A DNA stretch of 64,000 nt from Persephonella sp. IF05-L8 (GTDB taxonomy: Bacteria; Aquificota; Aquificia; Aquificales; Hydrogenothermaceae). Each line of letters opens with the position of its first letter. The first letter of the stretch is position 1. The stretch covers positions 1,083,501-1,147,500 of the forward strand of contig NZ_JNLJ01000001.1 of assembly GCF_000703045.1 (NCBI RefSeq), in the 5' to 3' direction. Under the pieces are notes generated by a model. It worked only from the letters and a program-made list of their open reading frames with translations. It was not told the DNA's origin and did not search any database. The position numbers and the translations under genes are program-made. Below are positions 1 through 64,000 of this stretch, one piece after another.

Positions 1-1725
1 CATTGTATGCCATTGTTTTTTTGTTCTTCCAGTTGTAAGTATATAGCTATAGGGATATTCTACTTTGTCTCCTGGCTCTTCAAAGATTGCTGCATTAAAT
101 TTTGCTTTTCCGGAAGGAGTTGGGAATTTTTTATCCTTATATAGCCATTTTCCTCCCCATTGTTTTGGAAGATGTTCATATTCCCAATTAGATATGTCAC
201 AAAGTCTTCCTTTTGTTGTCTTTTTATATTCATCAAAGATTTCTCTACTGTTTTTGTAAGAAAACCAATCTTTCCATCCTATTTTTTCCGCAACTTCACA
301 AAATATTTGCCAGTCGTGTTTAGCGTTCTCAGGAGGGGATTTAAAAGGAGTATTATGGGTTATTGTTCTATCTGAAGATGTCATTACACCTTCCTTTTCA
401 CCCCATTGGGAAGTAGGAAGTATAAGGTTTGCATAATCTGTTGTGTCAGTTAAATATGCATCCTGAACAACAACAAAGGTTTTTTCAAGAGCTTTCCAGA
501 ATTTATTTAAGTTGGGCATTGTAACAGCAGGATTAGTGCAAACAATCCATAAAAGTTTTATATTTCCATCTATCATTTTATCTATAGCTTCAACTATGGT
601 TATTCCTGGTTTATCTTTTATACTTCCTTTTGGTATGTTCCAAAACTTTTCCATAAACTCTCTATCTTCTGGGTTTCTCACATCTCGGTATCCTGGAAGT
701 CCATTTACCAGATAACCAACTTCTCTTCCTCCCATCGCATTAGGCTGACCTGTAAGAGAAAAAGGGCAACCCTTTTCATTTATTCTTCCTGTGGCAAGGT
801 GAAGATTTATTAGAGCTATATTTTTCATAGTTCCGTTTACGGATTGATTTAATCCCATAGTCCAGAATGAAATAAGCTTTTTGCTATGTCCAAAAAGTTC
901 AGCCAGTTTGTATATGTATTTTTCATCTATATCACATATTTTTGCTGCAATTTCAGGAGGATATTTTTTTGCTTCTTTGAGGGCTTCATCAAAGTGTTCA
1001 GTGTAATTTAGAACAAATTCATAATCTATCCATTTATATTTGGATAAAAGATTTAATACACTGTTAAATAGAACCGTATCAGTGCCAGGTTTAATGGGTA
1101 TCCATATATCTGATTTTTCTGCTGTTTCTGTTTTTACAGGGTCAATGGTAACTATTACGGTATCCGGATGTTCCCTCTTTCTTTTTAATACTCTTTTAAA
1201 CAGAACAGGATGAGCCCATGCAGCATTTGAACCTGCAAATATAAAAACATCTGCATCATCTATATCCTCATAGCTTCCTGGAGGTCCATCTGAGCCAAAT
1301 GCCATTTTGTACCCCATAACTGCAGATGCCATACATAACCTTGAATTTGCATCTATATTGTTGGTTCGGACAAATCCCTTTACAAATTTGTTTATTACAT
1401 AACTGTCTTCTGTGGTCAGCTGTCCAGAGATATAAAAATAGTTCTCATCAGGTTTGTTTTCTTTTAGCTTCTGTGCAATTATTTTTATGGCTTCTTCCCA
1501 TGTTATTTCCCTGAATTTATCCCTTTTGTTTTCCCTGTATAAAGGTGCAGGAACACGCCCAATATCCATAACTTTTGGAAGAGGAATTGGTTTGAGGCAT
1601 AAATCTCCTTTTGTGGCAGGATGGTCTTTGTCTCCTTTTATTTTTATCCTGCCTTTTTTATCCTCAAATATCTCAAGTCCACAACCTACACCACAGTATG
1701 GACACTGAGCTGTTATTTTTTCCAT
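1..1725 (-). CDS. nasA: Assimilatory nitrate reductase catalytic subunit (partial, C-terminus beyond left edge)
   Basis: Molybdopterin oxidoreductase that reduces nitrate to nitrite in the cytoplasm for nitrogen assimilation. The 575 visible codons stay open to base 1. The N-terminus has the [4Fe-4S] ligands C8, C11, C15 and C43 (CPYCGVGCG ... GDLC) and no Tat signal, as in cytoplasmic NasA/NarB and unlike periplasmic NapA. A cysteine in SRLCMAS near residue 130 is the probable molybdenum ligand, and LTTGRT near the end is typical of the C-terminal cofactor-binding domain. The start is the ATG at 1723-1725, preceded by AAAGGTGAG just after the narK stop 12 bp upstream. The gene is third in the nirA-narK-nasA operon. 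Formate dehydrogenase relatives look similar, but the neighbours favour nitrate. Perhaps 100-300 residues are missing. Confidence 0.88.
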   Translation of the reverse strand, partial: MEKITAQCPYCGVGCGLEIFEDKKGRIKIKGDKDHPATKGDLCLKPIPLPKVMDIGRVPAPLYRENKRDKFREITWEEAIKIIAQKLKENKPDENYFYISGQLTTEDSYVINKFVKGFVRTNNIDANSRLCMASAVMGYKMAFGSDGPPGSYEDIDDADVFIFAGSNAAWAHPVLFKRVLKRKREHPDTVIVTIDPVKTETAEKSDIWIPIKPGTDTVLFNSVLNLLSKYKWIDYEFVLNYTEHFDEALKEAKKYPPEIAAKICDIDEKYIYKLAELFGHSKKLISFWTMGLNQSVNGTMKNIALINLHLATGRINEKGCPFSLTGQPNAMGGREVGYLVNGLPGYRDVRNPEDREFMEKFWNIPKGSIKDKPGITIVEAIDKMIDGNIKLLWIVCTNPAVTMPNLNKFWKALEKTFVVVQDAYLTDTTDYANLILPTSQWGEKEGVMTSSDRTITHNTPFKSPPENAKHDWQIFCEVAEKIGWKDWFSYKNSREIFDEYKKTTKGRLCDISNWEYEHLPKQWGGKWLYKDKKFPTPSGKAKFNAAIFEEPGDKVEYPYSYILTTGRTKKQWHTM

Positions 1726-1737
1726 GGCTCTCACCTT

Positions 1738-3072
1738 TTAATCTTCAATCGGTTTATTTATTTCTTTACCGTAAAATTTCCATAAAACAGCTGAGATTAT
1801 AATTGCGAAAACGGCCAGAGCAATATAAACAGTAAAACCTTTGGAATACCCCACAACCCCGTAATTCTGGACGAACAAACCAAGTATAGGAGGAACTACA
1901 AACCCCCCGAAAGCACCCAGTCCACCTACCCATCCGGCAGCTCCACCTGTGGCATGGGGGACATATTTAGGAACCAGTTTAAATACTGCACCGTTTGCAA
2001 TTCCCATTCCTGCTCCCATCAGAATTTCGCCTGTCAGTGAAAGGATAAAATTGTGGTTAACTGCCACTACAACAACTATGGCACCAATCAAAATAAGTAT
2101 GTAAGCCATTATTGCTACAAGTTCACCACCTATTTTGTCAGAAAGCCATCCGCCAAATATTCTGATAACTGAGGCAAGCAGTGAAAATCCAAATGCCATT
2201 AGAAGACCGGCTTTCCTGAGCTCCACATCATAGCTTTGAACCCAGAAAACTATAAACCAGCCTGTTAATGCCAGAAATCCACCAAAAGAAACAAAATATA
2301 AAGCAACCAGAGCCCATGTCTGTATATGTCTTGCAGAATTTTTAAGGGAGCTGATTAATCCTCCTGTGGGGATTAATTCCTGGCCAAGCTGTTTAGCCAG
2401 TTCTACAGCTTTATCATGGGGAACTCCTGCTTTTACCAGCTGGAAGTAGGGAGCATCCTTAGCCAGTAAGATATAGATTACTGTTCCAACAAGTAAAAAT
2501 CCAAACCATGCTATATATGACCATGTTAATCCTATTTCTTTAAGGGCAAATGGAAGTATCATCCCAAATAATCCAGGGGCAAGATTTCCAACCCCTGCAT
2601 ATATTCCAAGAGCTGAACCCTGTTTGCTTTCAGGAAACCAGTAAGCAGTCTGGGCAATGCCAACAGAAAAAGTGGCAATTCCACAGCCACTTAGAAAACC
2701 AAAAAACAGGATTAGCCAGTACATCCATGGCTCAAGGTTTGGATAATACAGATATAAAAGTGTTGATAACCCTCCCATTCCGATTACAGCGAGGATTAAC
2801 AGTGTAGCAAGTGGAATTTTACCACCTACCTTATCAACCCATGCTGCAAATGGTATTCTAAGGAGTGAACCTGTAAGGTTGGGTGCTGCAACCAGTAGTC
2901 CCATTAAGAAGCCAGATAATCCTAAGATTTCTTTTAAATTTTTTGCAACAGGACCATAAAGGGAAACTGCTGCAAATCCTATAAAAAATCCCCAGGTTGC
3001 CATTATAAGCCCTATCTGGGGATTACCTGTAATCTCAATAACTTTCCCTTGGTATTCAATCTTTTTGTGCAT
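1738..3072 (-). CDS. narK: Nitrate/nitrite MFS transporter
   Basis: 444-residue inner-membrane transporter of the major facilitator superfamily, nitrate/nitrite porter family, expected to import nitrate for the reductases encoded on both sides. About 12 hydrophobic segments are visible. The glycine-rich stretch GAGMGIANGAVFKLVP matches the second nitrate signature of the family. A GGGAGG Shine-Dalgarno lies 8 bases before the ATG. It sits 13 bp after nirA and 12 bp before nasA, consistent with one transcript. Uptake versus nitrite export cannot be decided from sequence, but the assimilatory context favours uptake. Confidence 0.9.
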   Translation of the reverse strand: MHKKIEYQGKVIEITGNPQIGLIMATWGFFIGFAAVSLYGPVAKNLKEILGLSGFLMGLLVAAPNLTGSLLRIPFAAWVDKVGGKIPLATLLILAVIGMGGLSTLLYLYYPNLEPWMYWLILFFGFLSGCGIATFSVGIAQTAYWFPESKQGSALGIYAGVGNLAPGLFGMILPFALKEIGLTWSYIAWFGFLLVGTVIYILLAKDAPYFQLVKAGVPHDKAVELAKQLGQELIPTGGLISSLKNSARHIQTWALVALYFVSFGGFLALTGWFIVFWVQSYDVELRKAGLLMAFGFSLLASVIRIFGGWLSDKIGGELVAIMAYILILIGAIVVVVAVNHNFILSLTGEILMGAGMGIANGAVFKLVPKYVPHATGGAAGWVGGLGAFGGFVVPPILGLFVQNYGVVGYSKGFTVYIALAVFAIIISAVLWKFYGKEINKPIED

Positions 3073-3085
3073 TAAGATGGCCTCC

Positions 3086-4993
3086 CTATACTATCTTTTT
3101 AAGGTCTTCCTCTATTTCAGTGAAAACCTTGTATCTTTTTTCTGGTTTTTTAGTTATCATTTTGAAGATTATTTCGCTAAATTCCTTTGATATTTCTGGA
3201 TTTAGTTTTGATGGTTTTTCTGGTTCAGGCTCATCGTAAATTTGAAGTAAATCCGGTCTTGTATAAGGAGCTTTTCCTGTGAGTTTTCTGTAAAGCTGGT
3301 ATCCAAAGGCAAAAATTTCTTCTTCTTCACTGGATTTATTTAGGAGAATATCGTTTATTTCCAGTCTGATATTTTTGTTTTTCATCAGATTGTTGAAAAC
3401 TATCAAAAATCTAAGAGCTTCTTTTGATATTTTTGATAAAACTCTTCTGTAAAACTTCTCAAAGCTTTCTTTTGGTCTTTTGAGGCGTAGATATTCTTTG
3501 ATAAGCTCTTCAACATAATATTTAACTTCTGATAAAGGAATAGATTTTATTAAAAGCTTCCCCTCCTCTTGCTCCCCGGTCATTGTCCCACCATAATACA
3601 TATCAACACCAACAGTTGTTTCTCCATCTTTTTTGAACTTTACCCCTACAAAACCTATGTCTCCATTTCCATGAATACCGCAGCCTTTCTGGCATGCAGA
3701 CCAATACATTCTGATTTTTGTATCTGAAGGGTCAGCAGGATAGTTTTGTGTTAGATAATCTGCAAGTTCTATTGCATCCGGTTTATTGGGAATAACCCCA
3801 AATGGACAGTGTTCTGTTCCTGCACAGGCTATTACATCATTAAAGTAAGGGGAGTTTATGTTTTTGTATTTCTGGTAGATAGGAAGGGATAAGAGTTTAG
3901 AGATATTTTCCTCTGAAACGCCAAGTATGTAAAGATTTTGTGCAACTGTAAGTCTTATTTCTCCATTTCCAAATTCCTTTGAGGCTTCTGCAGCCTCTAT
4001 CATAGCTGTTCCCGAAAAAATTCCAGACGGGACAACCATATGCATGGCAAATGTCCCGTCTTTCAGCTGAACTTTCCCTGTTTTTTCCCCTCCCTCCATT
4101 TCTGTTAAGGTTTTTCCTGCCTCTTCAAATTCTCTACCAGCTTCATGTTTAACTGTATCTATAATCTCTTCCATTCCAACAGCATCAATCATATATTTAA
4201 GCCTGTTTTTGTTTCGGCTATCTTTGAAACCATATTTTTTGAAAACTCTGGCTAATGCTTTAAAAAAGAGGGGGACTTCCCCCCCAGTCAAAAACACCCC
4301 TGCAGGCCTGGCAATAGCTCCTACTTTCCCTCCCAAATATACGTTAAAACCGAATATCCCATCTTTTTCTGCTAAAACAAAGCAGGCATCATGTCCGTAA
4401 ATATTGCATCTATTGGAGTATGAGCCAGATATTCCAATATTAAACTTCCTTGGTAGCTGGCATATCCATTCTGGATTTTTCAGGAAAATCTTTTGAATGT
4501 TAAGAAGAATATCCCATGTCTCTATTACATTATCAAAGGCTACCCCATCTAACGGGTCTTGAACTATATTTCTAAAATTATCCACTCCTGTCTGAAAAGT
4601 TGTTATTCCAACACTTTCCAGTTCCTTTAAAACAGTAGGAATATCCTCAATCCTTATATAACGCAGTTCAACCTGCATTCTGGTTGTAAGGTCTATATAG
4701 TCATTTCCGTATTGCTTTGCTACTTCTCCTAATTTTTTCGCCTGCTGATAGTTTAATTTTCCCCCTGGAATTCTAACCCTCAGCATAAATCTTTCTGGAG
4801 TTGCAGGTCTGTAAAAAATCCCAAAACATTTAAAGAAATAATTCAAATCATGCTCAGGAATAGAAGAAAATCCATGCTGTGCGTAATATTCAAGTTTTTC
4901 CCATGCTTCTTGTGGAGTGTGTTCCTGCTTCAGCTTTTCTATTTTATTTATTCTTTTGTTTCTTTCCTGAGAAATTTTGAGGAGTTTTTTCAT
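3086..4993 (-). CDS. nirA: Ferredoxin-type nitrite reductase with a kinase C-lobe-like tail
   Basis: 635-residue siroheme/[4Fe-4S] enzyme expected to reduce nitrite to ammonium. The cluster/siroheme cysteines are C390 and C396 (CAGTEHC) and C434 and C438 (CQKGC), the spacing of the nitrite/sulfite reductase family. The reductase body appears to end near residue 515-525, typical for NirA. Residues about 557-635 form an extra domain that reads like the end of a Ser/Thr kinase C-lobe: FGYQLYRKLTGKAPY, then PSKLNPEIS, then KKPEKRY with R620 in place of the invariant subdomain XI arginine, and a final DLKK helix. No N-lobe or catalytic loop is present. It is first in the operon, behind a sigma54-like promoter. 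A sulfite reductase role is possible but less likely beside narK and nasA. Confidence 0.85.
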   Translation of the reverse strand: MKKLLKISQERNKRINKIEKLKQEHTPQEAWEKLEYYAQHGFSSIPEHDLNYFFKCFGIFYRPATPERFMLRVRIPGGKLNYQQAKKLGEVAKQYGNDYIDLTTRMQVELRYIRIEDIPTVLKELESVGITTFQTGVDNFRNIVQDPLDGVAFDNVIETWDILLNIQKIFLKNPEWICQLPRKFNIGISGSYSNRCNIYGHDACFVLAEKDGIFGFNVYLGGKVGAIARPAGVFLTGGEVPLFFKALARVFKKYGFKDSRNKNRLKYMIDAVGMEEIIDTVKHEAGREFEEAGKTLTEMEGGEKTGKVQLKDGTFAMHMVVPSGIFSGTAMIEAAEASKEFGNGEIRLTVAQNLYILGVSEENISKLLSLPIYQKYKNINSPYFNDVIACAGTEHCPFGVIPNKPDAIELADYLTQNYPADPSDTKIRMYWSACQKGCGIHGNGDIGFVGVKFKKDGETTVGVDMYYGGTMTGEQEEGKLLIKSIPLSEVKYYVEELIKEYLRLKRPKESFEKFYRRVLSKISKEALRFLIVFNNLMKNKNIRLEINDILLNKSSEEEEIFAFGYQLYRKLTGKAPYTRPDLLQIYDEPEPEKPSKLNPEISKEFSEIIFKMITKKPEKRYKVFTEIEEDLKKIV

Positions 4994-5028
4994 TTTTTTT
5001 CCTTTCGGGCTTTTTTAGTTGATATATT

Positions 5029-5045
5029 TTCAAGAACCGTGCCAA
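5029..5045 (-). promoter_or_regulatory. Sigma54 (-24/-12) promoter for nirA-narK-nasA
   Basis: On the minus strand the sequence is TTGGCACG-GTTC-TTGAA. The consensus is TGGCACG-N4-TTGCW, so the -24 half is perfect and the -12 half differs by one base. Counting from the -24 GG predicts a start near 5018, about 25 bases before the nirA ATG, leaving room for the GAAAGGA ribosome site. Sigma54 with an NtrC-type activator would fit nitrogen control. Activator sites were not identified. Confidence 0.7.
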
Positions 5046-5151
5046 AAAAATTAAATTTTAGATGAACCTTGAAAAACAAAGCTTTTCTAAATTTTTTATA
5101 GTAAAATCAAATGAGTGGATTTTCACAAAATTTGTGCAAGGAGAAATGAGA

Positions 5152-6156
5152 ATGATTGAATATCTGAAGGTTGTAGGCACAGGAAAGAAAAGATTAAAAG
5201 ACCTTTCTCAACAGGAAGCTTACAATGCTGAAAAATTAATCATAGAGGGAAAGGCAACAGACTTGCAGATTGGAGCTTTCTGGGCAGCTGAAAGGATAAA
5301 ATACGCGTCAGTAGAGGAGCTCAAAGGTTTTATAGACGCCCATAGGGAATATATGGTTAGTGTAAAAACAGACCTGAAACCGCTTGATATAGCTATAAAC
5401 TATGATGGCAAAAACAGGTCTGTGCATGTTCTTCCTGCAGCGATATTTATTGCAACAGGTTCAGGAGCTTATCTAACTGGACATGGAGCAGAAAATATCC
5501 CTTCTAAATATGGAATTACCTATCATCAGATACTTGAATATATGGGAGCAAGAACCCCTGATAATCTTAATACTGTAGTTAAGGCTCTCGAAGAAACAGG
5601 ATTTGGATTTGCACACCAGAGATTGTTTGCACAAAAATTGTTCAATTTATTACCAAAAAGAAAGGAATTTGGATTAAGAACATATCACAACACAATGGAA
5701 CGTATGCTGAACCCATTTGGAACAGATAAGGTAATTACAGGAGTATCCCACCCTCCGTATATTCAGAAATATACAGAACTTGCTAAATATGTAGGTATAG
5801 AAAAGATAACTGTATTCAAAGCCCTTGAAGGCGGTGTAGAACCGTTTCCTAACCATGAAACTATCTTACATTTAAATGGTAAGGAAATTAAAATTTACCC
5901 TGAAGGTGTTAATAAAGAGTTCATTCTTAGAAAAATATCCCCTGAAGAAAATGCAAAAGTCTGCCTTGATATACTAAAAAATGAAGACCAGAACCATACC
6001 CCTTTTGCCATCTTAACAGCAGCAATTTTAATTATGGCTTATGGCTTAACAGATGATTTAGACACTGCAAAACAAATATCCACAGAAACCCTAAAATCTG
6101 GCAAAGCTTATGAGAGGTTTAAAAGGTATATTGAAATTACAGATGAGTATCATTAA
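5152..6156 (+). CDS. trpD2: TrpD2-type anthranilate phosphoribosyltransferase-like protein
   Basis: 334-residue member of the anthranilate phosphoribosyltransferase/nucleoside phosphorylase fold. It has the helical N-terminal domain (LSQQEAYNAEKLIIEG, LQIGAFWAAERIK) and the central glycine-rich and YHQILEYMGART segments of the TrpD2 branch. That branch is not part of tryptophan synthesis, and some members bind nucleic acid. I chose the ATG at 5152 because AAGGAG lies 8 bases upstream. An in-frame ATG at 5146 is too close to that site, and one at 5062 would add 30 residues unlike the family. It is divergent from nirA across about 160 bp, so a link to nitrogen metabolism is possible but unproven. 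Confidence 0.7.
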   Translation: MIEYLKVVGTGKKRLKDLSQQEAYNAEKLIIEGKATDLQIGAFWAAERIKYASVEELKGFIDAHREYMVSVKTDLKPLDIAINYDGKNRSVHVLPAAIFIATGSGAYLTGHGAENIPSKYGITYHQILEYMGARTPDNLNTVVKALEETGFGFAHQRLFAQKLFNLLPKRKEFGLRTYHNTMERMLNPFGTDKVITGVSHPPYIQKYTELAKYVGIEKITVFKALEGGVEPFPNHETILHLNGKEIKIYPEGVNKEFILRKISPEENAKVCLDILKNEDQNHTPFAILTAAILIMAYGLTDDLDTAKQISTETLKSGKAYERFKRYIEITDEYH

Positions 6157-6169
6157 TTTTTAAATTGAA

Positions 6170-6604
6170 ATGATTGATGGAGTTGGGAATTCAGGAGCTT
6201 ATTATCAGGGGTATAAAAACATTAATGATATAAAGCTGCAGCAGATTATACAGCAGCTTCGTATGACTGAACAAAAAGTAAAAGCACATGAGATGGCACA
6301 TAAAGCTGCAGGAGGTGAATTAACTGGAGCTGTTCACTATAAATATAAAGAAGGTCCTGATGGAAAGTTATATATAGTTGGAGGAGAAGTCCCAATAAAA
6401 GTAAAAGAAGGGAAAACCCCAGAAGAAACTATTCAAATAGCCCAGAAGATAAAAAGAGCAGCCCTCGCCCCAGCAGACCCTTCTCCACAGGATAGAGCCG
6501 TAGCTGCCAGAGCAGCTATGATTGAGATGAAAGCAAGAATGGAACTGCAAAAACAGCAACAGGAAGAAAATAATCAACAACAGAAAATAGATATATTTGT
6601 TTAA
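6170..6604 (+). CDS. SprA-related putative metalloprotease
   Basis: 144-residue protein with an HExxH zinc-protease motif in VKAHEMAHKAAGG, followed by YKYKEGPDGKLYIVGGEVPI and a segment rich in APADPSPQDRAVAARA, all hallmarks of the SprA-related family (PF12118 type). Family members are often longer, with a variable N-terminus, so this is a compact form. The C-terminus is a charged, Gln-rich tail. No clear Shine-Dalgarno precedes the ATG, which lies 13 bp after the trpD2 stop, so translation may be coupled. The substrate is unknown. Confidence 0.7.
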   Translation: MIDGVGNSGAYYQGYKNINDIKLQQIIQQLRMTEQKVKAHEMAHKAAGGELTGAVHYKYKEGPDGKLYIVGGEVPIKVKEGKTPEETIQIAQKIKRAALAPADPSPQDRAVAARAAMIEMKARMELQKQQQEENNQQQKIDIFV

Positions 6605-6665
6605 CACTGCACTTTATATACAAAGTCAGCAAATCTTTTTAAGTTGGAAGAAAGAAATATAAACT

Positions 6666-6968
6666 TTAGCTTTGTTCTATATTCAAAAACCTATAAATTT
6701 CTTCAAATCTTCTAATTTCTTTTTCATCTACTTTTTCTTTCATTTCTGGTAATGGTTTTCTGCTTTTAAACAAATATCTAAAATTTGTATAAAAAACAGC
6801 TGCTTTTTTATAATCTTCTTTTATTTTGTCTTTAAATTTTTCCCAGTCTATCTCATCATTAAACAAAATTTCAGCCCAGAGGAGTTTTTTTGCTTTCTTA
6901 TCCTTTAAAATTTCATCTATAGATTGGTATTCTCTTCCTGTAAAAGCAGGGATTATTCTTAATTTCAA
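6666..6968 (-). CDS. Hypothetical protein paired with nucleotidyltransferase-like gene
   Basis: 100-residue charged protein of unknown function, predicted largely helical, with no signal peptide or membrane segment. It overlaps the upstream nucleotidyltransferase-like gene by 4 bases (ATGA), so the two are almost certainly co-translated. Such pairing can indicate a toxin-antitoxin or two-subunit enzyme, but no family motif is recognisable. It is the last gene of the long leftward cluster and converges on the SprA-related gene. Confidence 0.55.
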   Translation of the reverse strand: MKLRIIPAFTGREYQSIDEILKDKKAKKLLWAEILFNDEIDWEKFKDKIKEDYKKAAVFYTNFRYLFKSRKPLPEMKEKVDEKEIRRFEEIYRFLNIEQS

Positions 6969-7501
6969 CTTTTCTTTTCCTCTTTTAGTTCTTTAACAAA
7001 TATATCCAGTCTATTTTTAAAATTAAACAAAGCTGTATCTTTTATAGAGTTTTTTATTGCAAGTTCTCCATGTTCTAAAATCTTCTCAGGATTAAGGTTG
7101 AACCTTTTTGCCACAAATAATGCATCTTTAAAATCTTCTTGTGTTCCTCTTCTTAATTTTGCAATCACAAAATCATAAGGGTCTAATATTTTTATGACTA
7201 AATTATTTTCCTGTAATACGATTTTTGCCCTTTCTCTATATCCTTCAGGCATTGAAACAACAGACCATCCAGCAATATTTTCACTTAAATCTGCTGGAAT
7301 TCCTTTTTCTTTTAGAAAATGGAAAAGCTTAAATAAATCTCCTTTTTCTACTTCGGCGTCTATGTCTATGGTAGCTCTATCCTCTAATCCGTAAAGCTGC
7401 AAAGCAAGACCACCAATTAAAATTAATTCAAGTTGTTCACCAGTATCTTTAACAAATTCTTCTAAGATTTTTTTTACAGTTTCTATTTCTAAATTTTTCA
7501 T
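6965..7501 (-). CDS. Nucleotidyltransferase-fold protein (AbiEii/DUF6036-like)
   Basis: 178-residue protein with the minimal nucleotidyltransferase signature: GGLALQLYG followed by TIDIDAEV (GG...DxD), and a later DPYDFVIAKLRRGTQEDFKDALFVA segment as in AbiEii/DUF6036-type proteins. Related proteins act in toxin-antitoxin modules or as uncharacterised nucleotidyltransferases. It follows the HAD phosphatase gene immediately and overlaps the downstream 100-residue gene. The biological role cannot be assigned. Confidence 0.55.
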   Translation of the reverse strand: MKNLEIETVKKILEEFVKDTGEQLELILIGGLALQLYGLEDRATIDIDAEVEKGDLFKLFHFLKEKGIPADLSENIAGWSVVSMPEGYRERAKIVLQENNLVIKILDPYDFVIAKLRRGTQEDFKDALFVAKRFNLNPEKILEHGELAIKNSIKDTALFNFKNRLDIFVKELKEEKKS

Positions 7502-8266
7502 TTAATCTATAAACTCCAAAATTTGATTAATGTTTTCTATTATCAGGTCTGGTTTTATGCCTTTTTCTAAATCTTGAGGGGTAAATTTGCCTGTTTTTAC
7601 CAGTATTCCTTTTAATCCAGCGTCCATTGCTCCTTTAACGTCTGTCTCTATATCATCACCTATAACTGCCACCTCTTCTGGCTTTAATCCCATTGATTTT
7701 ACAGCAAGTAAGAAAAAATCTTTATTCGGTTTACCTATAAGCTTTGCTTTTTTACCTGTTGCAAATTCCAGTCCCACAATATATGCTCCGCAGTCTAAAG
7801 ATAATTTACCGTCTTTATCTCTGAAATATTTATTTTTGGCAGCTGCCAGCAGCTCAGCCCCTTCCATTAAATATCTAAAGGCTTTGTTCATATTCTCATA
7901 AGTGAAATTATCCCTTGCATCTCCAATCACCACATACTCAACTGGTTCTCTTTTGATATCTTTCATATCTTCAAGGGCAAGGTCTGTGAGGATTAAGAAA
8001 GCCCCTGCATCTTTTTCCTTTAAAAACTGCTTTGTAGCCTCAAGGGCAGAAAAAATTTCTTCTTCTTTGACATCAAATCCCATTTTGATTAACTTTTCAT
8101 AAACAATTTTACGGGGTTTTGTGGTGGTGTTTGTGATAAATCTGACCGGATATTTCTCTTTTAGTTTTTTTAGGGTTTCCTGTGCACCTTCTATTGGCTT
8201 GTCTATAATGTATAAAACACCATCTAAATCCAGCAGAAAGCCTTTAATTTTTTTGAAATCAATCAT
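7502..8266 (-). CDS. HAD-IIA family phosphatase (NagD-like)
   Basis: 254-residue haloacid-dehalogenase superfamily hydrolase. Motif I is LDLDGVLY, motif II is ITNTTTKPRK, the lysine motif is LIGKPNKDFF and motif IV is VIGDDIETDVKGA, with the cap type of subfamily IIA. The start is the ATG at 8264-8266 because AAAGGA lies 9 bases upstream. An in-frame TTG two codons earlier is unsupported. It overlaps the end of the 87-residue gene upstream. The substrate is probably a small phosphorylated metabolite. A second, distant HAD-IIA gene lies at 61593. Confidence 0.8.
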   Translation of the reverse strand: MIDFKKIKGFLLDLDGVLYIIDKPIEGAQETLKKLKEKYPVRFITNTTTKPRKIVYEKLIKMGFDVKEEEIFSALEATKQFLKEKDAGAFLILTDLALEDMKDIKREPVEYVVIGDARDNFTYENMNKAFRYLMEGAELLAAAKNKYFRDKDGKLSLDCGAYIVGLEFATGKKAKLIGKPNKDFFLLAVKSMGLKPEEVAVIGDDIETDVKGAMDAGLKGILVKTGKFTPQDLEKGIKPDLIIENINQILEFID

Positions 8267-8522
8267 TTTCAAACATCCTTTCTAATTCTGGATTTTTAAA
8301 TCCTATACTCTTTATATATTTAAGATAATAACTTTTTAGATTTTCAAAAGGGTTATTGTTTCTTAAACTAAAGGCTATAAGTTCTTTCATAGGAACTTCT
8401 GTGAATAAAACATAAATCCTTTTTGTTACAGGTTTTTTCATTTCTTTGATAATTTGTGTAAATTCCTTTTCGGAAATAAAATCCTTATAGCTTCTGTTAA
8501 CGGTTATCTCAACAGAAGTCAT
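8259..8522 (-). CDS. Hypothetical protein between siroheme synthase and HAD genes
   Basis: 87-residue soluble protein of unknown function. The central part (TKRIYVLFTEVPMKELIAFSL) alternates hydrophobic residues as in a small alpha/beta fold, and the termini are charged. It starts in an ATGA overlap with the siroheme synthase stop and runs into the HAD start, so it is translated from the same message. No motif is recognisable. The coupling on both sides supports it as a real gene. Confidence 0.5.
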   Translation of the reverse strand: MTSVEITVNRSYKDFISEKEFTQIIKEMKKPVTKRIYVLFTEVPMKELIAFSLRNNNPFENLKSYYLKYIKSIGFKNPELERMFEND

Positions 8523-9082
8523 TTATTATTCTCAAAAAGTTCATCAATCAGTTGGAGAATTTTTCTCTGTCTTTCTTCCCCTTTTGGTAGTTCTTCACGG
8601 ACTTTTTTAATCTGATTGAATATATCTTCTAAATTTTCTGGAAGGTTTTTTTCTATATGCTTTCTCAGTTTTGCTGATAGTCCTGGTAGATTTCCTGAGG
8701 TAGTAATTCCTATAACAATATCTCCCTTTTTCACATAGGCAGGAAAAATAAAATCGCAATAGTCAGGGCTATCAACTGAGTTAACCAGAATATTTTTCCC
8801 TCTTGTATACTCAAAAATCTGTTTTTGCAGGTTTATATCATCAACAGCAACAATAACAATCTTTTGTCCTTCAAGGTCAGAAAATCTGAACTCCCTTTGC
8901 TCGTAAGGGATATTTTTTTCCTGTAAAAGCTTAAAAGTATCAGGATGAAAATCCTTTGCAATAACTTTCATATCAGGCTCAAAGGGAAGAAGTTTTTCTA
9001 TTTTACGCAGGGCAACTATTCCTCCCCCGATGATTAAAACTTTTTTTCCTTTTATGTCAACAAACATAGGAAATAGAGCCAT
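8519..9082 (-). CDS. Precorrin-2 dehydrogenase / sirohydrochlorin ferrochelatase
   Basis: 187-residue homologue of the N-terminal half of CysG and of Met8p. It begins MALFPMFVDIKGKKVLIIGG, with the NAD-binding GGG-I-VALRKIE loop, followed by NSVDSPDYCDFIFPA and GITTSGNLPGLSAKLR, the family hallmarks. It oxidises precorrin-2 to sirohydrochlorin and usually inserts iron to make siroheme. Siroheme is the cofactor of the nirA product encoded 4 kb away. The methyltransferase half of CysG is absent, so uroporphyrinogen methyltransferase must come from another gene. Confidence 0.85.
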   Translation of the reverse strand: MALFPMFVDIKGKKVLIIGGGIVALRKIEKLLPFEPDMKVIAKDFHPDTFKLLQEKNIPYEQREFRFSDLEGQKIVIVAVDDINLQKQIFEYTRGKNILVNSVDSPDYCDFIFPAYVKKGDIVIGITTSGNLPGLSAKLRKHIEKNLPENLEDIFNQIKKVREELPKGEERQRKILQLIDELFENNK

Positions 9083-9084
9083 CT

Positions 9085-10887
9085 TTACTCCGCCTTTAAT
9101 ATACTGAGGAATGCTTCCTGTGGAAGCTCAACTTTACCAAGCTGTTTCATTCTTTTCTTACCTTTTTTCTGTTTCTCAAGGAGTTTTTTCTTTCTGGTTA
9201 CATCACCACCATAACACTTGGCCAGAACATCCTTTCTCAATGGTGCTACTCTTGCAGAAGCTACAACCTTTGAGCCTATAACAGCCTGAATTCTGACCTC
9301 AAATAGCTGTCTTGGGATAACTTCTCTCATTTTATCAACTATATTTCTTCCAACTCTGTAGGCTTTGTCCCTATGAACTATAAATGATAAGGCATCAACA
9401 GGCTCCCCGTTAATCTTAATATCCATTTTTACAAGGTCACCGGGTCTGTAATCCTTAAACTCATAATCAAATGAGGCATATCCCCTTGTGGCTGTTTTTA
9501 GTTTGTCATGGAAATCAAACAATACTTCTGCCATAGGTATATCATATCTAAGGAGGACGGTTTTTTTGTCTATATACTCAAATGATTTCTGGATACCTCT
9601 TTTTTCCTGAACAAGCTGCATTATTGCTCCCACATAATCATTTGGGGTGATAATATTTGCCTCAATGTATGGCTCAAGAATTTTTTCTATTACAGAAGGG
9701 TCAGGCATTTGGGCAGGGTTTCTAACCTCTATCTCTTCACCTTTTTTGGTTATGACTTTATATATAACGTTTGGTGCTGTGGTGATTAGCTCAATATCAT
9801 ATTCCCTTTCAAGTCTTTCCTGAACAATTTCCATATGTAATAGACCTAAAAATCCACATCTAAATCCAAGCCCAAGTGCTGGAGAACTTTCCATTTCATA
9901 GGTTAGAGCCGCATCATTGATTGAGTATTTTTCCAGGGCATCCCTTAAATCCTCAAAAAGTGTTGAGCCGGTAGGGTAGAGCCCTGCGTAAACCATTGGC
10001 TTTGCAGGTCTAAATCCGGGAACAGGTTCAGGTGTAGGGTTTTTAGCATCGGTTATTGTATCTCCTATTCGTATATCCCTTACATCTTTAATTGCAGCTG
10101 CTATATATCCAACATCGCCGGCTTTTAGACTTTCAAGCTGTGTCATATGTGGAGTTTGCGCTCCAACTTCCGTAACTTCAAACTCTTTTCCTGTGGACAT
10201 TAATTTTATTCTGGTGCCTTTTTTTACCTCACCATCAAATATTCTGACAAAAGCAACAGCACCCCTGTATGAGTCGTAATATGAGTCAAAGATAAGGGCT
10301 TTTAGAGGCTTATTTTCTTCTCCTTTAGGAGGTGGAATTTTGTTTACAATTGCCTCCAGAATATCCTCAATACCTATTCCTGCTTTACCTGATGCAAGTA
10401 TTGCTTCATCAGGGTCAAGTCCCAGAACATCTGCAATCTGCTCCTTTATTCTGTCAACGTCTGCAGATGGAAGGTCTATTTTGTTTATAACTGGTATTAT
10501 TTCCAAATCCTGTTCAAGTGCCTGCCAGAATGTTGCTATAGTCTGGGCTTCTATACCCTGTGTGGCATCAATTAGCAGTAATGCTCCTTCGCAGGCTGCA
10601 AGTGAACGGGAAACTTCATATCCAAAATCAACGTGCCCCGGGGTATCAATCAGATGAAGTGTGTATTCCTCTCCATTTTTTGCCTTGTAGTTCAGTCTTA
10701 CTGCCTGAAGCTTTATTGTGATACCCCTTTCCCTTTCTATATCAAGTGTATCAAGAAGCTGGTCTTTTTTTTCCCTTTCCTCAATAGCTCCGGTAAATTC
10801 CATTAATCTATCAGCAAGAGTTGATTTACCATGGTCAACATGGGCTATTATTGAAAAGTTTCTTATATGCTCCATTCTTTTACTCAT
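9085..10887 (-). CDS. lepA: Elongation factor 4 (LepA), back-translocating GTPase
   Basis: 600-residue translational GTPase of normal family length. G1 is [10 protein letters not shown]2 lies in [10 protein letters not shown]3 is DTPGHVDF and G4 is NKIDLP. The LepA-specific C-terminus ([24 protein letters not shown], read here in two parts as [11 protein letters not shown] and [10 protein letters not shown]) is intact. It binds the ribosome in the cytoplasm and helps under ionic or temperature stress. It is followed 2 bp later by the siroheme synthase gene, with a 66 bp gap upstream that may hold a promoter. Confidence 0.97.
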
Positions 10888-10953
10888 TTATTACCTCAAT
10901 CAGAATAAATTTTTAGAGTATAAATTATAATATTTTTCAAAGATTTCTAAAGA

Positions 10954-11436
10954 TTAAAGGCTTTTTGCTTTTTGTAGAGCCTGGTCTAAAAATTTTCTCA
11001 GATTTTCCTCTGTCACTGCACCAAATATAACAACAAGTTTTTTGCCTTTAGGAGTTATTATATAACTGGTTGGTGTTCCTTGAACTGGAAATCTTACAAA
11101 ATTACGTTTATGCCCCGGATAAATTGGGAAATTCGGGTCTGAAAAATCTCCTTTATCGCTGTCTATTACAATTCCTATAAACTGGAATTTGTCTTTGTAT
11201 TTTGGTTCACTTAAAACTTTTTTTATTACTGGCAGTTCTTTCATACAGGATGTGCATGAGTAAGCAAGAAAATTTATAAATATCAATTTGTCCTCTGGAA
11301 GTGGGATAGGTTTTCCATCAGCGGATAGCAAAATACTTTTAAATGCTTCTTTATTATCAGCCTGTTCCTTCTGGCACGAAAAAGTTAAGAAAACCAGAAA
11401 AAATGTTAAAAAAGCTGATAACCCTTTTTTTATCAT
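10954..11436 (-). CDS. TlpA/ResA-like thioredoxin lipoprotein
   Basis: 160-residue protein with a lipoprotein signal peptide ending in LTFSC (lipid-modified C21) and a thioredoxin-fold domain whose active site is C61-T-S-C64. The later cis-proline region is GTPTSYIITPKGK. It is probably anchored in the periplasm and acts as a thiol:disulfide reductase, for example in cytochrome c maturation or envelope redox repair. It overlaps the upstream 125-residue gene by 4 bases. Confidence 0.8.
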   Translation of the reverse strand: MIKKGLSAFLTFFLVFLTFSCQKEQADNKEAFKSILLSADGKPIPLPEDKLIFINFLAYSCTSCMKELPVIKKVLSEPKYKDKFQFIGIVIDSDKGDFSDPNFPIYPGHKRNFVRFPVQGTPTSYIITPKGKKLVVIFGAVTEENLRKFLDQALQKAKSL

Positions 11437-11810
11437 ACCTTTTCCTGAACCCTTAATACTTTACCAAATAATTCCAGAGCCTCAACGACCTCTTTAGGCA
11501 CTCTGGTAGTTCTTTCATCTTTACCATCCCTTAGGACGACTTTGTCCTCTTCTTCACCTAAGTATTTAAACAACCCCCACTGACCTTTTTCTCTAAACAA
11601 AACTATATCTTCTTTTGAAGGCATTAGTGGTGGGATTTTGCCTATTAAAACCCAGAGATTTCTTATTTTTACCCAGAAAACATTTTCTTTAAAATCTTCT
11701 ATTTCCTCAACAAGCATTAAAGGAGTTTCCACATCCTCAAGCTTATCCATTGTGTTTTCATCTATCAGCTCGTAAGCTTTAAGGAAAACCGTTGGAATTT
11801 TTCTTTCCAT
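11433..11810 (-). CDS. Hypothetical protein
   Basis: 125-residue cytoplasmic protein with no recognised family. The sequence alternates hydrophobic and charged residues (NVFWVKIRNLWVLIGKIPPLMP), suggesting a small beta-rich fold, and ends in a helical segment. No signal peptide or metal motif is seen. It abuts the 86-residue gene upstream with no gap and overlaps the TlpA-like gene downstream, so it belongs to the thioredoxin-lolA-lepA cluster. Confidence 0.5.
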   Translation of the reverse strand: MERKIPTVFLKAYELIDENTMDKLEDVETPLMLVEEIEDFKENVFWVKIRNLWVLIGKIPPLMPSKEDIVLFREKGQWGLFKYLGEEEDKVVLRDGKDERTTRVPKEVVEALELFGKVLRVQEKV

Positions 11811-12071
11811 TTACTCCTCGCAGGTTTGTGCTTTTCTGAGAGGTATAAGAGCGTTTCTGGTCTGTTCTTTAAGTATATTTATTGACTGGGCTGTCATAAA
11901 AAATGCATGCTCAAGATTTATCAAAGCCGCTTCCAAATCTTTATCTTTTGTGTTAAATCTCAGTTCCCTAAACTGTCTATGTAATTCATCAAGATTTGTT
12001 CCCAATTCATAAGCCAGTGTAAAAGCTTTCATAATAAGCTCGTCCATCTTTTGTCTTTCTTCTTTTGTCAT
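11811..12071 (-). CDS. Small helical hypothetical protein
   Basis: 86-residue protein, predicted almost wholly helical and charged (EERQKMDELIMKAFTLAYEL ... LEAALINLEHAFF). It resembles a small four-helix or dimerising scaffold protein, with no enzyme motif. The single cysteine is close to the C-terminus. A GGAGG-like site precedes the ATG, and the gene is followed directly by the 125-residue gene. The function is unknown. Confidence 0.5.
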   Translation of the reverse strand: MTKEERQKMDELIMKAFTLAYELGTNLDELHRQFRELRFNTKDKDLEAALINLEHAFFMTAQSINILKEQTRNALIPLRKAQTCEE

Positions 12072-12080
12072 TTTCGCCTC

Positions 12081-12368
12081 CTATTTTTTACTTCCGCATA
12101 CATAACAGACGCCTGTTTCTGTTTTTGCCCAGTGTCTTGTTCCGGCGGGTAAATCCAGTCTATCTCCTTCATTTAAGACTATTTCGCCGTCCTCTGTTCC
12201 CATTATAATAGAACCTTTATAAACCCATCTTACCTCTTGATAAGGATGGGTATGCCAGTCATAGAAAGAACCGGCTTCATCACACCATGTAAAAATGTTC
12301 GTATATCCTTCTTTTTCAAGCTGCTGTTTAATAAGCTCTGGGTCTGTGATACCTGTTTTCTGTATCAT
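12081..12368 (-). CDS. Cupin-domain protein
   Basis: 95-residue single cupin domain. Motif 1 is WHTHPYQEVRWVYKG, with two histidines and a glutamate as metal ligands. Motif 2 is LNEGDRLDLPAGTRHWA. I place the start at the ATG of 12366-12368, which overlaps the stop of the preceding gene (ATGA) and follows AGGAAAAAA. An in-frame upstream start would add seven residues. Small cupins of this type bind metal and serve as isomerases, dioxygenases or sensors, and the substrate cannot be read from the sequence. A CYVCG pair near the C-terminus is unusual and might bind metal or form a disulfide. Confidence 0.75.
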   Translation of the reverse strand: MIQKTGITDPELIKQQLEKEGYTNIFTWCDEAGSFYDWHTHPYQEVRWVYKGSIIMGTEDGEIVLNEGDRLDLPAGTRHWAKTETGVCYVCGSKK

Positions 12369-12811
12369 TTTTTTCCTATTAAACTCCATGTTTCATGGTC
12401 TATATTATGGAGAATATACTCTGGGGCTTCTATTTCTATTACATATTTACCATCTATCACCACCGGTTCCCCATTTTCGTCTGTTCTGAATTTAAGCTCT
12501 GCAGCTTTATGTCCTTTTTTGAAAAATTCTATTTTATTACCATAATTTTTGATTTCTGTTATTCCATGCATATTCATCTGACGGACTATTACATCATCAA
12601 TAAATTTTTTATCTGATATAGAGAAAATTCTCTGGCCTGGGCGTTCGTGGAACTGTTTATCGTTAAGCCAGACCAGAAAGGCAAATATTATTATGGACAG
12701 GTCAATAATTCCAAGGGAAACGGCATATTTTTTATCCAGAACAAAAAATGAAATAACTGTCAAAATGGTAAAAGCCACGATAAATCCAAGAATAATTTTT
12801 CCCATATTCAT
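12365..12811 (-). CDS. Two-helix membrane protein of unknown function
   Basis: 148-residue protein with two N-terminal membrane helices (IILGFIVAFTILTVISFFVL and SLGIIDLSIIIFAFLVWL) and a soluble C-terminal domain of about 85 residues. The C-terminal part has alternating beta-type patterns and ends WSLIGKK. No enzyme motif is visible. It lies 10 bp after lolA and overlaps the cupin gene, so it is co-transcribed with an envelope gene. Confidence 0.55.
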   Translation of the reverse strand: MNMGKIILGFIVAFTILTVISFFVLDKKYAVSLGIIDLSIIIFAFLVWLNDKQFHERPGQRIFSISDKKFIDDVIVRQMNMHGITEIKNYGNKIEFFKKGHKAAELKFRTDENGEPVVIDGKYVIEIEAPEYILHNIDHETWSLIGKK

Positions 12812-12821
12812 TATAAAAGCC

Positions 12822-13424
12822 TCAATACTCCATCCATTCTGTATCTTCAGGTATTTTAATATAAAGGTTTAGGGGATTTTTACTATATTCAAAATCATAA
12901 AATTCAATAGCAATTTTGTTTCCCTCTTTGTCCCAGATGGTCATTTTTTTAATATTAAGTTCATCTGATATCAGCATTGTGAACTTTTTTATATCTTTCT
13001 GGTCTTTGGGGACTAATACAAGTAGTGTATCTGTGCCTTTTTTCTCATTTTTTTCCAGTTTGAAAAGGGATTTGAGGCTTTTTCCTGAGGCTATTGTTTT
13101 GAATATTTTCAGCATTATAAACTGGTCAGAAAGCTTTGTTTTAACTGCCTGTTTTTCCTCTGGAGAATAAACGATTAGTTCATTGCCTTTGAGGAAATAT
13201 ATCTGTTTAACAGGCTTTGAATACTCCAGTTTCACCGTGTCCGGTTTTGATATAAATAGCTTTCCTTCATACTCATCAGGCTGGTCTAAGCCTTCCATAA
13301 AGGTCTGCTGTTTGAACTGTGCTGTTATTGAGCTTATCTGTGATAGCTTTTTCTCTAATTTGTCTAAAATATCAGCATAAGAAAAAGAAAAAACAAACAG
13401 GGAAAGGAAGATAAACTTTTTCAT
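12822..13424 (-). CDS. lolA: Outer-membrane lipoprotein carrier protein LolA
   Basis: 200-residue periplasmic protein with a cleavable signal peptide (MKKFIFLSLFVFSFSYA) and the LolA pattern: ITAQFKQQTF, then GKLFISKPDTVKLEYSKP, then KQIYFLKGNELIVYSPEEKQ. It shuttles lipoproteins from the LolCDE complex to the outer membrane. Its presence supports a diderm cell envelope. It follows the thioredoxin-TPR gene by 10 bp. Confidence 0.85.
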   Translation of the reverse strand: MKKFIFLSLFVFSFSYADILDKLEKKLSQISSITAQFKQQTFMEGLDQPDEYEGKLFISKPDTVKLEYSKPVKQIYFLKGNELIVYSPEEKQAVKTKLSDQFIMLKIFKTIASGKSLKSLFKLEKNEKKGTDTLLVLVPKDQKDIKKFTMLISDELNIKKMTIWDKEGNKIAIEFYDFEYSKNPLNLYIKIPEDTEWMEY

Positions 13425-13434
13425 AAATTCCCCC

Positions 13435-14253
13435 TTAATACAGCCACATGGCCAGTTTTTTTCTATATTCCTTGGTTAATGGATTGCCTTCTCCAAGGAT
13501 ATTAAATATTGCTACCATTGCTTTTCTGCCTGCTTCATCTTTGTATTTTTTGTCCAGCTGGACAACTTTCAGGAATTTTTCCAGTGCATCTTTATATTGC
13601 TCCTGCAGTGCAAGGCAGGCTCCTTCTTTTAGGAGCTTATCAAGCTCATTTTCAGGTTGTAGTTCTTCACACCATTTTTTGAATGTGATTAATTCTTTTA
13701 ATGCTTGTGCTTTTGTAAAGTATTCCTTGTGGTATTCCTTAATAGAGTTCAATAATTCCTCTGCTCTGTCTAATCTACCTTCTTTTATGTAAAACTGGGC
13801 AGCTTCAAGGGCTATTTTTTTGTTTTCTGGATATTCTTTAAGAAGTTTTTCGTAAATTTCTTCTGCTTTTGTTAAATTTCCTGCCATAAACTCCATTTTT
13901 GCTTCATCAAGGAGTTTATCAGCCTCAGATTTTATATATTTTGATAAGACTTCCCTCAGTTTTGGTTCAGGTAAAGCTCCAACAAATCTATCAACCTCTT
14001 TTCCATTTATAAATATACGAACATCTGGTATTCCGCTAACTCCAAACTCCTGTGCTATGTGTGGATTTTCATCTGTGTTTATTTTTGCCAGAACAAAGCC
14101 GTATTCACCTGCAAGTTTTTCCAGTAGAGGCTTTAGCACTCTACAGGGTCCACACCATGGAGCCCAGAAATCTATAACAACAGGCCTTTCATAAGATTTC
14201 TCTACAACTACTTCCTCAAAGTTATCATCTGTCACATCATATATTAGAGCCAT
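13435..14253 (-). CDS. Thioredoxin-TPR protein (CnoX/YbbN-like)
   Basis: 272-residue protein. Residues 1-110 are a thioredoxin domain with WAPWCGPC (C34, C37) and the cis-proline loop GVSGIPDVRIF. Residues about 115-270 are tetratricopeptide-like helices (AKMEFMAGNLTKAEEIYEKL, AAQFYIKEGRLDRAEELL). This is the CnoX/YbbN architecture, a redox-linked co-chaperone that passes clients to GroEL or DnaK. The intact CGPC suggests redox activity as well. It is the first gene of the long leftward cluster, and the 80 bp upstream probably carries its promoter. Confidence 0.85.
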   Translation of the reverse strand: MALIYDVTDDNFEEVVVEKSYERPVVIDFWAPWCGPCRVLKPLLEKLAGEYGFVLAKINTDENPHIAQEFGVSGIPDVRIFINGKEVDRFVGALPEPKLREVLSKYIKSEADKLLDEAKMEFMAGNLTKAEEIYEKLLKEYPENKKIALEAAQFYIKEGRLDRAEELLNSIKEYHKEYFTKAQALKELITFKKWCEELQPENELDKLLKEGACLALQEQYKDALEKFLKVVQLDKKYKDEAGRKAMVAIFNILGEGNPLTKEYRKKLAMWLY

Positions 14254-14334
14254 CTTAACCTCCTTATGTATTTATTACTATATATTTATAATATGAATTT
14301 TTAGTGATATTTTCAAATAAAATCTTAGCCTGTG

Positions 14335-15285
14335 TCACTCAGATTTTACCGTAGTTTTCACTTTTTCCTTTAGTTTACATACGCTACATATTTCGGAAAA
14401 TGATGGTTCTCCACATATTTTGCATTTTTGGAGCTCCTGTTTTTGCCTTTCTTCATGTTCTTTTAGTATCGGATACATTTTTTTTAGAAAATTTGTATAA
14501 AACTGGAGTTTTGTTCCTGGGTGTTTTTCTTCAAGCTGGGAAAATAGTTCTTTGTATTCTATAGATGAGGCTCCTTCTGAGAATGGGCATTCATATTCTA
14601 TATACTCAATATTGTTGAAAAATGCATAAAGGGCTGCCTCTTTCTCTGTGATTTTGCACAGGGGTTTTACTTTTCTGATAAATCCGTTTTCTTCTTTTAA
14701 AACAGGATACTGCCTTTTTAGATAATCAATATCCCAGTGAAGTGTATTTCCAAATAAAACTGCCACTTCATCATCAAGATTGTGTCCTGTGGCTATTATG
14801 TTGTATCCAAGCTCTTTTGCATATTTATTCATGTAATACCTTTTTACCGTGCCGCATGCTGAACAGGCAGGCCTGTTTGTAATCTGGTCTATTTGTGGGA
14901 TTGGGGCAATTTCTTCTTTGAGGGATACTATATGTAGAGGTCTTTCAATTCTTTCTGCAAACTGGAGTGCCAGTCTTTTGCTGTCCTGTGAATACTCATC
15001 AATTCCAAGGTCTATATAAAAGCCATCTGCTTCATATCCCAGTTTTACCAGTGCATTCCACAGGGCAAGGCTGTCTTTTCCACCTGAAACAGCGACAAGA
15101 ATTTTGTCCTTAGGGGAAAACATACGAAACTCTTTTACAGTTTTTGCCACTCTTTTTTCAAACCACTCTATATAATGCTTTTTACATAGGGCAAGCCTGT
15201 GGTGTGGCAGGAAAACTACAGCCTTTTCTTTTTCTCCTTTTGCCTTACAAACTGTGCATCTACTTCCTTTTTTTAATTTTGCCAT
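14335..15285 (-). CDS. ttuA: tRNA 2-thiolation enzyme TtuA
   Basis: 316-residue PP-loop ATPase of the TtuA/NcsA (TIGR00269) family. An N-terminal zinc finger (CTVC ... CKKHY) precedes the PP-loop VSGGKDSLAL. CSAC near residues 140-143 and the cysteine of PLCKITEKE near 220 match the three-cysteine [4Fe-4S] site. A second zinc finger (CKIC ... CSVC) is at the C-terminus. It thiolates U54 of tRNA to 2-thioribothymidine, which stabilises tRNA at high temperature. The sulfur carrier TtuB is encoded just upstream. Confidence 0.88.
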   Translation of the reverse strand: MAKLKKGSRCTVCKAKGEKEKAVVFLPHHRLALCKKHYIEWFEKRVAKTVKEFRMFSPKDKILVAVSGGKDSLALWNALVKLGYEADGFYIDLGIDEYSQDSKRLALQFAERIERPLHIVSLKEEIAPIPQIDQITNRPACSACGTVKRYYMNKYAKELGYNIIATGHNLDDEVAVLFGNTLHWDIDYLKRQYPVLKEENGFIRKVKPLCKITEKEAALYAFFNNIEYIEYECPFSEGASSIEYKELFSQLEEKHPGTKLQFYTNFLKKMYPILKEHEERQKQELQKCKICGEPSFSEICSVCKLKEKVKTTVKSE

Positions 15286-15359
15286 TTTATCTCCTGATGG
15301 GATTTTTGATGCTGGATAATAATTATATCTTTATGGTGATTTTTCAATAGAAAATATGA

Positions 15360-15563
15360 TTATCCTCCGGATATAGCATTAACCACTTTTATTTCATCTT
15401 CAGGGGTTATGATTTCATCCTCACTTGCAAGTTCTCCGTTTTTTGCAACAAATGCATGTTCAGGGGATAGACCCAATGCTTTAAGAATATCTATAGCTTT
15501 AACAGGCTCGTTATTAAATTTTAGTATTTGCTCTTTTCCTCTATATTTAACTTTTATCTCCAT
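15360..15563 (-). CDS. ttuB: Ubiquitin-like sulfur carrier protein TtuB
   Basis: 67-residue beta-grasp protein (MoaD/ThiS family) ending in the diglycine SGG needed for C-terminal adenylation and thiocarboxylation. The pairing with ttuA 74 bp downstream makes TtuB more likely than MoaD or ThiS. An activating E1-like enzyme is not encoded in the window. A GGAGGAT site precedes the ATG. The downstream gap has no obvious terminator, so ttuB and ttuA may share a transcript. Confidence 0.82.
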   Translation of the reverse strand: MEIKVKYRGKEQILKFNNEPVKAIDILKALGLSPEHAFVAKNGELASEDEIITPEDEIKVVNAISGG

Positions 15564-15676
15564 TTTATCCTCCTCTAAGTTATTAATAATACTTGTAAAT
15601 ATACTTTAATCTTTTTATATTAGTAATACCAATTAATAGTTAATAGGAAAAGGGATGCAACTTTTAAATTTTTAAA

Positions 15677-17650
15677 ATGATACCAGAAACTAAAAAAATA
15701 AAAGTTTTATATATTGAAGATGACCAGAGGGTTAGGGAAACAACTCTTCTCCTCCTGAAAGAGTTCTTCAACAAAATCCTGACGGCGTCCAACGGTGATG
15801 AAGGGCTAAAAATCTATCATAAGGAAAAGATAGATTTAATCATTACAGATATTAATATGCCAGTTATGTCTGGTCTTGAGATGGTAAGTAAGATAAGAGA
15901 AAAAGATAAAGATATTCCTATAATAGTTCTTACAGCCCATTCAGAAACGGATTATTTAATACAGAGCATAAAACTGGGAGTTGATGGATATATACTCAAG
16001 CCTATAGACCTGAACCAGTTTCTTGAGGTGATAAAAAAGGTTTTAGAAAAGATAACCCTAAAAAAAGAACTGGAAAAGAATATTTATTTATTAAAACAAT
16101 ACCAGAAAGCTGTTGATGAGTTATTTATTGTTTCCAAAACAAACTCAAAAGGAATAATCACCTATGTAAACAAAAAATTCTGTGATATATCAAAATACTC
16201 AGAGGAAGAACTTATAGGAAAGCCACATAATATAGTTAGACATCCAGATGTGCCTAAACAATTTTTTGATGATTTATGGAAAACCATAAAAAAAGAGAAA
16301 AGAAAATGGAAAGGAATAGTCAAAAATAAAGCAAAAGATGGTTCTACTTATTATGTGGATACCATAATAACACCTATTTTGGATAAGGAAGGAAATGTAG
16401 TTGAGTTTTTATCTATACGGAAGGATGTTTCCAACATTATAAATCCAAGGAAAAAATTGGAAAATATGTTTATTACTTCGGAAAATTTTCTTGTTGCTAT
16501 TATTAATGTAGATAATTTCAAATATATTGAAAGTCTTCTGGATTTTAAATCTTTACAGGAAGTTGAAGAAAAAATCATAAAAATTATCATACAGAACATC
16601 CCTGAAGAATGTAATTTTAATGAGGTCATAAATGTAGGAGATGGGGAGTTTGTTCTCGCAAAGGAGGTAAGCCAGATAACAGATAAACTTATAGAAAAAA
16701 CAATTAGAAACTTAAAAAGAATTCAGAAAATTCTCCAGCAGATAAGCCGAGAGTTTATAGATTATGAAATAGAGGTAAGTATTAGTATAGCTTATGGTAA
16801 AAATGCTTATAAAATTGCCAAGTATGGTCTATCTAAGATAAGCGAAATTAATACAGATTTCATAATAGCAAATGAGCTGGAAGAAAAAATTAAAACAGAG
16901 GCAAAAAGAAATCTAAAAACCTTAAGTTTAATAAAATATGCAGTTGAGAATGAAGGAATTCTTCTTTACCTGCAACCTATTATTGATAACCATACAGGGA
17001 ATATTTCAAAATATGAAGCCCTTGTAAGAATAAAAGATAAAGATGGGAATATTCTGTCTCCATTTTCATTTTTAGATATAGCCAAGAAAACCAAATATTA
17101 TCCAGAGTTTACTTTTTCAGTAATGAGGCAGACTTTTAATATTTTAGAAATTATTGATACCCAGATTAGTATAAATCTATCTGTAATAGATATAGAAAAA
17201 GAGCATATCCGTAACGAAATCCTTAAACTTATTGAAGAAAATAGGAACAAAGCAGATAAAATAACCTTTGAGTTATTAGAGGAAGATGTAAAAGATTTTT
17301 CTGTGATTGAAGATTTTATAAAAATAATTAAATCTTTTGGAATTCAGATAGCTATAGATGACTTTGGTAGTGGCTATTCTAATTTTGAGAGATTATTAGA
17401 TTATCAACCTGATATTCTTAAAATAGATGGTAGCCTCGTAAAAAATATTGAAAATGATAAATTTTCCAGAAACCTGGTGGAAACAATAGTTTCCTTTGCT
17501 AAAAAACAAAACTTACAAACTATCGCAGAGTTTGTGGAAAATGATAATATTTATAGAATTCTAAAAGATATAGGTGTGGACTATTCTCAGGGATATTATT
17601 TTGGAAAGCCAGAACCTTATGAGGATATAGTCTATAGATTTATTACTTAA
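15677..17650 (+). CDS. Response regulator with PAS, degenerate GGDEF and EAL domains
   Basis: 657-residue signalling protein. Residues 1-130 are a receiver (IEDDQRVRE, phospho-acceptor D in LIITDINMP, K in YILKP). Residues about 145-255 are a PAS domain (GKPHNIVRHPDVPKQFFDDL, the energy-taxis type). Then comes a degenerate GGDEF domain (the active-site loop reads VGDGEF) and a C-terminal EAL domain with EALVRI, IDDFGSGYSNFERL and IAEFVEN. The EAL motifs look catalytic, so it probably hydrolyses c-di-GMP while the GGDEF part may only bind nucleotide. No Shine-Dalgarno is evident. The histidine kinase gene follows after 15 bp. Confidence 0.85.
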   Translation: MIPETKKIKVLYIEDDQRVRETTLLLLKEFFNKILTASNGDEGLKIYHKEKIDLIITDINMPVMSGLEMVSKIREKDKDIPIIVLTAHSETDYLIQSIKLGVDGYILKPIDLNQFLEVIKKVLEKITLKKELEKNIYLLKQYQKAVDELFIVSKTNSKGIITYVNKKFCDISKYSEEELIGKPHNIVRHPDVPKQFFDDLWKTIKKEKRKWKGIVKNKAKDGSTYYVDTIITPILDKEGNVVEFLSIRKDVSNIINPRKKLENMFITSENFLVAIINVDNFKYIESLLDFKSLQEVEEKIIKIIIQNIPEECNFNEVINVGDGEFVLAKEVSQITDKLIEKTIRNLKRIQKILQQISREFIDYEIEVSISIAYGKNAYKIAKYGLSKISEINTDFIIANELEEKIKTEAKRNLKTLSLIKYAVENEGILLYLQPIIDNHTGNISKYEALVRIKDKDGNILSPFSFLDIAKKTKYYPEFTFSVMRQTFNILEIIDTQISINLSVIDIEKEHIRNEILKLIEENRNKADKITFELLEEDVKDFSVIEDFIKIIKSFGIQIAIDDFGSGYSNFERLLDYQPDILKIDGSLVKNIENDKFSRNLVETIVSFAKKQNLQTIAEFVENDNIYRILKDIGVDYSQGYYFGKPEPYEDIVYRFIT

Positions 17651-17665
17651 AATCGGGAGAGGAGA

Positions 17666-19258
17666 ATGGAAAGAAAAGGCAGTATCCTTGTAGTTGAAGA
17701 CTCAAAAACTATGAATAATATAATAAGCAAAAAATTAAATGACCTTGGATTTGCTGTCCATAATGCTTTTTCACTGAAAGAAGCCGATAGATATCTTAGC
17801 CATAATAAATATGACCTTATTATTTTAGACCTACATCTTCCTGATGGGGAAGGCTCTGATTTGATAATGGATATACGCTCAATAACAGACACAAAAATAA
17901 TTGTTCTTACTTCCCTGAAAGATGAGTATCTTAGAGATGAACTATTTAAATATGGAATTTTAGATTACATTGTAAAAGATAAAAATCTCCAATACTCCCT
18001 TGAAGAGATAATAAAAATTATCAAACATATTCAGGAGAAAGATAAAGACAGAGTTTTAATTATTGATGATTCCCGTTTTGTGTGTAAACAGGTCAAAAGA
18101 GTTTTAGAACCAAGAAACTACATAGTTGATACAGCCTTCACAGGTAAAGAAGGTCTTCAAAAACTTAAAGAAGAAAATTACAGTCTTATTGTCCTTGACA
18201 TGGAGCTTCCGGATATTCATGGAACAGAGCTTTTACAGTATATAAGGGAGGATGAAAAATTAATTAAACTTCCTGTTCTCGTTCTTTCAGGAACGGCAGA
18301 TGCGGAAACAGTTAGATATATACTGAAAAATGGTGCCAGTGATTATTTAAGAAAGCCATTTATTTTTGAGGAGTTTCTGCTTAGAGTTGATTTATGGGTT
18401 GATTATTACAAGCAAAGTAAGGAATTAGACTATAAAACCCAGCAGTTAGAAGAACTAAACAAACATCTTGAAGAAAGGGTAAAAGAAGAAACCCAGAAAA
18501 ATCTTGAAAAAGATAGACTTCTTTTTGCCCAGTCCCGACTGGCTGAGATGGGAGAGATGATGAGTGCTATAGCACACCAGTGGAAACAGCCTTTAAACTC
18601 CTTGTCAGCATTGCTTAGCAGAACGTATATCAAATACCAGATGAATAATAATTCCATTGATAAAGAAGCTATGGATTACTGTTTTGAGAATGCAAACCTT
18701 CAGATACAGGATATGTCTGAAACAATTAACAATTTTATGAACTTTTTCAAACCAGATAAGAAAAAAGAGATATTTAATCTCTATGATAAAATTAGAAAAA
18801 CTATAAAATTGATAAAACCTCTGCTTACTTCACACAATATAGAATTAGAGATTGATATTGACAAATCCGTTTACATAGAAGGATATCCAAATGAGTTTGG
18901 CCAGATAATACTGAATATGCTGACCAATGCAAAGGATATCTTCTTAGAAAGAAATATAAAGGATAGAAAAATCAAGATATACTCCTCTCAGGATAAGTAT
19001 TCTGTTCGCATATTTGTGGAGGATACAGCAGGGGGAATTCCTGAGGATATAAAAGACAGAATATTTGAACCTTATTTCACTACCAGAAAAGCCCAGGGCA
19101 CAGGTCTTGGTCTTTATATTAGCAAACTCATCATAGAAAACTATATGAATGGACAACTGTCTGTAGAAAATACCAAAAACGGAGCTCGCTTTGAAATAAG
19201 ATTGCCAAGAATAGCCAACACTCTCAAAAGCCCAGAAGTAGCTTATCTAAGCAAATAA
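17666..19258 (+). CDS. Histidine kinase with two N-terminal receiver domains
   Basis: 530-residue cytoplasmic protein. Receiver 1 covers about residues 5-120 (VVEDSKTM, D in LIILDLHLP) and receiver 2 about 130-245 (IIDDSRFV, D in [10 protein letters not shown] in LRKPF). A coiled coil leads to the HisKA box [11 protein letters not shown] and an HATPase domain with NAKD, DTAGGIP and [10 protein letters not shown]. There is no membrane sensor, so input probably comes through phosphorylation of the receivers. It is co-transcribed with the EAL gene, suggesting one pathway. Its 3' end overlaps the convergent Nudix gene by 16 bp. Confidence 0.87.
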
Positions 19259-19653
19259 TCCTTCAGGATTTTTGCGTGGTCAAAGACCAACTTGTCAAAG
19301 GGGATTTCTTCCAGTTTGAAAACCTTTACCTCTTTGGCATCACTGCTGGCTTTAGGCTGGCCGTAAGCTTTGCATACAAAAGTGATTGATACAGCGTGAA
19401 ATCTTGGGTCTCTCTTAGGGTCAGAATAAACACCAAGCAGTCTGATAATCTCCACATCAAGACTGGTTTCCTCTTTCATTTCCCTGACCAAAGCCTGTTC
19501 TACCGTTTCCCCTATATCAACAAAACCACCGGGAATAGCAAGTCCCAGAGGGGGATTTTTTCTTTCTATCAGCACTATCCCTTTAAAATTATCATTCTCA
19601 TCAAAAAGCTGGATTATTCCATCAACTGCAATAAATGGTGTCTGTATAGCCAT
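19243..19653 (-). CDS. Nudix hydrolase
   Basis: 136-residue protein with a complete Nudix box from GFVDIGE through REMKEETSL (GX5EX7REUXEEXGU with T-S for the last pair). This family hydrolyses nucleoside diphosphate derivatives, and the size and sequence resemble ADP-ribose pyrophosphatases. It begins directly after the STAS gene and overlaps the convergent kinase gene at its end. The substrate is inferred only. Confidence 0.8.
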
Positions 19654-19950
19654 TTATCTATCTTCCCTCACAATTGAGATATTTTTAAACTCATCTTTTA
19701 GTTCAAGTATATCCAGTATTTTATCAAGTATTTCAGGTGGATTAATCAGTGTAATATCAATGCCATCTTTCAATAAAGTATACATAAACTTTACAGCCTC
19801 ACTATCCACTAATTTTGAATATGTAAGGTCAATCACAACTTTATCAATATTTTCTAAATTTAGCAGACCTTCTATCTTTTTAACCGCTGGATAATTAAAA
19901 TCCTCGTTGAACTTTATAATAAGCTGATTTTCTTTTTTTGTATATTCCAT
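19654..19950 (-). CDS. STAS-domain protein (anti-sigma-factor antagonist-like)
   Basis: 98-residue single STAS-like domain. The pattern is ENIDKVVIDLTYSKLVDSEA, with serine at the position phosphorylated in SpoIIAA/RsbV proteins, then a helix and ITLINPPEILDKILDILEL. It lies with no gap behind the gene for an RsbW-like ATPase fused to an acetyltransferase, its likely partner. Regulation by phosphorylation is an inference. Confidence 0.7.
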   Translation of the reverse strand: MEYTKKENQLIIKFNEDFNYPAVKKIEGLLNLENIDKVVIDLTYSKLVDSEAVKFMYTLLKDGIDITLINPPEILDKILDILELKDEFKNISIVREDR

Positions 19951-21396
19951 TTAGATTACCTTCTTGTATTCTGAATAAACCTTTCTTTTTATTTTTTTAG
20001 CCATCGGAGAAAATACATTTATATACCTGAAATCAATCGGTTCTGTTATTTTTTGCATCCGGAGAAAATCCTGCTCCTTATGAAACAGTGGCATTAATCC
20101 TGCAAAGATATATCCGTTTTCCCTTAGTAATTTTACAGCCTTTTTTGTGTAAGGCTTGTGTAAAGGTAGGTCTATATATATGCCTTTTATCTCTTTTTCA
20201 ACAAGAGCTTTTTCTTTTTCTTTTATCCTGAACACAAAATCCTGTCCGTATTCGTCAACGATAATAACAGCATTTTGTAGTTTGTAGTTTATATTCAGTC
20301 TAAGTCTGGATTTCTCAGGAAGATTAATTTTATGTTTTAAAGGAAGATTTTCAACTTCTATTCCCAGATTTTGATAAATCTGCTTTAGTATCTTGCTGTA
20401 TTCCACAGGTAAATAAAGCTGAACTTTTTTCCTTTCAACAAGTGGCAGAAAATCTATAACAACAGAAATTCTTTGTTTTGCCTGTTTAAATCCTTTGTAT
20501 TCTGCATAAGGGAAAAATCCGAGAACCAGTGCCGTGGATTTAAAGCCATATTTTGCGTTTACCTTCTGGCTTATTGTGTGAACTGTTACTGCTTCTCCAA
20601 ACAGGCCTAAAAGACCTTTGCTTTTTGCCATATCAATCAGGGCTTTCATCATCATTTTCATTATTCCTTTTCCCCTGTGTTTTGGGGAAACAACAACCTC
20701 GCCAACCTCTCCGATATTCGAGCCTGTAGAACGGATTACTGCAAAATACCCAACGGCTTCACCTTTATCTGTTCTGACTATCACACCAAATTTTTTGCCT
20801 TCTCTAAGGGCTTTTACAATTCTGTCTGGGTAATACATATCTTCTTTTGGATAGGTATATCCATAGGAGCGGTATATCAATCTGGCTATGTCCTCGGCAT
20901 CATTTTCTGTAACAGGGGCTATCTGGTAGCTTACGGCTTTTTCCGGTTCTTTATGAAGAACTTCTCTGGTAAATAGCTGGGTTATATGTTTGTGTTTTAT
21001 ATTTTTGACTATTCGGAACTCTTTCCCTGCTCTACCTTTATAGATATAAACAAAATGGTCAACAAGGGATTTTATTAGCTTAAATCCAGCACCTTCAAAG
21101 TTGTTTTCTTTTTTTACTTTTTCAACAGAGTATTTATGTCTTTCAGGGTCAAATGGTTCTCCAAGCTCCTGCAGGATAATTTCAAGTTCAGACAGATTAC
21201 TTTTGAAAAAAATATCAAAGGTGGCTTCTTCTTCAAAAGCAAATAAAACCACATCAGTGATTAATTCATCCACTGCCGTAGCCAGCTCAACTGCTTCCTG
21301 CTCTTCAAGACCAGAGTTCAAAGCCCATCTATAAGTAAAATCAACAACAGGCTGGATGATTTTAATTTTGTTTGGCAGTTTCATTTGAGTGTCCAT
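19951..21396 (-). CDS. RsbW-like ATPase fused to GNAT acetyltransferase
   Basis: 481-residue protein. Residues 1-130 resemble the anti-sigma-factor serine kinase/HATPase fold (AVELATAVDELITDVVLFAF, then GEPFDP, then GAGFKLIKSLVDHF in place of the usual GLGL). Residues about 155-310 are a GNAT domain with EVGEVVVSPKHRGKGIMKMM. The C-terminal 170 residues include a further GNAT-like half ending in ENGYIFAGLMPLF. An ATP-binding switch domain joined to an acyltransferase and encoded beside a STAS gene suggests regulated acetylation of a protein or small molecule. The acceptor is unknown. Confidence 0.7.
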   Translation of the reverse strand: MDTQMKLPNKIKIIQPVVDFTYRWALNSGLEEQEAVELATAVDELITDVVLFAFEEEATFDIFFKSNLSELEIILQELGEPFDPERHKYSVEKVKKENNFEGAGFKLIKSLVDHFVYIYKGRAGKEFRIVKNIKHKHITQLFTREVLHKEPEKAVSYQIAPVTENDAEDIARLIYRSYGYTYPKEDMYYPDRIVKALREGKKFGVIVRTDKGEAVGYFAVIRSTGSNIGEVGEVVVSPKHRGKGIMKMMMKALIDMAKSKGLLGLFGEAVTVHTISQKVNAKYGFKSTALVLGFFPYAEYKGFKQAKQRISVVIDFLPLVERKKVQLYLPVEYSKILKQIYQNLGIEVENLPLKHKINLPEKSRLRLNINYKLQNAVIIVDEYGQDFVFRIKEKEKALVEKEIKGIYIDLPLHKPYTKKAVKLLRENGYIFAGLMPLFHKEQDFLRMQKITEPIDFRYINVFSPMAKKIKRKVYSEYKKVI

Positions 21397-21405
21397 TTTA
21401 TTCTC

Positions 21406-22395
21406 CTAAACTACTTTATATCTGCCAGTATCCCCTTGAGTAATAAAGTTTTTTATTGCCTCAACTGTGCAGTTTTTTATTCTGTCAATGGCAGTTTTCG
21501 TGTAATATGCAATATGAGGTGTAATGATTACATTGTCTAAGCTGTTTAGCTTTAGAATTTTCAAATTTTTAGGGCTTCCTTTTCCTTCTTCATATTTTTC
21601 AAGTATTAAAATATCCTCTTCCTCAAAAACATCCAGTCCAGCTGCGGAGATTTTTCCTTCTATTACTGCCTGATAAAGATGGTCGGTATTTACTACTTTT
21701 CCTCTGGAGGTGTTTATTAGGATTACTCCATCTTTCATTTTGTTTATTGTTTCAGAATTTATTAAGTGATAGGTCTGAGGCGTATATGGAACGTGCAATG
21801 AGATGATATCACTGTTTTTAAACAACTCTTCAAGGGAAACATATTTAACCCCTAAATCTTTAAGCTGGGGATTTTCTTTTATATCATAAGCAAAAATCTC
21901 CTTAAAAAATACCTGTGCTATTTTTGCAACTTCTGCTCCTATTCTGCCTGTTCCAATGATACCTATACTTTTCTCAAACAAATCTTCTGCCAGTATATCT
22001 AATTCTTGCTTATAGTTGATATGAGAGGTTCTGTTATTTATCTTTTTTAATTTTCTGATTAAAGATAGTATCAGGGCAAAAGTATGTTCAGCTATTGACT
22101 TTGGCGAATAGGCAGGCATGTGTGCTACTTGAATACCATTTTTACGGCAATATTCAAGGTCTATATGGTCAACTCCTGCAGAGCGGGTAACAATCAGTTT
22201 GAGATTTTTTAATTGAGACAGGATTTTTTCGTCTAACTTATCAAAAACAAAAACTGAGAGGATATCTACATTTTTAATCTGGTTCAAAGGTATTTTGTCA
22301 ATGGTCTGGTTATAAATAATGGGTTTATAAGCAGACAGTTCCTTTCTGAAATATTCCTCTTCTTCAGGTTTTGCACTGGTGAAAACTATATTCAT
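21406..22395 (-). CDS. D-isomer-specific 2-hydroxyacid dehydrogenase (D-lactate dehydrogenase-like)
   Basis: 329-residue NAD-dependent dehydrogenase. The nucleotide-binding motif is GIIGTGRIGAEVAK. The catalytic arginine lies in VTRSAGVDHI or INTSRGKVV, the glutamate in DVFEEED and the histidine in ITPHIAYYT. Sequence and length favour the D-lactate dehydrogenase (LdhA) branch over phosphoglycerate dehydrogenase, since no ACT domain is present. The start has GGAGG just upstream. It ends 9 bp before the ATPase-GNAT gene. Confidence 0.82.
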   Translation of the reverse strand: MNIVFTSAKPEEEEYFRKELSAYKPIIYNQTIDKIPLNQIKNVDILSVFVFDKLDEKILSQLKNLKLIVTRSAGVDHIDLEYCRKNGIQVAHMPAYSPKSIAEHTFALILSLIRKLKKINNRTSHINYKQELDILAEDLFEKSIGIIGTGRIGAEVAKIAQVFFKEIFAYDIKENPQLKDLGVKYVSLEELFKNSDIISLHVPYTPQTYHLINSETINKMKDGVILINTSRGKVVNTDHLYQAVIEGKISAAGLDVFEEEDILILEKYEEGKGSPKNLKILKLNSLDNVIITPHIAYYTKTAIDRIKNCTVEAIKNFITQGDTGRYKVV

Positions 22396-22508
22396 GGCAG
22401 ACCTCCTGTTTGAAAGATTTACATTAATTAAAAGTAAAACCTATGCCGAATAAATACAAATAGCAAAATTAGAAATAGCATTATAAATAAAAGAGGGAGG
22501 TGTAAAAC

Positions 22509-23321
22509 ATGGTGTCAGATGTGTGGGGAGTTATTCAAACCTATCTTGCTGCCTACGGTCTAAAGGTTATAGCAGCAATTATTATTTTCATCGTAGGTAG
22601 AATTGTAGCAGGATGGCTTACTACTCTTGTAAGAAAACTAATGGAAAGAGCCAGCTGGGATGTTACCTTATCAAAATTTTTAGGAGATGTAACCTATGGT
22701 ATTCTCCTTGTTATCGTTATTATTCTGTCTTTAGGTGCTCTTGGTGTTGATACATCAACATTTGTTGCCATTCTTGGTGCTGCCACATTAGCTATTGGTT
22801 TTGCCCTTAAAGACCAGCTTTCAAACTTTGGGGCAGGTTTTCTTTTATTATTGTTTAGACCATTTGAAGTGGGACATTTCATTGAGGCTGCTGGAACTTC
22901 GGGAGTTGTTGAGGAAATAGGTATGTTCACAACAAAACTTAGAACAGGGGACAATAAACTGGTTTATGTAGCTAACTCTAATGTTATAGGTGGAAATATA
23001 GTTAACTATTCTGCAAAAGACACACGAAGAATTGACCTTACAATAGGTGTTAGCTATGAGGATGACCTGCAAAAAGTAAAAGAGGAGATATGGAACATTC
23101 TTAATAGCGATGAAAGAATTCTCAAAGACCCTGCTCCTACCGTAGCTGTTGCAGAGCTTGCAGATAGCAGTGTTAATTTTGTTGTAAGACCATGGGTTAA
23201 ATCAGGTGATTACTGGCCTGTTTACTTTGACCTGCTGGAAAAGATTAAAACCAGATTTGATGAAGTTGGTATCTCAATACCATATCCTCAGATGGATGTT
23301 CATCTGAAAAAAGAGGATTAA
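22509..23321 (+). CDS. Small-conductance mechanosensitive channel (MscS family)
   Basis: 270-residue membrane protein with three N-terminal helices and the pore helix pattern ILGAATLAIGFALKDQLSNF, followed by the MscS beta domain (GHFIEAAGTSGVVEEIGMFT) and an alpha/beta C-terminal domain. It releases solutes on hypo-osmotic shock. GGGAGGT precedes the ATG, and a strong terminator follows 7 bp after the stop, so it is probably a single-gene transcript. Confidence 0.92.
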   Translation: MVSDVWGVIQTYLAAYGLKVIAAIIIFIVGRIVAGWLTTLVRKLMERASWDVTLSKFLGDVTYGILLVIVIILSLGALGVDTSTFVAILGAATLAIGFALKDQLSNFGAGFLLLLFRPFEVGHFIEAAGTSGVVEEIGMFTTKLRTGDNKLVYVANSNVIGGNIVNYSAKDTRRIDLTIGVSYEDDLQKVKEEIWNILNSDERILKDPAPTVAVAELADSSVNFVVRPWVKSGDYWPVYFDLLEKIKTRFDEVGISIPYPQMDVHLKKED

Positions 23322-23327
23322 CAGAAG

Positions 23328-23351
23328 GCCGCCCTTAAGGGCGGCTTTTTT
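23328..23351. terminator. Rho-independent terminator, mscS end
   Basis: A perfect 9-bp palindrome GCCGCCCTT/AAGGGCGGC is followed by six T residues on the plus strand. It ends mscS. The stop of the convergent glycosyltransferase gene lies in the T-run, so it may work for that gene too. Confidence 0.9.
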
Positions 23352-24918
23352 ATTTTTTATTTGATACTAAAGCTGATACCTTGTTCTCAAATAAATCTTT
23401 CACAATTTTCAGGACAAAAGCGTTCTTCATCCCTGAAAAATCCTTTAAATATCTTTTTCTTGTAAGTATATAAACCCTTTCAGAACTATCTAAAAATAGA
23501 GAAATTTCATTTTTCTTTAAAGGTTTTATATGTTTTCGCAGGTAAAATACAAAAGCAGGATTAAAATTACGGTAGTATCTTACAGGTTTATCCTTTTCTA
23601 TCAAAGGTATCATCTGCATAACAGGATTTCTTTTATCAACTGGCGGAAATGCTTTGTAAAAAAATATAAAACTCATAAATATTGAAAATACAGACAGGGA
23701 TAGCACTGATAAAACCAAATTTCTTTTTAAAGCAAAAATAAATGCAAAGATACCGCCGACAGTCAAGATAATAAACCAGAGTGATAAATAAGAAAGGTCT
23801 TTTATGGCAGGCTCATTTTTTATTCCAAAATAAAGACCTATAACAATGGCTATGCTCAGGAGAATATATATCACGATACTTGCCAGGATTGATTTTAATT
23901 TTGATAAATGAATTTGTGTAAGATAATAACCCAGAATTATTGCAAGTGGAGGGTACGCAGGCACTGTATAATTAGGAAGTTTTGTTTTGGAAATGGCAAA
24001 AAATCCCACATATACAGCTGCAAAAATTAGTGAAAATAGCAGAATATCTTTACTTTTGTCTTTCCATACCCTTTTCAAAGCCTGAATAATAAAAATAGAA
24101 AAAGGCAGCAGTCCAAGAAAAACAAATAAAAATGTGACTAAAAATATTCCCCCGTGCCCTTCCATAGGGGCAGAAAATCTATGGATATTATGCTTAAAGA
24201 TAAAATCATAAACCCATTTTCCATCGGTTTTTATATAGACAGCAACATACCACGGCAAAGATACAGCAAGGGTTATTAAAAATCCTTTTATAGGTCTTAA
24301 AAATTTTATTGAGCCTAAATTTAAATTTCTAATTAAAAACAGATAAATAAGAATTATTGCAGAAGGCAAAACAATTGCAACCGGTCCTTTTGTTAAAACC
24401 CCTAATCCCATAAAGATATAAAACAGGTATATGAAAATACTCTTTTTTTCCTTAAAACCAACAAAAAATGAAAAAAGTGCAGCATTTATCCAGAAGATTA
24501 GGTATGGGTCAGGGACAGCCATATGAAACTGGACAGAAGTATGTAAGGAAGACACTAACACAATAAAAGTCATAAAGGCAACTTTTTCCCCTAAATATCT
24601 TCTGGCAAATAAAAATGTGATTAAAACGGTCAAAGCTCCGAAAACAGCAGAGAAAAATCTTGCTGAAAACTCATTAACTCCAAATAGTTTATAGGCAATC
24701 ATCATAAAGTAATAATGGACAGGTGGCTTATCTGTTCTGAGCTCATAATTAAAGGTGGGAACAATTAAATCTCCCCTTTCCAGCATCTCTCTGGCACATT
24801 CAGAGTTTTTGGCTTCATCCAGAGAATAAATAGAAAGACCGCCTATATTTGCAGAAAAAACAAGGATAGCTGCTATAAACACAAATATATATACAAACAG
24901 GTTTTTTCTTTCGTTCAA
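23350..24918 (-). CDS. ArnT/PMT-family glycosyltransferase
   Basis: 522-residue integral membrane protein with about 12 helices and the dolichol-phosphate-mannose-type (PMT_2/ArnT, GT83) signature in the first loop, SLDEAKNSECAREMLERGD, followed by DKPPVHYY. It transfers a sugar from an undecaprenyl carrier on the periplasmic face, probably to lipid A or another glycan. The start is a TTG with GAGG about 10 bases upstream. The gene is divergent from cbiM. Confidence 0.82.
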   Translation of the reverse strand: MNERKNLFVYIFVFIAAILVFSANIGGLSIYSLDEAKNSECAREMLERGDLIVPTFNYELRTDKPPVHYYFMMIAYKLFGVNEFSARFFSAVFGALTVLITFLFARRYLGEKVAFMTFIVLVSSLHTSVQFHMAVPDPYLIFWINAALFSFFVGFKEKKSIFIYLFYIFMGLGVLTKGPVAIVLPSAIILIYLFLIRNLNLGSIKFLRPIKGFLITLAVSLPWYVAVYIKTDGKWVYDFIFKHNIHRFSAPMEGHGGIFLVTFLFVFLGLLPFSIFIIQALKRVWKDKSKDILLFSLIFAAVYVGFFAISKTKLPNYTVPAYPPLAIILGYYLTQIHLSKLKSILASIVIYILLSIAIVIGLYFGIKNEPAIKDLSYLSLWFIILTVGGIFAFIFALKRNLVLSVLSLSVFSIFMSFIFFYKAFPPVDKRNPVMQMIPLIEKDKPVRYYRNFNPAFVFYLRKHIKPLKKNEISLFLDSSERVYILTRKRYLKDFSGMKNAFVLKIVKDLFENKVSALVSNKK

Positions 24919-25050
24919 AAAGAGTTAACCTCAGGATATTTATTTTTCTATTATTTTATCAGCTTTTCTGTGTGGCTTATATAAACAATAAATTATATGC
25001 TAAAATCTGAATGTTGTTTTTTATAATTAAAAGTAATAGTCAGCCTGCAG

Positions 25051-25079
25051 TTGACAAATGAATTTTCATTCATTATTTT
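25051..25079 (+). promoter_or_regulatory. cbiM promoter with operator in the spacer
   Basis: TTGACA (25051-25056) and TATTTT (25074-25079) are 17 bases apart. The spacer contains the palindrome ATGAAT-TTTC-ATTCAT (25058-25073), so a bound repressor would block polymerase. The same palindrome occurs before hypB. Half-sites of this kind are typical of TetR-family operators, and a tetR gene lies in the same block. Confidence 0.75.
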
Positions 25080-25110
25080 GGATAAAGGAATTAAAACAGT
25101 GAGGGTTTAG

Positions 25111-25779
25111 ATGCATATCCCTGACGGATACCTCTCTCCAATGACATATATACCTTCATACGTAGTGGCTGTGCCCCTTATGGCTTATGGAATAAAAAAA
25201 CTAAAGGGAGAGTTAAATGACCAGACCCTCCCTCTAATATCTTCATTAGCAGCAATGTCTTTTCTAATTATGATGATAAATATCCCTATTCCTGGGGGAA
25301 CAAGCGGACATGCCATTGGAGCTGCTGCTATCTCTATTTTGATTAATCCCTGGATTGCTTTCATATCTATAAGTCTTGTTTTACTGATACAGGCACTTAT
25401 TTTTGGGGATGGTGGGATAACAGCCTGGGCTGTTAACTCCCTTGCATTAGGATTTGTTGCTTCTTTTGTTGCTTATTACTCCTTTAAAGTTTTATCTAAA
25501 CTTAATGAAAATATAGCCCTATTTATCTCTGGGTGGCTTTCTATTGTGGCTGCTTCTTTTGTTGTTGCAGTTTTCCTTGGAATTCAGCCTGTTATAGCCC
25601 ATACCCCTGATGGAAAACCTTTATTCTTTCCTTTTGGACTGGAAATTACAATTCCAGCTCTTGTTGGTTCCCATATACTTTATTTTGGTGCTGTTGAAGG
25701 ATTATATACCTTACTTGTTGTTAAATTTATTGAGAAAATAAAAAATCCCTTTCTTAAAGGGAGTATAAAAGATGTATAA
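25111..25779 (+). CDS. cbiM: Nickel/cobalt ECF transporter substrate-binding component CbiM
   Basis: 222-residue membrane protein beginning MHIPDGYLSP, the signature N-terminus whose amino group and His2 bind the metal in CbiM/NikM. About six helices are visible, with GTSGHAIGAA and HTPDGKP loops typical of the family. Nickel is the likely substrate because hypB and a hydrogenase subunit follow. It overlaps cbiN by 8 bases. Confidence 0.92.
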   Translation: MHIPDGYLSPMTYIPSYVVAVPLMAYGIKKLKGELNDQTLPLISSLAAMSFLIMMINIPIPGGTSGHAIGAAAISILINPWIAFISISLVLLIQALIFGDGGITAWAVNSLALGFVASFVAYYSFKVLSKLNENIALFISGWLSIVAASFVVAVFLGIQPVIAHTPDGKPLFFPFGLEITIPALVGSHILYFGAVEGLYTLLVVKFIEKIKNPFLKGSIKDV

Positions 25780-26068
25780 AAAATTTCTTTTGCCTGTGGT
25801 TTTACTGCTGATAGCTGTTCCACTGGGATTACTTACAGATAAACCTGCATGGGGAGAGTGGGAACAAAGTTTTTATAAACAGGTTATCGGTTTTATACCT
25901 GAAGGAATGAAAAATGAAGGTTTAATCAAAGCTATAATTCCAGACTATTCTTTGGATGGTCTTCCTGAAGTTCTCGCTTATTATCTGTCAGCTATAGTTG
26001 GAATTTCAGTTATATTCTTATTTTTTTATATGCTAAAAGGATTTAACAGGTCTAAAGGTGAAGGATAA
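25772..26068 (+). CDS. cbiN: CbiN/PDGLE-type component of the nickel/cobalt ECF transporter
   Basis: 98-residue protein with one N-terminal and one C-terminal membrane helix. The extracytoplasmic loop ends YSLDGLPEVLAYYLSAIVG, matching the PDGLE/CbiN-like accessory component, with SLDGL in place of PDGLE. It is needed for activity of CbiMQO transporters. It overlaps cbiM upstream and the cbiQ gene downstream. Confidence 0.78.
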   Translation: MYKKFLLPVVLLLIAVPLGLLTDKPAWGEWEQSFYKQVIGFIPEGMKNEGLIKAIIPDYSLDGLPEVLAYYLSAIVGISVIFLFFYMLKGFNRSKGEG

Positions 26069-26609
26069 ACTATTTTTTGTCCTGTATTTGCTTGGCATAA
26101 TTGCTCTTACTTCTGTTCATAATCTATGGTTTTTCCTTGGTTTCTTGTTTGTTCTGTTTGTCATTTCAGGAAAGAGTATTGTTCATGCTTTGAAAAAAAC
26201 AATTCTATCTATAATTCTGTTTAACAGTATCGTTAGCATAAGCTATATTATTTACTCTATTTTTAAAAATCAGGAATGGTTTGAGTATATACTCCTTCTT
26301 AATTTAAGGGTTTTTACCATAACATTTATGACATTTCTTTTTATCAAGAGGGTAAATATCTTTAAAGCTTTATCCTTTTCAAAAACCCTTCAATTTTTGT
26401 TGGTTCTTTCTTACAGCCAGATTTTGACCTACAAAAAATCCTTTAATGAGTTTAAACTGGCACTAAAAAGCCGAACCATTCAGAAACCTGAAAGAAAAGA
26501 TATGTATAATTTTATCTCAAGGGTATTTTATTTCTTTTTGAATAAGTCTATGAATAACTCAAAAGAAATTTCACAGGCTATGAAATCAAGGGGATTTTTT
26601 ATAGATTGA
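26058..26609 (+). CDS. cbiQ: ECF transporter transmembrane component CbiQ
   Basis: 183-residue membrane protein with helices in the N-terminal half and the coupling-helix region near the C-terminus (FNEFKLALKSRT and NNSKEISQAMKSRGF). The latter matches the AxRSRG-type motif of EcfT/CbiQ that docks on the ATPase. It is shorter than the usual 220-260 residues. It overlaps cbiN by 11 bases and cbiO by 4. Confidence 0.85.
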   Translation: MKDKLFFVLYLLGIIALTSVHNLWFFLGFLFVLFVISGKSIVHALKKTILSIILFNSIVSISYIIYSIFKNQEWFEYILLLNLRVFTITFMTFLFIKRVNIFKALSFSKTLQFLLVLSYSQILTYKKSFNEFKLALKSRTIQKPERKDMYNFISRVFYFFLNKSMNNSKEISQAMKSRGFFID

Positions 26610-27382
26610 GTATGGTAAAAGTAGAAAATCTTTTTTTTAAATATGAAAACAAGGAAGTTTTAAAAGATATATCCTTTTCCATTAAAAAAGGTGAAAAAGT
26701 TGTTCTCCTTGGTATAAATGGAAGTGGAAAATCAACACTTTTAAAAATTTTAAATGGTCTGATTTTTGCCCAACAAGGAAAGTATTTTTATAAAAATACA
26801 CAAATAACCTCTAAACAGCTTAGGGACAAAAATTTTGTGAGGCAGTTTAGAAAAGAGGTTGTTCTCCTTTTTCAAAATCCTGACAGTATGCTTTTTAATC
26901 CTACTGTTTATGATGAGATTGCTTTTGGCCTTCGCCAGCTTAGCTTAGATAATATAGACGAAAAGGTCAAATACTGGGCTGATAAACTGGGGATTTACAA
27001 ATATTTAGACAGACCTCCTTTTGAGCTTTCCGGGGGAGAAAAACAAAAGGTCTGCCTTGCATCACTCCTTGCTTTAGAACCAGAAGTTTTACTGCTTGAT
27101 GAGCCTACAGCAAACCTTGACCCACGAAGTATAGGCTGGCTGGTTGATTTCCTGTATGAGCTTGATATTACAGTTGTTACCACAACCCACAACTTAAGCC
27201 TGTCTTTAGAGCTTGGGGAGAGGGGACTTGTTTTATCAGAAAATCATCAGCTTATATATGACGGTAATCTTGAGGAGTTTATTAAAGATATAGACAGGCT
27301 AAAAGAGGCCAACCTGATACATATCCACAAACACAGACACGGTAATGTTATCCATACCCACTACCACATCCATGACTTTTGA
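26606..27382 (+). CDS. cbiO: ECF transporter ATPase CbiO with histidine-rich tail
   Basis: 258-residue ABC ATPase: Walker A GINGSGKST, Q-loop LLFQNPDSMLF, signature LSGGEKQKV, Walker B VLLLDEPTANLDP and switch TTTHN. The last 20 or so residues are histidine-rich (HIHKHRHG, HTHYHIHDF), unusual for an ABC ATPase, and could hold or sense nickel at the cytoplasmic face. It ends about 50 bp before hypB, which has its own operator. Confidence 0.92.
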   Translation: MSMVKVENLFFKYENKEVLKDISFSIKKGEKVVLLGINGSGKSTLLKILNGLIFAQQGKYFYKNTQITSKQLRDKNFVRQFRKEVVLLFQNPDSMLFNPTVYDEIAFGLRQLSLDNIDEKVKYWADKLGIYKYLDRPPFELSGGEKQKVCLASLLALEPEVLLLDEPTANLDPRSIGWLVDFLYELDITVVTTTHNLSLSLELGERGLVLSENHQLIYDGNLEEFIKDIDRLKEANLIHIHKHRHGNVIHTHYHIHDF

Positions 27383-27401
27383 TTTAGGTTATACTATATT
27401 A

Positions 27402-27417
27402 ATGAATATCCATTCAT
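27402..27417 (+). promoter_or_regulatory. Operator before hypB
   Basis: Palindrome ATGAAT-ATCC-ATTCAT, with both half-sites and spacing identical to those in the cbiM promoter. A TATATT or TATACT -10 candidate lies just upstream (27390-27400) and GGAGG starts 2 bases downstream, so binding would block initiation. This suggests hypB has its own regulated start besides read-through from cbiO. Confidence 0.7.
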
Positions 27418-27430
27418 CAGGAGGATTAAA

Positions 27431-28192
27431 ATGTGTAAAGATTGTGGTTGTTCTATAACGGATACACATCATCACCATGACCATGAACACCATCATCACC
27501 ATCATCATGGAAATCCAACCCTTGAGGATAAAAAAACTGTTGAGGTAATTACAAAAATCCTTGATGCAAATGATAAACAGGCAGAAAGCAACAGAAAACA
27601 TTTTGACCAGCACGGAATTTTTGCAATAAATCTTATGAGCTCTCCTGGTGCTGGGAAAACAACCCTTTTGGAAAAAACCATTGAACTGCTTGGAGATGAG
27701 CTGAAAATTGGTGTTATAGAAGGAGATTTAGAGACTAATAGGGACGCAGAGAGAATAAGAGCCAAAGGGGTTCCTGCATATCAAATCACAACCGGGCAGG
27801 CATGTCATCTTGATGCTTTTATGGTTCATGATGGAATTCATCATATGCCCCTTGAAGAGCTTGATATTGTATTTGTGGAAAATGTTGGAAACCTTGTTTG
27901 CCCTGCTTCTTACGATATAGGAACACATCTGAATGTTGTGCTACTCTCTGTTCCTGAAGGAGATGATAAACCGGCTAAATACCCTGTGATGTTTAGAAGT
28001 GCAGACCTGATGCTTATTACAAAGATAGACCTTCTTCCTTACTTTGATTTTGATATCAAAAAGGCTATTGAAGAGGCAAGAGCTTTAAATCCTAAAATGG
28101 ATGTTATTCAGGTTTCCACAAAAACAGGAGAAGGCTTGGATAAATGGATTAATTATATAAAGCTAAAATCTTCTCTGAGAAGCATAGTATAA
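27431..28192 (+). CDS. hypB: Hydrogenase nickel-insertion GTPase HypB
   Basis: 253-residue GTPase that delivers nickel to [NiFe]-hydrogenase precursors. The N-terminus has the high-affinity nickel motif CKDCGC (C2, C5, C7) and a run rich in histidine around residues 13-26. Then follow the P-loop SSPGAGKTTL, GDLETNRDAERI, ENVGNLVCPASYDIG and ITKIDLL. The His-rich stretch is a nickel store in related proteins. It lies between the nickel transporter and the hydrogenase subunit gene. hypA is not in the window. Confidence 0.95.
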   Translation: MCKDCGCSITDTHHHHDHEHHHHHHHGNPTLEDKKTVEVITKILDANDKQAESNRKHFDQHGIFAINLMSSPGAGKTTLLEKTIELLGDELKIGVIEGDLETNRDAERIRAKGVPAYQITTGQACHLDAFMVHDGIHHMPLEELDIVFVENVGNLVCPASYDIGTHLNVVLLSVPEGDDKPAKYPVMFRSADLMLITKIDLLPYFDFDIKKAIEEARALNPKMDVIQVSTKTGEGLDKWINYIKLKSSLRSIV

Positions 28193-28207
28193 CCTTTAGC
28201 CTCTGCT

Positions 28208-28236
28208 TTGATATTGTGATTAAATATTTTTATACT
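28208..28236 (+). promoter_or_regulatory. Sigma70-type promoter of the tetR gene
   Basis: TTGATA (28208-28213), a 17-base spacer and TATACT (28231-28236). It does not contain the ATGAAT-N4-ATTCAT operator found before cbiM and hypB, so tetR and the downstream hydrogenase gene may be expressed constitutively. Confidence 0.65.
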
Positions 28237-28268
28237 TATATTTGTATAAAAAAAGCAGGGGTTTTGAA

Positions 28269-28871
28269 TTGTCTAAAATAAAGAAATTTTCAAAGGAAGA
28301 AAAAAAACAAGAAATAGTAAGAACAGCTTGTAAACTGTTTGCAGAAAGGGGGTACTATAATACAACTATTCCAGATATAGCAGAAGCTATGGGAATGAGT
28401 GTTGGAAATCTTTATAACTATTTCAGCTCAAAAGAAGAACTTGCCAAATATATAATGAGATATTCTTCAAGACTTCTTGGGGATGAGATTAGGAAAATAA
28501 ATGAAGAAAACATAACCACCAGAGAAAAAATTTACAAAGTTGTAAGAAGATTTTTTGAAATTGCTCAACAACAACCTGAGCTGATTGAATATTTTCTTAG
28601 AGTATTTTTGTCAAACAGAGAAGTTTTTGAGGAAGGATGTGAAGGATTTTTGTGTGTAAGTGAGGTAGTAACGGAGCTTATGCTATTTCTGGAAGAGGGA
28701 GCGAGAAAAGGAGACCTTAGACAACAGGATTTCTTCCCTGCCTTTGTTACACTGATGGGTCCCCTTGGTGGAATGGTTTTCCTGCAGGGAGAAAATGTCA
28801 TGCCAAAAACACCTATAGAATACTCAGATGAACTTGCAGAGAATATCTGGCGTGCTTTGAAAAATGACTAA
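28269..28871 (+). CDS. TetR-family transcriptional regulator
   Basis: 200-residue regulator. The N-terminal helix-turn-helix is complete: RTACKLFAERGYYNTTIPDI, then AMGMSVGNLYNYFSSKEELA. The C-terminal ligand-binding domain is all-helical. I chose the TTG at 28269 because AGGGG lies 7 bases upstream. An in-frame TTG at 28242 has no ribosome site. It sits inside the nickel/hydrogenase block and overlaps the hydrogenase gene by 8 bases. It is the obvious candidate to bind the two shared operators, though its ligand is unknown. Confidence 0.85.
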   Translation: MSKIKKFSKEEKKQEIVRTACKLFAERGYYNTTIPDIAEAMGMSVGNLYNYFSSKEELAKYIMRYSSRLLGDEIRKINEENITTREKIYKVVRRFFEIAQQQPELIEYFLRVFLSNREVFEEGCEGFLCVSEVVTELMLFLEEGARKGDLRQQDFFPAFVTLMGPLGGMVFLQGENVMPKTPIEYSDELAENIWRALKND

Positions 28872-29793
28872 AAAAACTCTATTGTGGCTTCAAGGGTTAA
28901 GCTGTAATGGAAATTCCCAGTCTCTCTTAAATGCGGAAAACCCATCTTTTTATGAAATTTTTTCAAAAGTTGAGATTATCTTCCATCCGGAAATTAGTTA
29001 TAAAGAAGATATAGAGAAAGTTTTAGATAAAGTTTTAACAGGAAAGAAAAAGGTAAATTTTCTGGTAATAGAAGGTAGTATAACAACAGATAAGCGTTTC
29101 AACAGAATAGGAGAACTTTCAATAGGTGAAATTGTTTTAGAGCTGAAGGACAAAGTTGATTATATTATTGCAGCTGGTAATTGTGCATCATTTGGTAATA
29201 TTCCTGCTACTTTTACAGGAAATCCTGATGTAAAAGGTTTACAGTTCACCTTCAAAGAAAAAAAAGGTTTTCTACCTCCTGATTTTAAAACCAAATCAGG
29301 ATATCCAGTTATAAATATCCCCGGATGTCCTATGCATCCTGCATGGTTTATGCAGACTTTAATAGCTCTTCTTGAAGGCAGAGATATACTTTTAGATGAA
29401 TTTAATAGACCAAAAGAACTTTTTATGTATCTTTCCCACGATGGATGTATCAGGAATGAGTATTTTGAGTGGAAAGCAGAGGCAGAGGAGTTTGGACATA
29501 AGGAAGGTTGCCTTTTTTATAATCTTGGATGTAGAGGTCCCATGACCCATGCACCTTGTAATAAAATCCTATGGAATAGAATATCTTCTAAAACAAGAGC
29601 AGGAATGCCCTGTATTGGCTGCACAGAGTTTGATTTTCCATTAAGGGAAGACTTTTTTGAAACAAAGAAAAATATGGGAATTCCAGAAGAAGTTCCTCTG
29701 GGGGTTTCTAAAAGAGCTTACATCACAATAACAGGAGTAGCAAAGACCCTGAAAAACGAAAGGGTTTCTAAAAAATTAGAAGAAACCAATTAG
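28864..29793 (+). CDS. [NiFe]-hydrogenase small subunit-like protein without Tat signal
   Basis: 309-residue iron-sulfur subunit. Proximal-cluster ligands are C14, C107 and C155, but the fourth position is Asn (SCNGN, N17). Distal-cluster ligands H192, C195, C216 and C223 and medial ligands C232, C250 and C253 are present. The missing twin-arginine leader implies a cytoplasmic protein, as in group 2 or sensory hydrogenases. A large subunit normally follows at once, but the strand switches here and none is encoded in the window. It may partner with a distant subunit or act as a regulator with the adjacent TetR protein. Confidence 0.8.
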   Translation: MTKKTLLWLQGLSCNGNSQSLLNAENPSFYEIFSKVEIIFHPEISYKEDIEKVLDKVLTGKKKVNFLVIEGSITTDKRFNRIGELSIGEIVLELKDKVDYIIAAGNCASFGNIPATFTGNPDVKGLQFTFKEKKGFLPPDFKTKSGYPVINIPGCPMHPAWFMQTLIALLEGRDILLDEFNRPKELFMYLSHDGCIRNEYFEWKAEAEEFGHKEGCLFYNLGCRGPMTHAPCNKILWNRISSKTRAGMPCIGCTEFDFPLREDFFETKKNMGIPEEVPLGVSKRAYITITGVAKTLKNERVSKKLEETN

Positions 29794-29810
29794 TTGGTTG
29801 ATTTATCAAT

Positions 29811-30425
29811 TTATTTTAACTTTTTTAAGTATTCTCTGGCTATAACGTTTTCAGGGTCTAATATTAGAACATCATTAAATATTTTTTTTGCCTCTTCTTT
29901 TTTTCCAGTAGCAAACTTTAATAAACCAAGTTCAACCAGGAAGTTTGTATCTGTAGGGTATAATGCAAGCATCTTATTGATAACTTTTTCTGCAAGGGTA
30001 AATTTATTTTGCATCCTTAGAACGAAGGATAATCTTAAATTTCCATAGTAATTGTAAAAATCTATATTTAATATCTGGTAACAGACCTTTTCTACATCAC
30101 TGTATCTATTTTGAGACAGTAGTGGTAAAGTATATCCTAATTTTGCTTCTACAGAAGAAGGTAATAATTTCATGGCTTTTTCATAATGATAAATGGAGTT
30201 TGCATATTTTTTGTCAAGGTAATAGAGCCATCCTAATCTTAAATTTATTGTATACCCGTTTGGGTATTCCTTATATAAAGGTATTAATGCTTTTATAGCA
30301 TCTTCATAGTTCCCACTTTTCTCGTATTGATAAGAACGGTAATAAGCATTCTTTATGTCTTCATACTCTATTCCAAATGAGAAATAGGATAGTATTAAGA
30401 TTGATAGTAAAATCTTCTTAAACAT
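29811..30425 (-). CDS. Secreted tetratricopeptide-repeat protein
   Basis: 204-residue protein with a signal peptide (MFKKILLSILILSYFSFG) and about four TPR units, for example YSYQYEK-type helices, GWLYYLDKKYANSIYHYEKA, then LLKFATGKKEEAKKIFNDVL. It is probably periplasmic and binds other proteins. It is the last gene of the six-gene operon, 10 bp after the outer-membrane barrel gene, with GAGG before its ATG. It shares no enzyme motif, so its job is likely scaffolding of the envelope part of the system. Confidence 0.75.
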   Translation of the reverse strand: MFKKILLSILILSYFSFGIEYEDIKNAYYRSYQYEKSGNYEDAIKALIPLYKEYPNGYTINLRLGWLYYLDKKYANSIYHYEKAMKLLPSSVEAKLGYTLPLLSQNRYSDVEKVCYQILNIDFYNYYGNLRLSFVLRMQNKFTLAEKVINKMLALYPTDTNFLVELGLLKFATGKKEEAKKIFNDVLILDPENVIAREYLKKLK

Positions 30426-30435
30426 GTTCTAACCT

Positions 30436-31344
30436 CTAAAATGTAGCTCCAAGAGTGAAAAATAAAGATGTTAATTCTGAGGTTTTTGTGGAATTAATTT
30501 CTTTAAATCTGTCCTGACTTATTCCTGCACTAATTCTTGTTTTTTTGTTCATGTTATAGCCTATAGAGAAGGCATATCCAGATTTATATTTTTCAGAAAG
30601 ATTATACACAACAAAACCATCATTTTTTACAGCAAAAGTCTGTTCTCCTATCCAGCCTGATAAACTTAAAGTAAATTCTTTGTAATAGTAGGATATATTC
30701 TGTTCTATAGAAAGAAAGTTCTTACCAAAGCCCACATCATCAGAAAGTCCTATGTAATAACCTCTTGTCTCAAGATAGAAACTGCCGTAATTGTAGTAAT
30801 CTCCTATATAAAATCCTAATTTAGGTGATACCTGAAATACAGAAAGACCTGATATTGTCTTGGTAACAGTAGTAGAAGAAAATTTCCCTCTCATATAGGT
30901 GTAGGTTTTATTAATCTCATAATTACCATAGTAAGAATACGAAAAATCCACACCTATATTTCTTTTGTATTGTTCATACAGCTCTCCTCCAACAAGAAAT
31001 ATAATTCCCCCATCTGTAGCTTTATCGTCAGAGCTTATATAGTGCAGTCCTGCTTTAATCTGGGTGTTAGGTAAGGAATAATTCCTATATAAGCCAGTAT
31101 AGTCAAACTGATTGAGAGTTCCTCCATCAAGATACTTGATATTGGTGTAGCTTACACTTCCTTCTAATGTATGTTGATTGTTTATTCCCATATATCCGAA
31201 CAATCCCATATAGTAGCCGTAGTCTTTTGCTTCAGAATTAGAGTAATTTAGATAACCGCCGAAAACCATAGCATCATAGTTGATATTTTCTATTCCGTAA
31301 GCTAAAGGGAATATTAAAAGAGTAGTCGCTAATATTTTTTTCAT
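30436..31344 (-). CDS. Outer-membrane beta-barrel protein
   Basis: 302-residue protein with a signal peptide ending near FPLAYG and repeated amphipathic strands rich in Tyr, Gly and Ser (MVFGGYLNYSNSEAK, TKTISGLSVFQVSPKLGFYI). It ends LFFTLGATF with a terminal Phe, the C-terminal signal for barrel assembly. No known transporter family is recognised. It overlaps the transporter-M23 gene (TAATG) behind GGAGG. It could be a pore for, or a target of, the product of the operon. Confidence 0.65.
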   Translation of the reverse strand: MKKILATTLLIFPLAYGIENINYDAMVFGGYLNYSNSEAKDYGYYMGLFGYMGINNQHTLEGSVSYTNIKYLDGGTLNQFDYTGLYRNYSLPNTQIKAGLHYISSDDKATDGGIIFLVGGELYEQYKRNIGVDFSYSYYGNYEINKTYTYMRGKFSSTTVTKTISGLSVFQVSPKLGFYIGDYYNYGSFYLETRGYYIGLSDDVGFGKNFLSIEQNISYYYKEFTLSLSGWIGEQTFAVKNDGFVVYNLSEKYKSGYAFSIGYNMNKKTRISAGISQDRFKEINSTKTSELTSLFFTLGATF

Positions 31345-33431
31345 TATACTCCTCCTATTTTCTCTTTAAGTTTAATTTCTATATTATCAACTTTTATACT
31401 TTTAAATCCAATGAAATCATCCAGTTCAACAAGAACCTCTTTATTAATGTTTAATATAGGAAATTCAACATTTCCTTTTATTTTATTTTCAGAAATGAAC
31501 TCACCTTTATATTTTACTTTCGCAAAGTTATGATTAAAAGAGCTAATAAAAAGAATTACAGATTTTTCAATCTCTGATGTTACAGTTTTGATAGGAATAT
31601 AGTCTTCCCACTGAATACCTTTTTTATAAAAGAGAGGTAGCCTTGGAAGAGCAATAAAAAACAGTTTTAGATAGGGGTCTTTGCCGTCAAATCTGTAAAA
31701 GTAGAATGTTCCTTCATATTTTCCAAAGTAAAGCTCCCCTTTCCCTGAAGCAAAGTAAAATGTGCCGTCTGGAGCCATTTTTACAGTAAGGTGGAGGGTA
31801 TCAATCTTCTGACCATCTTTTAGAACATCAAAAGAAAACTGGTAATCTAAGATAAATGACATCTTTAGTTCCAGTGATTTATCAGGGAAAACAGGTTCAA
31901 CCGTCTCCCCTTCTTTTGGAAGGTTGTTTGAATAAAACATCTTTCCGGATATATAACTAACGAAACTGAAAGGAAGAGTATAAGAACCTATTTCATCAGA
32001 AGGCTGAACCTGAATGTGAATATGTGGCTGTGGTGAGTATCCAGAATTTCCACACAGTCCTAAGAAAGTTCCAATTTCTACCCAATCCCCTTCCTTAACC
32101 TTTATAGAATGTTGAGCGAAATGGGATATCTCAACATAAAATCCCCTAATATCATGAATGATAACCAGATTTCCCCAGTTGTTATCCTTATCAACCTGAC
32201 CTATTGGATTGTCAGGGAGGTGGGAAATCACCTTTACTACCCTTCCCCTTACAGGAGACAGAACAGGCTTTCTGTAAGCATAGTAATCCTCAAGATTTAA
32301 CCCTTCATTTTTGTAGGTTTTTCCTTCTTCGTCTGTTATAACAAAGTCGTATGCATATCTCCAGCTTCCTTTATGTGTCCATTTACCGTCAAATCCCTGC
32401 CAGACAGTCCATTTTCCAGAGAAAGGCAGATGAAGTGTTCTTTCATAACCTTTGAACCTGCTAACATTTGTTAGATAAAAATCCAGTGTTTCTTCAGGGG
32501 TTTTTCTTATTACCCGTGCAATTAAAGGAAAACCAAGAATACCCAGAACATATAGAATAGTTAAAGAGATAAAATTAAAAGGTAAAGTAAATGCTGGAAT
32601 TCCATACAACGACCAGAATGTTTTAACAGCTGAAAGTATAATTGTGGAAATTACTACTCCTATAATGGCGATAAAGTAAGTTTTTACAGATGGAATAAGG
32701 AAAATTCCTCCTAATACCATAGCAATTAAAATAAAATTAAAATGACTTATATCTGAAAATGCCTGGTAAAAAGAGCCTGTTAAAAAACCAGCCACCAATG
32801 TTCCTGTATAGTATCCTATGACAGAGAGCATAAATAAAATTCTTGAGATTAAAAATATAGTTATGGCAAATATCAGTCCAATAAAGGCATCAGGTAAAAA
32901 GAGTATTGTGCCAAGAGATTTTAGATAACCTATTATCCAAAGAGGTAAATAGCTTTCCAGAAAATCAAAATTTGTATGGGGATATAAAGATACAACGAAG
33001 AGATTAGAATAATTTGAGGCTGATAGATAAATTATTGAACTTATGATAACAAAAGGTAAGCTGAAAATCGGAAGTCTAAGATAGTACGAAAATACACTAT
33101 GAAGCATTACAGAAAAAATTAAAGTAAAAATTCCAGCTGTTATAGTAAAAAATATAGTAATAGGTGTTATTTTGAATAAATAACCTATAGACAATCCGAC
33201 AAGCAGCGGGTTATAGGTATAAAAACCAGAAGAAAGGAATTCTTTTTCCATATTTAAAAATCTTGCAAATAGATATGCAGATATAAAGGATATAATTCCA
33301 GCAAGACCTATATTGGGATTTATAAAAGTAGATAGAAGAAAAATCCCACCTGCAATATAATTTTCTACAAAAAATATCTCTGAATAACTGTTTAAAACAG
33401 CTTTCAGGTGGGATTTATAGGAGTTTTTCAT
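31344..33431 (-). CDS. Urea-transporter-like membrane domain fused to M23 (LytM) domain
   Basis: 695-residue fusion. Residues about 20-305 are a polytopic membrane domain like the urea transporter family (YNPLLVGLSIGYLF, AGFLTGSFYQAFSD). Residues about 335-490 are an M23/LytM domain (SPVRGRVVKV, GNLVIIHDIRGFYVEISH, H470-I-H472). Residues 500-695 are beta-rich and unassigned. In active M23 enzymes the first zinc ligand is a His four residues before the Asp. Here D362 is preceded by R358, so catalysis may be lost or changed, and the domain may only bind peptidoglycan. It lies third-to-last in the six-gene operon. Confidence 0.78.
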   Translation of the reverse strand: MKNSYKSHLKAVLNSYSEIFFVENYIAGGIFLLSTFINPNIGLAGIISFISAYLFARFLNMEKEFLSSGFYTYNPLLVGLSIGYLFKITPITIFFTITAGIFTLIFSVMLHSVFSYYLRLPIFSLPFVIISSIIYLSASNYSNLFVVSLYPHTNFDFLESYLPLWIIGYLKSLGTILFLPDAFIGLIFAITIFLISRILFMLSVIGYYTGTLVAGFLTGSFYQAFSDISHFNFILIAMVLGGIFLIPSVKTYFIAIIGVVISTIILSAVKTFWSLYGIPAFTLPFNFISLTILYVLGILGFPLIARVIRKTPEETLDFYLTNVSRFKGYERTLHLPFSGKWTVWQGFDGKWTHKGSWRYAYDFVITDEEGKTYKNEGLNLEDYYAYRKPVLSPVRGRVVKVISHLPDNPIGQVDKDNNWGNLVIIHDIRGFYVEISHFAQHSIKVKEGDWVEIGTFLGLCGNSGYSPQPHIHIQVQPSDEIGSYTLPFSFVSYISGKMFYSNNLPKEGETVEPVFPDKSLELKMSFILDYQFSFDVLKDGQKIDTLHLTVKMAPDGTFYFASGKGELYFGKYEGTFYFYRFDGKDPYLKLFFIALPRLPLFYKKGIQWEDYIPIKTVTSEIEKSVILFISSFNHNFAKVKYKGEFISENKIKGNVEFPILNINKEVLVELDDFIGFKSIKVDNIEIKLKEKIGGV

Positions 33432-33447
33432 TTATATCTAAGTCCGT

Positions 33448-34800
33448 TTATTTTAATTTTAATTTATCAGGTAGTCTTTCTCTCCTTTCTATATCTGTTA
33501 TATCCTCTTTTTCTCTTATAACTTCAACCGTTCCATCTTCCATTACCATAACGACATTTGGTCTGTATTCTATAAACTGCATCCACTGGGTGTTATTGTA
33601 AGCTCCAACAGGAGAAAATATCAGCCTTGTTCCCCTTTCAAGTGGCGGTAGGAGAGAACCTTCATCTATAACATCAATATTCATACATAAAGGTCCGTAT
33701 ATAACAGCAGGTTCGTTAGTTCCCTGAACTTCCCTATCAATCTCTATATTAAACTTATACCAGAATGCTGTAAACAGGAGGTTAACTCCTGCATCTGCTA
33801 TATATGCTTTCCTGCCGTCAGGCAGTCTTTTTGATGCAAATATTGTTGTTATCAGATATTCAGCCTCATCAACAATAGCCCTACCTGTTTCCAGAATTAG
33901 CTTTGGGAAATCCCCTGGTCTAAGGTTTGAATAAAGGGCATCTGTTATTTTTTCTGCGAATTCATCAACCGATGGAACTAAAACATCAGGTGGTAGGTAT
34001 GTTCCTTTCAATTTATTTTTTGAAGGAAATCCGCCACCAATATCTATATATTCAATCTTAAAGCCAAAGTTATCCTCAACCTCGTATGCAAACTTTACCA
34101 TTTTCTCAACTTCTTTTGCATATGCTTCCGGCTCAAGAATAAATGTCCCTATATGACAGTGAAGACCATTAAGAATTAGTTTATCACCTGCTTTTATCCT
34201 TTTTACCGCGTCCATTGCCTGTCCTGTTTCCAGATTAAAGCCAAATCTACTCCACTGGGGATGTATCCCTGTGTCCATGTTTAACCTGATTGCCACCTTT
34301 ATCTGTTTGCCAAGTTTTTCTGCAACCTTTTCAAGGTCCATAATCTCATCAAAATGGTCTATATGTATCATCGCACCTTCGGCAGCAGCCTTCTCCAGTA
34401 TGGAGATAGGCTTGTAAGGACCATTAAATATTATGTCTTTCCCTTCTATTCCAAGTTTTCTTGCTTTTTCATATTCAAAAGCAGAAACAACCTCAGCTAT
34501 TGCACCCTCCTGATGAAGAACAGCACATACTGCCTGAAGGTAGTTTGTTTTGTATGACCATCCAAACTGAACATTTGGGTATCTTGATGCAAAAGCATTA
34601 TAAACCTGTCTATATTTTTCTCTTAATTTTTTCTCTGATACAACAAACAGAGGAGAGCCGTACTTTTCCACAAGCTCATCAATCGGAACTCCATCAATAT
34701 CCTTTCTAACCTTTCTTGCATAAAGGGGGGAACTTCCAAACTTATTCATAAAACCAGTTTCAAGCTTTGTTATGATTGGTTTTTCATATCTCTTTTTCAT
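33448..34800 (-). CDS. Fold-III PLP decarboxylase-like enzyme with peptide-leader-like N-terminus
   Basis: 450-residue alanine-racemase-fold PLP enzyme related to diaminopimelate, arginine and ornithine decarboxylases. K84 in WSYKTN is the PLP lysine, then GLHCHIGT, DIGGGFPS, ETGRAIV, GPLCMNIDVID with the catalytic Cys, and GAYNN. I chose the ATG at 34798-34800, with AGGTGA 8 bases upstream. A GTG four codons earlier lacks support. The protein then begins MKKRYEKPIITKLETG and MNKFG, preceding the barrel by about 25 residues. This extension looks like a RiPP leader and is absent from ordinary DapDC. Substrate unknown. lysA is less likely in this context. Confidence 0.8.
   Translation of the reverse strand: MKKRYEKPIITKLETGFMNKFGSSPLYARKVRKDIDGVPIDELVEKYGSPLFVVSEKKLREKYRQVYNAFASRYPNVQFGWSYKTNYLQAVCAVLHQEGAIAEVVSAFEYEKARKLGIEGKDIIFNGPYKPISILEKAAAEGAMIHIDHFDEIMDLEKVAEKLGKQIKVAIRLNMDTGIHPQWSRFGFNLETGQAMDAVKRIKAGDKLILNGLHCHIGTFILEPEAYAKEVEKMVKFAYEVEDNFGFKIEYIDIGGGFPSKNKLKGTYLPPDVLVPSVDEFAEKITDALYSNLRPGDFPKLILETGRAIVDEAEYLITTIFASKRLPDGRKAYIADAGVNLLFTAFWYKFNIEIDREVQGTNEPAVIYGPLCMNIDVIDEGSLLPPLERGTRLIFSPVGAYNNTQWMQFIEYRPNVVMVMEDGTVEVIREKEDITDIERRERLPDKLKLK
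34735..34800 (-). other. RiPP-leader-like N-terminal extension of the PLP enzyme
   Basis: The first 22 codons spell a lysine-rich start, the core YEKPIITKLE, a Gly, and MNKFG. Peptide precursors recognised by PqqD-like domains (lasso peptides and similar) often carry a Y-x-x-P core with hydrophobic residues in this register. The PqqD-like gene is in the same operon. Recognition is inferred and has not been tested. Confidence 0.5.
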
Positions 34801-34801
34801 T

Positions 34802-35845
34802 TCAGCTTTCACCTCTTGTAATTATTTTTTGAAATCTTTCCATATCTGTAACAAGGTCATCTGTAAACCTTACATAAAGCTTTCCTGCCTCGTAATCCGG
34901 ATAGTCTATAACCGGCAGTCCAAAGGCTTTTCTGACTATGTTAGAAGCTATATTTATTCCAACACCTGTTGCAAAATATGACCAGGCAGGAAAGCGGGGG
35001 TTAATCTCAATAAGATAAACTTTGTCGTTTTCTATATCCACTATACATTCAAGCTCAAAAGCCCCACGCCATTTGTAAATCTCAATAAATTTTCTTGCTG
35101 CTGACAGCATTTTTTCATTTTTTATTGTCACACCTGTCCATATTTTTCCCAGTTCTGTAATCCACATCTTTTTTATTCCAACCATACCAAGAGAATTTCC
35201 TTCCCCATCTCCTGCTGCAACAACATTCATCTCCTCACCTGATACGACCTGCTGAACTATGATAGGATATCCCCACTGGGCAACAATTTTGTTGTAGTAG
35301 CTGACAGCCTCCTGTGTTGTGTAAGCCCTGTATGCTTTATAGAAAGCTCCCTTTACCATAACAGGAAGTCCGATTTTTTCAACAGCTTTTATAAGCTCAT
35401 CATAAGATGTAACCACCTCTGATTTTGGAATATCTATTCCTATGTTTTGAGCTATCTCTGTAAGTCTATCTTTCCCTCTCAGTTTAAACTGCTCTAATGT
35501 GGGCAGAAATGTTTTTATTCCGTTTTTCTCAAGCTCTTCTGCATATTTTATATAAACAGGTAGCTCTGCATCTAAGACAGGAAGAACAAAATCAAGCCCA
35601 TAAGTTTCCTTTATGTAGTAAAGCCTGTTTATGAATGCATCATGACCTCCTGATGGATAAGGCATTATAAAGGATTTATCCACAATCCAGTCCATGTATA
35701 TACCCGGCTCCATAGCATCATAAGCAAGACCAACTATTTTTATGTTCAGGTCTTTGTCCTCTTTCAGACTTTTTGCAACACCTATACCGGGACCCGGATT
35801 ATCAACGGCATTTATCCCGGAAACACCTACTATTATCTGCTCCAT
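34802..35845 (-). CDS. ATP-grasp ligase
   Basis: 347-residue ATP-grasp enzyme of the carbamoyl-phosphate-synthase/PylC-like type. An N-terminal pre-ATP domain (SGINAVDNPGPGIGVAKSL) leads to the ATP-binding lysine in PVMVKGAF, a hinge around PIIVQQVVSGEEMN, and the metal-binding IEINPRFPAWSYF. Such enzymes join a carboxylate to an amine through an acyl phosphate. It lies 10 bp after the PqqD-like gene and ends 1 bp before the PLP enzyme ATG, so the three are closely coupled. A peptide or an amino acid is the likely acceptor. Confidence 0.8.
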   Translation of the reverse strand: MEQIIVGVSGINAVDNPGPGIGVAKSLKEDKDLNIKIVGLAYDAMEPGIYMDWIVDKSFIMPYPSGGHDAFINRLYYIKETYGLDFVLPVLDAELPVYIKYAEELEKNGIKTFLPTLEQFKLRGKDRLTEIAQNIGIDIPKSEVVTSYDELIKAVEKIGLPVMVKGAFYKAYRAYTTQEAVSYYNKIVAQWGYPIIVQQVVSGEEMNVVAAGDGEGNSLGMVGIKKMWITELGKIWTGVTIKNEKMLSAARKFIEIYKWRGAFELECIVDIENDKVYLIEINPRFPAWSYFATGVGINIASNIVRKAFGLPVIDYPDYEAGKLYVRFTDDLVTDMERFQKIITRGES

Positions 35846-35855
35846 TGTATTCCTC

Positions 35856-36092
35856 CTAAATCAGCCTGTAGCTTCTGAGTTTCTCAACAAAATCCACAAA
35901 ATCCCTTTCTGCTTCTTCTTCCGAAACCTCAAAATTTTCGGTGATGTCTTTTATTATTTCTTCCTGAGATTTTCCTTCTTTTAAATCTTTGAGTATTAAA
36001 AGTCCTGTCTGATTAACCGTGAAACTCTCCCCTGTTAATGGGTCAAAAACAAAGCCCTCTTCATTTATTGCAAGCTGAGAAAGTCTGTTCAT
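35856..36092 (-). CDS. PqqD-like peptide-binding protein
   Basis: 78-residue winged-helix-like protein of the PqqD family. It reads EEGFVFDPLTGESFTVNQTG, then LLILKDLKEGKSQEEIIKDI, then a C-terminal helix DFVEKLRSYRLI, matching the family layout. PqqD proteins bind leader peptides of modified peptides and present them to enzymes. No radical SAM or PQQ genes are nearby. The partner here may be the leader-like end of the PLP enzyme. It is the first gene of the operon, with a promoter 30 bp upstream. Confidence 0.78.
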   Translation of the reverse strand: MNRLSQLAINEEGFVFDPLTGESFTVNQTGLLILKDLKEGKSQEEIIKDITENFEVSEEEAERDFVDFVEKLRSYRLI

Positions 36093-36129
36093 TATCCTAC
36101 CTCTTTTTTTATTTTTATATAGATATATG

Positions 36130-36158
36130 ATAATAATATACCTAACGTAAATTGTAAA
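36130..36158 (-). promoter_or_regulatory. Promoter of the six-gene PqqD/ATP-grasp operon
   Basis: On the minus strand TTTACA (36153-36158), a 17-base spacer and TATTAT (36130-36135) form a sigma70-like promoter. It predicts a start about 30 bases before the PqqD-like ATG. It lies in the 78 bp gap after uvrB, so the operon can be expressed without uvrB. Confidence 0.6.
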
Positions 36159-36170
36159 ATATAAATCTGT

Positions 36171-39100
36171 TTATTTGACCACACCGACTAATTTTCTGAG
36201 CTTTTCTATCTGGTCTCTCAGCTCTGCTGCCTTTTCAAACTCCCAGTTTTCTGCAGCTTTCCACATCTGTTTTTCAAGCTCTTCTATCTTTTTCATAAGG
36301 TCTTCTTCTGTTTCAACATCTTCAGGGATATAGTCGGCATATTCGTAAATACCAATCTCTTCAAGGGATATAAGTTCTTTTATTTCTTTCTTAACAGATT
36401 TTGGAGTTATACCATGTTTTTCATTGTATTCCTGCTGTATTTTTCTTCTTCTGTTTGTTTCTTCTATAGCTTTTTCCATTGCTGGCGTAATCTTATCAGC
36501 ATATAAAATAGCTTTTCCGTGGACATTTCTTGCTGCCCTTCCTATTATCTGGATAAGTGCTGTTGTAGACCTGAGAAAACCCTGCTTATCAGCATCTAAA
36601 ACAGCAACCAGAGAAACCTCAGGCATATCAATTCCTTCTCTAAGAAGATTAACTCCAACTATAACGTCGTATTTCCCTTCTCTCAGCTCTTTTATGATTT
36701 TTGCCCTTTCTATTGTGTCTATTTCAGAGTGTAGATAAATAGCTTTTATATCTCTTTCTTCCAGATAATCTGCAAGGTTTTCAGCCATTTTCTTTGTAAG
36801 GGTGATAACAATAGCCCTTTCTCCTCTCTCTTTTATATTCCATATCTCATTTATAAGGTCATCTATCTGTCCTTCTGTTGGTCTGACTTCTATTTCAGGG
36901 TCAAGAAGCCCTGTTGGTCTGATAATCTGCTCTACTATTATACCTTTGCTTCTTTCTATCTCCCAGTCTGCAGGTGTTGCTGATACATAAATAGCCCTTT
37001 CTATTTTTTGTAAAAACTCCTCAAATTTCAGTGGTCTGTTATCATAGGCAGATTTCATTCTCCAGCCGTATTTAACGAGGTTTTCCTTTCTTCTTCTATC
37101 CCCGTTATACATAGCCCTGACCTGTGGAATAGTAACATGGGACTCATCAACAATAAGGAGATAATCATCTGGGAAGTAATCCATCAGTGTATAAGGTGCT
37201 TCTCCCGGTTTTCTGCCATCAAAATACCTTGAGTAGTTTTCTATTCCTTTGCATGTGCCAAGCTCAAGCATCATCTCAATGTCATAGTTTGTTCTCTGCC
37301 AAAGTCTGTTTGCCTCTATCTCTTTCCCTTGTCTTCTAAATTCCTCCACCTCTTTTTCTAAATCAATCTGTATCTGTTTTATGGCTTCTACCATATCAGG
37401 TCTTGGGATAACATAGTGGCTGGCAGGGAAAATAACTGTGGTATTTAGCTTTTGTTTTATATCCCTGTTAAAAAGGTCTATCTCTGTTATGTTGTCTATC
37501 TCATCTCCAAAAAACTCAACTCTGATTATCCTGTCTTCTGCGTGGGAAGGTATGATTTCAACTGTATCCCCTTTAACCCTGAAGGTTCCTCTTTTAAATG
37601 AAAAATCATCCCTTAGATACTGAAGCTCAACAAGTTTTTTTAAAAGCTCCTGCCTGTCTATCTGCTGACCTACATACAAATGAAGCCTGAGTTTTTCATA
37701 AAACTCAGGTGTTCCCAGTCCGTAGATACAGGAAACAGAGGCAACAACAATTGTGTCAGGTCTTTCTATAAGGCTTTTTGTTGCAGAGTGTCTGAGCCTA
37801 TCAATGGCATCATTTATTGAGCTGTCTTTTTCTATATAAAGATCTTTCTCCGGCACATAAGCCTCAGGCTGATAGTAATCGTAATATGAAACAAAGTACT
37901 CTACAGCGTTGTCAGGAAACAGCTCTTTCAGTTCCCTGTAAAGCTGGGCAGCAAGGGTTTTGTTGTGGGTCAGAACAAGAGCCGGCTTTCCGTACTTTTC
38001 TATAACATTGGCTATGGTGAATGTATTATGAACAAAAACTCCACCAAATCCGGCAAGAAATGTTTCGTTATCCCTAACAGAAAAATCATAAACATAATCA
38101 TCAAACTCTATTTCTTCTATATTTTCTATCCTGTTCCATCTCAAGTTGCTGTATTTCTTTAAGTTATAAGCAGATATATCCCTTTCTTCAAAACTTTTGA
38201 TTATTTCTACGAACATTTTATAAGAGGGATTTCTTTTCTCTATTTCTACGGCAGAAAGGGTCTGCCTTTTGGCAAGTATATCTTTTTGAAAAAGTCCATT
38301 TTCTTCCCTTAGTTCTTTAATTGACTTCCCTGTAAATGGAATTAAATCAACGTTTGTGTTGTATTCCTTATTTGCCAAAATTTTTGCTTTTTTTAATTTT
38401 CTTTTAATATTAAATCCAATATGTTTAAGATAAAGTTTAATATTCTCTACTCCTGAAATTGTTATCTGATAATAAGAATCTCCTTTGTGGTTGGTATTTG
38501 TAGCTTTTTTAAATATCTTTCTTACTCTACCCCATATACCAAGTCTTAAAAGTGCATACAAAATATCGTTTGCTAATTTTTTACTTTTTGTAGTAAGAGT
38601 AATAGCATCTTTTTCAACTGTTCCGTCACCATCAAATACTGCTCTTAACAAATGTCCTAACTGCTTATCAGATAGGTTCAAGAAAAACTGAGGAAGTTTT
38701 TTATCCCCTGATTTTTTTCCTGCTAAATTTCCTAAGAACTCTGCCAGAATTACATTGTTTGCTTTTATGTCATACTTATGAAAGTAAGGTTCTAAGCCAA
38801 ACTCTTCTAAAAAGTTGACCACAAGATTTTTATAATAGTTTTCATCTGTAGAAATTGAGATTGTTTTGCCGTTTGAAAATCCTTCTGCTATATAAATCCC
38901 AAGAAACTCTAAGAAGTTTCTATCTAAGACAATTTTATTATGAAGTTGATTTTTAGATGTATTAGTTTTTAAAGCTATTTCTGATTTATCAATCTGGTTT
39001 TTAAGTAGTTTAAGAGGAACTCCAGTTTCTCCCTGATTTTTAGCCCTCGCTTCTTTTTGTGTTAGTCTTTCTCCTGAATATAATTTTTCATAATTTTCCT

Positions 39101-39719
39101 CTTCACACTCAAAATAGATATGGCTTTTATCTCTTTCTATATAGTCTGTTATATAAATCTCTTTAATAGGCTCTTTTGCTTTTATAAAAGGGCTCCTTGG
39201 TATCGGGACAAAATCTCTTTCTTTTAGCTGTTTTGTTTCATAAAGCCCAAATCCTTCATCTTTTTTAAGTACATAAAAGTTATGGTCTTGCGTTGTGATT
39301 ATACTTCTTCCATCAGAAAATTTAATCTTGAGTAACTTTCTGTTTTCTTTATGTTTTGTAATTGCATATAAAGGCTTGATTTCTTCTTTAAATGTCTTTG
39401 GGTTAAAGCTAAGTGTGAAAAATCTATCTTCTGGCAGATATGTTATATATTCATTTTTTACAAGTATCGTTTCAAATCTATTTGAAAGCTCATCAAAGAC
39501 TTCACTAATAGGTTTAACAAACCATTGAATATTTTCTCCGAATTTTTCACCTATTAAGACATATTCTTCAGGATGCAGACTTTTCCCTGTTCCAGTGGCT
39601 CCCAGTAGAACCTGTTCTTTTACTCCGTGTTTCAGGTTATTATAAAGCTGTTTTATTGCTTTGGGCTGGTCTCCAGCAGGTTCAAAGGGCAGTTTTATAC
39701 TAAAAGGACTTTTTGCCAT
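36171..39719 (-). CDS. uvrB: Excinuclease ABC subunit UvrB, interrupted by an intein
   Basis: 1182 codons: a 663-residue UvrB split by a 519-residue intein. The N-extein runs to residue 46 (GATGTGK of the Walker A motif). The C-extein begins T566 with [12 protein letters not shown]. Helicase motifs in the C-extein include [18 protein letters not shown] and GRAARN, and the C-terminal UvrC-binding helices ([15 protein letters not shown]) are present. The exteins are intact, so excision would restore Walker A GATGTGKT and a normal UvrB for nucleotide-excision repair. Without splicing, ATP binding should fail. The gene is followed after 78 bp by the PqqD-like operon. Confidence 0.95.
38025..39581 (-). 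mobile_element. Intein with LAGLIDADG homing endonuclease and HTH-like insert (in uvrB)
   Basis: 519 residues (47-565 of the precursor). It starts with Ser47 (SLHPEEYVL) and ends with VFVHN565, followed by Thr as the +1 residue. Block B is T143-x-x-H146 (TTQDH). The endonuclease motifs are [12 protein letters not shown] (269-280) and [10 protein letters not shown] (357-366). A region near 464-508 ([32 protein letters not shown]) resembles a helix-turn-helix DNA-binding domain. Block F is [15 protein letters not shown]. All splicing residues seem present, and both LAGLIDADG motifs keep their acidic residues, so the endonuclease may be active. Confidence 0.93.
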
Positions 39720-39769
39720 CTTCCTCTCTCAGATTTTTTAAGAAAAAGATATTATAAAAATGTGAAAAA

Positions 39770-40030
39770 TCAATAAATTTCTCCTCTTGAAGCAACCCTG
39801 ATTATGAGAATTATAAGTTCATCATCTTTCTGGTCAAAAATCACTCTATACTTTCCTACTCTTAGTCTTTTTAAGCCTTTATATTTTCCTTTTAAAACTT
39901 TTATGTTGTTTTTCATTAAGTCTGGATTTTGGGAAAGGATTTCCAGTTTTCTTATAATAAGCTCTTGTATAGGCTTGTTTAAACTATTTAACTCTCTTAA
40001 TGCGGTTTTAGTAAATTTGATTTCATACAT
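39770..40030 (-). CDS. RelE/ParE-family toxin
   Basis: 86-residue protein with the RelE fold pattern: an N-terminal YEIKFTKTALRELNSLNKP, then LKGKYKGLKRLRVGKYRVIF and IIRVASRGEIY. RelE-type toxins cleave mRNA on the ribosome, while ParE-type toxins inhibit gyrase. The sequence fits RelE better, but activity cannot be read. It starts 3 bp after the antitoxin stop, the usual antitoxin-first order. Confidence 0.82.
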   Translation of the reverse strand: MYEIKFTKTALRELNSLNKPIQELIIRKLEILSQNPDLMKNNIKVLKGKYKGLKRLRVGKYRVIFDQKDDELIILIIRVASRGEIY

Positions 40031-40033
40031 ATA

Positions 40034-40264
40034 TTACTCCAATCCGAGCCTTCTCTTTACTTCTTCAAATGGTATAAGTTCTTCTTCTCCCCTTTCTACT
40101 CGTTTAAGTCTTTCTTCAGCAATTTTCACATCCAGATAGTCAAAATAATACATAAGGGCATCTCTTATAATATGGCTTTTCTTTTCTCCAAGTTCTTTTG
40201 CTATGCTTTCAAGCTCATCAGCTATTTCTTTGTCAAGGGATATATTCATTCTTACTGCAGGCAT
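40034..40264 (-). CDS. Ribbon-helix-helix antitoxin
   Basis: 76-residue protein with a ribbon-helix-helix N-terminus (VRMNISLDKEIADELESIAK, then KKSHIIRDALMYYFDY) for DNA binding and a charged C-terminal tail (EELIPFEEVKRRLGL) likely to wrap the toxin. The ATG at 40262-40264 has a strong AAAGGAGG site 8 bases upstream. A longer reading to 40345 lacks one. It probably represses its own operon. Confidence 0.82.
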   Translation of the reverse strand: MPAVRMNISLDKEIADELESIAKELGEKKSHIIRDALMYYFDYLDVKIAEERLKRVERGEEELIPFEEVKRRLGLE

Positions 40265-40381
40265 TGGGTTTTCCTCCTTTTGTGTATTTTTATACACAAA
40301 TTTAATACTAATTTTATAACTTTGCAACTTTAAAGAAAAGTTCATAAGATATTAATCCTAAAATTTTTTGCAGGAGAATAA

Positions 40382-41002
40382 ATGGAGTTTTTGGTAAATC
40401 TGAAGTTTGAGGAATATCTGGAAAATCTTTCTATAGAAGAAGACCCGATAGTTTTAGAGATGGAAAAATATGCTGAGAAAAAAGATTTTCCTATTATTGG
40501 TAGGGAAGGGGGACGGCTTTTATATTTGCTAACAAAACTCAAAAATCCCCGTCTTGTTGTAGAAATAGGCTCAGGTTTTGGTTATTCTGCTTACTGGTTT
40601 GCAAAAGGATTAAAAAAGGGGAAAGTTGTTTTAACTGATTATCAGGAAAAGAATATAAATCTTGCCAAGGAATTTTTCACTAAAGCTAAATTATTAGACA
40701 AAGCTGAATTTAGAATTGGAGATGCCATTGAAATAGGACAGGAATATAAAAATATTGATATACTTTTTCTTGATTTAGAAAAAGCAAAATATATGGAAGC
40801 AATAAAAACTTTGGAAAAAAATCTTTCTCCAGATGGAATGGTGATAGCTGATAATGTTTTGTTTCAGGGGAAGGTTTTATTTGAACCTGAAAACAAAAAG
40901 GCTAAAATATTAAACCAGTTTAATAAATATATGTTTGAGAATTATTTTTCAGTTATCCTTCCAATAAGAGATGGGATATTAGTTGCTGTTAAGAAATCTT
41001 AG
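40382..41002 (+). CDS. SAM-dependent O-methyltransferase (caffeoyl-CoA OMT-like)
   Basis: 206-residue class I methyltransferase of the O-methyltransferase family 3 type. Motif I is VVEIGSGFGYSAYWFA, followed by GDAIEI and DILFLDLEKAKY (the metal-binding region), and IADNVLFQGKV. The substrate is probably a catechol or hydroxylated small molecule, not defined here. AGGAG precedes the ATG. It converges on the glycosyltransferase gene with a 24 bp overlap. Confidence 0.8.
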   Translation: MEFLVNLKFEEYLENLSIEEDPIVLEMEKYAEKKDFPIIGREGGRLLYLLTKLKNPRLVVEIGSGFGYSAYWFAKGLKKGKVVLTDYQEKNINLAKEFFTKAKLLDKAEFRIGDAIEIGQEYKNIDILFLDLEKAKYMEAIKTLEKNLSPDGMVIADNVLFQGKVLFEPENKKAKILNQFNKYMFENYFSVILPIRDGILVAVKKS

Positions 41003-41860
41003 TGCTCTATCTACTCTAAAACCTCTTTTTAAAAGAGAAATAACCTTCCTTTTGTCCTGTAAGATTTTAGGATTTAATAGTATAGATTTTAGGATTAAAT
41101 TCCATCCTTTAGGAATATCTCCATATCTTAGACAAACTTCCCCAACATGAAATAAAAAATCTGCTTTATAGCTATCAGGAACCAAATTTTTATAATCTGA
41201 GTAAACTTTAAGGGTGGCCTTATAAAAACTTATATTGTTTTTGCTGGTTCTGTTCTGATGTTCTCTAATAAAAACAGTATCTTTATCTAATAATTTTATT
41301 TTTAGACCTTTTATAAAACTTCTTACAAATATTTCCCAGTCTTCCCTCATCAAATATTCTTGCTTATAGAAAGGGAATTTGCTTTTTTTAAAAGCAGAAG
41401 CAGAAGGATATCCGATAAGACCTGAAAATATAATTTTTTCTATAGACTGTATACTTTTTTTTGATTTTCTTATTGTCTCTCCTTTTTCATTTATAAAAGT
41501 TCGTGGAAAAGAATAAACAATATCAAATTCTTTTAAATAAGGTATAACGGTCTCTATATAATTCTCTGCCCATAGGTCATCATAATCAAGGAAGAAAATA
41601 TATTCTCCATCTGATAATTCAACACCTTTATTTCTGCTATAAACCCGCTCCATATTTTTTTCATTTTGATGATAAATAATTTTATTTCCTATTAGTTCTC
41701 TGAAATTTTTAAAAATTACGTCTTGTGTTTTATCTGTAGAACAATCGTCAATGATAACAATTTGAGTATTCGTGTACTTCTGATTTAATACACAATCAAC
41801 GGCTTGTTTTATAAACTTCTCTCCGTTGTAAACAGGTATAACAACGCTAACTTTCTCCAT
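40979..41860 (-). CDS. Family 2 glycosyltransferase
   Basis: 293-residue GT-A glycosyltransferase beginning SVVIPVYNGEKFIKQAVDCV, with DDCSTDKT and the metal-binding FLDYDDLW. No membrane segments are seen, so it acts at the cytoplasmic membrane face on lipid-linked sugars. It is the last of three tightly packed glycosyltransferase genes, overlapping the previous one by 14 bases, probably for the lipopolysaccharide core or another surface glycan. The donor sugar is unknown. Confidence 0.85.
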   Translation of the reverse strand: MEKVSVVIPVYNGEKFIKQAVDCVLNQKYTNTQIVIIDDCSTDKTQDVIFKNFRELIGNKIIYHQNEKNMERVYSRNKGVELSDGEYIFFLDYDDLWAENYIETVIPYLKEFDIVYSFPRTFINEKGETIRKSKKSIQSIEKIIFSGLIGYPSASAFKKSKFPFYKQEYLMREDWEIFVRSFIKGLKIKLLDKDTVFIREHQNRTSKNNISFYKATLKVYSDYKNLVPDSYKADFLFHVGEVCLRYGDIPKGWNLILKSILLNPKILQDKRKVISLLKRGFRVDRALRFLNSN

Positions 41861-42611
41861 CTTTTTTTTGCATCTCCCAAAGGTATATGTACTTTAAAAA
41901 GCTATAAACTGTAGCACTGATAGCAACAATAAAGCCTCTTATTCCATCAAGGAAGCCTCTTTTTAAGAAATATTCTCTTATAAAAGATGCCATAGGATTT
42001 AAAATTATTTTGTGGAGTTTAAATTTCTTTCCTTTTTTATGCAATTCAGAAGCAGCTATATATGAATAATTAATAACTTTAGTGAAGTGTTCTTTTATAT
42101 CTTTATAGGAGTAATGAAATAAATCCCCTTTAATTTTCTTTACTTTTCCATCAATTACTAAGAATTCATGGATTTCCCCTCCTTCCCATCGGGGATTGGA
42201 ATTTTTATTAACAAGTCTTAGTTTTAAATCAGGTTGCCAGGCGTATTTCAAAGGTTTTCCCAAATAAACTGTTTTTCTGTTTATAAGGTATCCATCTGCA
42301 AAAGGGTTTTTTATAGCATCTATTATGGATTTTTTAAGCTCTTTTGATACTACTTCATCACAATCTAAAAATAAAATCCATTCCTGAGAGCATTTTTCCA
42401 ATGCTGAGTTTTTTTGCTCCCTGAACCCTTTCCATTCCTCAATAAAGACTTTTGCACCAAAACTTTTAGCAATTTCAATGGTTTTATCTGTTGAACCTGA
42501 ATCTACCAGAATAATTTCAGAAGCTATATCTTGAATTGCTTTGAGTGTTCTACTTATATTATCTTCCTCATTATAAGATATTAAAGCAACAGAGAGAGGT
42601 AATTTATCCAT
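41847..42611 (-). CDS. Family 2 glycosyltransferase (WaaE/KdtX-like)
   Basis: 254-residue GT2 enzyme with SVALISYNEEDNISRTL, VDSGSTDKT, LFLDCDEVVS and NRKTVYLGKPLKYAWQPD, the pattern of beta-1,4-glucosyltransferases of the lipopolysaccharide inner core. I chose the ATG at 42609-42611, inside the stop region of the upstream gene (ATGGATAA), because the conserved core then starts at residue 6. A longer reading overlaps the preceding gene far more. A hydrophobic C-terminal segment may contact the membrane. Confidence 0.83.
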   Translation of the reverse strand: MDKLPLSVALISYNEEDNISRTLKAIQDIASEIILVDSGSTDKTIEIAKSFGAKVFIEEWKGFREQKNSALEKCSQEWILFLDCDEVVSKELKKSIIDAIKNPFADGYLINRKTVYLGKPLKYAWQPDLKLRLVNKNSNPRWEGGEIHEFLVIDGKVKKIKGDLFHYSYKDIKEHFTKVINYSYIAASELHKKGKKFKLHKIILNPMASFIREYFLKRGFLDGIRGFIVAISATVYSFLKYIYLWEMQKKDGES

Positions 42612-43725
42612 ATTTTTCTCGTAGTTTTTTATTAAAATACTCAAAGTATTCTTGAGCCTTCTTTTCAACTGTGTAATTTCTAATATTTTCTAAGGCTAAT
42701 TTTGAATAATGTTTTCTTACATTTTCATCTTTTAAAAGACGAATGATATTTTCTGCTAATTTGTCAATATTTTTTTCAGGTACCAGTATACCTGAGTTTT
42801 GTAATACATCTACATGACCACCCTGACTGTCAAATGCAACAACCGGTGTTCCTAAAGCCTGAGCTTCTAAAACTACATTTCCTACTCCTTCCCATAAAGA
42901 AGGAAATGCGAACACTTTAGAATGAACTACATATTTAAAAGGATTTTTTTTGTATCCAAAGAAGAAAGTATCTTTTTCTATATTTAGGCTTTTGGCTAAT
43001 TCTTTAAGACTTGGCATAAGGGAACCATCTCCAATGATAACAAGGTAAGCTTCTTTAATTTCCTTTTTAATTTTTGGAAAAGCTTTTATAAGATATTCTT
43101 GTCCTTTTTGGACTTCAACTCTTCCAACATTTATAACGACAGGTTTTTCAAATATCCTTTTCTCTTCAGGAGTTAAATCTTCCTGAGCCATTGCCTTGAT
43201 TTTTTTTATATCTATATAGTTGTATATTACCTTTAATTTTTCTTTTTTTACAAAGAATGCTTTATTGACGTCTTCTTCAACTGCTGCAGAGACAACTATT
43301 ATTCCGTCTAAATTTTCATAAATTCTTTTCATCAAATATCTATATGGAAGTTTGTACCATTGTTTGTTCCCCATATAATTATCTGAGTTATGGACTGACC
43401 CTAAAAATACTGTTTTGGCTTTATCTTTAAGAAATTTTTTAGCTAAAGAAAGAATAACATTCTGTGTAAGCATATAACTTAAAACAATATCGTATTTTTC
43501 TTTTTCTATTAGATTTTTTAGGGCAATAGCTTTTCCTATTTCTCCTTTTCTGTTTAAAACGTGTAGTTTAAAGGGAAGAGATTTTATATCATTATCTACT
43601 CGTTTATTTACTGCAAATTCTACATCTATATTGTATTTTTCCTTTAAGATGTTAGCTAAATCTATAGATAACCTTGTGGTGGCAGAAATATCCCATAAGT
43701 TATGGAGATAGAAGAGAACTTTCAT
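42604..43725 (-). CDS. Family 4 (GT-B) glycosyltransferase
   Basis: 373-residue GT-B enzyme: N-terminal domain starting KVLFYLHNLWDISATTRLSI, linker EKPVINVGRVEVQKGQEYLI-type region and the C-terminal EGVGNVVLEAQALGTPVVAF donor-binding motif with the EX7E glutamates. It transfers a sugar from a nucleotide donor onto a glycan or lipid. It is the first of three clustered glycosyltransferase genes and overlaps the next. Confidence 0.88.
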   Translation of the reverse strand: MKVLFYLHNLWDISATTRLSIDLANILKEKYNIDVEFAVNKRVDNDIKSLPFKLHVLNRKGEIGKAIALKNLIEKEKYDIVLSYMLTQNVILSLAKKFLKDKAKTVFLGSVHNSDNYMGNKQWYKLPYRYLMKRIYENLDGIIVVSAAVEEDVNKAFFVKKEKLKVIYNYIDIKKIKAMAQEDLTPEEKRIFEKPVVINVGRVEVQKGQEYLIKAFPKIKKEIKEAYLVIIGDGSLMPSLKELAKSLNIEKDTFFFGYKKNPFKYVVHSKVFAFPSLWEGVGNVVLEAQALGTPVVAFDSQGGHVDVLQNSGILVPEKNIDKLAENIIRLLKDENVRKHYSKLALENIRNYTVEKKAQEYFEYFNKKLREKYG

Positions 43726-43754
43726 TTATCCTCTTTTTTTAGAAAAATTATATC

Positions 43755-44726
43755 CTATCCTCCTATGCTTGTCATTATTCTTCTGCAGTCTGAGAATGCG
43801 TAGCCTGATTTTAGGATTTTCTGGTTTGAAAGTTCTTTTTCTACTATAACTTTTTTTATAAATCTATCTAATTCTTCATCTGTTCCATTTCTAATTACAG
43901 GTTTTGCATCTATCTCCTCATCTGTCCTGAGGCATAGCTTTATATGTCCTTCTGCTGTTAGTCTGAGTTTAGAACAGCCATCACAGAAGGGATTTGATAT
44001 AGGAGTAATAAATCCTACTTTTGTGTTGAGCTTAGGCACTTTGTAAACTCTTGCTGCACCACTTCCTATGGATATAGCTGGAATTAACTTTCCGTATTTT
44101 TCTTCTATTTTTTGTTTTATCTCATCAAGGGGTTTGACTTTTTCTTCCGACCAGTTTATAAGCTCTCCACCTATTGGCATCATCTCAATAAATCTGACTT
44201 CCACCCCGTATTCTGCTCCAAACTCAACAAAATCCAGAGCCTCATCCTCGTTTAGACCTTTTACAATAACTGCATTTACTTTGATTGGGTTGTATCCCAG
44301 TTCTTTTGATACTCTAATGCCTTCAAGGACATCCTCAAGTCTACCTTTTGTAATCTGATAAAATAGGTCTGGCTTTAGGCTGTCTATGGAAATATTCAGT
44401 CTATCTAAGCCGGCTTTTCTCAGTTCTTCTGCATGTTTTGCCAGTGTTATTCCATTTGTGGTAAGGGATATATCTTTTATTTCCGGAATTTCTCTTAGCA
44501 TTCTGACCAGTTCTTCTAATTGTGGTCTTACAAGGGGTTCTCCACCTGTTATACGAACTTTCTTCAATCCGTATTTTGTCATTGCCTTTACAAGTCTTGC
44601 TATTTCCTCGTATCTCAGGATTTCTTCATGGGGAACAAACTCTGAATTGTCAGGACGGCAGTAGAAACATTTGAGATTGCATTTATCTGTGACGGAAACC
44701 CTTAGGTATGTTATTTCCTGCATCAT
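43755..44726 (-). CDS. moaA: GTP 3',8-cyclase MoaA
   Basis: 323-residue radical SAM enzyme for the first step of molybdopterin synthesis. The SAM cluster is C16-x3-C20-x2-C23 (CNLKCFYC). The C-terminal second cluster is NPFCDGCSKL and KLCL, and the protein ends with the GG required for activity. Molybdopterin serves the nasA product. AAGGAG lies 7 bases before the first ATG. An inverted repeat lies in the 5' region. Confidence 0.95.
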   Translation of the reverse strand: MMQEITYLRVSVTDKCNLKCFYCRPDNSEFVPHEEILRYEEIARLVKAMTKYGLKKVRITGGEPLVRPQLEELVRMLREIPEIKDISLTTNGITLAKHAEELRKAGLDRLNISIDSLKPDLFYQITKGRLEDVLEGIRVSKELGYNPIKVNAVIVKGLNEDEALDFVEFGAEYGVEVRFIEMMPIGGELINWSEEKVKPLDEIKQKIEEKYGKLIPAISIGSGAARVYKVPKLNTKVGFITPISNPFCDGCSKLRLTAEGHIKLCLRTDEEIDAKPVIRNGTDEELDRFIKKVIVEKELSNQKILKSGYAFSDCRRIMTSIGG

Positions 44727-44739
44727 CTTTAATCTCCTT

Positions 44740-44800
44740 AACCGTTATTACTTTTAAGATATAACAAAAATTTCATTATTACAAGAAAGAAATAACGGTT
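44740..44800. repeat. Inverted repeat upstream of moaA
   Basis: A perfect 10-bp inverted repeat, AACCGTTATT at 44740-44749 and AATAACGGTT at 44791-44800, with 41 bases between. One arm ends next to the ribosome site AAGGAG of moaA. It could be a pair of operator half-sites or a leader hairpin. Confidence 0.5.
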
Positions 44801-44845
44801 TTTAATATGGAATTATTTCAGGGGAAAAGCATTGATGTAGCTCAA

Positions 44846-45451
44846 TTAGGATTTCTGGATTATTACAAACTTTCTTTCAGGTAATCCTACAAATTTCATG
44901 GATAAAGTATATGGTTTTAGCTCTTCTTCAACTTTTTTTCCTTTCATGATAATCAGATAGCCACCTTCTTTTAACAGGTCTTTTCCCCATTTTAAAACAT
45001 CAAAAGTATCTCCTGTGGCACGGCTCAGAACAATATCAAATTTTTGGTTTATATTCTCTGCCCTGTCGCACAACACCTTATAATCCAGCTCAAGTTCTCT
45101 TCTAAGCATTTCCAGAAAGATGCATTTTTTCTGAACAGCTTCAATCAGGTACATATCAATTTTGTTTCCATAGTATATCTTTACTGGAACTCCGGGAAAT
45201 CCCCCACCTGAACCAAGGTCAGCTATTTTTTTGCCTTCTACCGATATGTCTGTTCTTTCAAAAACTTTAACAAGGGTGAGACTATCTAAAAAGTGCTTTG
45301 TGATTATTTCCTCTTTTTTACGAATTGAAGTAAGGTTATAAACTCTGTTCCATTTGGATAATAGCTCCAGATATTTCTCAAATTTTTTTAACTGATTTTC
45401 ATTTAGATATATTCCGTTTTTTTCTGCTAACTCTTTTAATTTTTGTATCAT
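44846..45451 (-). CDS. rsmG: 16S rRNA (guanine527-N7)-methyltransferase RsmG
   Basis: 201-residue SAM-dependent methyltransferase (GidB). RsmG features are YNLTSIRKKEEIITKHFLDSL, IADLGSGGGFPGVPVK and SRATGDTFDVLKW. It methylates G527 of 16S rRNA. It overlaps the glycosylase gene by 4 bases and is of normal length. The plus-strand region behind it up to moaA has no gene. Confidence 0.93.
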   Translation of the reverse strand: MIQKLKELAEKNGIYLNENQLKKFEKYLELLSKWNRVYNLTSIRKKEEIITKHFLDSLTLVKVFERTDISVEGKKIADLGSGGGFPGVPVKIYYGNKIDMYLIEAVQKKCIFLEMLRRELELDYKVLCDRAENINQKFDIVLSRATGDTFDVLKWGKDLLKEGGYLIIMKGKKVEEELKPYTLSMKFVGLPERKFVIIQKS

Positions 45452-46116
45452 TTCAAAACTTTGCCTGTTTTGATGTAAAAAATATACAGGTCAAGTTCTG
45501 CCTGGGTTAAACCTATATCTGCGGCAATTTTTTCAAGGGCTTCTTCACATTCAAGGTAAACTTTTTTGGTTATGGTTTTTCTTGGTTTTACAAGACCTTT
45601 TTCAAACAGAAATCTGGATATGTGCCTGTCAATAATAGCAACATCATCAAAACCTATATTTCTTAAAAAATGACTGGCTTCTTTATATCCATATCCATAT
45701 ATAGCTTTAACCAGTTTTTCCCTTGCTTCTTTACCATTTTGTTCCTTGGCAATGCTCAGCAGAAAATCTTCTTGTTCCCTTAATCTTATAATCCTTTCTG
45801 TCCTCTGGGCAGCAAATCTATGCCCTTTTTTTCTGATAATCTCAAATAGTTTTTCAAAAGGATATTCTTTAAATCCTTTTATGCCTACTTCTTTCTGGAT
45901 TTTAATTCCCATTACTGCGGATGAGTTGGCAGTCAGAATGCAGAAACATGCCTCTGAGAATATATCAGCCTGATAAGGTTCAATATCAACAAATGGTCTA
46001 AAATCAAATGTGGTTAAATTTTTCTCTTTTAGAGCTTTAAACTCTGATATTCTTTGATTAACGTATTTTTCTACTTCCTGTTTTGCTTTTTCTACTTCTT
46101 CCTTAGCAGGTATCAA
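45448..46116 (-). CDS. 8-oxoguanine DNA glycosylase/AP lyase (Ogg2-like)
   Basis: 222-residue helix-hairpin-helix-GPD glycosylase. The hairpin is YGYGYKEASHFLRNIGF, followed by VAIIDRHISRFL with the conserved catalytic Asp, and a C-terminal alpha-helix domain. It fits the Ogg2 family of thermophiles, which removes 8-oxoguanine and cleaves the abasic site. It overlaps the RodZ-like gene by 4 bases and rsmG by 4. Confidence 0.82.
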   Translation of the reverse strand: MIPAKEEVEKAKQEVEKYVNQRISEFKALKEKNLTTFDFRPFVDIEPYQADIFSEACFCILTANSSAVMGIKIQKEVGIKGFKEYPFEKLFEIIRKKGHRFAAQRTERIIRLREQEDFLLSIAKEQNGKEAREKLVKAIYGYGYKEASHFLRNIGFDDVAIIDRHISRFLFEKGLVKPRKTITKKVYLECEEALEKIAADIGLTQAELDLYIFYIKTGKVLK

Positions 46117-46847
46117 CTTTCTTCCTGTGCCAGATTGTATCCGTTGTAGAAAACTCCTTCGTTATCAACAAAGAGATTATGAATTATCTTTTTATTGAGA
46201 GCAACTTTTTTGTTATCAAAGATAATAATAAGGTTATTGGCGTTTCCTATTGTTTCAAATTTAATTTTTTTATTGAATTTTAGTTTTACAGACTGGCCTT
46301 TTGTGAGTTTTATAACTTTTTCTTTTCCATCTATATAGGCTGTTATCCATACATAATTTTTTGCTTTTAGATGTATATTTCTTATGTTTTTTATGTTTCT
46401 TTCAAAATCTAAATTATTTGTGGTTTTTGTATTTTCTTCAGGAGAAGAGTTTAAAAGGGATAAAAAGACCACAAATCTGTCTTCCTCTTTTTCTTTAAAG
46501 GAAAATGATAAAGCTGTAAACAGAATAAGAACTAACGCCCCGAAAACACCTTTAAAAAACTTAAAAAAAGAATTTCGTGGCTGGTATTCAATCTTTTCTT
46601 CTTTTTCTTTTTTTAGCTCTTCTACAGGAGTTTCTCTTGAAAGTTCTTCATTTATACCGAAATGATTTAAGAGGATTTTCATCTGGAAATAAGCATAAGG
46701 TTCTTTTTTAAGATAACTTTCGTCTTCTTCTAACCTTCTGATAATATCAACAGGCAGTTTTGTAATCTTGTGAAGGTCTTCTCTGGATAGACCTCTCTTT
46801 TCCCTCTCATCTTTGCAAATCTTAGATGCTTGAATGAGGTCAATCAA
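46113..46847 (-). CDS. RodZ-like helix-turn-helix membrane protein
   Basis: 244-residue protein. An N-terminal HTH_25 domain (EREKRGLSREDLHKITKLPV, then IIRRLEED) is followed by a membrane segment (FGALVLILFTALSF) and a C-terminal periplasmic domain with WITAYIDGKEKVIKLTKGQ and FETIGNANNLIIIFD, as in RodZ. It probably links cell shape to the MreB cytoskeleton. The start is a TTG with AGGG about 9 bases upstream. MreB is not encoded nearby. Confidence 0.75.
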   Translation of the reverse strand: MIDLIQASKICKDEREKRGLSREDLHKITKLPVDIIRRLEEDESYLKKEPYAYFQMKILLNHFGINEELSRETPVEELKKEKEEKIEYQPRNSFFKFFKGVFGALVLILFTALSFSFKEKEEDRFVVFLSLLNSSPEENTKTTNNLDFERNIKNIRNIHLKAKNYVWITAYIDGKEKVIKLTKGQSVKLKFNKKIKFETIGNANNLIIIFDNKKVALNKKIIHNLFVDNEGVFYNGYNLAQEES

Positions 46848-46887
46848 TATTTAAAACCCTAAGTTAGTGATATGGTAAAGTATAACA

Positions 46888-48132
46888 TTAATAATAATTT
46901 AAATTCAAACTTTTTTCCTGTGAAGAGAGTTTCCCTAACTGTCCAACTGTATGTGCTCCGAAAATTCTTATCTGGAGATTTCCATCTTGTATGTCTTTTT
47001 TATGTTCTATTAACTCATTTTTAATTTTTTCTATATCACAGCCATAAGAACCATCTAAAAGGGTATCACTCCAGAAATCTATAAATTCTGTTGCTGTGTC
47101 TTTCCCTATGTACAGGTTTTGAGATTTTCCATTCTCATCAAATTTAGTTTTCAGTTGTAATTCTACTTTATCTCCTATACTTAGTTGTATTTCATTTCCT
47201 ACAATAAAAACTGGATGTGTAAAATTCCTTGGTTTTTCAAGGGGAATTTCTTTTAGAGAAGTGTCCAAAATCCATATCTGAGTATTTGATTTATTTAGGA
47301 AGCATACTTTTTTATCTTCCAGTTCTAATATCTCACTGATTTTTGCTCTGAGTATTCCTTTTATTGAATGGGAACCCCATAAAACTGTGTGGAAGACAGG
47401 TTTTTTGTTTACTTTCATTACAGAGGATATTAAACGCCAGTTCATAAAATCAAAATCTTTTTCTGTGCAAGGTAGTCCCAGTTCTTCTGCAAATGTTCTG
47501 ATTTGTTTTATAAAAAGTAGTTCTTCTCTACTTCCAGGAAGTCTTCCTTTACCGAAACTAACCAGTTCCTCCACAAACTCACTATTTCTTTGCTGAAATA
47601 AAGCAAACATACAACCGCAGTAATTTTGGTGGTATAGCTGGCTTTCTTTAGATAGTTTGTTCATCTTTTCAACGCCGCCACCTTTACGGAAGTCTATCGC
47701 AACAAATTCCAGACCATACTGGGATGCTACTTTCTCACCTACAGATTTTAAAACCTGAAAATCTTTTTTAGGGCTCATCATGAGAACAGTTGTAATCTTG
47801 TTAAATCCTTTTTCTCTTGCCCTCTGTGCTGTTTTTTCCAGTCTGACATCATGGCAGACAGTGCATCTTGCCCCCCTTTCAGGCTCATTTTCCAGTCCTT
47901 TAACTGCTGTTAGCCAGTTCTGTATGTCATATTCAGCCTTTTCACAGTTTATTCCAAGTTGATTGCATACCCTAAGAGTTTCTATCCATCTTAGTTCATA
48001 TTCTTCCTCGGGGTGTATATTAGGGTCATAGAAATATCCTTCTATGTAAGAATTTGGGAACTCCTCTTTTATTTTTTGTAGTGCATAAATTGCATCTACC
48101 CCGCAGCATATATGAACCAGAATTTTATCCAT
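46888..48132 (-). CDS. queH: Epoxyqueuosine reductase QueH with C-terminal extension
   Basis: 414-residue protein. Residues 1-200 are QueH (DUF208): C9-C10, C90-x2-C93, and C172-x-C174 (YCGC), plus FYDPNIHPEEEYELR. QueH reduces epoxyqueuosine to queuosine in tRNA. Residues 205-414 form an additional region with beta-rich GDKVELQLKTKFDENGK. I do not recognise it, and other QueH proteins are about 200 residues. The start has AGGAG 7 bases before the ATG, inside the end of the upstream HNH gene. Confidence 0.83.
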   Translation of the reverse strand: MDKILVHICCGVDAIYALQKIKEEFPNSYIEGYFYDPNIHPEEEYELRWIETLRVCNQLGINCEKAEYDIQNWLTAVKGLENEPERGARCTVCHDVRLEKTAQRAREKGFNKITTVLMMSPKKDFQVLKSVGEKVASQYGLEFVAIDFRKGGGVEKMNKLSKESQLYHQNYCGCMFALFQQRNSEFVEELVSFGKGRLPGSREELLFIKQIRTFAEELGLPCTEKDFDFMNWRLISSVMKVNKKPVFHTVLWGSHSIKGILRAKISEILELEDKKVCFLNKSNTQIWILDTSLKEIPLEKPRNFTHPVFIVGNEIQLSIGDKVELQLKTKFDENGKSQNLYIGKDTATEFIDFWSDTLLDGSYGCDIEKIKNELIEHKKDIQDGNLQIRIFGAHTVGQLGKLSSQEKSLNLNYY

Positions 48133-48715
48133 TTTTTTCTCCTGTATATTGGTTTAGTATTTCCTCAATTAGTTTGTTTAAGGTTATACCTTTTTCCTTT
48201 GCTTTCTGAACAAGCTTCTCTTTTAGCTCAGGGGATATGGATATACTTAATATATCCTTTTTGCCTAATATTTTCATTATTTTTTGTGGACTTAATCCTG
48301 TTTGTTTTGAGATTTTATAAATGGAAAGTCCCTGGGCATATAAATCAAATATTTCTTGATAATCTCTCTCATTTTTTTCTGGGCAGGAACTCCATTTTAG
48401 ATTGGAAGCTTTGTTGTTTTCCCTGTTTCCATCTATATGAACCACATATTTATAATTTTCAGGATTAGGGACAAAATACTGGGCAACAAGTCTGTGAACA
48501 TAGAAAACTTTCCTTTTCCCTTTATTACTGAGCTGAACCTGTAAAAAGCCTTGCTTATTTTTAAATGGCTTTACCCTGAATTCCTTATATTTTTCAGGTA
48601 AAAGCCCATATTTCAATCCTCTATAGATATATCCTTTATTGCTAACGGCATAATTTTCAAAGTCATCTATTTTTTTCAGGATTTCATCTCCAAACTGATA
48701 GATTATCTCGCCCAT
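48125..48715 (-). CDS. HNH endonuclease (NUMOD4-HNH) with HTH and RHH tail
   Basis: 196-residue protein. A NUMOD4-like start (FENYAVSNKGYIYRG) leads to an HNH_3 domain (HRLVAQYFVPNPENYKYVVH, then IDGNRENNKASNLKW). A helix-turn-helix (LYAQGLSIYKISKQTGLSPQ) and a ribbon-helix-helix-like end (SPELKEKLVQKAKEKGITLN) follow. This resembles phage and intron-type homing endonucleases with an unusual DNA-binding tail. The start is the ATG at 48713-48715 with AAAGGAG 5 bases upstream. A longer reading lacks one. It overlaps queH by 8 bases. Confidence 0.8.
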   Translation of the reverse strand: MGEIIYQFGDEILKKIDDFENYAVSNKGYIYRGLKYGLLPEKYKEFRVKPFKNKQGFLQVQLSNKGKRKVFYVHRLVAQYFVPNPENYKYVVHIDGNRENNKASNLKWSSCPEKNERDYQEIFDLYAQGLSIYKISKQTGLSPQKIMKILGKKDILSISISPELKEKLVQKAKEKGITLNKLIEEILNQYTGEKNG

Positions 48716-48897
48716 CTTTACTCCTTTTTGCAATATTTGAATTTTTATACATTGCAATAATAAATATAATAGACATTATATTTGCAGTAAAGGGCTATTT
48801 TGTATAAAATCTCCTATAAAAAATTTTTTATACTGGAGAAGATTAATATAGGTTCATTTTTTACGAAATTAATTAAAAAGTAGTATCATAAGGTATT

Positions 48898-49854
48898 ATG
48901 ATTAGATTATTCATTAGAGAAGAGCAAAATATACGGATAGAGAATGTAGAAGACCTGTCCCGTAAGTGTAAACATCCTGAAAAAGTCCTGTGGATTGATA
49001 TGATTTCTCCCACCGATGAAGAGATAGAATGGGTATCAAAAGAATTTGAGGTTGAATTTCCATCTAAACAGGAAATCACAGAGATAGAAATCAGTTCCAG
49101 ATATTTTGAAGATGAAGAAAGTATAACAATTAATGCCTATTATCTAATAACTACCGAGGGAGAAACTCCCTTTAATGAAACAGTAACATTTATCCTGAAA
49201 AAACATCACCTGATTACAGTCAGATATAGAGAACTTAAGACTTTCAAGGAACTTGTTAAAAAACTTATGATGAACCCAAGTGCATATGAAGATGGATATT
49301 ATGTTTTTGCTGGACTGCTTGAGATTAGGATTGATACAGACGCAGACACTCTTGAGTTCATAACCAGAGAGATAAGCAAGCTTAGTAAGATTATTTTTAC
49401 AGGTATTGATATAACCGAGGAGATATTCGAGTCTATTTCGTATTTTGAAGAGATGAATATGACCATCAGAGAAAACTTGATAGACAAGCAGAGAATTTTA
49501 TCCTCGTTACTCAAATCATACAAAGTGCCCCGTGAGGTAAGGGAAGAACTGAGGATAATGATAAAAGATGTAAATTCACTGATTGAATATACTACATTTA
49601 ATTTTGAAAGACTTGATTACCTTCAAAACACTTTTCTGGGACTGCTTAATATCCAGCAAAACCAGGTTATAAAGATATTCACAATTATGTCTGTTATATT
49701 CCTTCCTCCTACACTGATAGCAAGTATTTATGGTATGAACTTCCAGCACATGCCTGAACTGGCATGGAAGTATGGTTATCCTTTTGCAATAGTACTGATG
49801 ATAATTTCTGCTTTGATACCACTTTATATTTTTAAAAGAAAAGGCTGGTTGTGA
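48898..49854 (+). CDS. corA: Magnesium/cobalt transporter CorA
   Basis: 318-residue protein with a long cytoplasmic domain and two C-terminal membrane helices. The channel signature GMNFQHMPE is present, followed by the last helix YPFAIVLMIISALIPLYIF and a short basic end. It is a pentameric Mg2+ channel. AAGG precedes the ATG. The 140 bp before it, divergent from the HNH gene, shows no strong motif. Confidence 0.93.
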   Translation: MIRLFIREEQNIRIENVEDLSRKCKHPEKVLWIDMISPTDEEIEWVSKEFEVEFPSKQEITEIEISSRYFEDEESITINAYYLITTEGETPFNETVTFILKKHHLITVRYRELKTFKELVKKLMMNPSAYEDGYYVFAGLLEIRIDTDADTLEFITREISKLSKIIFTGIDITEEIFESISYFEEMNMTIRENLIDKQRILSSLLKSYKVPREVREELRIMIKDVNSLIEYTTFNFERLDYLQNTFLGLLNIQQNQVIKIFTIMSVIFLPPTLIASIYGMNFQHMPELAWKYGYPFAIVLMIISALIPLYIFKRKGWL

Positions 49855-49878
49855 TTTAGATAATTTCTTTTAAAAATC

Positions 49879-49906
49879 TTGACTTTTTTGTTCCAGATTT
49901 TAAAAT
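49879..49906 (+). promoter_or_regulatory. Sigma70-type promoter before the 123-residue membrane protein gene
   Basis: TTGACT (49879-49884), a 16-base spacer and TAAAAT (49901-49906) lie 50 bases before the ATG. The match to TTGACA/TATAAT is fair. Confidence 0.5.
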
Positions 49907-49956
49907 AAAAACACAAAGGTTTTCCAGGCAGGGCAAATAAATCAAGGAGCGAACTT

Positions 49957-50328
49957 ATGGCAGAAGCTACCAAACCTGTTGATACATCAGTTGAGGAAGA
50001 GATTGCCACCGAAGAGACCACTAAAAAGTCCCTGTCTAAATATTACACATACGAAGATTACTTAATTAATAGAAAGGTTACTATCCTTTATGGGATAACC
50101 TTCTTCTTTATATTTTTATCTGCAGTAGTTTCTGAAATTTTATCCCTTGTTTTCGATGAAGGCTTGCTCAGTCCGGTTCAGGTGGTTTTCCATAGTTGTG
50201 CTTTTGTAGGTTATGTTACTACATTTTATTATGTATATAAGAAACAGGATTATATAGAAAGAAAGAACACAGAAATATTTGAAAAACAGGAAAAAATAGA
50301 ACAGGAAGAATTAAAAAGATTTCAGTAA
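49957..50328 (+). CDS. Two-helix membrane protein of unknown function
   Basis: 123-residue protein with an acidic N-terminus, two membrane helices (TILYGITFFFIFLSAVVSEI and FHSCAFVGYVTTFYYVY) and a C-terminal charged, coiled-coil-like tail (ERKNTEIFEKQEKIEQEELK). AAGGAG lies 8 bases before the ATG. It lies between corA and the flagellar genes and shares no domain with either. The function is unknown. Confidence 0.6.
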   Translation: MAEATKPVDTSVEEEIATEETTKKSLSKYYTYEDYLINRKVTILYGITFFFIFLSAVVSEILSLVFDEGLLSPVQVVFHSCAFVGYVTTFYYVYKKQDYIERKNTEIFEKQEKIEQEELKRFQ

Positions 50329-50332
50329 GAAG

Positions 50333-50359
50333 TATAAAAAATTCTTATATTGCCGATAA
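50333..50359 (+). promoter_or_regulatory. Sigma28-type promoter of flgK
   Basis: The -10 element GCCGATAA (50352-50359) is a perfect sigma28 match. The -35 at the standard 11-base spacing reads TATAAAAA, a weaker match to TAAAGTTT. The predicted start is about 35 bases before the flgK ATG. Confidence 0.6.
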
Positions 50360-50397
50360 TACCTTATATAAAATACTTCACATAAAGAGGTATTGAT

Positions 50398-51858
50398 ATG
50401 TCCTCATTATTCTTTTCATTATCTATAGCTGGACAATCTTTGCTTACTTACAAAAGAGCAATGGATAATGTAAATAAAAATATGACCAATGTGTATTCTG
50501 AAGGTTATTCAAGGAGAGTTAATCATTTTGCTGACTTACCTGCCAGCAGCGTATATCTCAAGAAGATAGAAAGAGTTTTTGATAATTCTCTTTTTAACAG
50601 GTATATTACCACTAATAATCAAAAAACAGGATATGAGAATTACCAGGATATTCTACAGCAGATAGAGGATATATATAATGACATTCAGGGTTCAGGATTT
50701 GCCAGCGAATTAACAGATTTTTTTAACTCTTTTAATGATGTTGCTGTTAATCCAGATGATTTAGCAGCACGGTATGAAGTAATGTCAAAAGCTCAGGCTT
50801 TAATAGGCAGGATAAGAAATAGCTATGATACCCTTATAAACATAAAGGAAAAAACATCTCTATCTATAAAAGACAGCATAGGGCAGTTAAATGATTTATT
50901 AAATCAGCTTGCTTATGTAAATAAAAATATAAAATTTTATTCCTACGATGAAGTTAGATTAAATGAGTTTCTTGACGAGAGGGATAGATTAGTTAAAGAA
51001 ATTTCTTCTTTAATAGATGTGAAAGTTAGAATAAACGAAGATAATACTGTAGACCTATTCACTGCAAAAGGTTTTGACCTTCTGGTATTTGACCAGGCAG
51101 CACCTATAACTTACGATATAGATGAAAATAATAATCCTGTTGTTAGAGTTCGGGGGAATGATATTTCCAGCATACTGGAAAATGGAAAAATAGGAGGATA
51201 TATAAAAGGTATTGAAAAAGTTAATGAAGCAATAAACCAGTTGAATGACTTTACAACAATATTTGCTCTTACCGTTAATAAACAGCACAGACAGGGATAT
51301 GACCTGAATGGGAATACTGATATAGACTTCTTCGGAATTGACCCTGAAAGTTCAGAAACAACTATAAATGCAGGGAACATTGTTCTTAACATAACAGACC
51401 CAAAGCAGATAGCAGCTGCTTCCGACCCTGCTTATACAAACTCTGACAACACCAATATTAAAGAAATAATAGATTTACAAAATGATATAAGCGGGGTATT
51501 AAGTAGCTCTGAGGAGACAGACCTTTTGTCTGACGCTTCCATAACATTAGGAAGTATAACTTATACACTTAACAATGTAGAAAACTATAATTTAATAAAA
51601 GAAAGGTCTTTTCATGAGTTCTATAGTTCAGAAATAGTTACACCTGTATCAACAGAATTATCTCATGTTAAGAACCTTACCGAAGATAGTAATTTTATAC
51701 TTGATGCAATTGACCAGAAGATAAAAGAGTATTCAGGTGTAAATATAGATGAAGAACTGATTAACCTTACTAAGTTACAAAGGGCATATGAAGCATCTGC
51801 CCGTATAATAACTGTAACAGATGAATTATTGCAAACTGTATTAAATCTTGTTAAGTAA
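50398..51858 (+). CDS. flgK: Flagellar hook-associated protein 1 FlgK
   Basis: 486-residue junction protein between hook and filament. The N-terminus (LSIAGQSLLTYKRAMDNVNK, NMTNVYSEGYSRR) and C-terminus (DEELINLTKLQRAYEASARI, then TVTDELLQTVLNL) are the paired D0 helices of FlgK. The central domain is variable. The gene is followed 66 bp later by flgL, which has its own promoter. Confidence 0.93.
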   Translation: MSSLFFSLSIAGQSLLTYKRAMDNVNKNMTNVYSEGYSRRVNHFADLPASSVYLKKIERVFDNSLFNRYITTNNQKTGYENYQDILQQIEDIYNDIQGSGFASELTDFFNSFNDVAVNPDDLAARYEVMSKAQALIGRIRNSYDTLINIKEKTSLSIKDSIGQLNDLLNQLAYVNKNIKFYSYDEVRLNEFLDERDRLVKEISSLIDVKVRINEDNTVDLFTAKGFDLLVFDQAAPITYDIDENNNPVVRVRGNDISSILENGKIGGYIKGIEKVNEAINQLNDFTTIFALTVNKQHRQGYDLNGNTDIDFFGIDPESSETTINAGNIVLNITDPKQIAAASDPAYTNSDNTNIKEIIDLQNDISGVLSSSEETDLLSDASITLGSITYTLNNVENYNLIKERSFHEFYSSEIVTPVSTELSHVKNLTEDSNFILDAIDQKIKEYSGVNIDEELINLTKLQRAYEASARIITVTDELLQTVLNLVK

Positions 51859-51862
51859 TTAT

Positions 51863-51889
51863 TAAAATTTATATTTTAAAAACCGATAA
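51863..51889 (+). promoter_or_regulatory. Sigma28-type promoter of flgL
   Basis: TAAAATTT (51863-51870), an 11-base spacer and ACCGATAA (51882-51889) match TAAAGTTT-N11-GCCGATAA closely. It lies in the gap between flgK and flgL, about 35 bases before flgL. Confidence 0.75.
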
Positions 51890-51924
51890 TGAACACAAAT
51901 TTGAGAACTAAGTAGAGGATAAGA

Positions 51925-53190
51925 ATGAGAGTTCCAGATATATCCTTTTTTGATACGTTTATTAAATACGATAGGATAAGAGAAAAGGATATAGAGAGAT
52001 ATACACAGCAACTTGCCTCAGGTAAAAAAATTCTAACTCCATCAGATAATATTGTAGATAATGTCAGGTCTTTAAGATTTAAAAAATTAACTGCAGACCT
52101 ACAAAGTTATAATAGAAATATAGATTTGGTAAAAACCAGTTTAGATATTGCAGAAAGTACATTAAGAAATATTGTTGAGACAGGCCAAGAGCTCAGAGTT
52201 GATATAGTTAATATTTTAAATACGGGGGTTCTTGATTATGAAGATGCCCAGATATATAAAGATTTTTTCCAGTCTATGAGGGACTATATAATAAAACAAG
52301 CCAATGTAACCATAGGAGATACAAGAATTTTTGGAGGTGTAAAATCTCAGGTAGACCCATTTGATGAAAGAGGTATATATCAAGGAGAATTTTTAGATAC
52401 CACAGTTCCTGTTGCAAAAGGAGTAGAGCTAAATACCACTTTTATAGGAAAGGATTACCTTGGTACTATTCCTTCAGGAGTGTGGGTGGATACAAACTCT
52501 AATAATCTGGTTGATACTAATGAAGTCAGCTATAAAATAGGTATAGTAAAAGCAATAGATGATATTATCCAGATAATTGACCAAGGGGATATTTCCAGAT
52601 TATCAGCTTACTTTTCGGATATGGGATATACATCTCCTACTGACAATATAGTTGGTACAGGAGAAACAGGAGTATTTACGATTAGTTATGGGTCTACCTC
52701 TTTTGATGTAGCTTATGATGATACAATGACACTGTCTGATTTGGTAGATGCTATCAATTCTAACCCATCAAATGTAGATGCTGAAGGAAATAGGCTGGTA
52801 GAAGCCTTTGTTTTTCAGGACAAAGATGGTGTTTATAGATTAGGTCTTTCCGGTCAAAGTCCAGATATAAATATCTCTGTGCTGGATACTTCTGGCAGTC
52901 TTCAAAAGAGAATTGGGGAAGTTAGAAGAATATTAGACACTTTTGATAAAGGTTTTGAGCAGATATCACAGCACAGGTCTATGATAGGAACTCAAATAAA
53001 TGTAGCTGACAATCTAAAGGAAATAAATCAGCAACAAATAGTAGAACTTCAAGACCTGATTTCCAAATTGGAAGATGCAGACTATGCAGGGACTATCGCA
53101 GAGTTAGAAAAAGCAAAAACAGCCTACGAAGCTCTCCTTGCCTCTATATCCCAGAATAAAGATTTGAGCCTTCTTAAATATTTTGGATAA
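51925..53190 (+). CDS. flgL: Flagellar hook-associated protein 3 FlgL
   Basis: 421-residue hook-filament junction protein. The N-terminus reads RVPDISFFDTFIKYDRIREK, then QLASGKKILTPSDN as in flagellin-like proteins, and the C-terminus (LISKLEDADYAGTIAELEKA, then AYEALLASISQ) is the family helix. It is somewhat longer than many FlgL proteins owing to the central domain. It converges on the chaperone-like gene with a 3 bp gap. Confidence 0.9.
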   Translation: MRVPDISFFDTFIKYDRIREKDIERYTQQLASGKKILTPSDNIVDNVRSLRFKKLTADLQSYNRNIDLVKTSLDIAESTLRNIVETGQELRVDIVNILNTGVLDYEDAQIYKDFFQSMRDYIIKQANVTIGDTRIFGGVKSQVDPFDERGIYQGEFLDTTVPVAKGVELNTTFIGKDYLGTIPSGVWVDTNSNNLVDTNEVSYKIGIVKAIDDIIQIIDQGDISRLSAYFSDMGYTSPTDNIVGTGETGVFTISYGSTSFDVAYDDTMTLSDLVDAINSNPSNVDAEGNRLVEAFVFQDKDGVYRLGLSGQSPDINISVLDTSGSLQKRIGEVRRILDTFDKGFEQISQHRSMIGTQINVADNLKEINQQQIVELQDLISKLEDADYAGTIAELEKAKTAYEALLASISQNKDLSLLKYFG

Positions 53191-53193
53191 TAT

Positions 53194-53463
53194 TTACCTG
53201 TTCTTTAAATAGGCTTTTATTCCTGTTGCTTTTTTTTGAGAAAATTGAATTTCTTGAACCGTTTCTTTTTTTAACTGTTCTACTCTATTTAATATCTCAT
53301 CTATTAAATGCTGTATTTTCCCTATATTTTCCTTATTTATAGATTTTTTTATATCTTCATCAGATATGTTTTTAAGCTGGGTAATAAGATAATCCAGTTC
53401 TTCTAAATCCTTAATATCCTCCAATTTTAGTTTTTGGTTTTTAAGAATTACGAATATATCCAT
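53194..53463 (-). CDS. Putative flagellar export chaperone (FliT/FlgN-like)
   Basis: 89-residue charged helical protein after fliS. The sequence contains long helices (LEDIKDLEELDYLITQLKN, LIDEILNRVEQLKKETVQEI) and ends KKATGIKAYLKNR, resembling the ends of FliT and FlgN chaperones. FliT commonly follows fliS. The call rests on size, helical content and position only. It starts 3 bp after the fliS stop. Confidence 0.45.
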   Translation of the reverse strand: MDIFVILKNQKLKLEDIKDLEELDYLITQLKNISDEDIKKSINKENIGKIQHLIDEILNRVEQLKKETVQEIQFSQKKATGIKAYLKNR

Positions 53464-53466
53464 GAC

Positions 53467-53841
53467 TTATTCCTTTACTTTTTTTGCAGCCTCTTTAAAT
53501 CCTTCGTATATGGGAGTGAGAACTTCTATTACTTGGCTTATCTTTTCTTTATCATCAGAAACATTTGCTTTAAGCAGCTCTTCTAAACAGAATTCATAAA
53601 TACGGTATAAATTCTGGGCAATATCTCCTCCTTTTTCCATATCCAGTGAGGCTTGAAGTACAGCAATTGCATTGGAAACTTTTGATAAGCTTTCAGCTTT
53701 TGTCTTGGTATCTTTCTCTTCAATAGCATAGATGGCTATATTCAAAAGGCTAAATATTTCCTCAAAGACTTTTATTAAGAGTTCTTCTTTTGTTTCCACA
53801 GTGTCTAAATTCTTGGTATAAGCAGTATATGGATTTGTCAT
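53467..53841 (-). CDS. fliS: Flagellin export chaperone FliS
   Basis: 124-residue helical chaperone. NPYTAYTKNLDTVETKEELL and the middle SLLNIAIYAIEEKD are FliS hallmarks. It binds the C-terminus of flagellin before export. I chose the ATG at 53839-53841, preceded by AAAGGAGATGG. A longer reading overlapping fliD has no support. Confidence 0.85.
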   Translation of the reverse strand: MTNPYTAYTKNLDTVETKEELLIKVFEEIFSLLNIAIYAIEEKDTKTKAESLSKVSNAIAVLQASLDMEKGGDIAQNLYRIYEFCLEELLKANVSDDKEKISQVIEVLTPIYEGFKEAAKKVKE

Positions 53842-53857
53842 ATTACCATCTCCTTTC

Positions 53858-55207
53858 CTATGCATTATTTGTATCAGGAGTTTGCAATCCTGCAGCAAAG
53901 TTCTGTATTCTCAACTGTAGAGATTGCATCTCTGAGAGGTAAACCTCAAGTCTTGCAAATTTAAGTCTCATCATTTCTATTTCTTTATTTACCCTTTCTG
54001 TTAAAGATTTAATCCTTTCATCTATATCTTGTATACTGTCGTCATATCTTTGGTTCATTCTTGCTACATTATCAGAATAAGTGTTTATGTAATTTTCCAG
54101 TGTATCTGCAAATTTTTGTAAAATATCTTTAGCATCACTCCTATCCAGAAAGTTGTTAAGTTCTTCCTCATTTATTTTTATATGTCCTTTGGTGGTTTCT
54201 GCGTCATCACTTACAGTATCTAATAAACCATATTTTCCTAATCCATCTGATATTATACGAAAGATAGAAGATACCATGGTGTTTAAACTTCCTTCTCCTG
54301 CTAAAGGTTGGTCTTTATCTGTTGCTGCATTGACGGTGTCTAAAAGCTCATTATAGGCATTAACAATACTTTCTAATGCTTTCTCTATCTGGGAATTATC
54401 TTTTTCTATAGTAAGTGTAGTTGTTCCTATGTCATTAACGGTAAGAGATACCCCTGTAATGAGGTCTTCAAATGTATTATCAGAACTTGTAAATGTTATA
54501 CCATTTAATACTATTTCAGCATCCTGAGCTGCTATGGTTTCAAATGTTTTTGTGGTATCTTCACTAAAAACTCCAGCAGTATCATCTCCTGGGTTGGAAG
54601 TGTCATCTATACTTAGTATTCTATTGTCCAGACCTGTATTCTTTGAGGTTATTATTAATTGGTAATCAGGGGATGAAGAACTTCCTAAATTGATAATCGA
54701 GGCTTGTAAATCTTCAGATTGATTTATTTCATTCATTATTTCATTTAAAGTTTTATTTGTATAATCCACAGTAAATGTCGTTGAAACGCCATCTTTAAGA
54801 TAGTTTATAGTTAATGCCCCAGAAGTTGTTATTTGTGCATTTGTATCAGTAATAGTGTTTACTGTTCCTACTTTAAAAGAGTTAGCCTGAGCCAGTTGTT
54901 TTACCTCTAAGGTATAAGAGGTTTCCAGGGCGTCTTCAGTTACCGTGGCTGTAGCTACTTCTGGGTTTGAGAAAACAGCTTTTTTTGTTTCATAGGTTGA
55001 ATTTAGGGATAAGGAATATATAGGGTCTTTAAAAGCCTCTATTTTGTCCTTTATAGCTGAAAGTGCCTGTTGTTTCGCAAGAAGTTTAGTCTGGTCTGCT
55101 TGGAGCATATTAACCGGTATCATTTTAAGTTCTTGATATTTTGCCAGATAAGATTGATAATCAAAACCTGTTCCAGAAATTCCACTTATATAAAATTCTC
55201 CAGCCAT
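53858..55207 (-). CDS. fliD: Flagellar filament cap protein FliD
   Basis: 449-residue cap protein. The N-terminal GISGTGFDYQSYLAKYQELK and C-terminal SDNVARMNQRYDDSIQDID, then LSEMQSLQLRIQNFAAGL are family coiled-coil ends. I chose the ATG at 55207, with AGGTGG upstream. The alternative GTG at 55216 directly follows the flaG stop. It assembles filament subunits at the tip. It is the second gene of flaG-fliD-fliS. Confidence 0.88.
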   Translation of the reverse strand: MAGEFYISGISGTGFDYQSYLAKYQELKMIPVNMLQADQTKLLAKQQALSAIKDKIEAFKDPIYSLSLNSTYETKKAVFSNPEVATATVTEDALETSYTLEVKQLAQANSFKVGTVNTITDTNAQITTSGALTINYLKDGVSTTFTVDYTNKTLNEIMNEINQSEDLQASIINLGSSSSPDYQLIITSKNTGLDNRILSIDDTSNPGDDTAGVFSEDTTKTFETIAAQDAEIVLNGITFTSSDNTFEDLITGVSLTVNDIGTTTLTIEKDNSQIEKALESIVNAYNELLDTVNAATDKDQPLAGEGSLNTMVSSIFRIISDGLGKYGLLDTVSDDAETTKGHIKINEEELNNFLDRSDAKDILQKFADTLENYINTYSDNVARMNQRYDDSIQDIDERIKSLTERVNKEIEMMRLKFARLEVYLSEMQSLQLRIQNFAAGLQTPDTNNA

Positions 55208-55216
55208 TTTTACCAC

Positions 55217-55576
55217 CTACACTTTTTCATTAAATAGAAGTCCTGCAACTTCATCTAAATATTTAGCTATTTTTAGCATAACTTCTGGTGGAATTTGTCT
55301 TACTACTTCTTTAGTTTCCCTATCCACGATTTTAACTACTTTTATTCCTGTATCTTCGTCAAATTCTACTTTCAGTTGAGAGTTTAGCATTTCAAATTTT
55401 TTATTTAAATCTTCGGCTGCTTTTTTTAGAATATCTTCAGGGATTTCTTTTTTTATTTCCTGCAGATTGGACTGATTTTCTTGAACTTTATTTATCTGTT
55501 TTCTGTCTAAAGCTTCAATGTTTTGGGAATTCATATTTATACTTGCTTGTGTTCCAGAAATGGCTTTAATATCCAT
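55217..55576 (-). CDS. flaG: FlaG-like flagellar protein
   Basis: 119-residue protein with the FlaG domain DEDTGIKVVKIVDRETKEVV, then RQIPPEVMLKIAKYLDEVAG. FlaG affects filament length. The N-terminal half is helical and charged. The start has GGGGAAGAGAG upstream. It precedes fliD with no gap. Confidence 0.85.
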   Translation of the reverse strand: MDIKAISGTQASINMNSQNIEALDRKQINKVQENQSNLQEIKKEIPEDILKKAAEDLNKKFEMLNSQLKVEFDEDTGIKVVKIVDRETKEVVRQIPPEVMLKIAKYLDEVAGLLFNEKV

Positions 55577-55608
55577 CTCTCTTCCCCATTTTTTTAATTA
55601 ATTTTGCT

Positions 55609-55663
55609 CTTTAGAATTCCCATGGCAACTGGGAATTCTAAAGAACAGGGGGAAATCCCCCTG
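55609..55663. repeat. Two hairpins between flagellin and flaG
   Basis: One perfect 14-bp inverted repeat, CTTTAGAATTCCCA (55609-55622) and its complement (55630-55643), has a 7-base loop. A second, CAGGGGG (55646-55652) with CCCCCTG (55657-55663), lies just after the flagellin stop at 55670-55672. Neither has a clear U-run on the minus strand, so they may be stabilising hairpins or an attenuator that lowers flaG-fliD-fliS relative to flagellin. Confidence 0.6.
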
Positions 55664-55669
55664 AGTTTA

Positions 55670-57196
55670 TTATCTGAGAAGCTGGAGAACAAGCTGTGGG
55701 AGCTGATTTGCTTGAGCAAGCATAGCCATACCAGACTGCATAAGTGTTTGTTGTTTTGTGAAGTTGGACATTTCTTTAGCAAAGTCAACATTTCTAATAC
55801 GTGATTCTGCTTCTCTTGTTTGAACAGCAGAGAAATCATTATTGTCTATAAGAGCCTGTAGGTTTATCTGGATAGAACCAAGATTTGACCTTAAAGTATC
55901 AACTTTCTTTATAGCTATATCTATAACCTTCATAGCAAGTTCAGCACTTGCATTACTTGTAACATCAAGGGAGTTAAGGTTATTTAAAGTAGCTGGGCCT
56001 GTTGCTACTGTAACACCCAGAGCACCACTTACACCTGTTAGGTCATAGCTGTATGAGTCAGGGCCAAGTACAGTTAAGTCTCCCACTTTAACTCCTGATG
56101 CTGTTGCTGTTGCTGCGTCTGTAAGAGTTTGACCTGTTCCACCTTGTATAAATTGACCTAAATTGATATCTGTAGTATTTCCTGTGTCTGTTCCTGCAGT
56201 AAGAGTAATTTCTACAGCAACTGTTTCACCGTCTGTTTCAAGCACAAGTTTATTATCTACTGCTTTTGCAGTAAGGTTAAGACCATTTGCTGAAGCTTCA
56301 GAGTTAATTTTTTGCACTAAGTCATCTAAGGTTATAGTTTCACCTGCTCCGTAAGAGATGGTAAAATCAGCGGTGGTTTCTGGTCCAACATAGAATTTTA
56401 TATCTACAGAGTCATCACTACCTACAGTTATGTTTGTCCATGTTGCATCTGCAACACTCTGGTTTTTTACAGTGGCTTCTATACCCAGCTCCTGAAGAAC
56501 ACTATCACCATTAATCCAGTCTGCAATTCTTTTTGCATCGGTTATTTCATTAGTGGCAGGTGTAAGTGTTCTACCTGCTATTGAAATAGTCTCTGTTGAT
56601 GCAAACTCAAAATCTGTTCCACTTATAACATTAGCCACAGTATCTGCACCATTTGTGGTTGCTCCTGTTCCACTGACCACATAAGCACCTAAATCTTTTG
56701 CTCTTGCACTGTCAATAGATATAGACAAGGTCTGGTCTGCTCTTGCTCCGTAATGTATTACTTTGTTTTTAAAACTTCCATCCAGGAGTTTAATTCCGTT
56801 AAACTCTGCACTGTTTGAAATCCTATCAATAGCATCAACAAGTTTTCTTATATCTTCTTGGAGAGCTAATCTTGCAGTTGCGTCGTTAGTATCAGTTGCT
56901 GCTTGCTCTGCCTTTGTATACATGTCAGTTAGCTTTTCATAGATTTGAGATAATGAAGCTTCCGCTATTTGTGAAGCAGAAATACCATCCTGTGCATTTC
57001 TGGAACCCTGTTCTAAAGCTTTAGCAACTAAATTTAACTGGTCAGCAATGAATAAGCCAGCTGCATCATCTTTTGCAGAGTTAATTCTGTAACCTGTAGC
57101 AAGTCTTTCCAGTGAAGTGTTCAGATTTCTCTCTGTCTTCATGATATTTACGTGGGTAAATTCTGCCTGGAAGTTGTAGTTAATTCTCAGTGCCAT
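55670..57196 (-). CDS. fliC: Flagellin
   Basis: 508-residue filament subunit. The N-terminus (NIMKTERNLNTSLERLATGY, then RINSAKDDAAGLFIADQL) and C-terminus (ESRIRNVDFAKEMSNFTKQQ, then ANQLPQLVLQLL) are the conserved D0/D1 helices. The long middle is variable and exposed. CGGAGG lies 9 bases before the ATG, with a sigma28 promoter upstream. Hairpins follow the stop. Confidence 0.95.
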   Translation of the reverse strand: MALRINYNFQAEFTHVNIMKTERNLNTSLERLATGYRINSAKDDAAGLFIADQLNLVAKALEQGSRNAQDGISASQIAEASLSQIYEKLTDMYTKAEQAATDTNDATARLALQEDIRKLVDAIDRISNSAEFNGIKLLDGSFKNKVIHYGARADQTLSISIDSARAKDLGAYVVSGTGATTNGADTVANVISGTDFEFASTETISIAGRTLTPATNEITDAKRIADWINGDSVLQELGIEATVKNQSVADATWTNITVGSDDSVDIKFYVGPETTADFTISYGAGETITLDDLVQKINSEASANGLNLTAKAVDNKLVLETDGETVAVEITLTAGTDTGNTTDINLGQFIQGGTGQTLTDAATATASGVKVGDLTVLGPDSYSYDLTGVSGALGVTVATGPATLNNLNSLDVTSNASAELAMKVIDIAIKKVDTLRSNLGSIQINLQALIDNNDFSAVQTREAESRIRNVDFAKEMSNFTKQQTLMQSGMAMLAQANQLPQLVLQLLR

Positions 57197-57235
57197 GACT
57201 GACTACCTCCGATTTTGTTTTTTCTTGGAGTTTAT

Positions 57236-57262
57236 TATCGGAGGGGATTTTTAATTTTTTAG
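57236..57262 (-). promoter_or_regulatory. Sigma28-type promoter of flagellin
   Basis: On the minus strand TAAAAAAT (57255-57262), an 11-base spacer and TCCGATAA (57236-57243) match TAAAGTTT-N11-GCCGATAA with a few changes. It lies about 40 bases before the flagellin ATG. Confidence 0.8.
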
Positions 57263-57365
57263 GTAAATTATTAATTTTTTGAGAATTGACTTCCTAACCC
57301 TATTAAATTAAGCGTTTAAAATTCTTAATATAAATTTATAAGAAGAGTATAATAGGTATGGGGTG

Positions 57366-57445
57366 AATTTAGATAAAGTATGTAATTACTTAATCATCCT
57401 TGATTTAGGTTAGTAGTTGTCAACCATACTTTATAAATCTAAATT
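57366..57445. repeat. Inverted repeat in the flagellin-sqr intergenic region
   Basis: AATTTAGATAAAGTATG (57366-57382) and its complement at 57425-57445 pair, with a 4-base insertion in the second arm and 42 bases between. This 328-bp intergenic region (57197-57524) also holds the flagellin promoter and, at 57346-57356, a TATAAT-like element. No gene is seen in it. The repeat could be a regulator site for sqr or a leader structure. Confidence 0.5.
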
Positions 57446-57524
57446 ATTAATACAAATCAATTCAAATATTTAACAGTTAGGTTTATAATTTGTTATAGGA
57501 CTAAATATTAATGGAGGATTGATT

Positions 57525-58949
57525 ATGGCAAAGGTTGTGGTAGTAGGGGCAGGATTTGCCGGACATTATGCGGCACTTATTTTATCCGATGCCCTTAAAG
57601 GAAAGGGCAACCATGATATTACAGTAATTACCAGGGTTCCTAAGTTTACTTACATTCCTTCTCTTGTATGGGTCGGAATTGGTAAGATGAGTGTTGACCA
57701 AGTGCAGTTTGACCTTAAACCTGTTTATGACAAAGTGGGAATTAATCTTGTTCATGGTGTAGCAAAAGAAGTTCATCCTGACGAGCAATACGTTGTTGTT
57801 GAGCTTCCAAACGGAGAAACAAAAAATGTTGATTATGACTACATCATTATGGCAACAGGTCCTTATCTGAATTTTGAAGGAACACCAGGTCTGGGACCAG
57901 ACAAAGGATATACCCAGTCAATCTGTACTCCTCCTCACGCAACTAAAGCAGCAGCAGCTTATCTGGAACTTGTTCAAAGAATGGAAAAAGGGGACAAAGT
58001 AAAAATAGTTATTGGAACAGGACACGGAGCTGCCACATGTCAGGGTGCTGCATTTGAGTATATCTCAAACGTTCATAATGACCTTGTGGATAGGGGACTT
58101 AGAGATAGAGCTGAAATACTTTGGGTTTCAAATGAACCAGCTCTTGGAGATTTTGGTATTGATGGCCTGGAGATGAAACATGGTGGTGAGATATTTACCG
58201 GCGAAGAAATGGTTCGTTTCTTATTTGAAAAATATGGTATCAAGTGGCAGATTAAATCTCATGTTAAGCAGGTTGATGAAAGCAAAATATACACCATTGA
58301 TGTAGATGGAAATGAAAATGAAATTGAATATGATTTTGCAATGCTGATACCACAGTTCAAAGCTCAACCTATTAAATGGATAGATAAAGATGGAAATGAT
58401 ATAACAGACAAAATGTGTAATCCTGCAGGATTTGTAAAAGTTGACGCTGTATATGGAAAACCTTATGATGAGCTTGATGGCCCAGACTGGCCAAGAACAT
58501 ATCAAAACCCACTTTATAAAAATGTATTTGCAGCAGGTATTGCCTTTGCACCTCCAGGACCATTATCAAGACCATCTCAGGCTCCAGATGGTTCACCAAT
58601 AGCACCAGCTCCACCAAGAACAGGTTATACAGCTGAACTTTCTGGTAAAGCAGCAGCTTTAAATATTGTGGATATGATTGAAGGTAGAGAACCATCCCAT
58701 ACAGCATCTATGGCAGAAACACCAGGTCTTTGTGTAGCTTCTCTTAAGCATCATCTTTTAACCGGTGAGGCTGTAACTATTGCTATTTATCCAGTTGCAA
58801 GAAATAGAGCTGCATTCCCAGAATATGGTAGAGACCTTGATAACTGTGTAGCAGAAATTGGACTTGCAGGTGCTTGGTTCAAATGGTTCTTACACCATGC
58901 ATTCCTTTACAAGCTTCAGGCTAAACCAGGCTGGAAGCTTATACCATAA
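57525..58949 (+). CDS. sqr: Sulfide:quinone oxidoreductase
   Basis: 474-residue flavoprotein of the pyridine nucleotide-disulfide family. It starts with the FAD-binding VVVGAGFAGHYAAL and has a second motif IIMATGPYLNFEG. Cysteines at 134, 172, 298, 403 and 441 include two or three that could form the sulfur bridge. The divergence from the type I enzyme (Aquifex SQR) suggests a type III or VI enzyme. It oxidises sulfide and passes electrons to quinone. I chose the ATG at 57525 with GGAGGA 6 bases upstream. A TTG at 57519 lies against the ribosome site. Confidence 0.85.
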   Translation: MAKVVVVGAGFAGHYAALILSDALKGKGNHDITVITRVPKFTYIPSLVWVGIGKMSVDQVQFDLKPVYDKVGINLVHGVAKEVHPDEQYVVVELPNGETKNVDYDYIIMATGPYLNFEGTPGLGPDKGYTQSICTPPHATKAAAAYLELVQRMEKGDKVKIVIGTGHGAATCQGAAFEYISNVHNDLVDRGLRDRAEILWVSNEPALGDFGIDGLEMKHGGEIFTGEEMVRFLFEKYGIKWQIKSHVKQVDESKIYTIDVDGNENEIEYDFAMLIPQFKAQPIKWIDKDGNDITDKMCNPAGFVKVDAVYGKPYDELDGPDWPRTYQNPLYKNVFAAGIAFAPPGPLSRPSQAPDGSPIAPAPPRTGYTAELSGKAAALNIVDMIEGREPSHTASMAETPGLCVASLKHHLLTGEAVTIAIYPVARNRAAFPEYGRDLDNCVAEIGLAGAWFKWFLHHAFLYKLQAKPGWKLIP

Positions 58950-58974
58950 TTAAAAATTAATGGAGGGATTAGAT

Positions 58975-59100
58975 ATGAGCGATACAAAAAGAGAAATGAT
59001 GGAAAAAATGTGGAAGTATAGAAAAAATCTTTTTATTCAATTGATAAGATTTGTTGTATTAGGATTACACTTTAATAAGTTAGTTAAGAAAGCTCATTAA
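58975..59100 (+). CDS. Small (41-residue) protein downstream of sqr
   Basis: 41-residue reading frame starting at an ATG preceded by GGAGGG. The first half is charged (MSDTKREMMEKMWKYRKN), the middle hydrophobic (LFIQLIRFVVLGL), and the end basic (NKLVKKAH). It resembles a small membrane-associated peptide. A terminator follows 6 bp after the stop. It is coupled to sqr by position, but its function is unknown. Confidence 0.65.
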   Translation: MSDTKREMMEKMWKYRKNLFIQLIRFVVLGLHFNKLVKKAH

Positions 59101-59106
59101 CCAAAA

Positions 59107-59130
59107 GCCCCGCTTAAGCGGGGCTTTTTT
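59107..59130. terminator. Rho-independent terminator after sqr and the small gene
   Basis: GCCCCGCTT/AAGCGGGGC (59107-59124) forms a 9-bp perfect hairpin followed by six T residues. It ends the sqr transcript. The convergent clpS stop lies 3 bp beyond. Confidence 0.9.
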
Positions 59131-59133
59131 ATT

Positions 59134-59412
59134 TTATATTAAAACTTCTACAGATAAGTCTATCTCCTCAAGGACATTCTGGACATAGAGGGCTTCTTCT
59201 AAATCTCCTTCAAATACAACTGCTTTCCCTTTAGTGTGTATTTCCCATGTCAAAGCTTCTGCTGTTGCAAGGTCGCATTTAGTAGCTTTCATTATTTGAT
59301 AGATTACCTCTTCAAAGGTATGCCAGTCATCGTTATAAACTATTACTTTTGCCGGTAAGCCTATCTCTGTTTTTTTCTTTTCCTGAATGTCAGTCTCAAA
59401 TCCTATGCCCAT
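59134..59412 (-). CDS. clpS: ClpS adaptor
   Basis: 92-residue adaptor that delivers N-degron substrates to ClpA-ClpP. The core VIVYNDDWHTFEEVIYQI, then AEALTWEIHTKGKAVVFEG matches ClpS, with the N-degron-binding Asn-Asp region near the N-terminus. It follows nadD by 4 bp. Confidence 0.88.
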   Translation of the reverse strand: MGIGFETDIQEKKKTEIGLPAKVIVYNDDWHTFEEVIYQIMKATKCDLATAEALTWEIHTKGKAVVFEGDLEEALYVQNVLEEIDLSVEVLI

Positions 59413-59416
59413 ACCC

Positions 59417-60046
59417 TCAGCCTCTGTATAGTTTTTTATTTAAAATATATCTTTCTATTTGAGGCAAAACAAGATATTTTATAGATTTTCCTGTCCTTAC
59501 TCGGCTTCTTATTTCCGTAGAAGATATATCTATTCTTCTACTGCTAAAGAAATAAACTACACCTGACTTTTTAGGATTAAGTTGATTATTTGTTTTTATC
59601 TCCATTTCGGAGAATTTATTTTTTATAAAACTGCTTATTGTTTCAAGATTGTCCTTTCCTCTTCCAACAACAATAAAATTGGTGTTTTTAATTAGTTTTT
59701 CTGGATTTTTCCATTTATCAAGGGTCAAAAATGCATCTGTTCCAACAATGAAAAATGGATAATAACCAAGTTTTCCTCTATAAATTTTTATTGTATCAAT
59801 AGTATAAGATTTGCCTTTACGTTTAATTTCTATGTCATCAATATCAAAATAAGGATTATCTTCAATAGATATTTTAAGCATATTAAGTCTATCTTCTGGA
59901 GTGGCTTTACTGGGGTCTTTTAGAGGAGAGTGATAAGCAGGGATAAAAACTATTTTTTCAAGAGAAAAATACTCTCTTATATCCTCAGCTATTCGGAGAT
60001 GTCCTATATGAACAGGGTCAAAACTTCCGCCGTATAATCCAATCAT
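59417..60046 (-). CDS. nadD: Nicotinate-nucleotide adenylyltransferase
   Basis: 209-residue NAD biosynthesis enzyme. The nucleotidyltransferase motif GGSFDPVHIGHLRIAE is at the N-terminus and the C-terminal motif is ISSTEIRSRVRTGKSIKYLV. It converts nicotinate mononucleotide to the dinucleotide. A terminator for the upstream degP lies just before it. Confidence 0.93.
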   Translation of the reverse strand: MIGLYGGSFDPVHIGHLRIAEDIREYFSLEKIVFIPAYHSPLKDPSKATPEDRLNMLKISIEDNPYFDIDDIEIKRKGKSYTIDTIKIYRGKLGYYPFFIVGTDAFLTLDKWKNPEKLIKNTNFIVVGRGKDNLETISSFIKNKFSEMEIKTNNQLNPKKSGVVYFFSSRRIDISSTEIRSRVRTGKSIKYLVLPQIERYILNKKLYRG

Positions 60047-60061
60047 AATTTGAATATTATA

Positions 60062-60082
60062 AAGCCTCCCATAAAGGGAGGC
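60062..60082 (-). terminator. Terminator after degP
   Basis: AGCCTCCC (60062-60069) pairs with GGGAGGCT (60075-60082) around a short loop. On the minus strand it is followed by TTTATAATATT, a short U-rich run. It ends the degP transcript before nadD. Confidence 0.65.
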
Positions 60083-60090
60083 TACTTTTG

Positions 60091-61509
60091 TTATTTTTTC
60101 TCTTTGATAATAGGCATCACAGTATAGATTGTGGCATCTCCTCTTCTGATAAAGAGTAGTACGCTGTCTGCTCCTTTTTTCTCTGCTTTTTTAATTTCTT
60201 TCCAGAAATCTCTAACTGTTTTCACAGGTTTTCTATTTATTGTTAAAATTACATCACCGGTTCTAATTCCAGCTTCTTCTGCAACAGAACCATATTTTAC
60301 TCCCAGTACGAATACACCATAAGGAACTTTTGGAATTCTGTATCTTTCTACCAGATTTGGTGTTATATCTTTTACGATTAGACCGTATTTGGCTTCCATT
60401 TCATGGAGATTGCCTTCTGATACTTCTTCTCCTTCTTCCCAGGAGATAGTTTTGACTGTAAAGTCCATCTTTTTGCCATCTCTAATGACTGTGATTTTAA
60501 TTTTAGTTCCAGGAGGGTTTCTCATAACATATTTTTGTAGCTCTATTATTTTGCTTACAGGCTTTCCATTGACAGCCACTATAATATCTCCAGGCTTTAT
60601 ACCTGCTTTGTCTGCTGGTCCTCCTTTCATTACCTGAGCAACCAGAACACCTTTTTTAACTCCAAAATGTTTAGCTAATTCGGGAGTTAGTGGTTGAATA
60701 ACAACACCGATTTTGCTTCTTTTGACTTTTCCGTATTTTAGAACCTGTTCCATAACCCATTTTGCCTGGTTAATTGGCACTGCAAAACCAAGTCCCTGAG
60801 CACCCATAATAATTGCGGTGTTTATTCCTATAACTTCTCCGTTTAGATTAATGAGAGGTCCCCCTGAGTTTCCAGGGTTAATTGCTGCATCTGTCTGTAT
60901 AAATCCCTCTCCAGGATGTCCTGGCATCTCTCTATTTAATGCAGAAATAATTCCCATTGTTACAGTTCCTTTTAGTCCCAGTGGGCTACCTATAGCAATT
61001 ACTGTCATACCAGGTTTGAGTTTGTCTGAGTTTCCTAACTTTAGAACATTTTCTTCGGCGAACTTTTCTATTCCTTCTTTGAATGGAACAGCTATTAAAG
61101 CAACATCACTGAGTTTGTCTGTTCCCACTATTTTTGCATCCAGAACAACCCCATTTTTAAACTGAACCTTTATATTTTGAGCATTCTCAACTACATGGTT
61201 GTTGGTGAGAAGATAAACTTTTTTCTTTTCTTTATCTACTTTTACAATAAATCCTGAACCAAGCCCCTCTTGTTTTTGCTTAAATTCAGGAACATTTGGT
61301 ATACCAAAAAAGTCTCCAAATGGACTACCTGCAAAGGGATTTGCAACCTTTACCTCTTTTATTGTAAAAATGGTTGCAACTCCCGGTGAGACTTTCTCTA
61401 CTAACTGAATTCTTTCGTTTTCAAGCTGTTGCATTAGAGAGGTGGCAAGTGATAATTGAAATTGGAATAGAATTAGAAGAATTAAGATAGGGGGGAAAAA
61501 TCTTTTCAT
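60091..61509 (-). CDS. degP: Periplasmic serine protease DegP/HtrA
   Basis: 472-residue protein with a signal peptide (MKRFFPPILILLILF...) and a trypsin-like domain: His in LLTNNHVVENA, Asp in DVALIAV, Ser in NPGNSGGPLI. Two PDZ domains follow (GGPADKAGIKPGDIIVAVNG and YGSVAEEAGIRTGDVILTIN). It degrades misfolded envelope proteins. It is divergent from the HAD gene. Confidence 0.93.
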   Translation of the reverse strand: MKRFFPPILILLILFQFQLSLATSLMQQLENERIQLVEKVSPGVATIFTIKEVKVANPFAGSPFGDFFGIPNVPEFKQKQEGLGSGFIVKVDKEKKKVYLLTNNHVVENAQNIKVQFKNGVVLDAKIVGTDKLSDVALIAVPFKEGIEKFAEENVLKLGNSDKLKPGMTVIAIGSPLGLKGTVTMGIISALNREMPGHPGEGFIQTDAAINPGNSGGPLINLNGEVIGINTAIIMGAQGLGFAVPINQAKWVMEQVLKYGKVKRSKIGVVIQPLTPELAKHFGVKKGVLVAQVMKGGPADKAGIKPGDIIVAVNGKPVSKIIELQKYVMRNPPGTKIKITVIRDGKKMDFTVKTISWEEGEEVSEGNLHEMEAKYGLIVKDITPNLVERYRIPKVPYGVFVLGVKYGSVAEEAGIRTGDVILTINRKPVKTVRDFWKEIKKAEKKGADSVLLFIRRGDATIYTVMPIIKEKK

Positions 61510-61556
61510 TTATCCATCCTCCTATGTTTTATTTTAAAACTTAAATTAAGCCTGTA

Positions 61557-61586
61557 TTGTGAAAATGCAGTGAAAGCAATTATAAT
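61557..61586 (+). promoter_or_regulatory. Promoter of the HAD gene, predicted leaderless
   Basis: TTGTGA (61557-61562), an 18-base spacer and TATAAT (61581-61586). The ATG begins 7 bases after the TATAAT, where transcription should start, and no ribosome site is visible. Confidence 0.6.
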
Positions 61587-61592
61587 ACTTTT

Positions 61593-62387
61593 ATGAGGAT
61601 AAAAGGATTTCTAATAGATTTAGATGGTGTTCTTACAAAGGATGAAAATTTTTCTCCTATCAATGGTGCTATTGAGTTTATTAGCTATTTAAAAAAAGAA
61701 AATATTCCTTTCGTAATAGCAACAAGTAATTCCCGATATCCCCCTGAGGAAATCGCAGAGAAAATGCAAAAACATGGTTTTGATATAGATAGTTCAGACA
61801 TAGTTTCTCCGTTGGTTGTTGCCCCTGAAGTTTTGAAAAAAGAAAATATAAAAACTTTATTTATTTTAGGTTCTGATGCTGTAAAAAAATTTTTTGTAGA
61901 AAAAAGTTTTAGGGTAATTGATGATTATCATGTGGATGCTGTTCTTGTTGGTTTAGATAAAAGTTTGAGTTTCCAGAAAATAAAGATAGCCACTACAGCT
62001 TTAAAAAGAGAAAAAGCGAAGCTGTATGCACTGAACAAAAATATTATCTCAAAAGATGATGATGGTCTTTTATTTCCAGGGGTGGGAACGGTTGCAAAAA
62101 TGTTTGCCACTGCCTGCCAGTGTAATGAGGATTTTAAGCATTTTGGAAAAGGTGGTGAAGAGTATAACAAGGTTATTTTTGAGAAGATTGGAATTAAACC
62201 AGAAAATCTGGCTATTATAAGCGATGATATATTTGTAGACCTTGGAGGTTATCAAAAGCTTGGGTTAAAAACTATTTTTGCAACTACTGGGAAATATACT
62301 GTTGAGGATATACCTGAAGATATGAAAATAGATTTAGTTGTTAATTCCCTTAAAGAACTTATTGGGAGGATTGAATTTATTGATTAA
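61593..62387 (+). CDS. HAD-IIA family phosphatase
   Basis: 264-residue HAD hydrolase: motif I LIDLDGVLT, motif II IATSNSRYPPEE, lysine region FGKGGEEYNKVIFEKIG and motif IV IISDDIFVDLGGYQ. It is related to the gene at 7502 but with a different middle. It overlaps the UbiA-family gene by 8 bases. The substrate is unknown. The message appears leaderless. Confidence 0.78.
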   Translation: MRIKGFLIDLDGVLTKDENFSPINGAIEFISYLKKENIPFVIATSNSRYPPEEIAEKMQKHGFDIDSSDIVSPLVVAPEVLKKENIKTLFILGSDAVKKFFVEKSFRVIDDYHVDAVLVGLDKSLSFQKIKIATTALKREKAKLYALNKNIISKDDDGLLFPGVGTVAKMFATACQCNEDFKHFGKGGEEYNKVIFEKIGIKPENLAIISDDIFVDLGGYQKLGLKTIFATTGKYTVEDIPEDMKIDLVVNSLKELIGRIEFID

Positions 62388-63243
62388 AAAGATAAAGCTT
62401 TATGCAGACCTGATAAAGTTTGAACATACAATATTTGCTATTCCATTTGTTCTTGCTGCTGTTTTTATTGTGGAAAAAGGACTGCCTTCATGGGAGAAAG
62501 TCTTCTGGATTATGGTTGCTGCCGTTGCCGGAAGAACAGCAGGAATGGCATTTAACAGGTTTTTTGATTTACCTTTTGATAAGCTTAATCCACGAACTAA
62601 AAACTGGGCTTCAGCTTCAGGGGCAGTAAAAGCTGGAGAAATTCTTGCCCTTGCCATTTTATCCTCTGGTGTTTTGGTTTTTGCTGCCTATCAGCTGAAT
62701 AAACTGGCCTTTTATCTATCTCCGGTGGCTATTGCCCTTTTAATTATCTATCCCCTCGGTAAAAGATGGACTAATTTTGTCCATCTAATACTTGGAGCTG
62801 TTTATTTTATTATTCCTATTGCTGTTTCTGTAGCTCTGGAAGGTAGAATTGAGCTATCAACGGTGTTCTTAGGACTTGGAATGGCTTTCTGGGTTGCTGG
62901 ATTTGATATTTTTTATGCTTTGCAGGACATAGAATTTGATAGAAAAATGGGAATACATTCTATACCTGCCAGATTTGGTGTTAAGAAAGCAATATTATTT
63001 GCCAGAGTTTTTCATATTTTGACTTTTATATTTTTAATGCTTACAGGCTATTTTGCAGGATTGGGACTGATATATTATGTTGGTCTTTTGATACTGACAG
63101 GAGCTTTAATTTATGAGCATTCCTTAATTAAAGAAAATGATTTATCAAAAATAAATGTGGCATTTTTTACAATTAATGGATATATCAGTATACTTTATAT
63201 GGTGTTTGTTATTTTAGATGTGTATTTTAAGATAACAGTATAA
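62380..63243 (+). CDS. UbiA-family prenyltransferase (UbiA/MqnP-like)
   Basis: 287-residue membrane enzyme with about nine helices. The prenyl-diphosphate motifs are NRFFDLPFDKLNPRTKNWA (NxxxDxxxD) and DIEFDRKMGIHSIP (DxxxD). It attaches an isoprenoid chain to an aromatic ring for quinone synthesis. In menaquinone (futalosine) organisms the enzyme is MqnP. The start is probably the TTG at 62380, with GGGAGG 10 bases upstream, inside the HAD stop region. Read-through from 62338 adds residues without support. Confidence 0.85.
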   Translation: MIKKIKLYADLIKFEHTIFAIPFVLAAVFIVEKGLPSWEKVFWIMVAAVAGRTAGMAFNRFFDLPFDKLNPRTKNWASASGAVKAGEILALAILSSGVLVFAAYQLNKLAFYLSPVAIALLIIYPLGKRWTNFVHLILGAVYFIIPIAVSVALEGRIELSTVFLGLGMAFWVAGFDIFYALQDIEFDRKMGIHSIPARFGVKKAILFARVFHILTFIFLMLTGYFAGLGLIYYVGLLILTGALIYEHSLIKENDLSKINVAFFTINGYISILYMVFVILDVYFKITV

Positions 63244-63255
63244 GGAGGGTTTATT

Positions 63256-63705
63256 ATGTCTTTTGCTGACATTCAGGAGATAAAAAAAGTTCTTCCCCAT
63301 AGATATCCTTTTTTATTGATAGATAGAATTTTAGAGCTGGATATTGAAAATCTAAAAGTCAAAGCCCTTAAAAATGTTACCGTAAATGAGGAATTTTTTA
63401 ATGGTCATTTTCCCCATTTTCCTGTAATGCCAGGAGTTCTTATTATAGAAGCTATGGCACAGGCAGGAGCTTATTTGATGATAAAAAAGGCACAGGCAGA
63501 AGGAATAGAAGGGGATTTTACAGTGTTGTTTGCCGGTATTGAAAATGCCAAGTTTAGAAAGCCTGTTGTTCCCGGCGACCAGATTATTTTTGAGATAGAA
63601 GGAATAAACATAAAAAAAAGTATGGGTAAAATAAAAGCTGTTGCAAAAGTGGACAACAAAGTAGTCTGTGAAGCTGTTTTGATGGCTGCCCTTAAAAGAG
63701 ATTAA
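63256..63705 (+). CDS. fabZ: 3-hydroxyacyl-ACP dehydratase FabZ
   Basis: 149-residue hotdog-fold enzyme for fatty acid elongation. LPHRYPFLLIDRILEL contains the catalytic His and the helix GHFPHFPVMPGVLIIEAMAQ contains the conserved Glu. AAGGAGG precedes the ATG. It is coupled to the UbiA-family gene by a 12 bp gap. Its 3' end overlaps the convergent gene at the edge. Confidence 0.95.
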   Translation: MSFADIQEIKKVLPHRYPFLLIDRILELDIENLKVKALKNVTVNEEFFNGHFPHFPVMPGVLIIEAMAQAGAYLMIKKAQAEGIEGDFTVLFAGIENAKFRKPVVPGDQIIFEIEGINIKKSMGKIKAVAKVDNKVVCEAVLMAALKRD

Positions 63706-64000
63706 ATATTATTTTGTGGCAAAATCTGTTGGTTTGTTTTGCCTGTATGTTGTTGGGATTTAGTTTTACAGCCTTGTCCGTCAAAAATAAAGCCTGTTCA
63801 TAGCCTTTTAAATTCAGGTATAAATAAGCTTCCTGCAGATATAAATAACTTAGCTTTCGGGGGTTTTGGGTATTTTTTTCTTTTTTCCTGATTTTACAAA
63901 GTTTTGCTGAGTATTTTTCCTCTAATGCTAATTGGGAATAATCTTTTGAGTAATCAACAGGCCAGAAAACCCACAAGGAGAAGATTATTATTAAAAATAC
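63692..64000 (-). CDS. Partial hypothetical protein with TPR-like C-terminus
   Basis: 103 visible codons stay open to the right edge, so the start lies beyond it. The visible start of the frame reads VFLIIIFSLWVFWPVD, a probable signal or membrane segment, followed by ALEEKYSAKLCKIRKK. Residues near the end (AYLYLNLKGYEQALFLTDKA, then VKLNPNNIQAK) form a TPR unit. It overlaps the fabZ 3' end by 14 bp. The function is unknown. Confidence 0.55.
   Translation of the reverse strand, partial: VFLIIIFSLWVFWPVDYSKDYSQLALEEKYSAKLCKIRKKEKNTQNPRKLSYLYLQEAYLYLNLKGYEQALFLTDKAVKLNPNNIQAKQTNRFCHKIIFNLF

What the first reader, a model, noticed from the sequence alone, without database searches (positions are those of the whole stretch)
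28864..29793. Orphan hydrogenase small subunit with Asn in the proximal-cluster motif
The gene has all distal and medial cluster ligands, but N17 replaces the second cysteine of the usual CxxC. Actinobacterial-type hydrogenases have Asp at this position. No large subunit lies nearby, and a TetR gene overlaps the start. This could be an unusual cluster, a sensor, or part of an enzyme assembled from distant genes.
Basis: partly seen in the sequence, partly recalled or inferred. Interest (0 to 1): 0.65.

Follow-up and report, generated by a model that had tools for sequence, protein, structure and literature searches.

The report
Split group 2d hydrogenase small subunit
The gene is an ordinary small subunit of a poorly understood hydrogen-splitting enzyme whose partner gene lies 682 kb away because a conserved operon was broken in this species, and the regulator gene it overlaps probably controls all the cell's hydrogenase genes through a DNA site also found in a second bacterial phylum.

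Summary
In detail: window 28864-29793 encodes an intact [NiFe]-hydrogenase small subunit with C14-N-G-N17 in the proximal motif, no large subunit nearby, and a TetR gene overlapping its start by 8 bp. The interpretation mostly falls. Asn17 is the family rule: 44/44 group 2d and 11/11 Huc-type (2a) small subunits compared have it. The "missing" large subunit exists: a 456-aa group 2d HuaL lies 682 kb away on the same contig. In relatives (Hydrogenothermaceae; Sulfurimonas and Sulfurovum plasmids) tetR-huaS-huaL is contiguous, often followed by uptake hydrogenase hynSL. In this species the operon is split between huaS and huaL; a second assembly of the species shows the same junctions. So this is a group 2d HuaSL enzyme encoded at two places; both genes are intact and co-evolve.

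New lead: an inverted repeat (ATGAATGANTATTCATT, at most 1 mismatch) occurs at only four places in this 1.83-Mb genome: just upstream of cbiM, hypB, hynS and hypC. It recurs before hydrogenase genes in relatives and, exactly, in Sulfurovum (another phylum). The huaS-linked TetR is its likely ligand (inferred). HuaL lacks a C-terminal maturation peptide, like H2 sensors, while HuaS keeps three Huc quinone-site residues: sensor versus quinone reducer stays open but testable.

The parts
28864..29793 (+). huaS: small subunit of a group 2d [NiFe]-hydrogenase (309 aa), proximal motif C14-N-G-N17; no twin-arginine leader (cytosolic)
28242..28871 (+). TetR-family regulator overlapping huaS by 8 bp; conserved immediately upstream of huaS in Hydrogenothermaceae and in Sulfurimonas/Sulfurovum
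27431..28192 (+). hypB (nickel insertion GTPase), first gene of hypB-tetR-huaS
   Evidence: TIGR00073 E 9e-93; order conserved
27401..27417 (-). inverted-repeat operator candidate (ATGAATGGATATTCATT, 1 mismatch) just before the hypB ribosome-binding site
25057..25073 (-). inverted-repeat operator candidate (ATGAATGAAAATTCATT, 1 mismatch) next to a TTGACA promoter-like site upstream of cbiM
25111..27382 (+). Ni/Co uptake genes: cbiM 25111-25779, PDGLE/cbiN-like 25772-26068, cbiQ-like 26058-26609, ATPase 26606-27382
   Evidence: Pfam CbiM 4.9e-58, PDGLE 3.6e-8, CbiQ 5.5e-5 (below cut-off), ABC_tran 2.6e-32
29794..29810 (.). Operon break point: huaS is followed by an unrelated convergent TPR gene (29811-30425, minus strand) instead of huaL; huaL is outside the window at G000:C1:429135-430502 (minus strand)

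Best explanation
The gene is huaS, the small subunit of a cytosolic group 2d [NiFe]-hydrogenase of a Persephonella-type Aquificota bacterium. It pairs with HuaL, encoded 682 kb away at C1:429135-430502, directly upstream of the periplasmic uptake hydrogenase genes hynSL. The ancestral order was hypB-tetR-huaS-huaL-(hynS-hynL-cytb); in this species a rearrangement separated huaS from huaL (shown by comparison). Electrons from the Ni-Fe site of HuaL should pass through a proximal cluster with Asn at the fourth ligand place, a medial [3Fe-4S] and a His-ligated distal cluster in HuaS (inferred from ligands). The overlapping TetR protein most likely represses or tunes the hydrogenase regulon (nickel uptake, hypB-tetR-huaS, hynSL, hypCDE) by binding ATGAATGANTATTCATT sites just upstream of those genes (sites shown; binding inferred). 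HuaSL itself most likely has a regulatory or auxiliary role in this regulon rather than being the main energy-yielding hydrogenase (inferred, about 50%). The confidence below is for identity, partner and split; the regulon binding I put near 0.7.
For: Identity: small-subunit tree places it in a 2d clade (SH-aLRT 98) apart from 2a/Huc (98) and 2b sensors (99). Asn17 in 44/44 2d, 11/11 2a. Partner: besides a weak third match (probably complex I) the genome has two large-subunit genes, one group 1 and one 2d; huaL is adjacent to huaS in many relatives and in two Campylobacterota plasmids; S and L distances correlate r=0.96 over 253 pairs, r=0.97 for pairs with this genome. Split is real: the same-species assembly G092 shows huaS joined to the TPR gene (99.8% over the junction) and huaL joined to the transporter gene. 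Both genes intact; 10 nonsynonymous vs 44 synonymous changes on this branch for huaS, 22 vs 63 for huaL, like the unsplit sister. Regulon: at most 1 mismatch, four places genome-wide, before cbiM, hypB, hynS, hypC; 22/26 hua-bearing and 0/15 hua-less Hydrogenothermaceae carry sites (p 6e-8, not corrected for relatedness); exact matches before hynS and before the gene at 30548 in Sulfurovum. HuaL ends at CSVCTTH with 0 residues after it, as HoxC/HupV.
Against: No expression, binding or activity data. TetR-operator binding is inferred from linkage and co-occurrence only. A TetR homologue also occurs in three Aquificaceae without hua, so it may track hydrogenases generally. Conserved Huc quinone residues in HuaS argue for an electron-transferring enzyme rather than a pure sensor. 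The 2d label rests on the small-subunit tree and literature, not on the HydDB classifier.
Confidence: 0.88

Rival explanations
1. HuaSL is a metabolic enzyme, not a regulatory one: it reduces naphthoquinone at a Huc-like site in HuaS, or supplies reductant for CO2 fixation.
For: K204, Y219, Y286 match the three Huc menaquinone-site residues (HucS Lys212, Tyr229, Tyr301; PMC10017518) and are K 42 and R 2 of 44, Y 43/44, Y 43/44 in 2d, but Glu and Phe replace the two Tyr in 2b sensors. HydDB lists carbon-fixation reductant as one option (PMC5037454).
Against: HuaL lacks a C-terminal maturation peptide like sensors; the A. aeolicus enzyme is hard to detect in cells (PMC10052474); huaSL is down-regulated with H2 in a Campylobacterota isolate (PMC12286921).
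Confidence: 0.4
2. The small subunit works alone or with another partner (for example HynL) as a sensor or scaffold.
For: It is physically separated from any large subunit in this genome and overlaps a regulator gene.
Against: The cognate HuaL is present, intact and under purifying selection; HynS-HynL form their own adjacent pair.
Confidence: 0.05
3. huaS is a decaying remnant after the operon was broken.
For: The hypB-tetR-huaS promoter no longer drives huaL; the break is lineage-specific.
Against: All ligands intact; 10 nonsynonymous vs 44 synonymous changes on the branch, similar to the unsplit sister (6 vs 28); the second assembly of the species has the same reading frame over the 297 residues covered. 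The branch mixes time before and after the split.
Confidence: 0.06
4. Assembly misjoin: huaS and huaL are really adjacent.
For: Contigs break near this junction in G089 (in the toxin-antitoxin-like insert) and in G092 (within huaS).
Against: Both novel junctions occur with 99.7-100% identity in the separate same-species assembly G092.
Confidence: 0.03

Closest known systems
Group 2d ('Aquificae-type') [NiFe]-hydrogenase, HuaSL / A. aeolicus hydrogenase III
   Same: Small-subunit clade, CxGN motif, no Tat leader, short large subunit ending at CxxCxxH, encoded beside hyp genes and often a group 1 hydrogenase
   Different: Here the small and large genes are 682 kb apart
Huc, group 2a (solved: 7UTD/7UUR)
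   Same: Asn at the fourth proximal position, quinone-site residues Lys/Tyr/Tyr, overall sequence (E about 1e-74)
   Different: Distal ligand His (Gln in Huc); HuaL has no C-terminal extension (15-20 residues in 2a)
HoxBC / HupUV H2 sensors, group 2b
   Same: Large subunit without C-terminal peptide; linked to regulation of hydrogenase genes
   Different: 2b small subunits keep CxxC and lack the two quinone-site tyrosines; 2b is described as histidine-kinase-linked, whereas here the linked regulator is TetR
Actinobacterial-type group 1h
   Same: Non-Cys residue at the fourth proximal position
   Different: Asp, not Asn; different clade

Membership tests
Group 2d [NiFe]-hydrogenase | Small subunit falls in the Aquificota/Campylobacterota clade, apart from 2a and 2b | tested here: met
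   Tree, clade support SH-aLRT 98
Group 2d [NiFe]-hydrogenase | HydDB classification of the catalytic subunit | not testable with these tools
   No HydDB classifier; label follows the literature on Aquificae-type and Campylobacterota huaSL
Group 2d [NiFe]-hydrogenase | Cognate short large subunit without C-terminal peptide in the same genome | tested here: met
   HuaL C1:429135-430502, 456 aa, ends CSVCTTH
Group 2d [NiFe]-hydrogenase | Small and large subunit genes adjacent (usual, not defining) | tested here: not met
   682 kb apart here; adjacent in most relatives
Group 2a (Huc) | Asn at fourth proximal ligand position | tested here: met
   11/11 2a and window
Group 2a (Huc) | Gln in place of the distal His | tested here: not met
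   H192 in the window; Gln in 11/11 2a
Group 2a (Huc) | Large subunit with C-terminal extension | tested here: not met
   0 residues versus 15-20
Group 2b H2 sensor | CxxC proximal motif and linked histidine kinase | tested here: not met
   CNGN; no kinase-like gene recognised among the ORFs between 24 and 35 kb (by eye)
Actinobacterial-type 1h | Asp proximal ligand | tested here: not met
   Asn

The most novel reading that the evidence does not exclude
HuaSL plus its overlapping TetR protein form a second kind of H2-sensing switch: the hydrogenase reports H2 or redox state to a one-component TetR repressor that controls nickel uptake, maturation and uptake-hydrogenase genes in two phyla, in place of the kinase used by HoxBC/HupUV.
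Probability: 0.25. Interest if true: 0.75.

Novelty: new member of a known kind. Interest (0 to 1): 0.42.

Why it matters
The gene as reported is an ordinary group 2d small subunit in an unusual, split arrangement. What adds value is that HydDB lists the role of group 2d as unresolved (reductant for carbon fixation, or regulatory). The conserved TetR linkage, the operator candidates in front of the nickel, hyp and hyn genes in two phyla, the sensor-like end of HuaL and the Huc-like quinone residues of HuaS turn that question into specific tests. The repeated separation of huaS from huaL suggests that strict co-transcription is dispensable for this enzyme.

Tried and rejected
AlphaFold2 on a 26-row alignment gave mean pLDDT 65 with residues 189-309 below 50, so no fold search was done. 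The idea that one inversion joined known neighbours was not confirmed: the transporter gene next to huaL has an orthologue elsewhere in sister G083, and the TPR gene next to huaS has no close orthologue there. A shared 10-bp GGTTGATTTA at both break points was seen by eye but not tested. A literature search for Asn at the proximal cluster found nothing, and the Huc paper text does not name the residue; the Asn was read from the solved-chain sequence. Resemblance of the palindrome to the Bacillus FadR box is from memory; a paper search did not help. One Pfam call failed on bad coordinates.

Full report
Observation. The ORF at 28864-29793 is a complete [NiFe]-hydrogenase small subunit. Its proximal motif is C14-N-G-N17; every other cluster ligand is present, including distal H192. 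A TetR gene (28242-28871) overlaps its start by 8 bp, preceded by hypB and Ni/Co uptake genes. There is no large subunit in the window. The named close relatives are Persephonella and other Hydrogenothermaceae assemblies.

Is Asn17 unusual? No. Among solved structures the best matches are the small subunit of M. smegmatis Huc, whose sequence reads CSGN at the same place. [quoted passage not shown] In an alignment of 85 small subunits, Asn is found in 44/44 members of the window's clade, 11/11 Huc-type (2a), and all 15 members recognised there as the hynS-type periplasmic group; CxxC is kept in HoxB and HupU (2b) and in the standard group 1 references, and Asp appears in the actinobacterial-type one. 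The tree puts the window protein in a 2d clade with support 98, next to 2a (98), with 2b outside (99). Two group 1 rows were mislabelled 2d in that call's group table; the clades are as drawn. Long branches elsewhere in that tree make the root and the group 1 side unsure.

The missing partner. A whole-genome search finds two large-subunit genes in addition to a weak third match that is probably complex I: a group 1 gene at C1:426084-427658 and a 456-aa gene at C1:429135-430502. The latter is 68-71% identical to genes directly next to huaS in G081, G088, G084 and G065, and 57-67% identical to such genes in more distant members of the family. The usual order in the family is hypB-tetR-huaS-huaL, often followed by hynS-hynL; tetR-huaS-huaL-hynS-hynL also occurs on Sulfurimonas paralvinellae and Sulfurovum mangrovi plasmids of another phylum. 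Subunit distances correlate at r=0.96 over 253 genome pairs. So the protein is HuaS, and HuaL is its partner.

The break. In G083, G072 and G089, close relatives, a DUF6364/PIN pair (a toxin-antitoxin-like module) sits between huaS and huaL; in G082 a different ORF of roughly 300 residues does. In this genome nothing of that pair was found next to either gene; huaS is followed by a TPR gene and huaL is preceded by an amino-acid-permease-like gene. The separate same-species assembly G092 has both junctions. huaS and huaL also lie apart in G094, G095 and G064, so separation has probably happened more than once; those are draft assemblies. Substitutions on this branch are mostly synonymous in both genes (44 vs 10; 63 vs 22), as in the sister (28 vs 6; 39 vs 13), so there is no sign of decay.

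What HuaSL does. Group 2d has an unresolved role, perhaps reductant for carbon fixation or regulation (HydDB, PMC5037454). The A. aeolicus enzyme is hard to detect in cells (PMC10052474). In a Campylobacterota isolate huaSL falls with H2 (PMC12286921). Two sequence features found here pull in different directions. Wherever the final CxxC motif was recognised in a 2d large subunit, zero residues follow it, as in HoxC and HupV, whereas 2a and group 1 have 7-24. But HuaS keeps Lys204, Tyr219 and Tyr286 at the places of the Huc menaquinone-site residues Lys212, Tyr229 and Tyr301. This mapping uses a constant offset of one between the alignment and the paper's numbers. These residues are almost invariant in 2d, while the sensors have Glu and Phe instead of the tyrosines.

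A regulon. Inspection of upstream regions showed a shared inverted repeat before cbiM, hypB and hynS. A whole-genome scan with ATGAATGANTATTCATT found exactly four places with at most one mismatch: those three plus one just before hypC of a hypC-D-E cluster, which had not been used to define the pattern. In the family 22 of 41 genomes have sites, against one control match in total; all 22 carry huaS or huaL, and none of the 15 genomes without hua do, including six that have a group 1 small subunit. Of 37 sites in other species with fetched surroundings, 29 lie next to hynS, hypB, hypC/D, cbiM or a HypF-like gene (my count). In Aquificaceae, where tetR is often unlinked, its homologue occurs with hua in 30 genomes and they disagree in only four of 64. 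These p-values ignore relatedness, and both may simply follow hydrogenase content: three Aquificaceae have the TetR without hua. In Sulfurovum, exact matches lie before hynS and before the gene at 30548, and in Sulfurimonas a one-mismatch match lies between huaL and hynS. That the TetR protein binds these sites is inferred.

Conclusion. An ordinary group 2d small subunit in an unusual gene arrangement; the Asn is a family trait. The strongest new lead is the hydrogenase regulon. That HuaSL reports to the TetR is possible but unshown. No report of this regulon was seen in the held library, whose coverage is partial.

Noticed in passing
L008 9789-11033 (G000:C1, group 1 hynS); also L011 17293-18528: The periplasmic uptake hydrogenase small subunit of this genome, its relatives and Sulfurimonas also has Asn instead of the second proximal Cys (DCAGN/DCDGN), although it is far from the 2a/2d clade in the tree.
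   Followed up: partly
L085 8035-8686; L088; L086/L087: A DUF6364/PIN toxin-antitoxin-like pair is inserted between huaS and huaL in three close relatives; absent at the split in the window's species.
   Followed up: partly
L008 2037-4163: A 708-aa protein with HypF-like zinc-finger motifs lies downstream of the hyn operon; a similar gene precedes hypF in Sulfurimonas and Sulfurovum.
   Followed up: no
L192 17196-17630: A PIN-domain-like gene sits between hypC and hypD in the hyp operon of this genome.
   Followed up: no
window 31344-33431: A 695-aa ORF looks like a urea-transporter-type membrane domain fused to an M23-like peptidase domain (by eye), beside a decarboxylase-like gene and an ATP-grasp-like gene.
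   Followed up: no
L043, L073, L125-L130, L138-L144: Many Aquificaceae 2d small subunits read CCGN, with an extra Cys right after the first proximal ligand.
   Followed up: no
L132, L133 (G075, G076): Two same-family genomes carry a Huc-type (2a) hydrogenase in addition to 2d.
   Followed up: no
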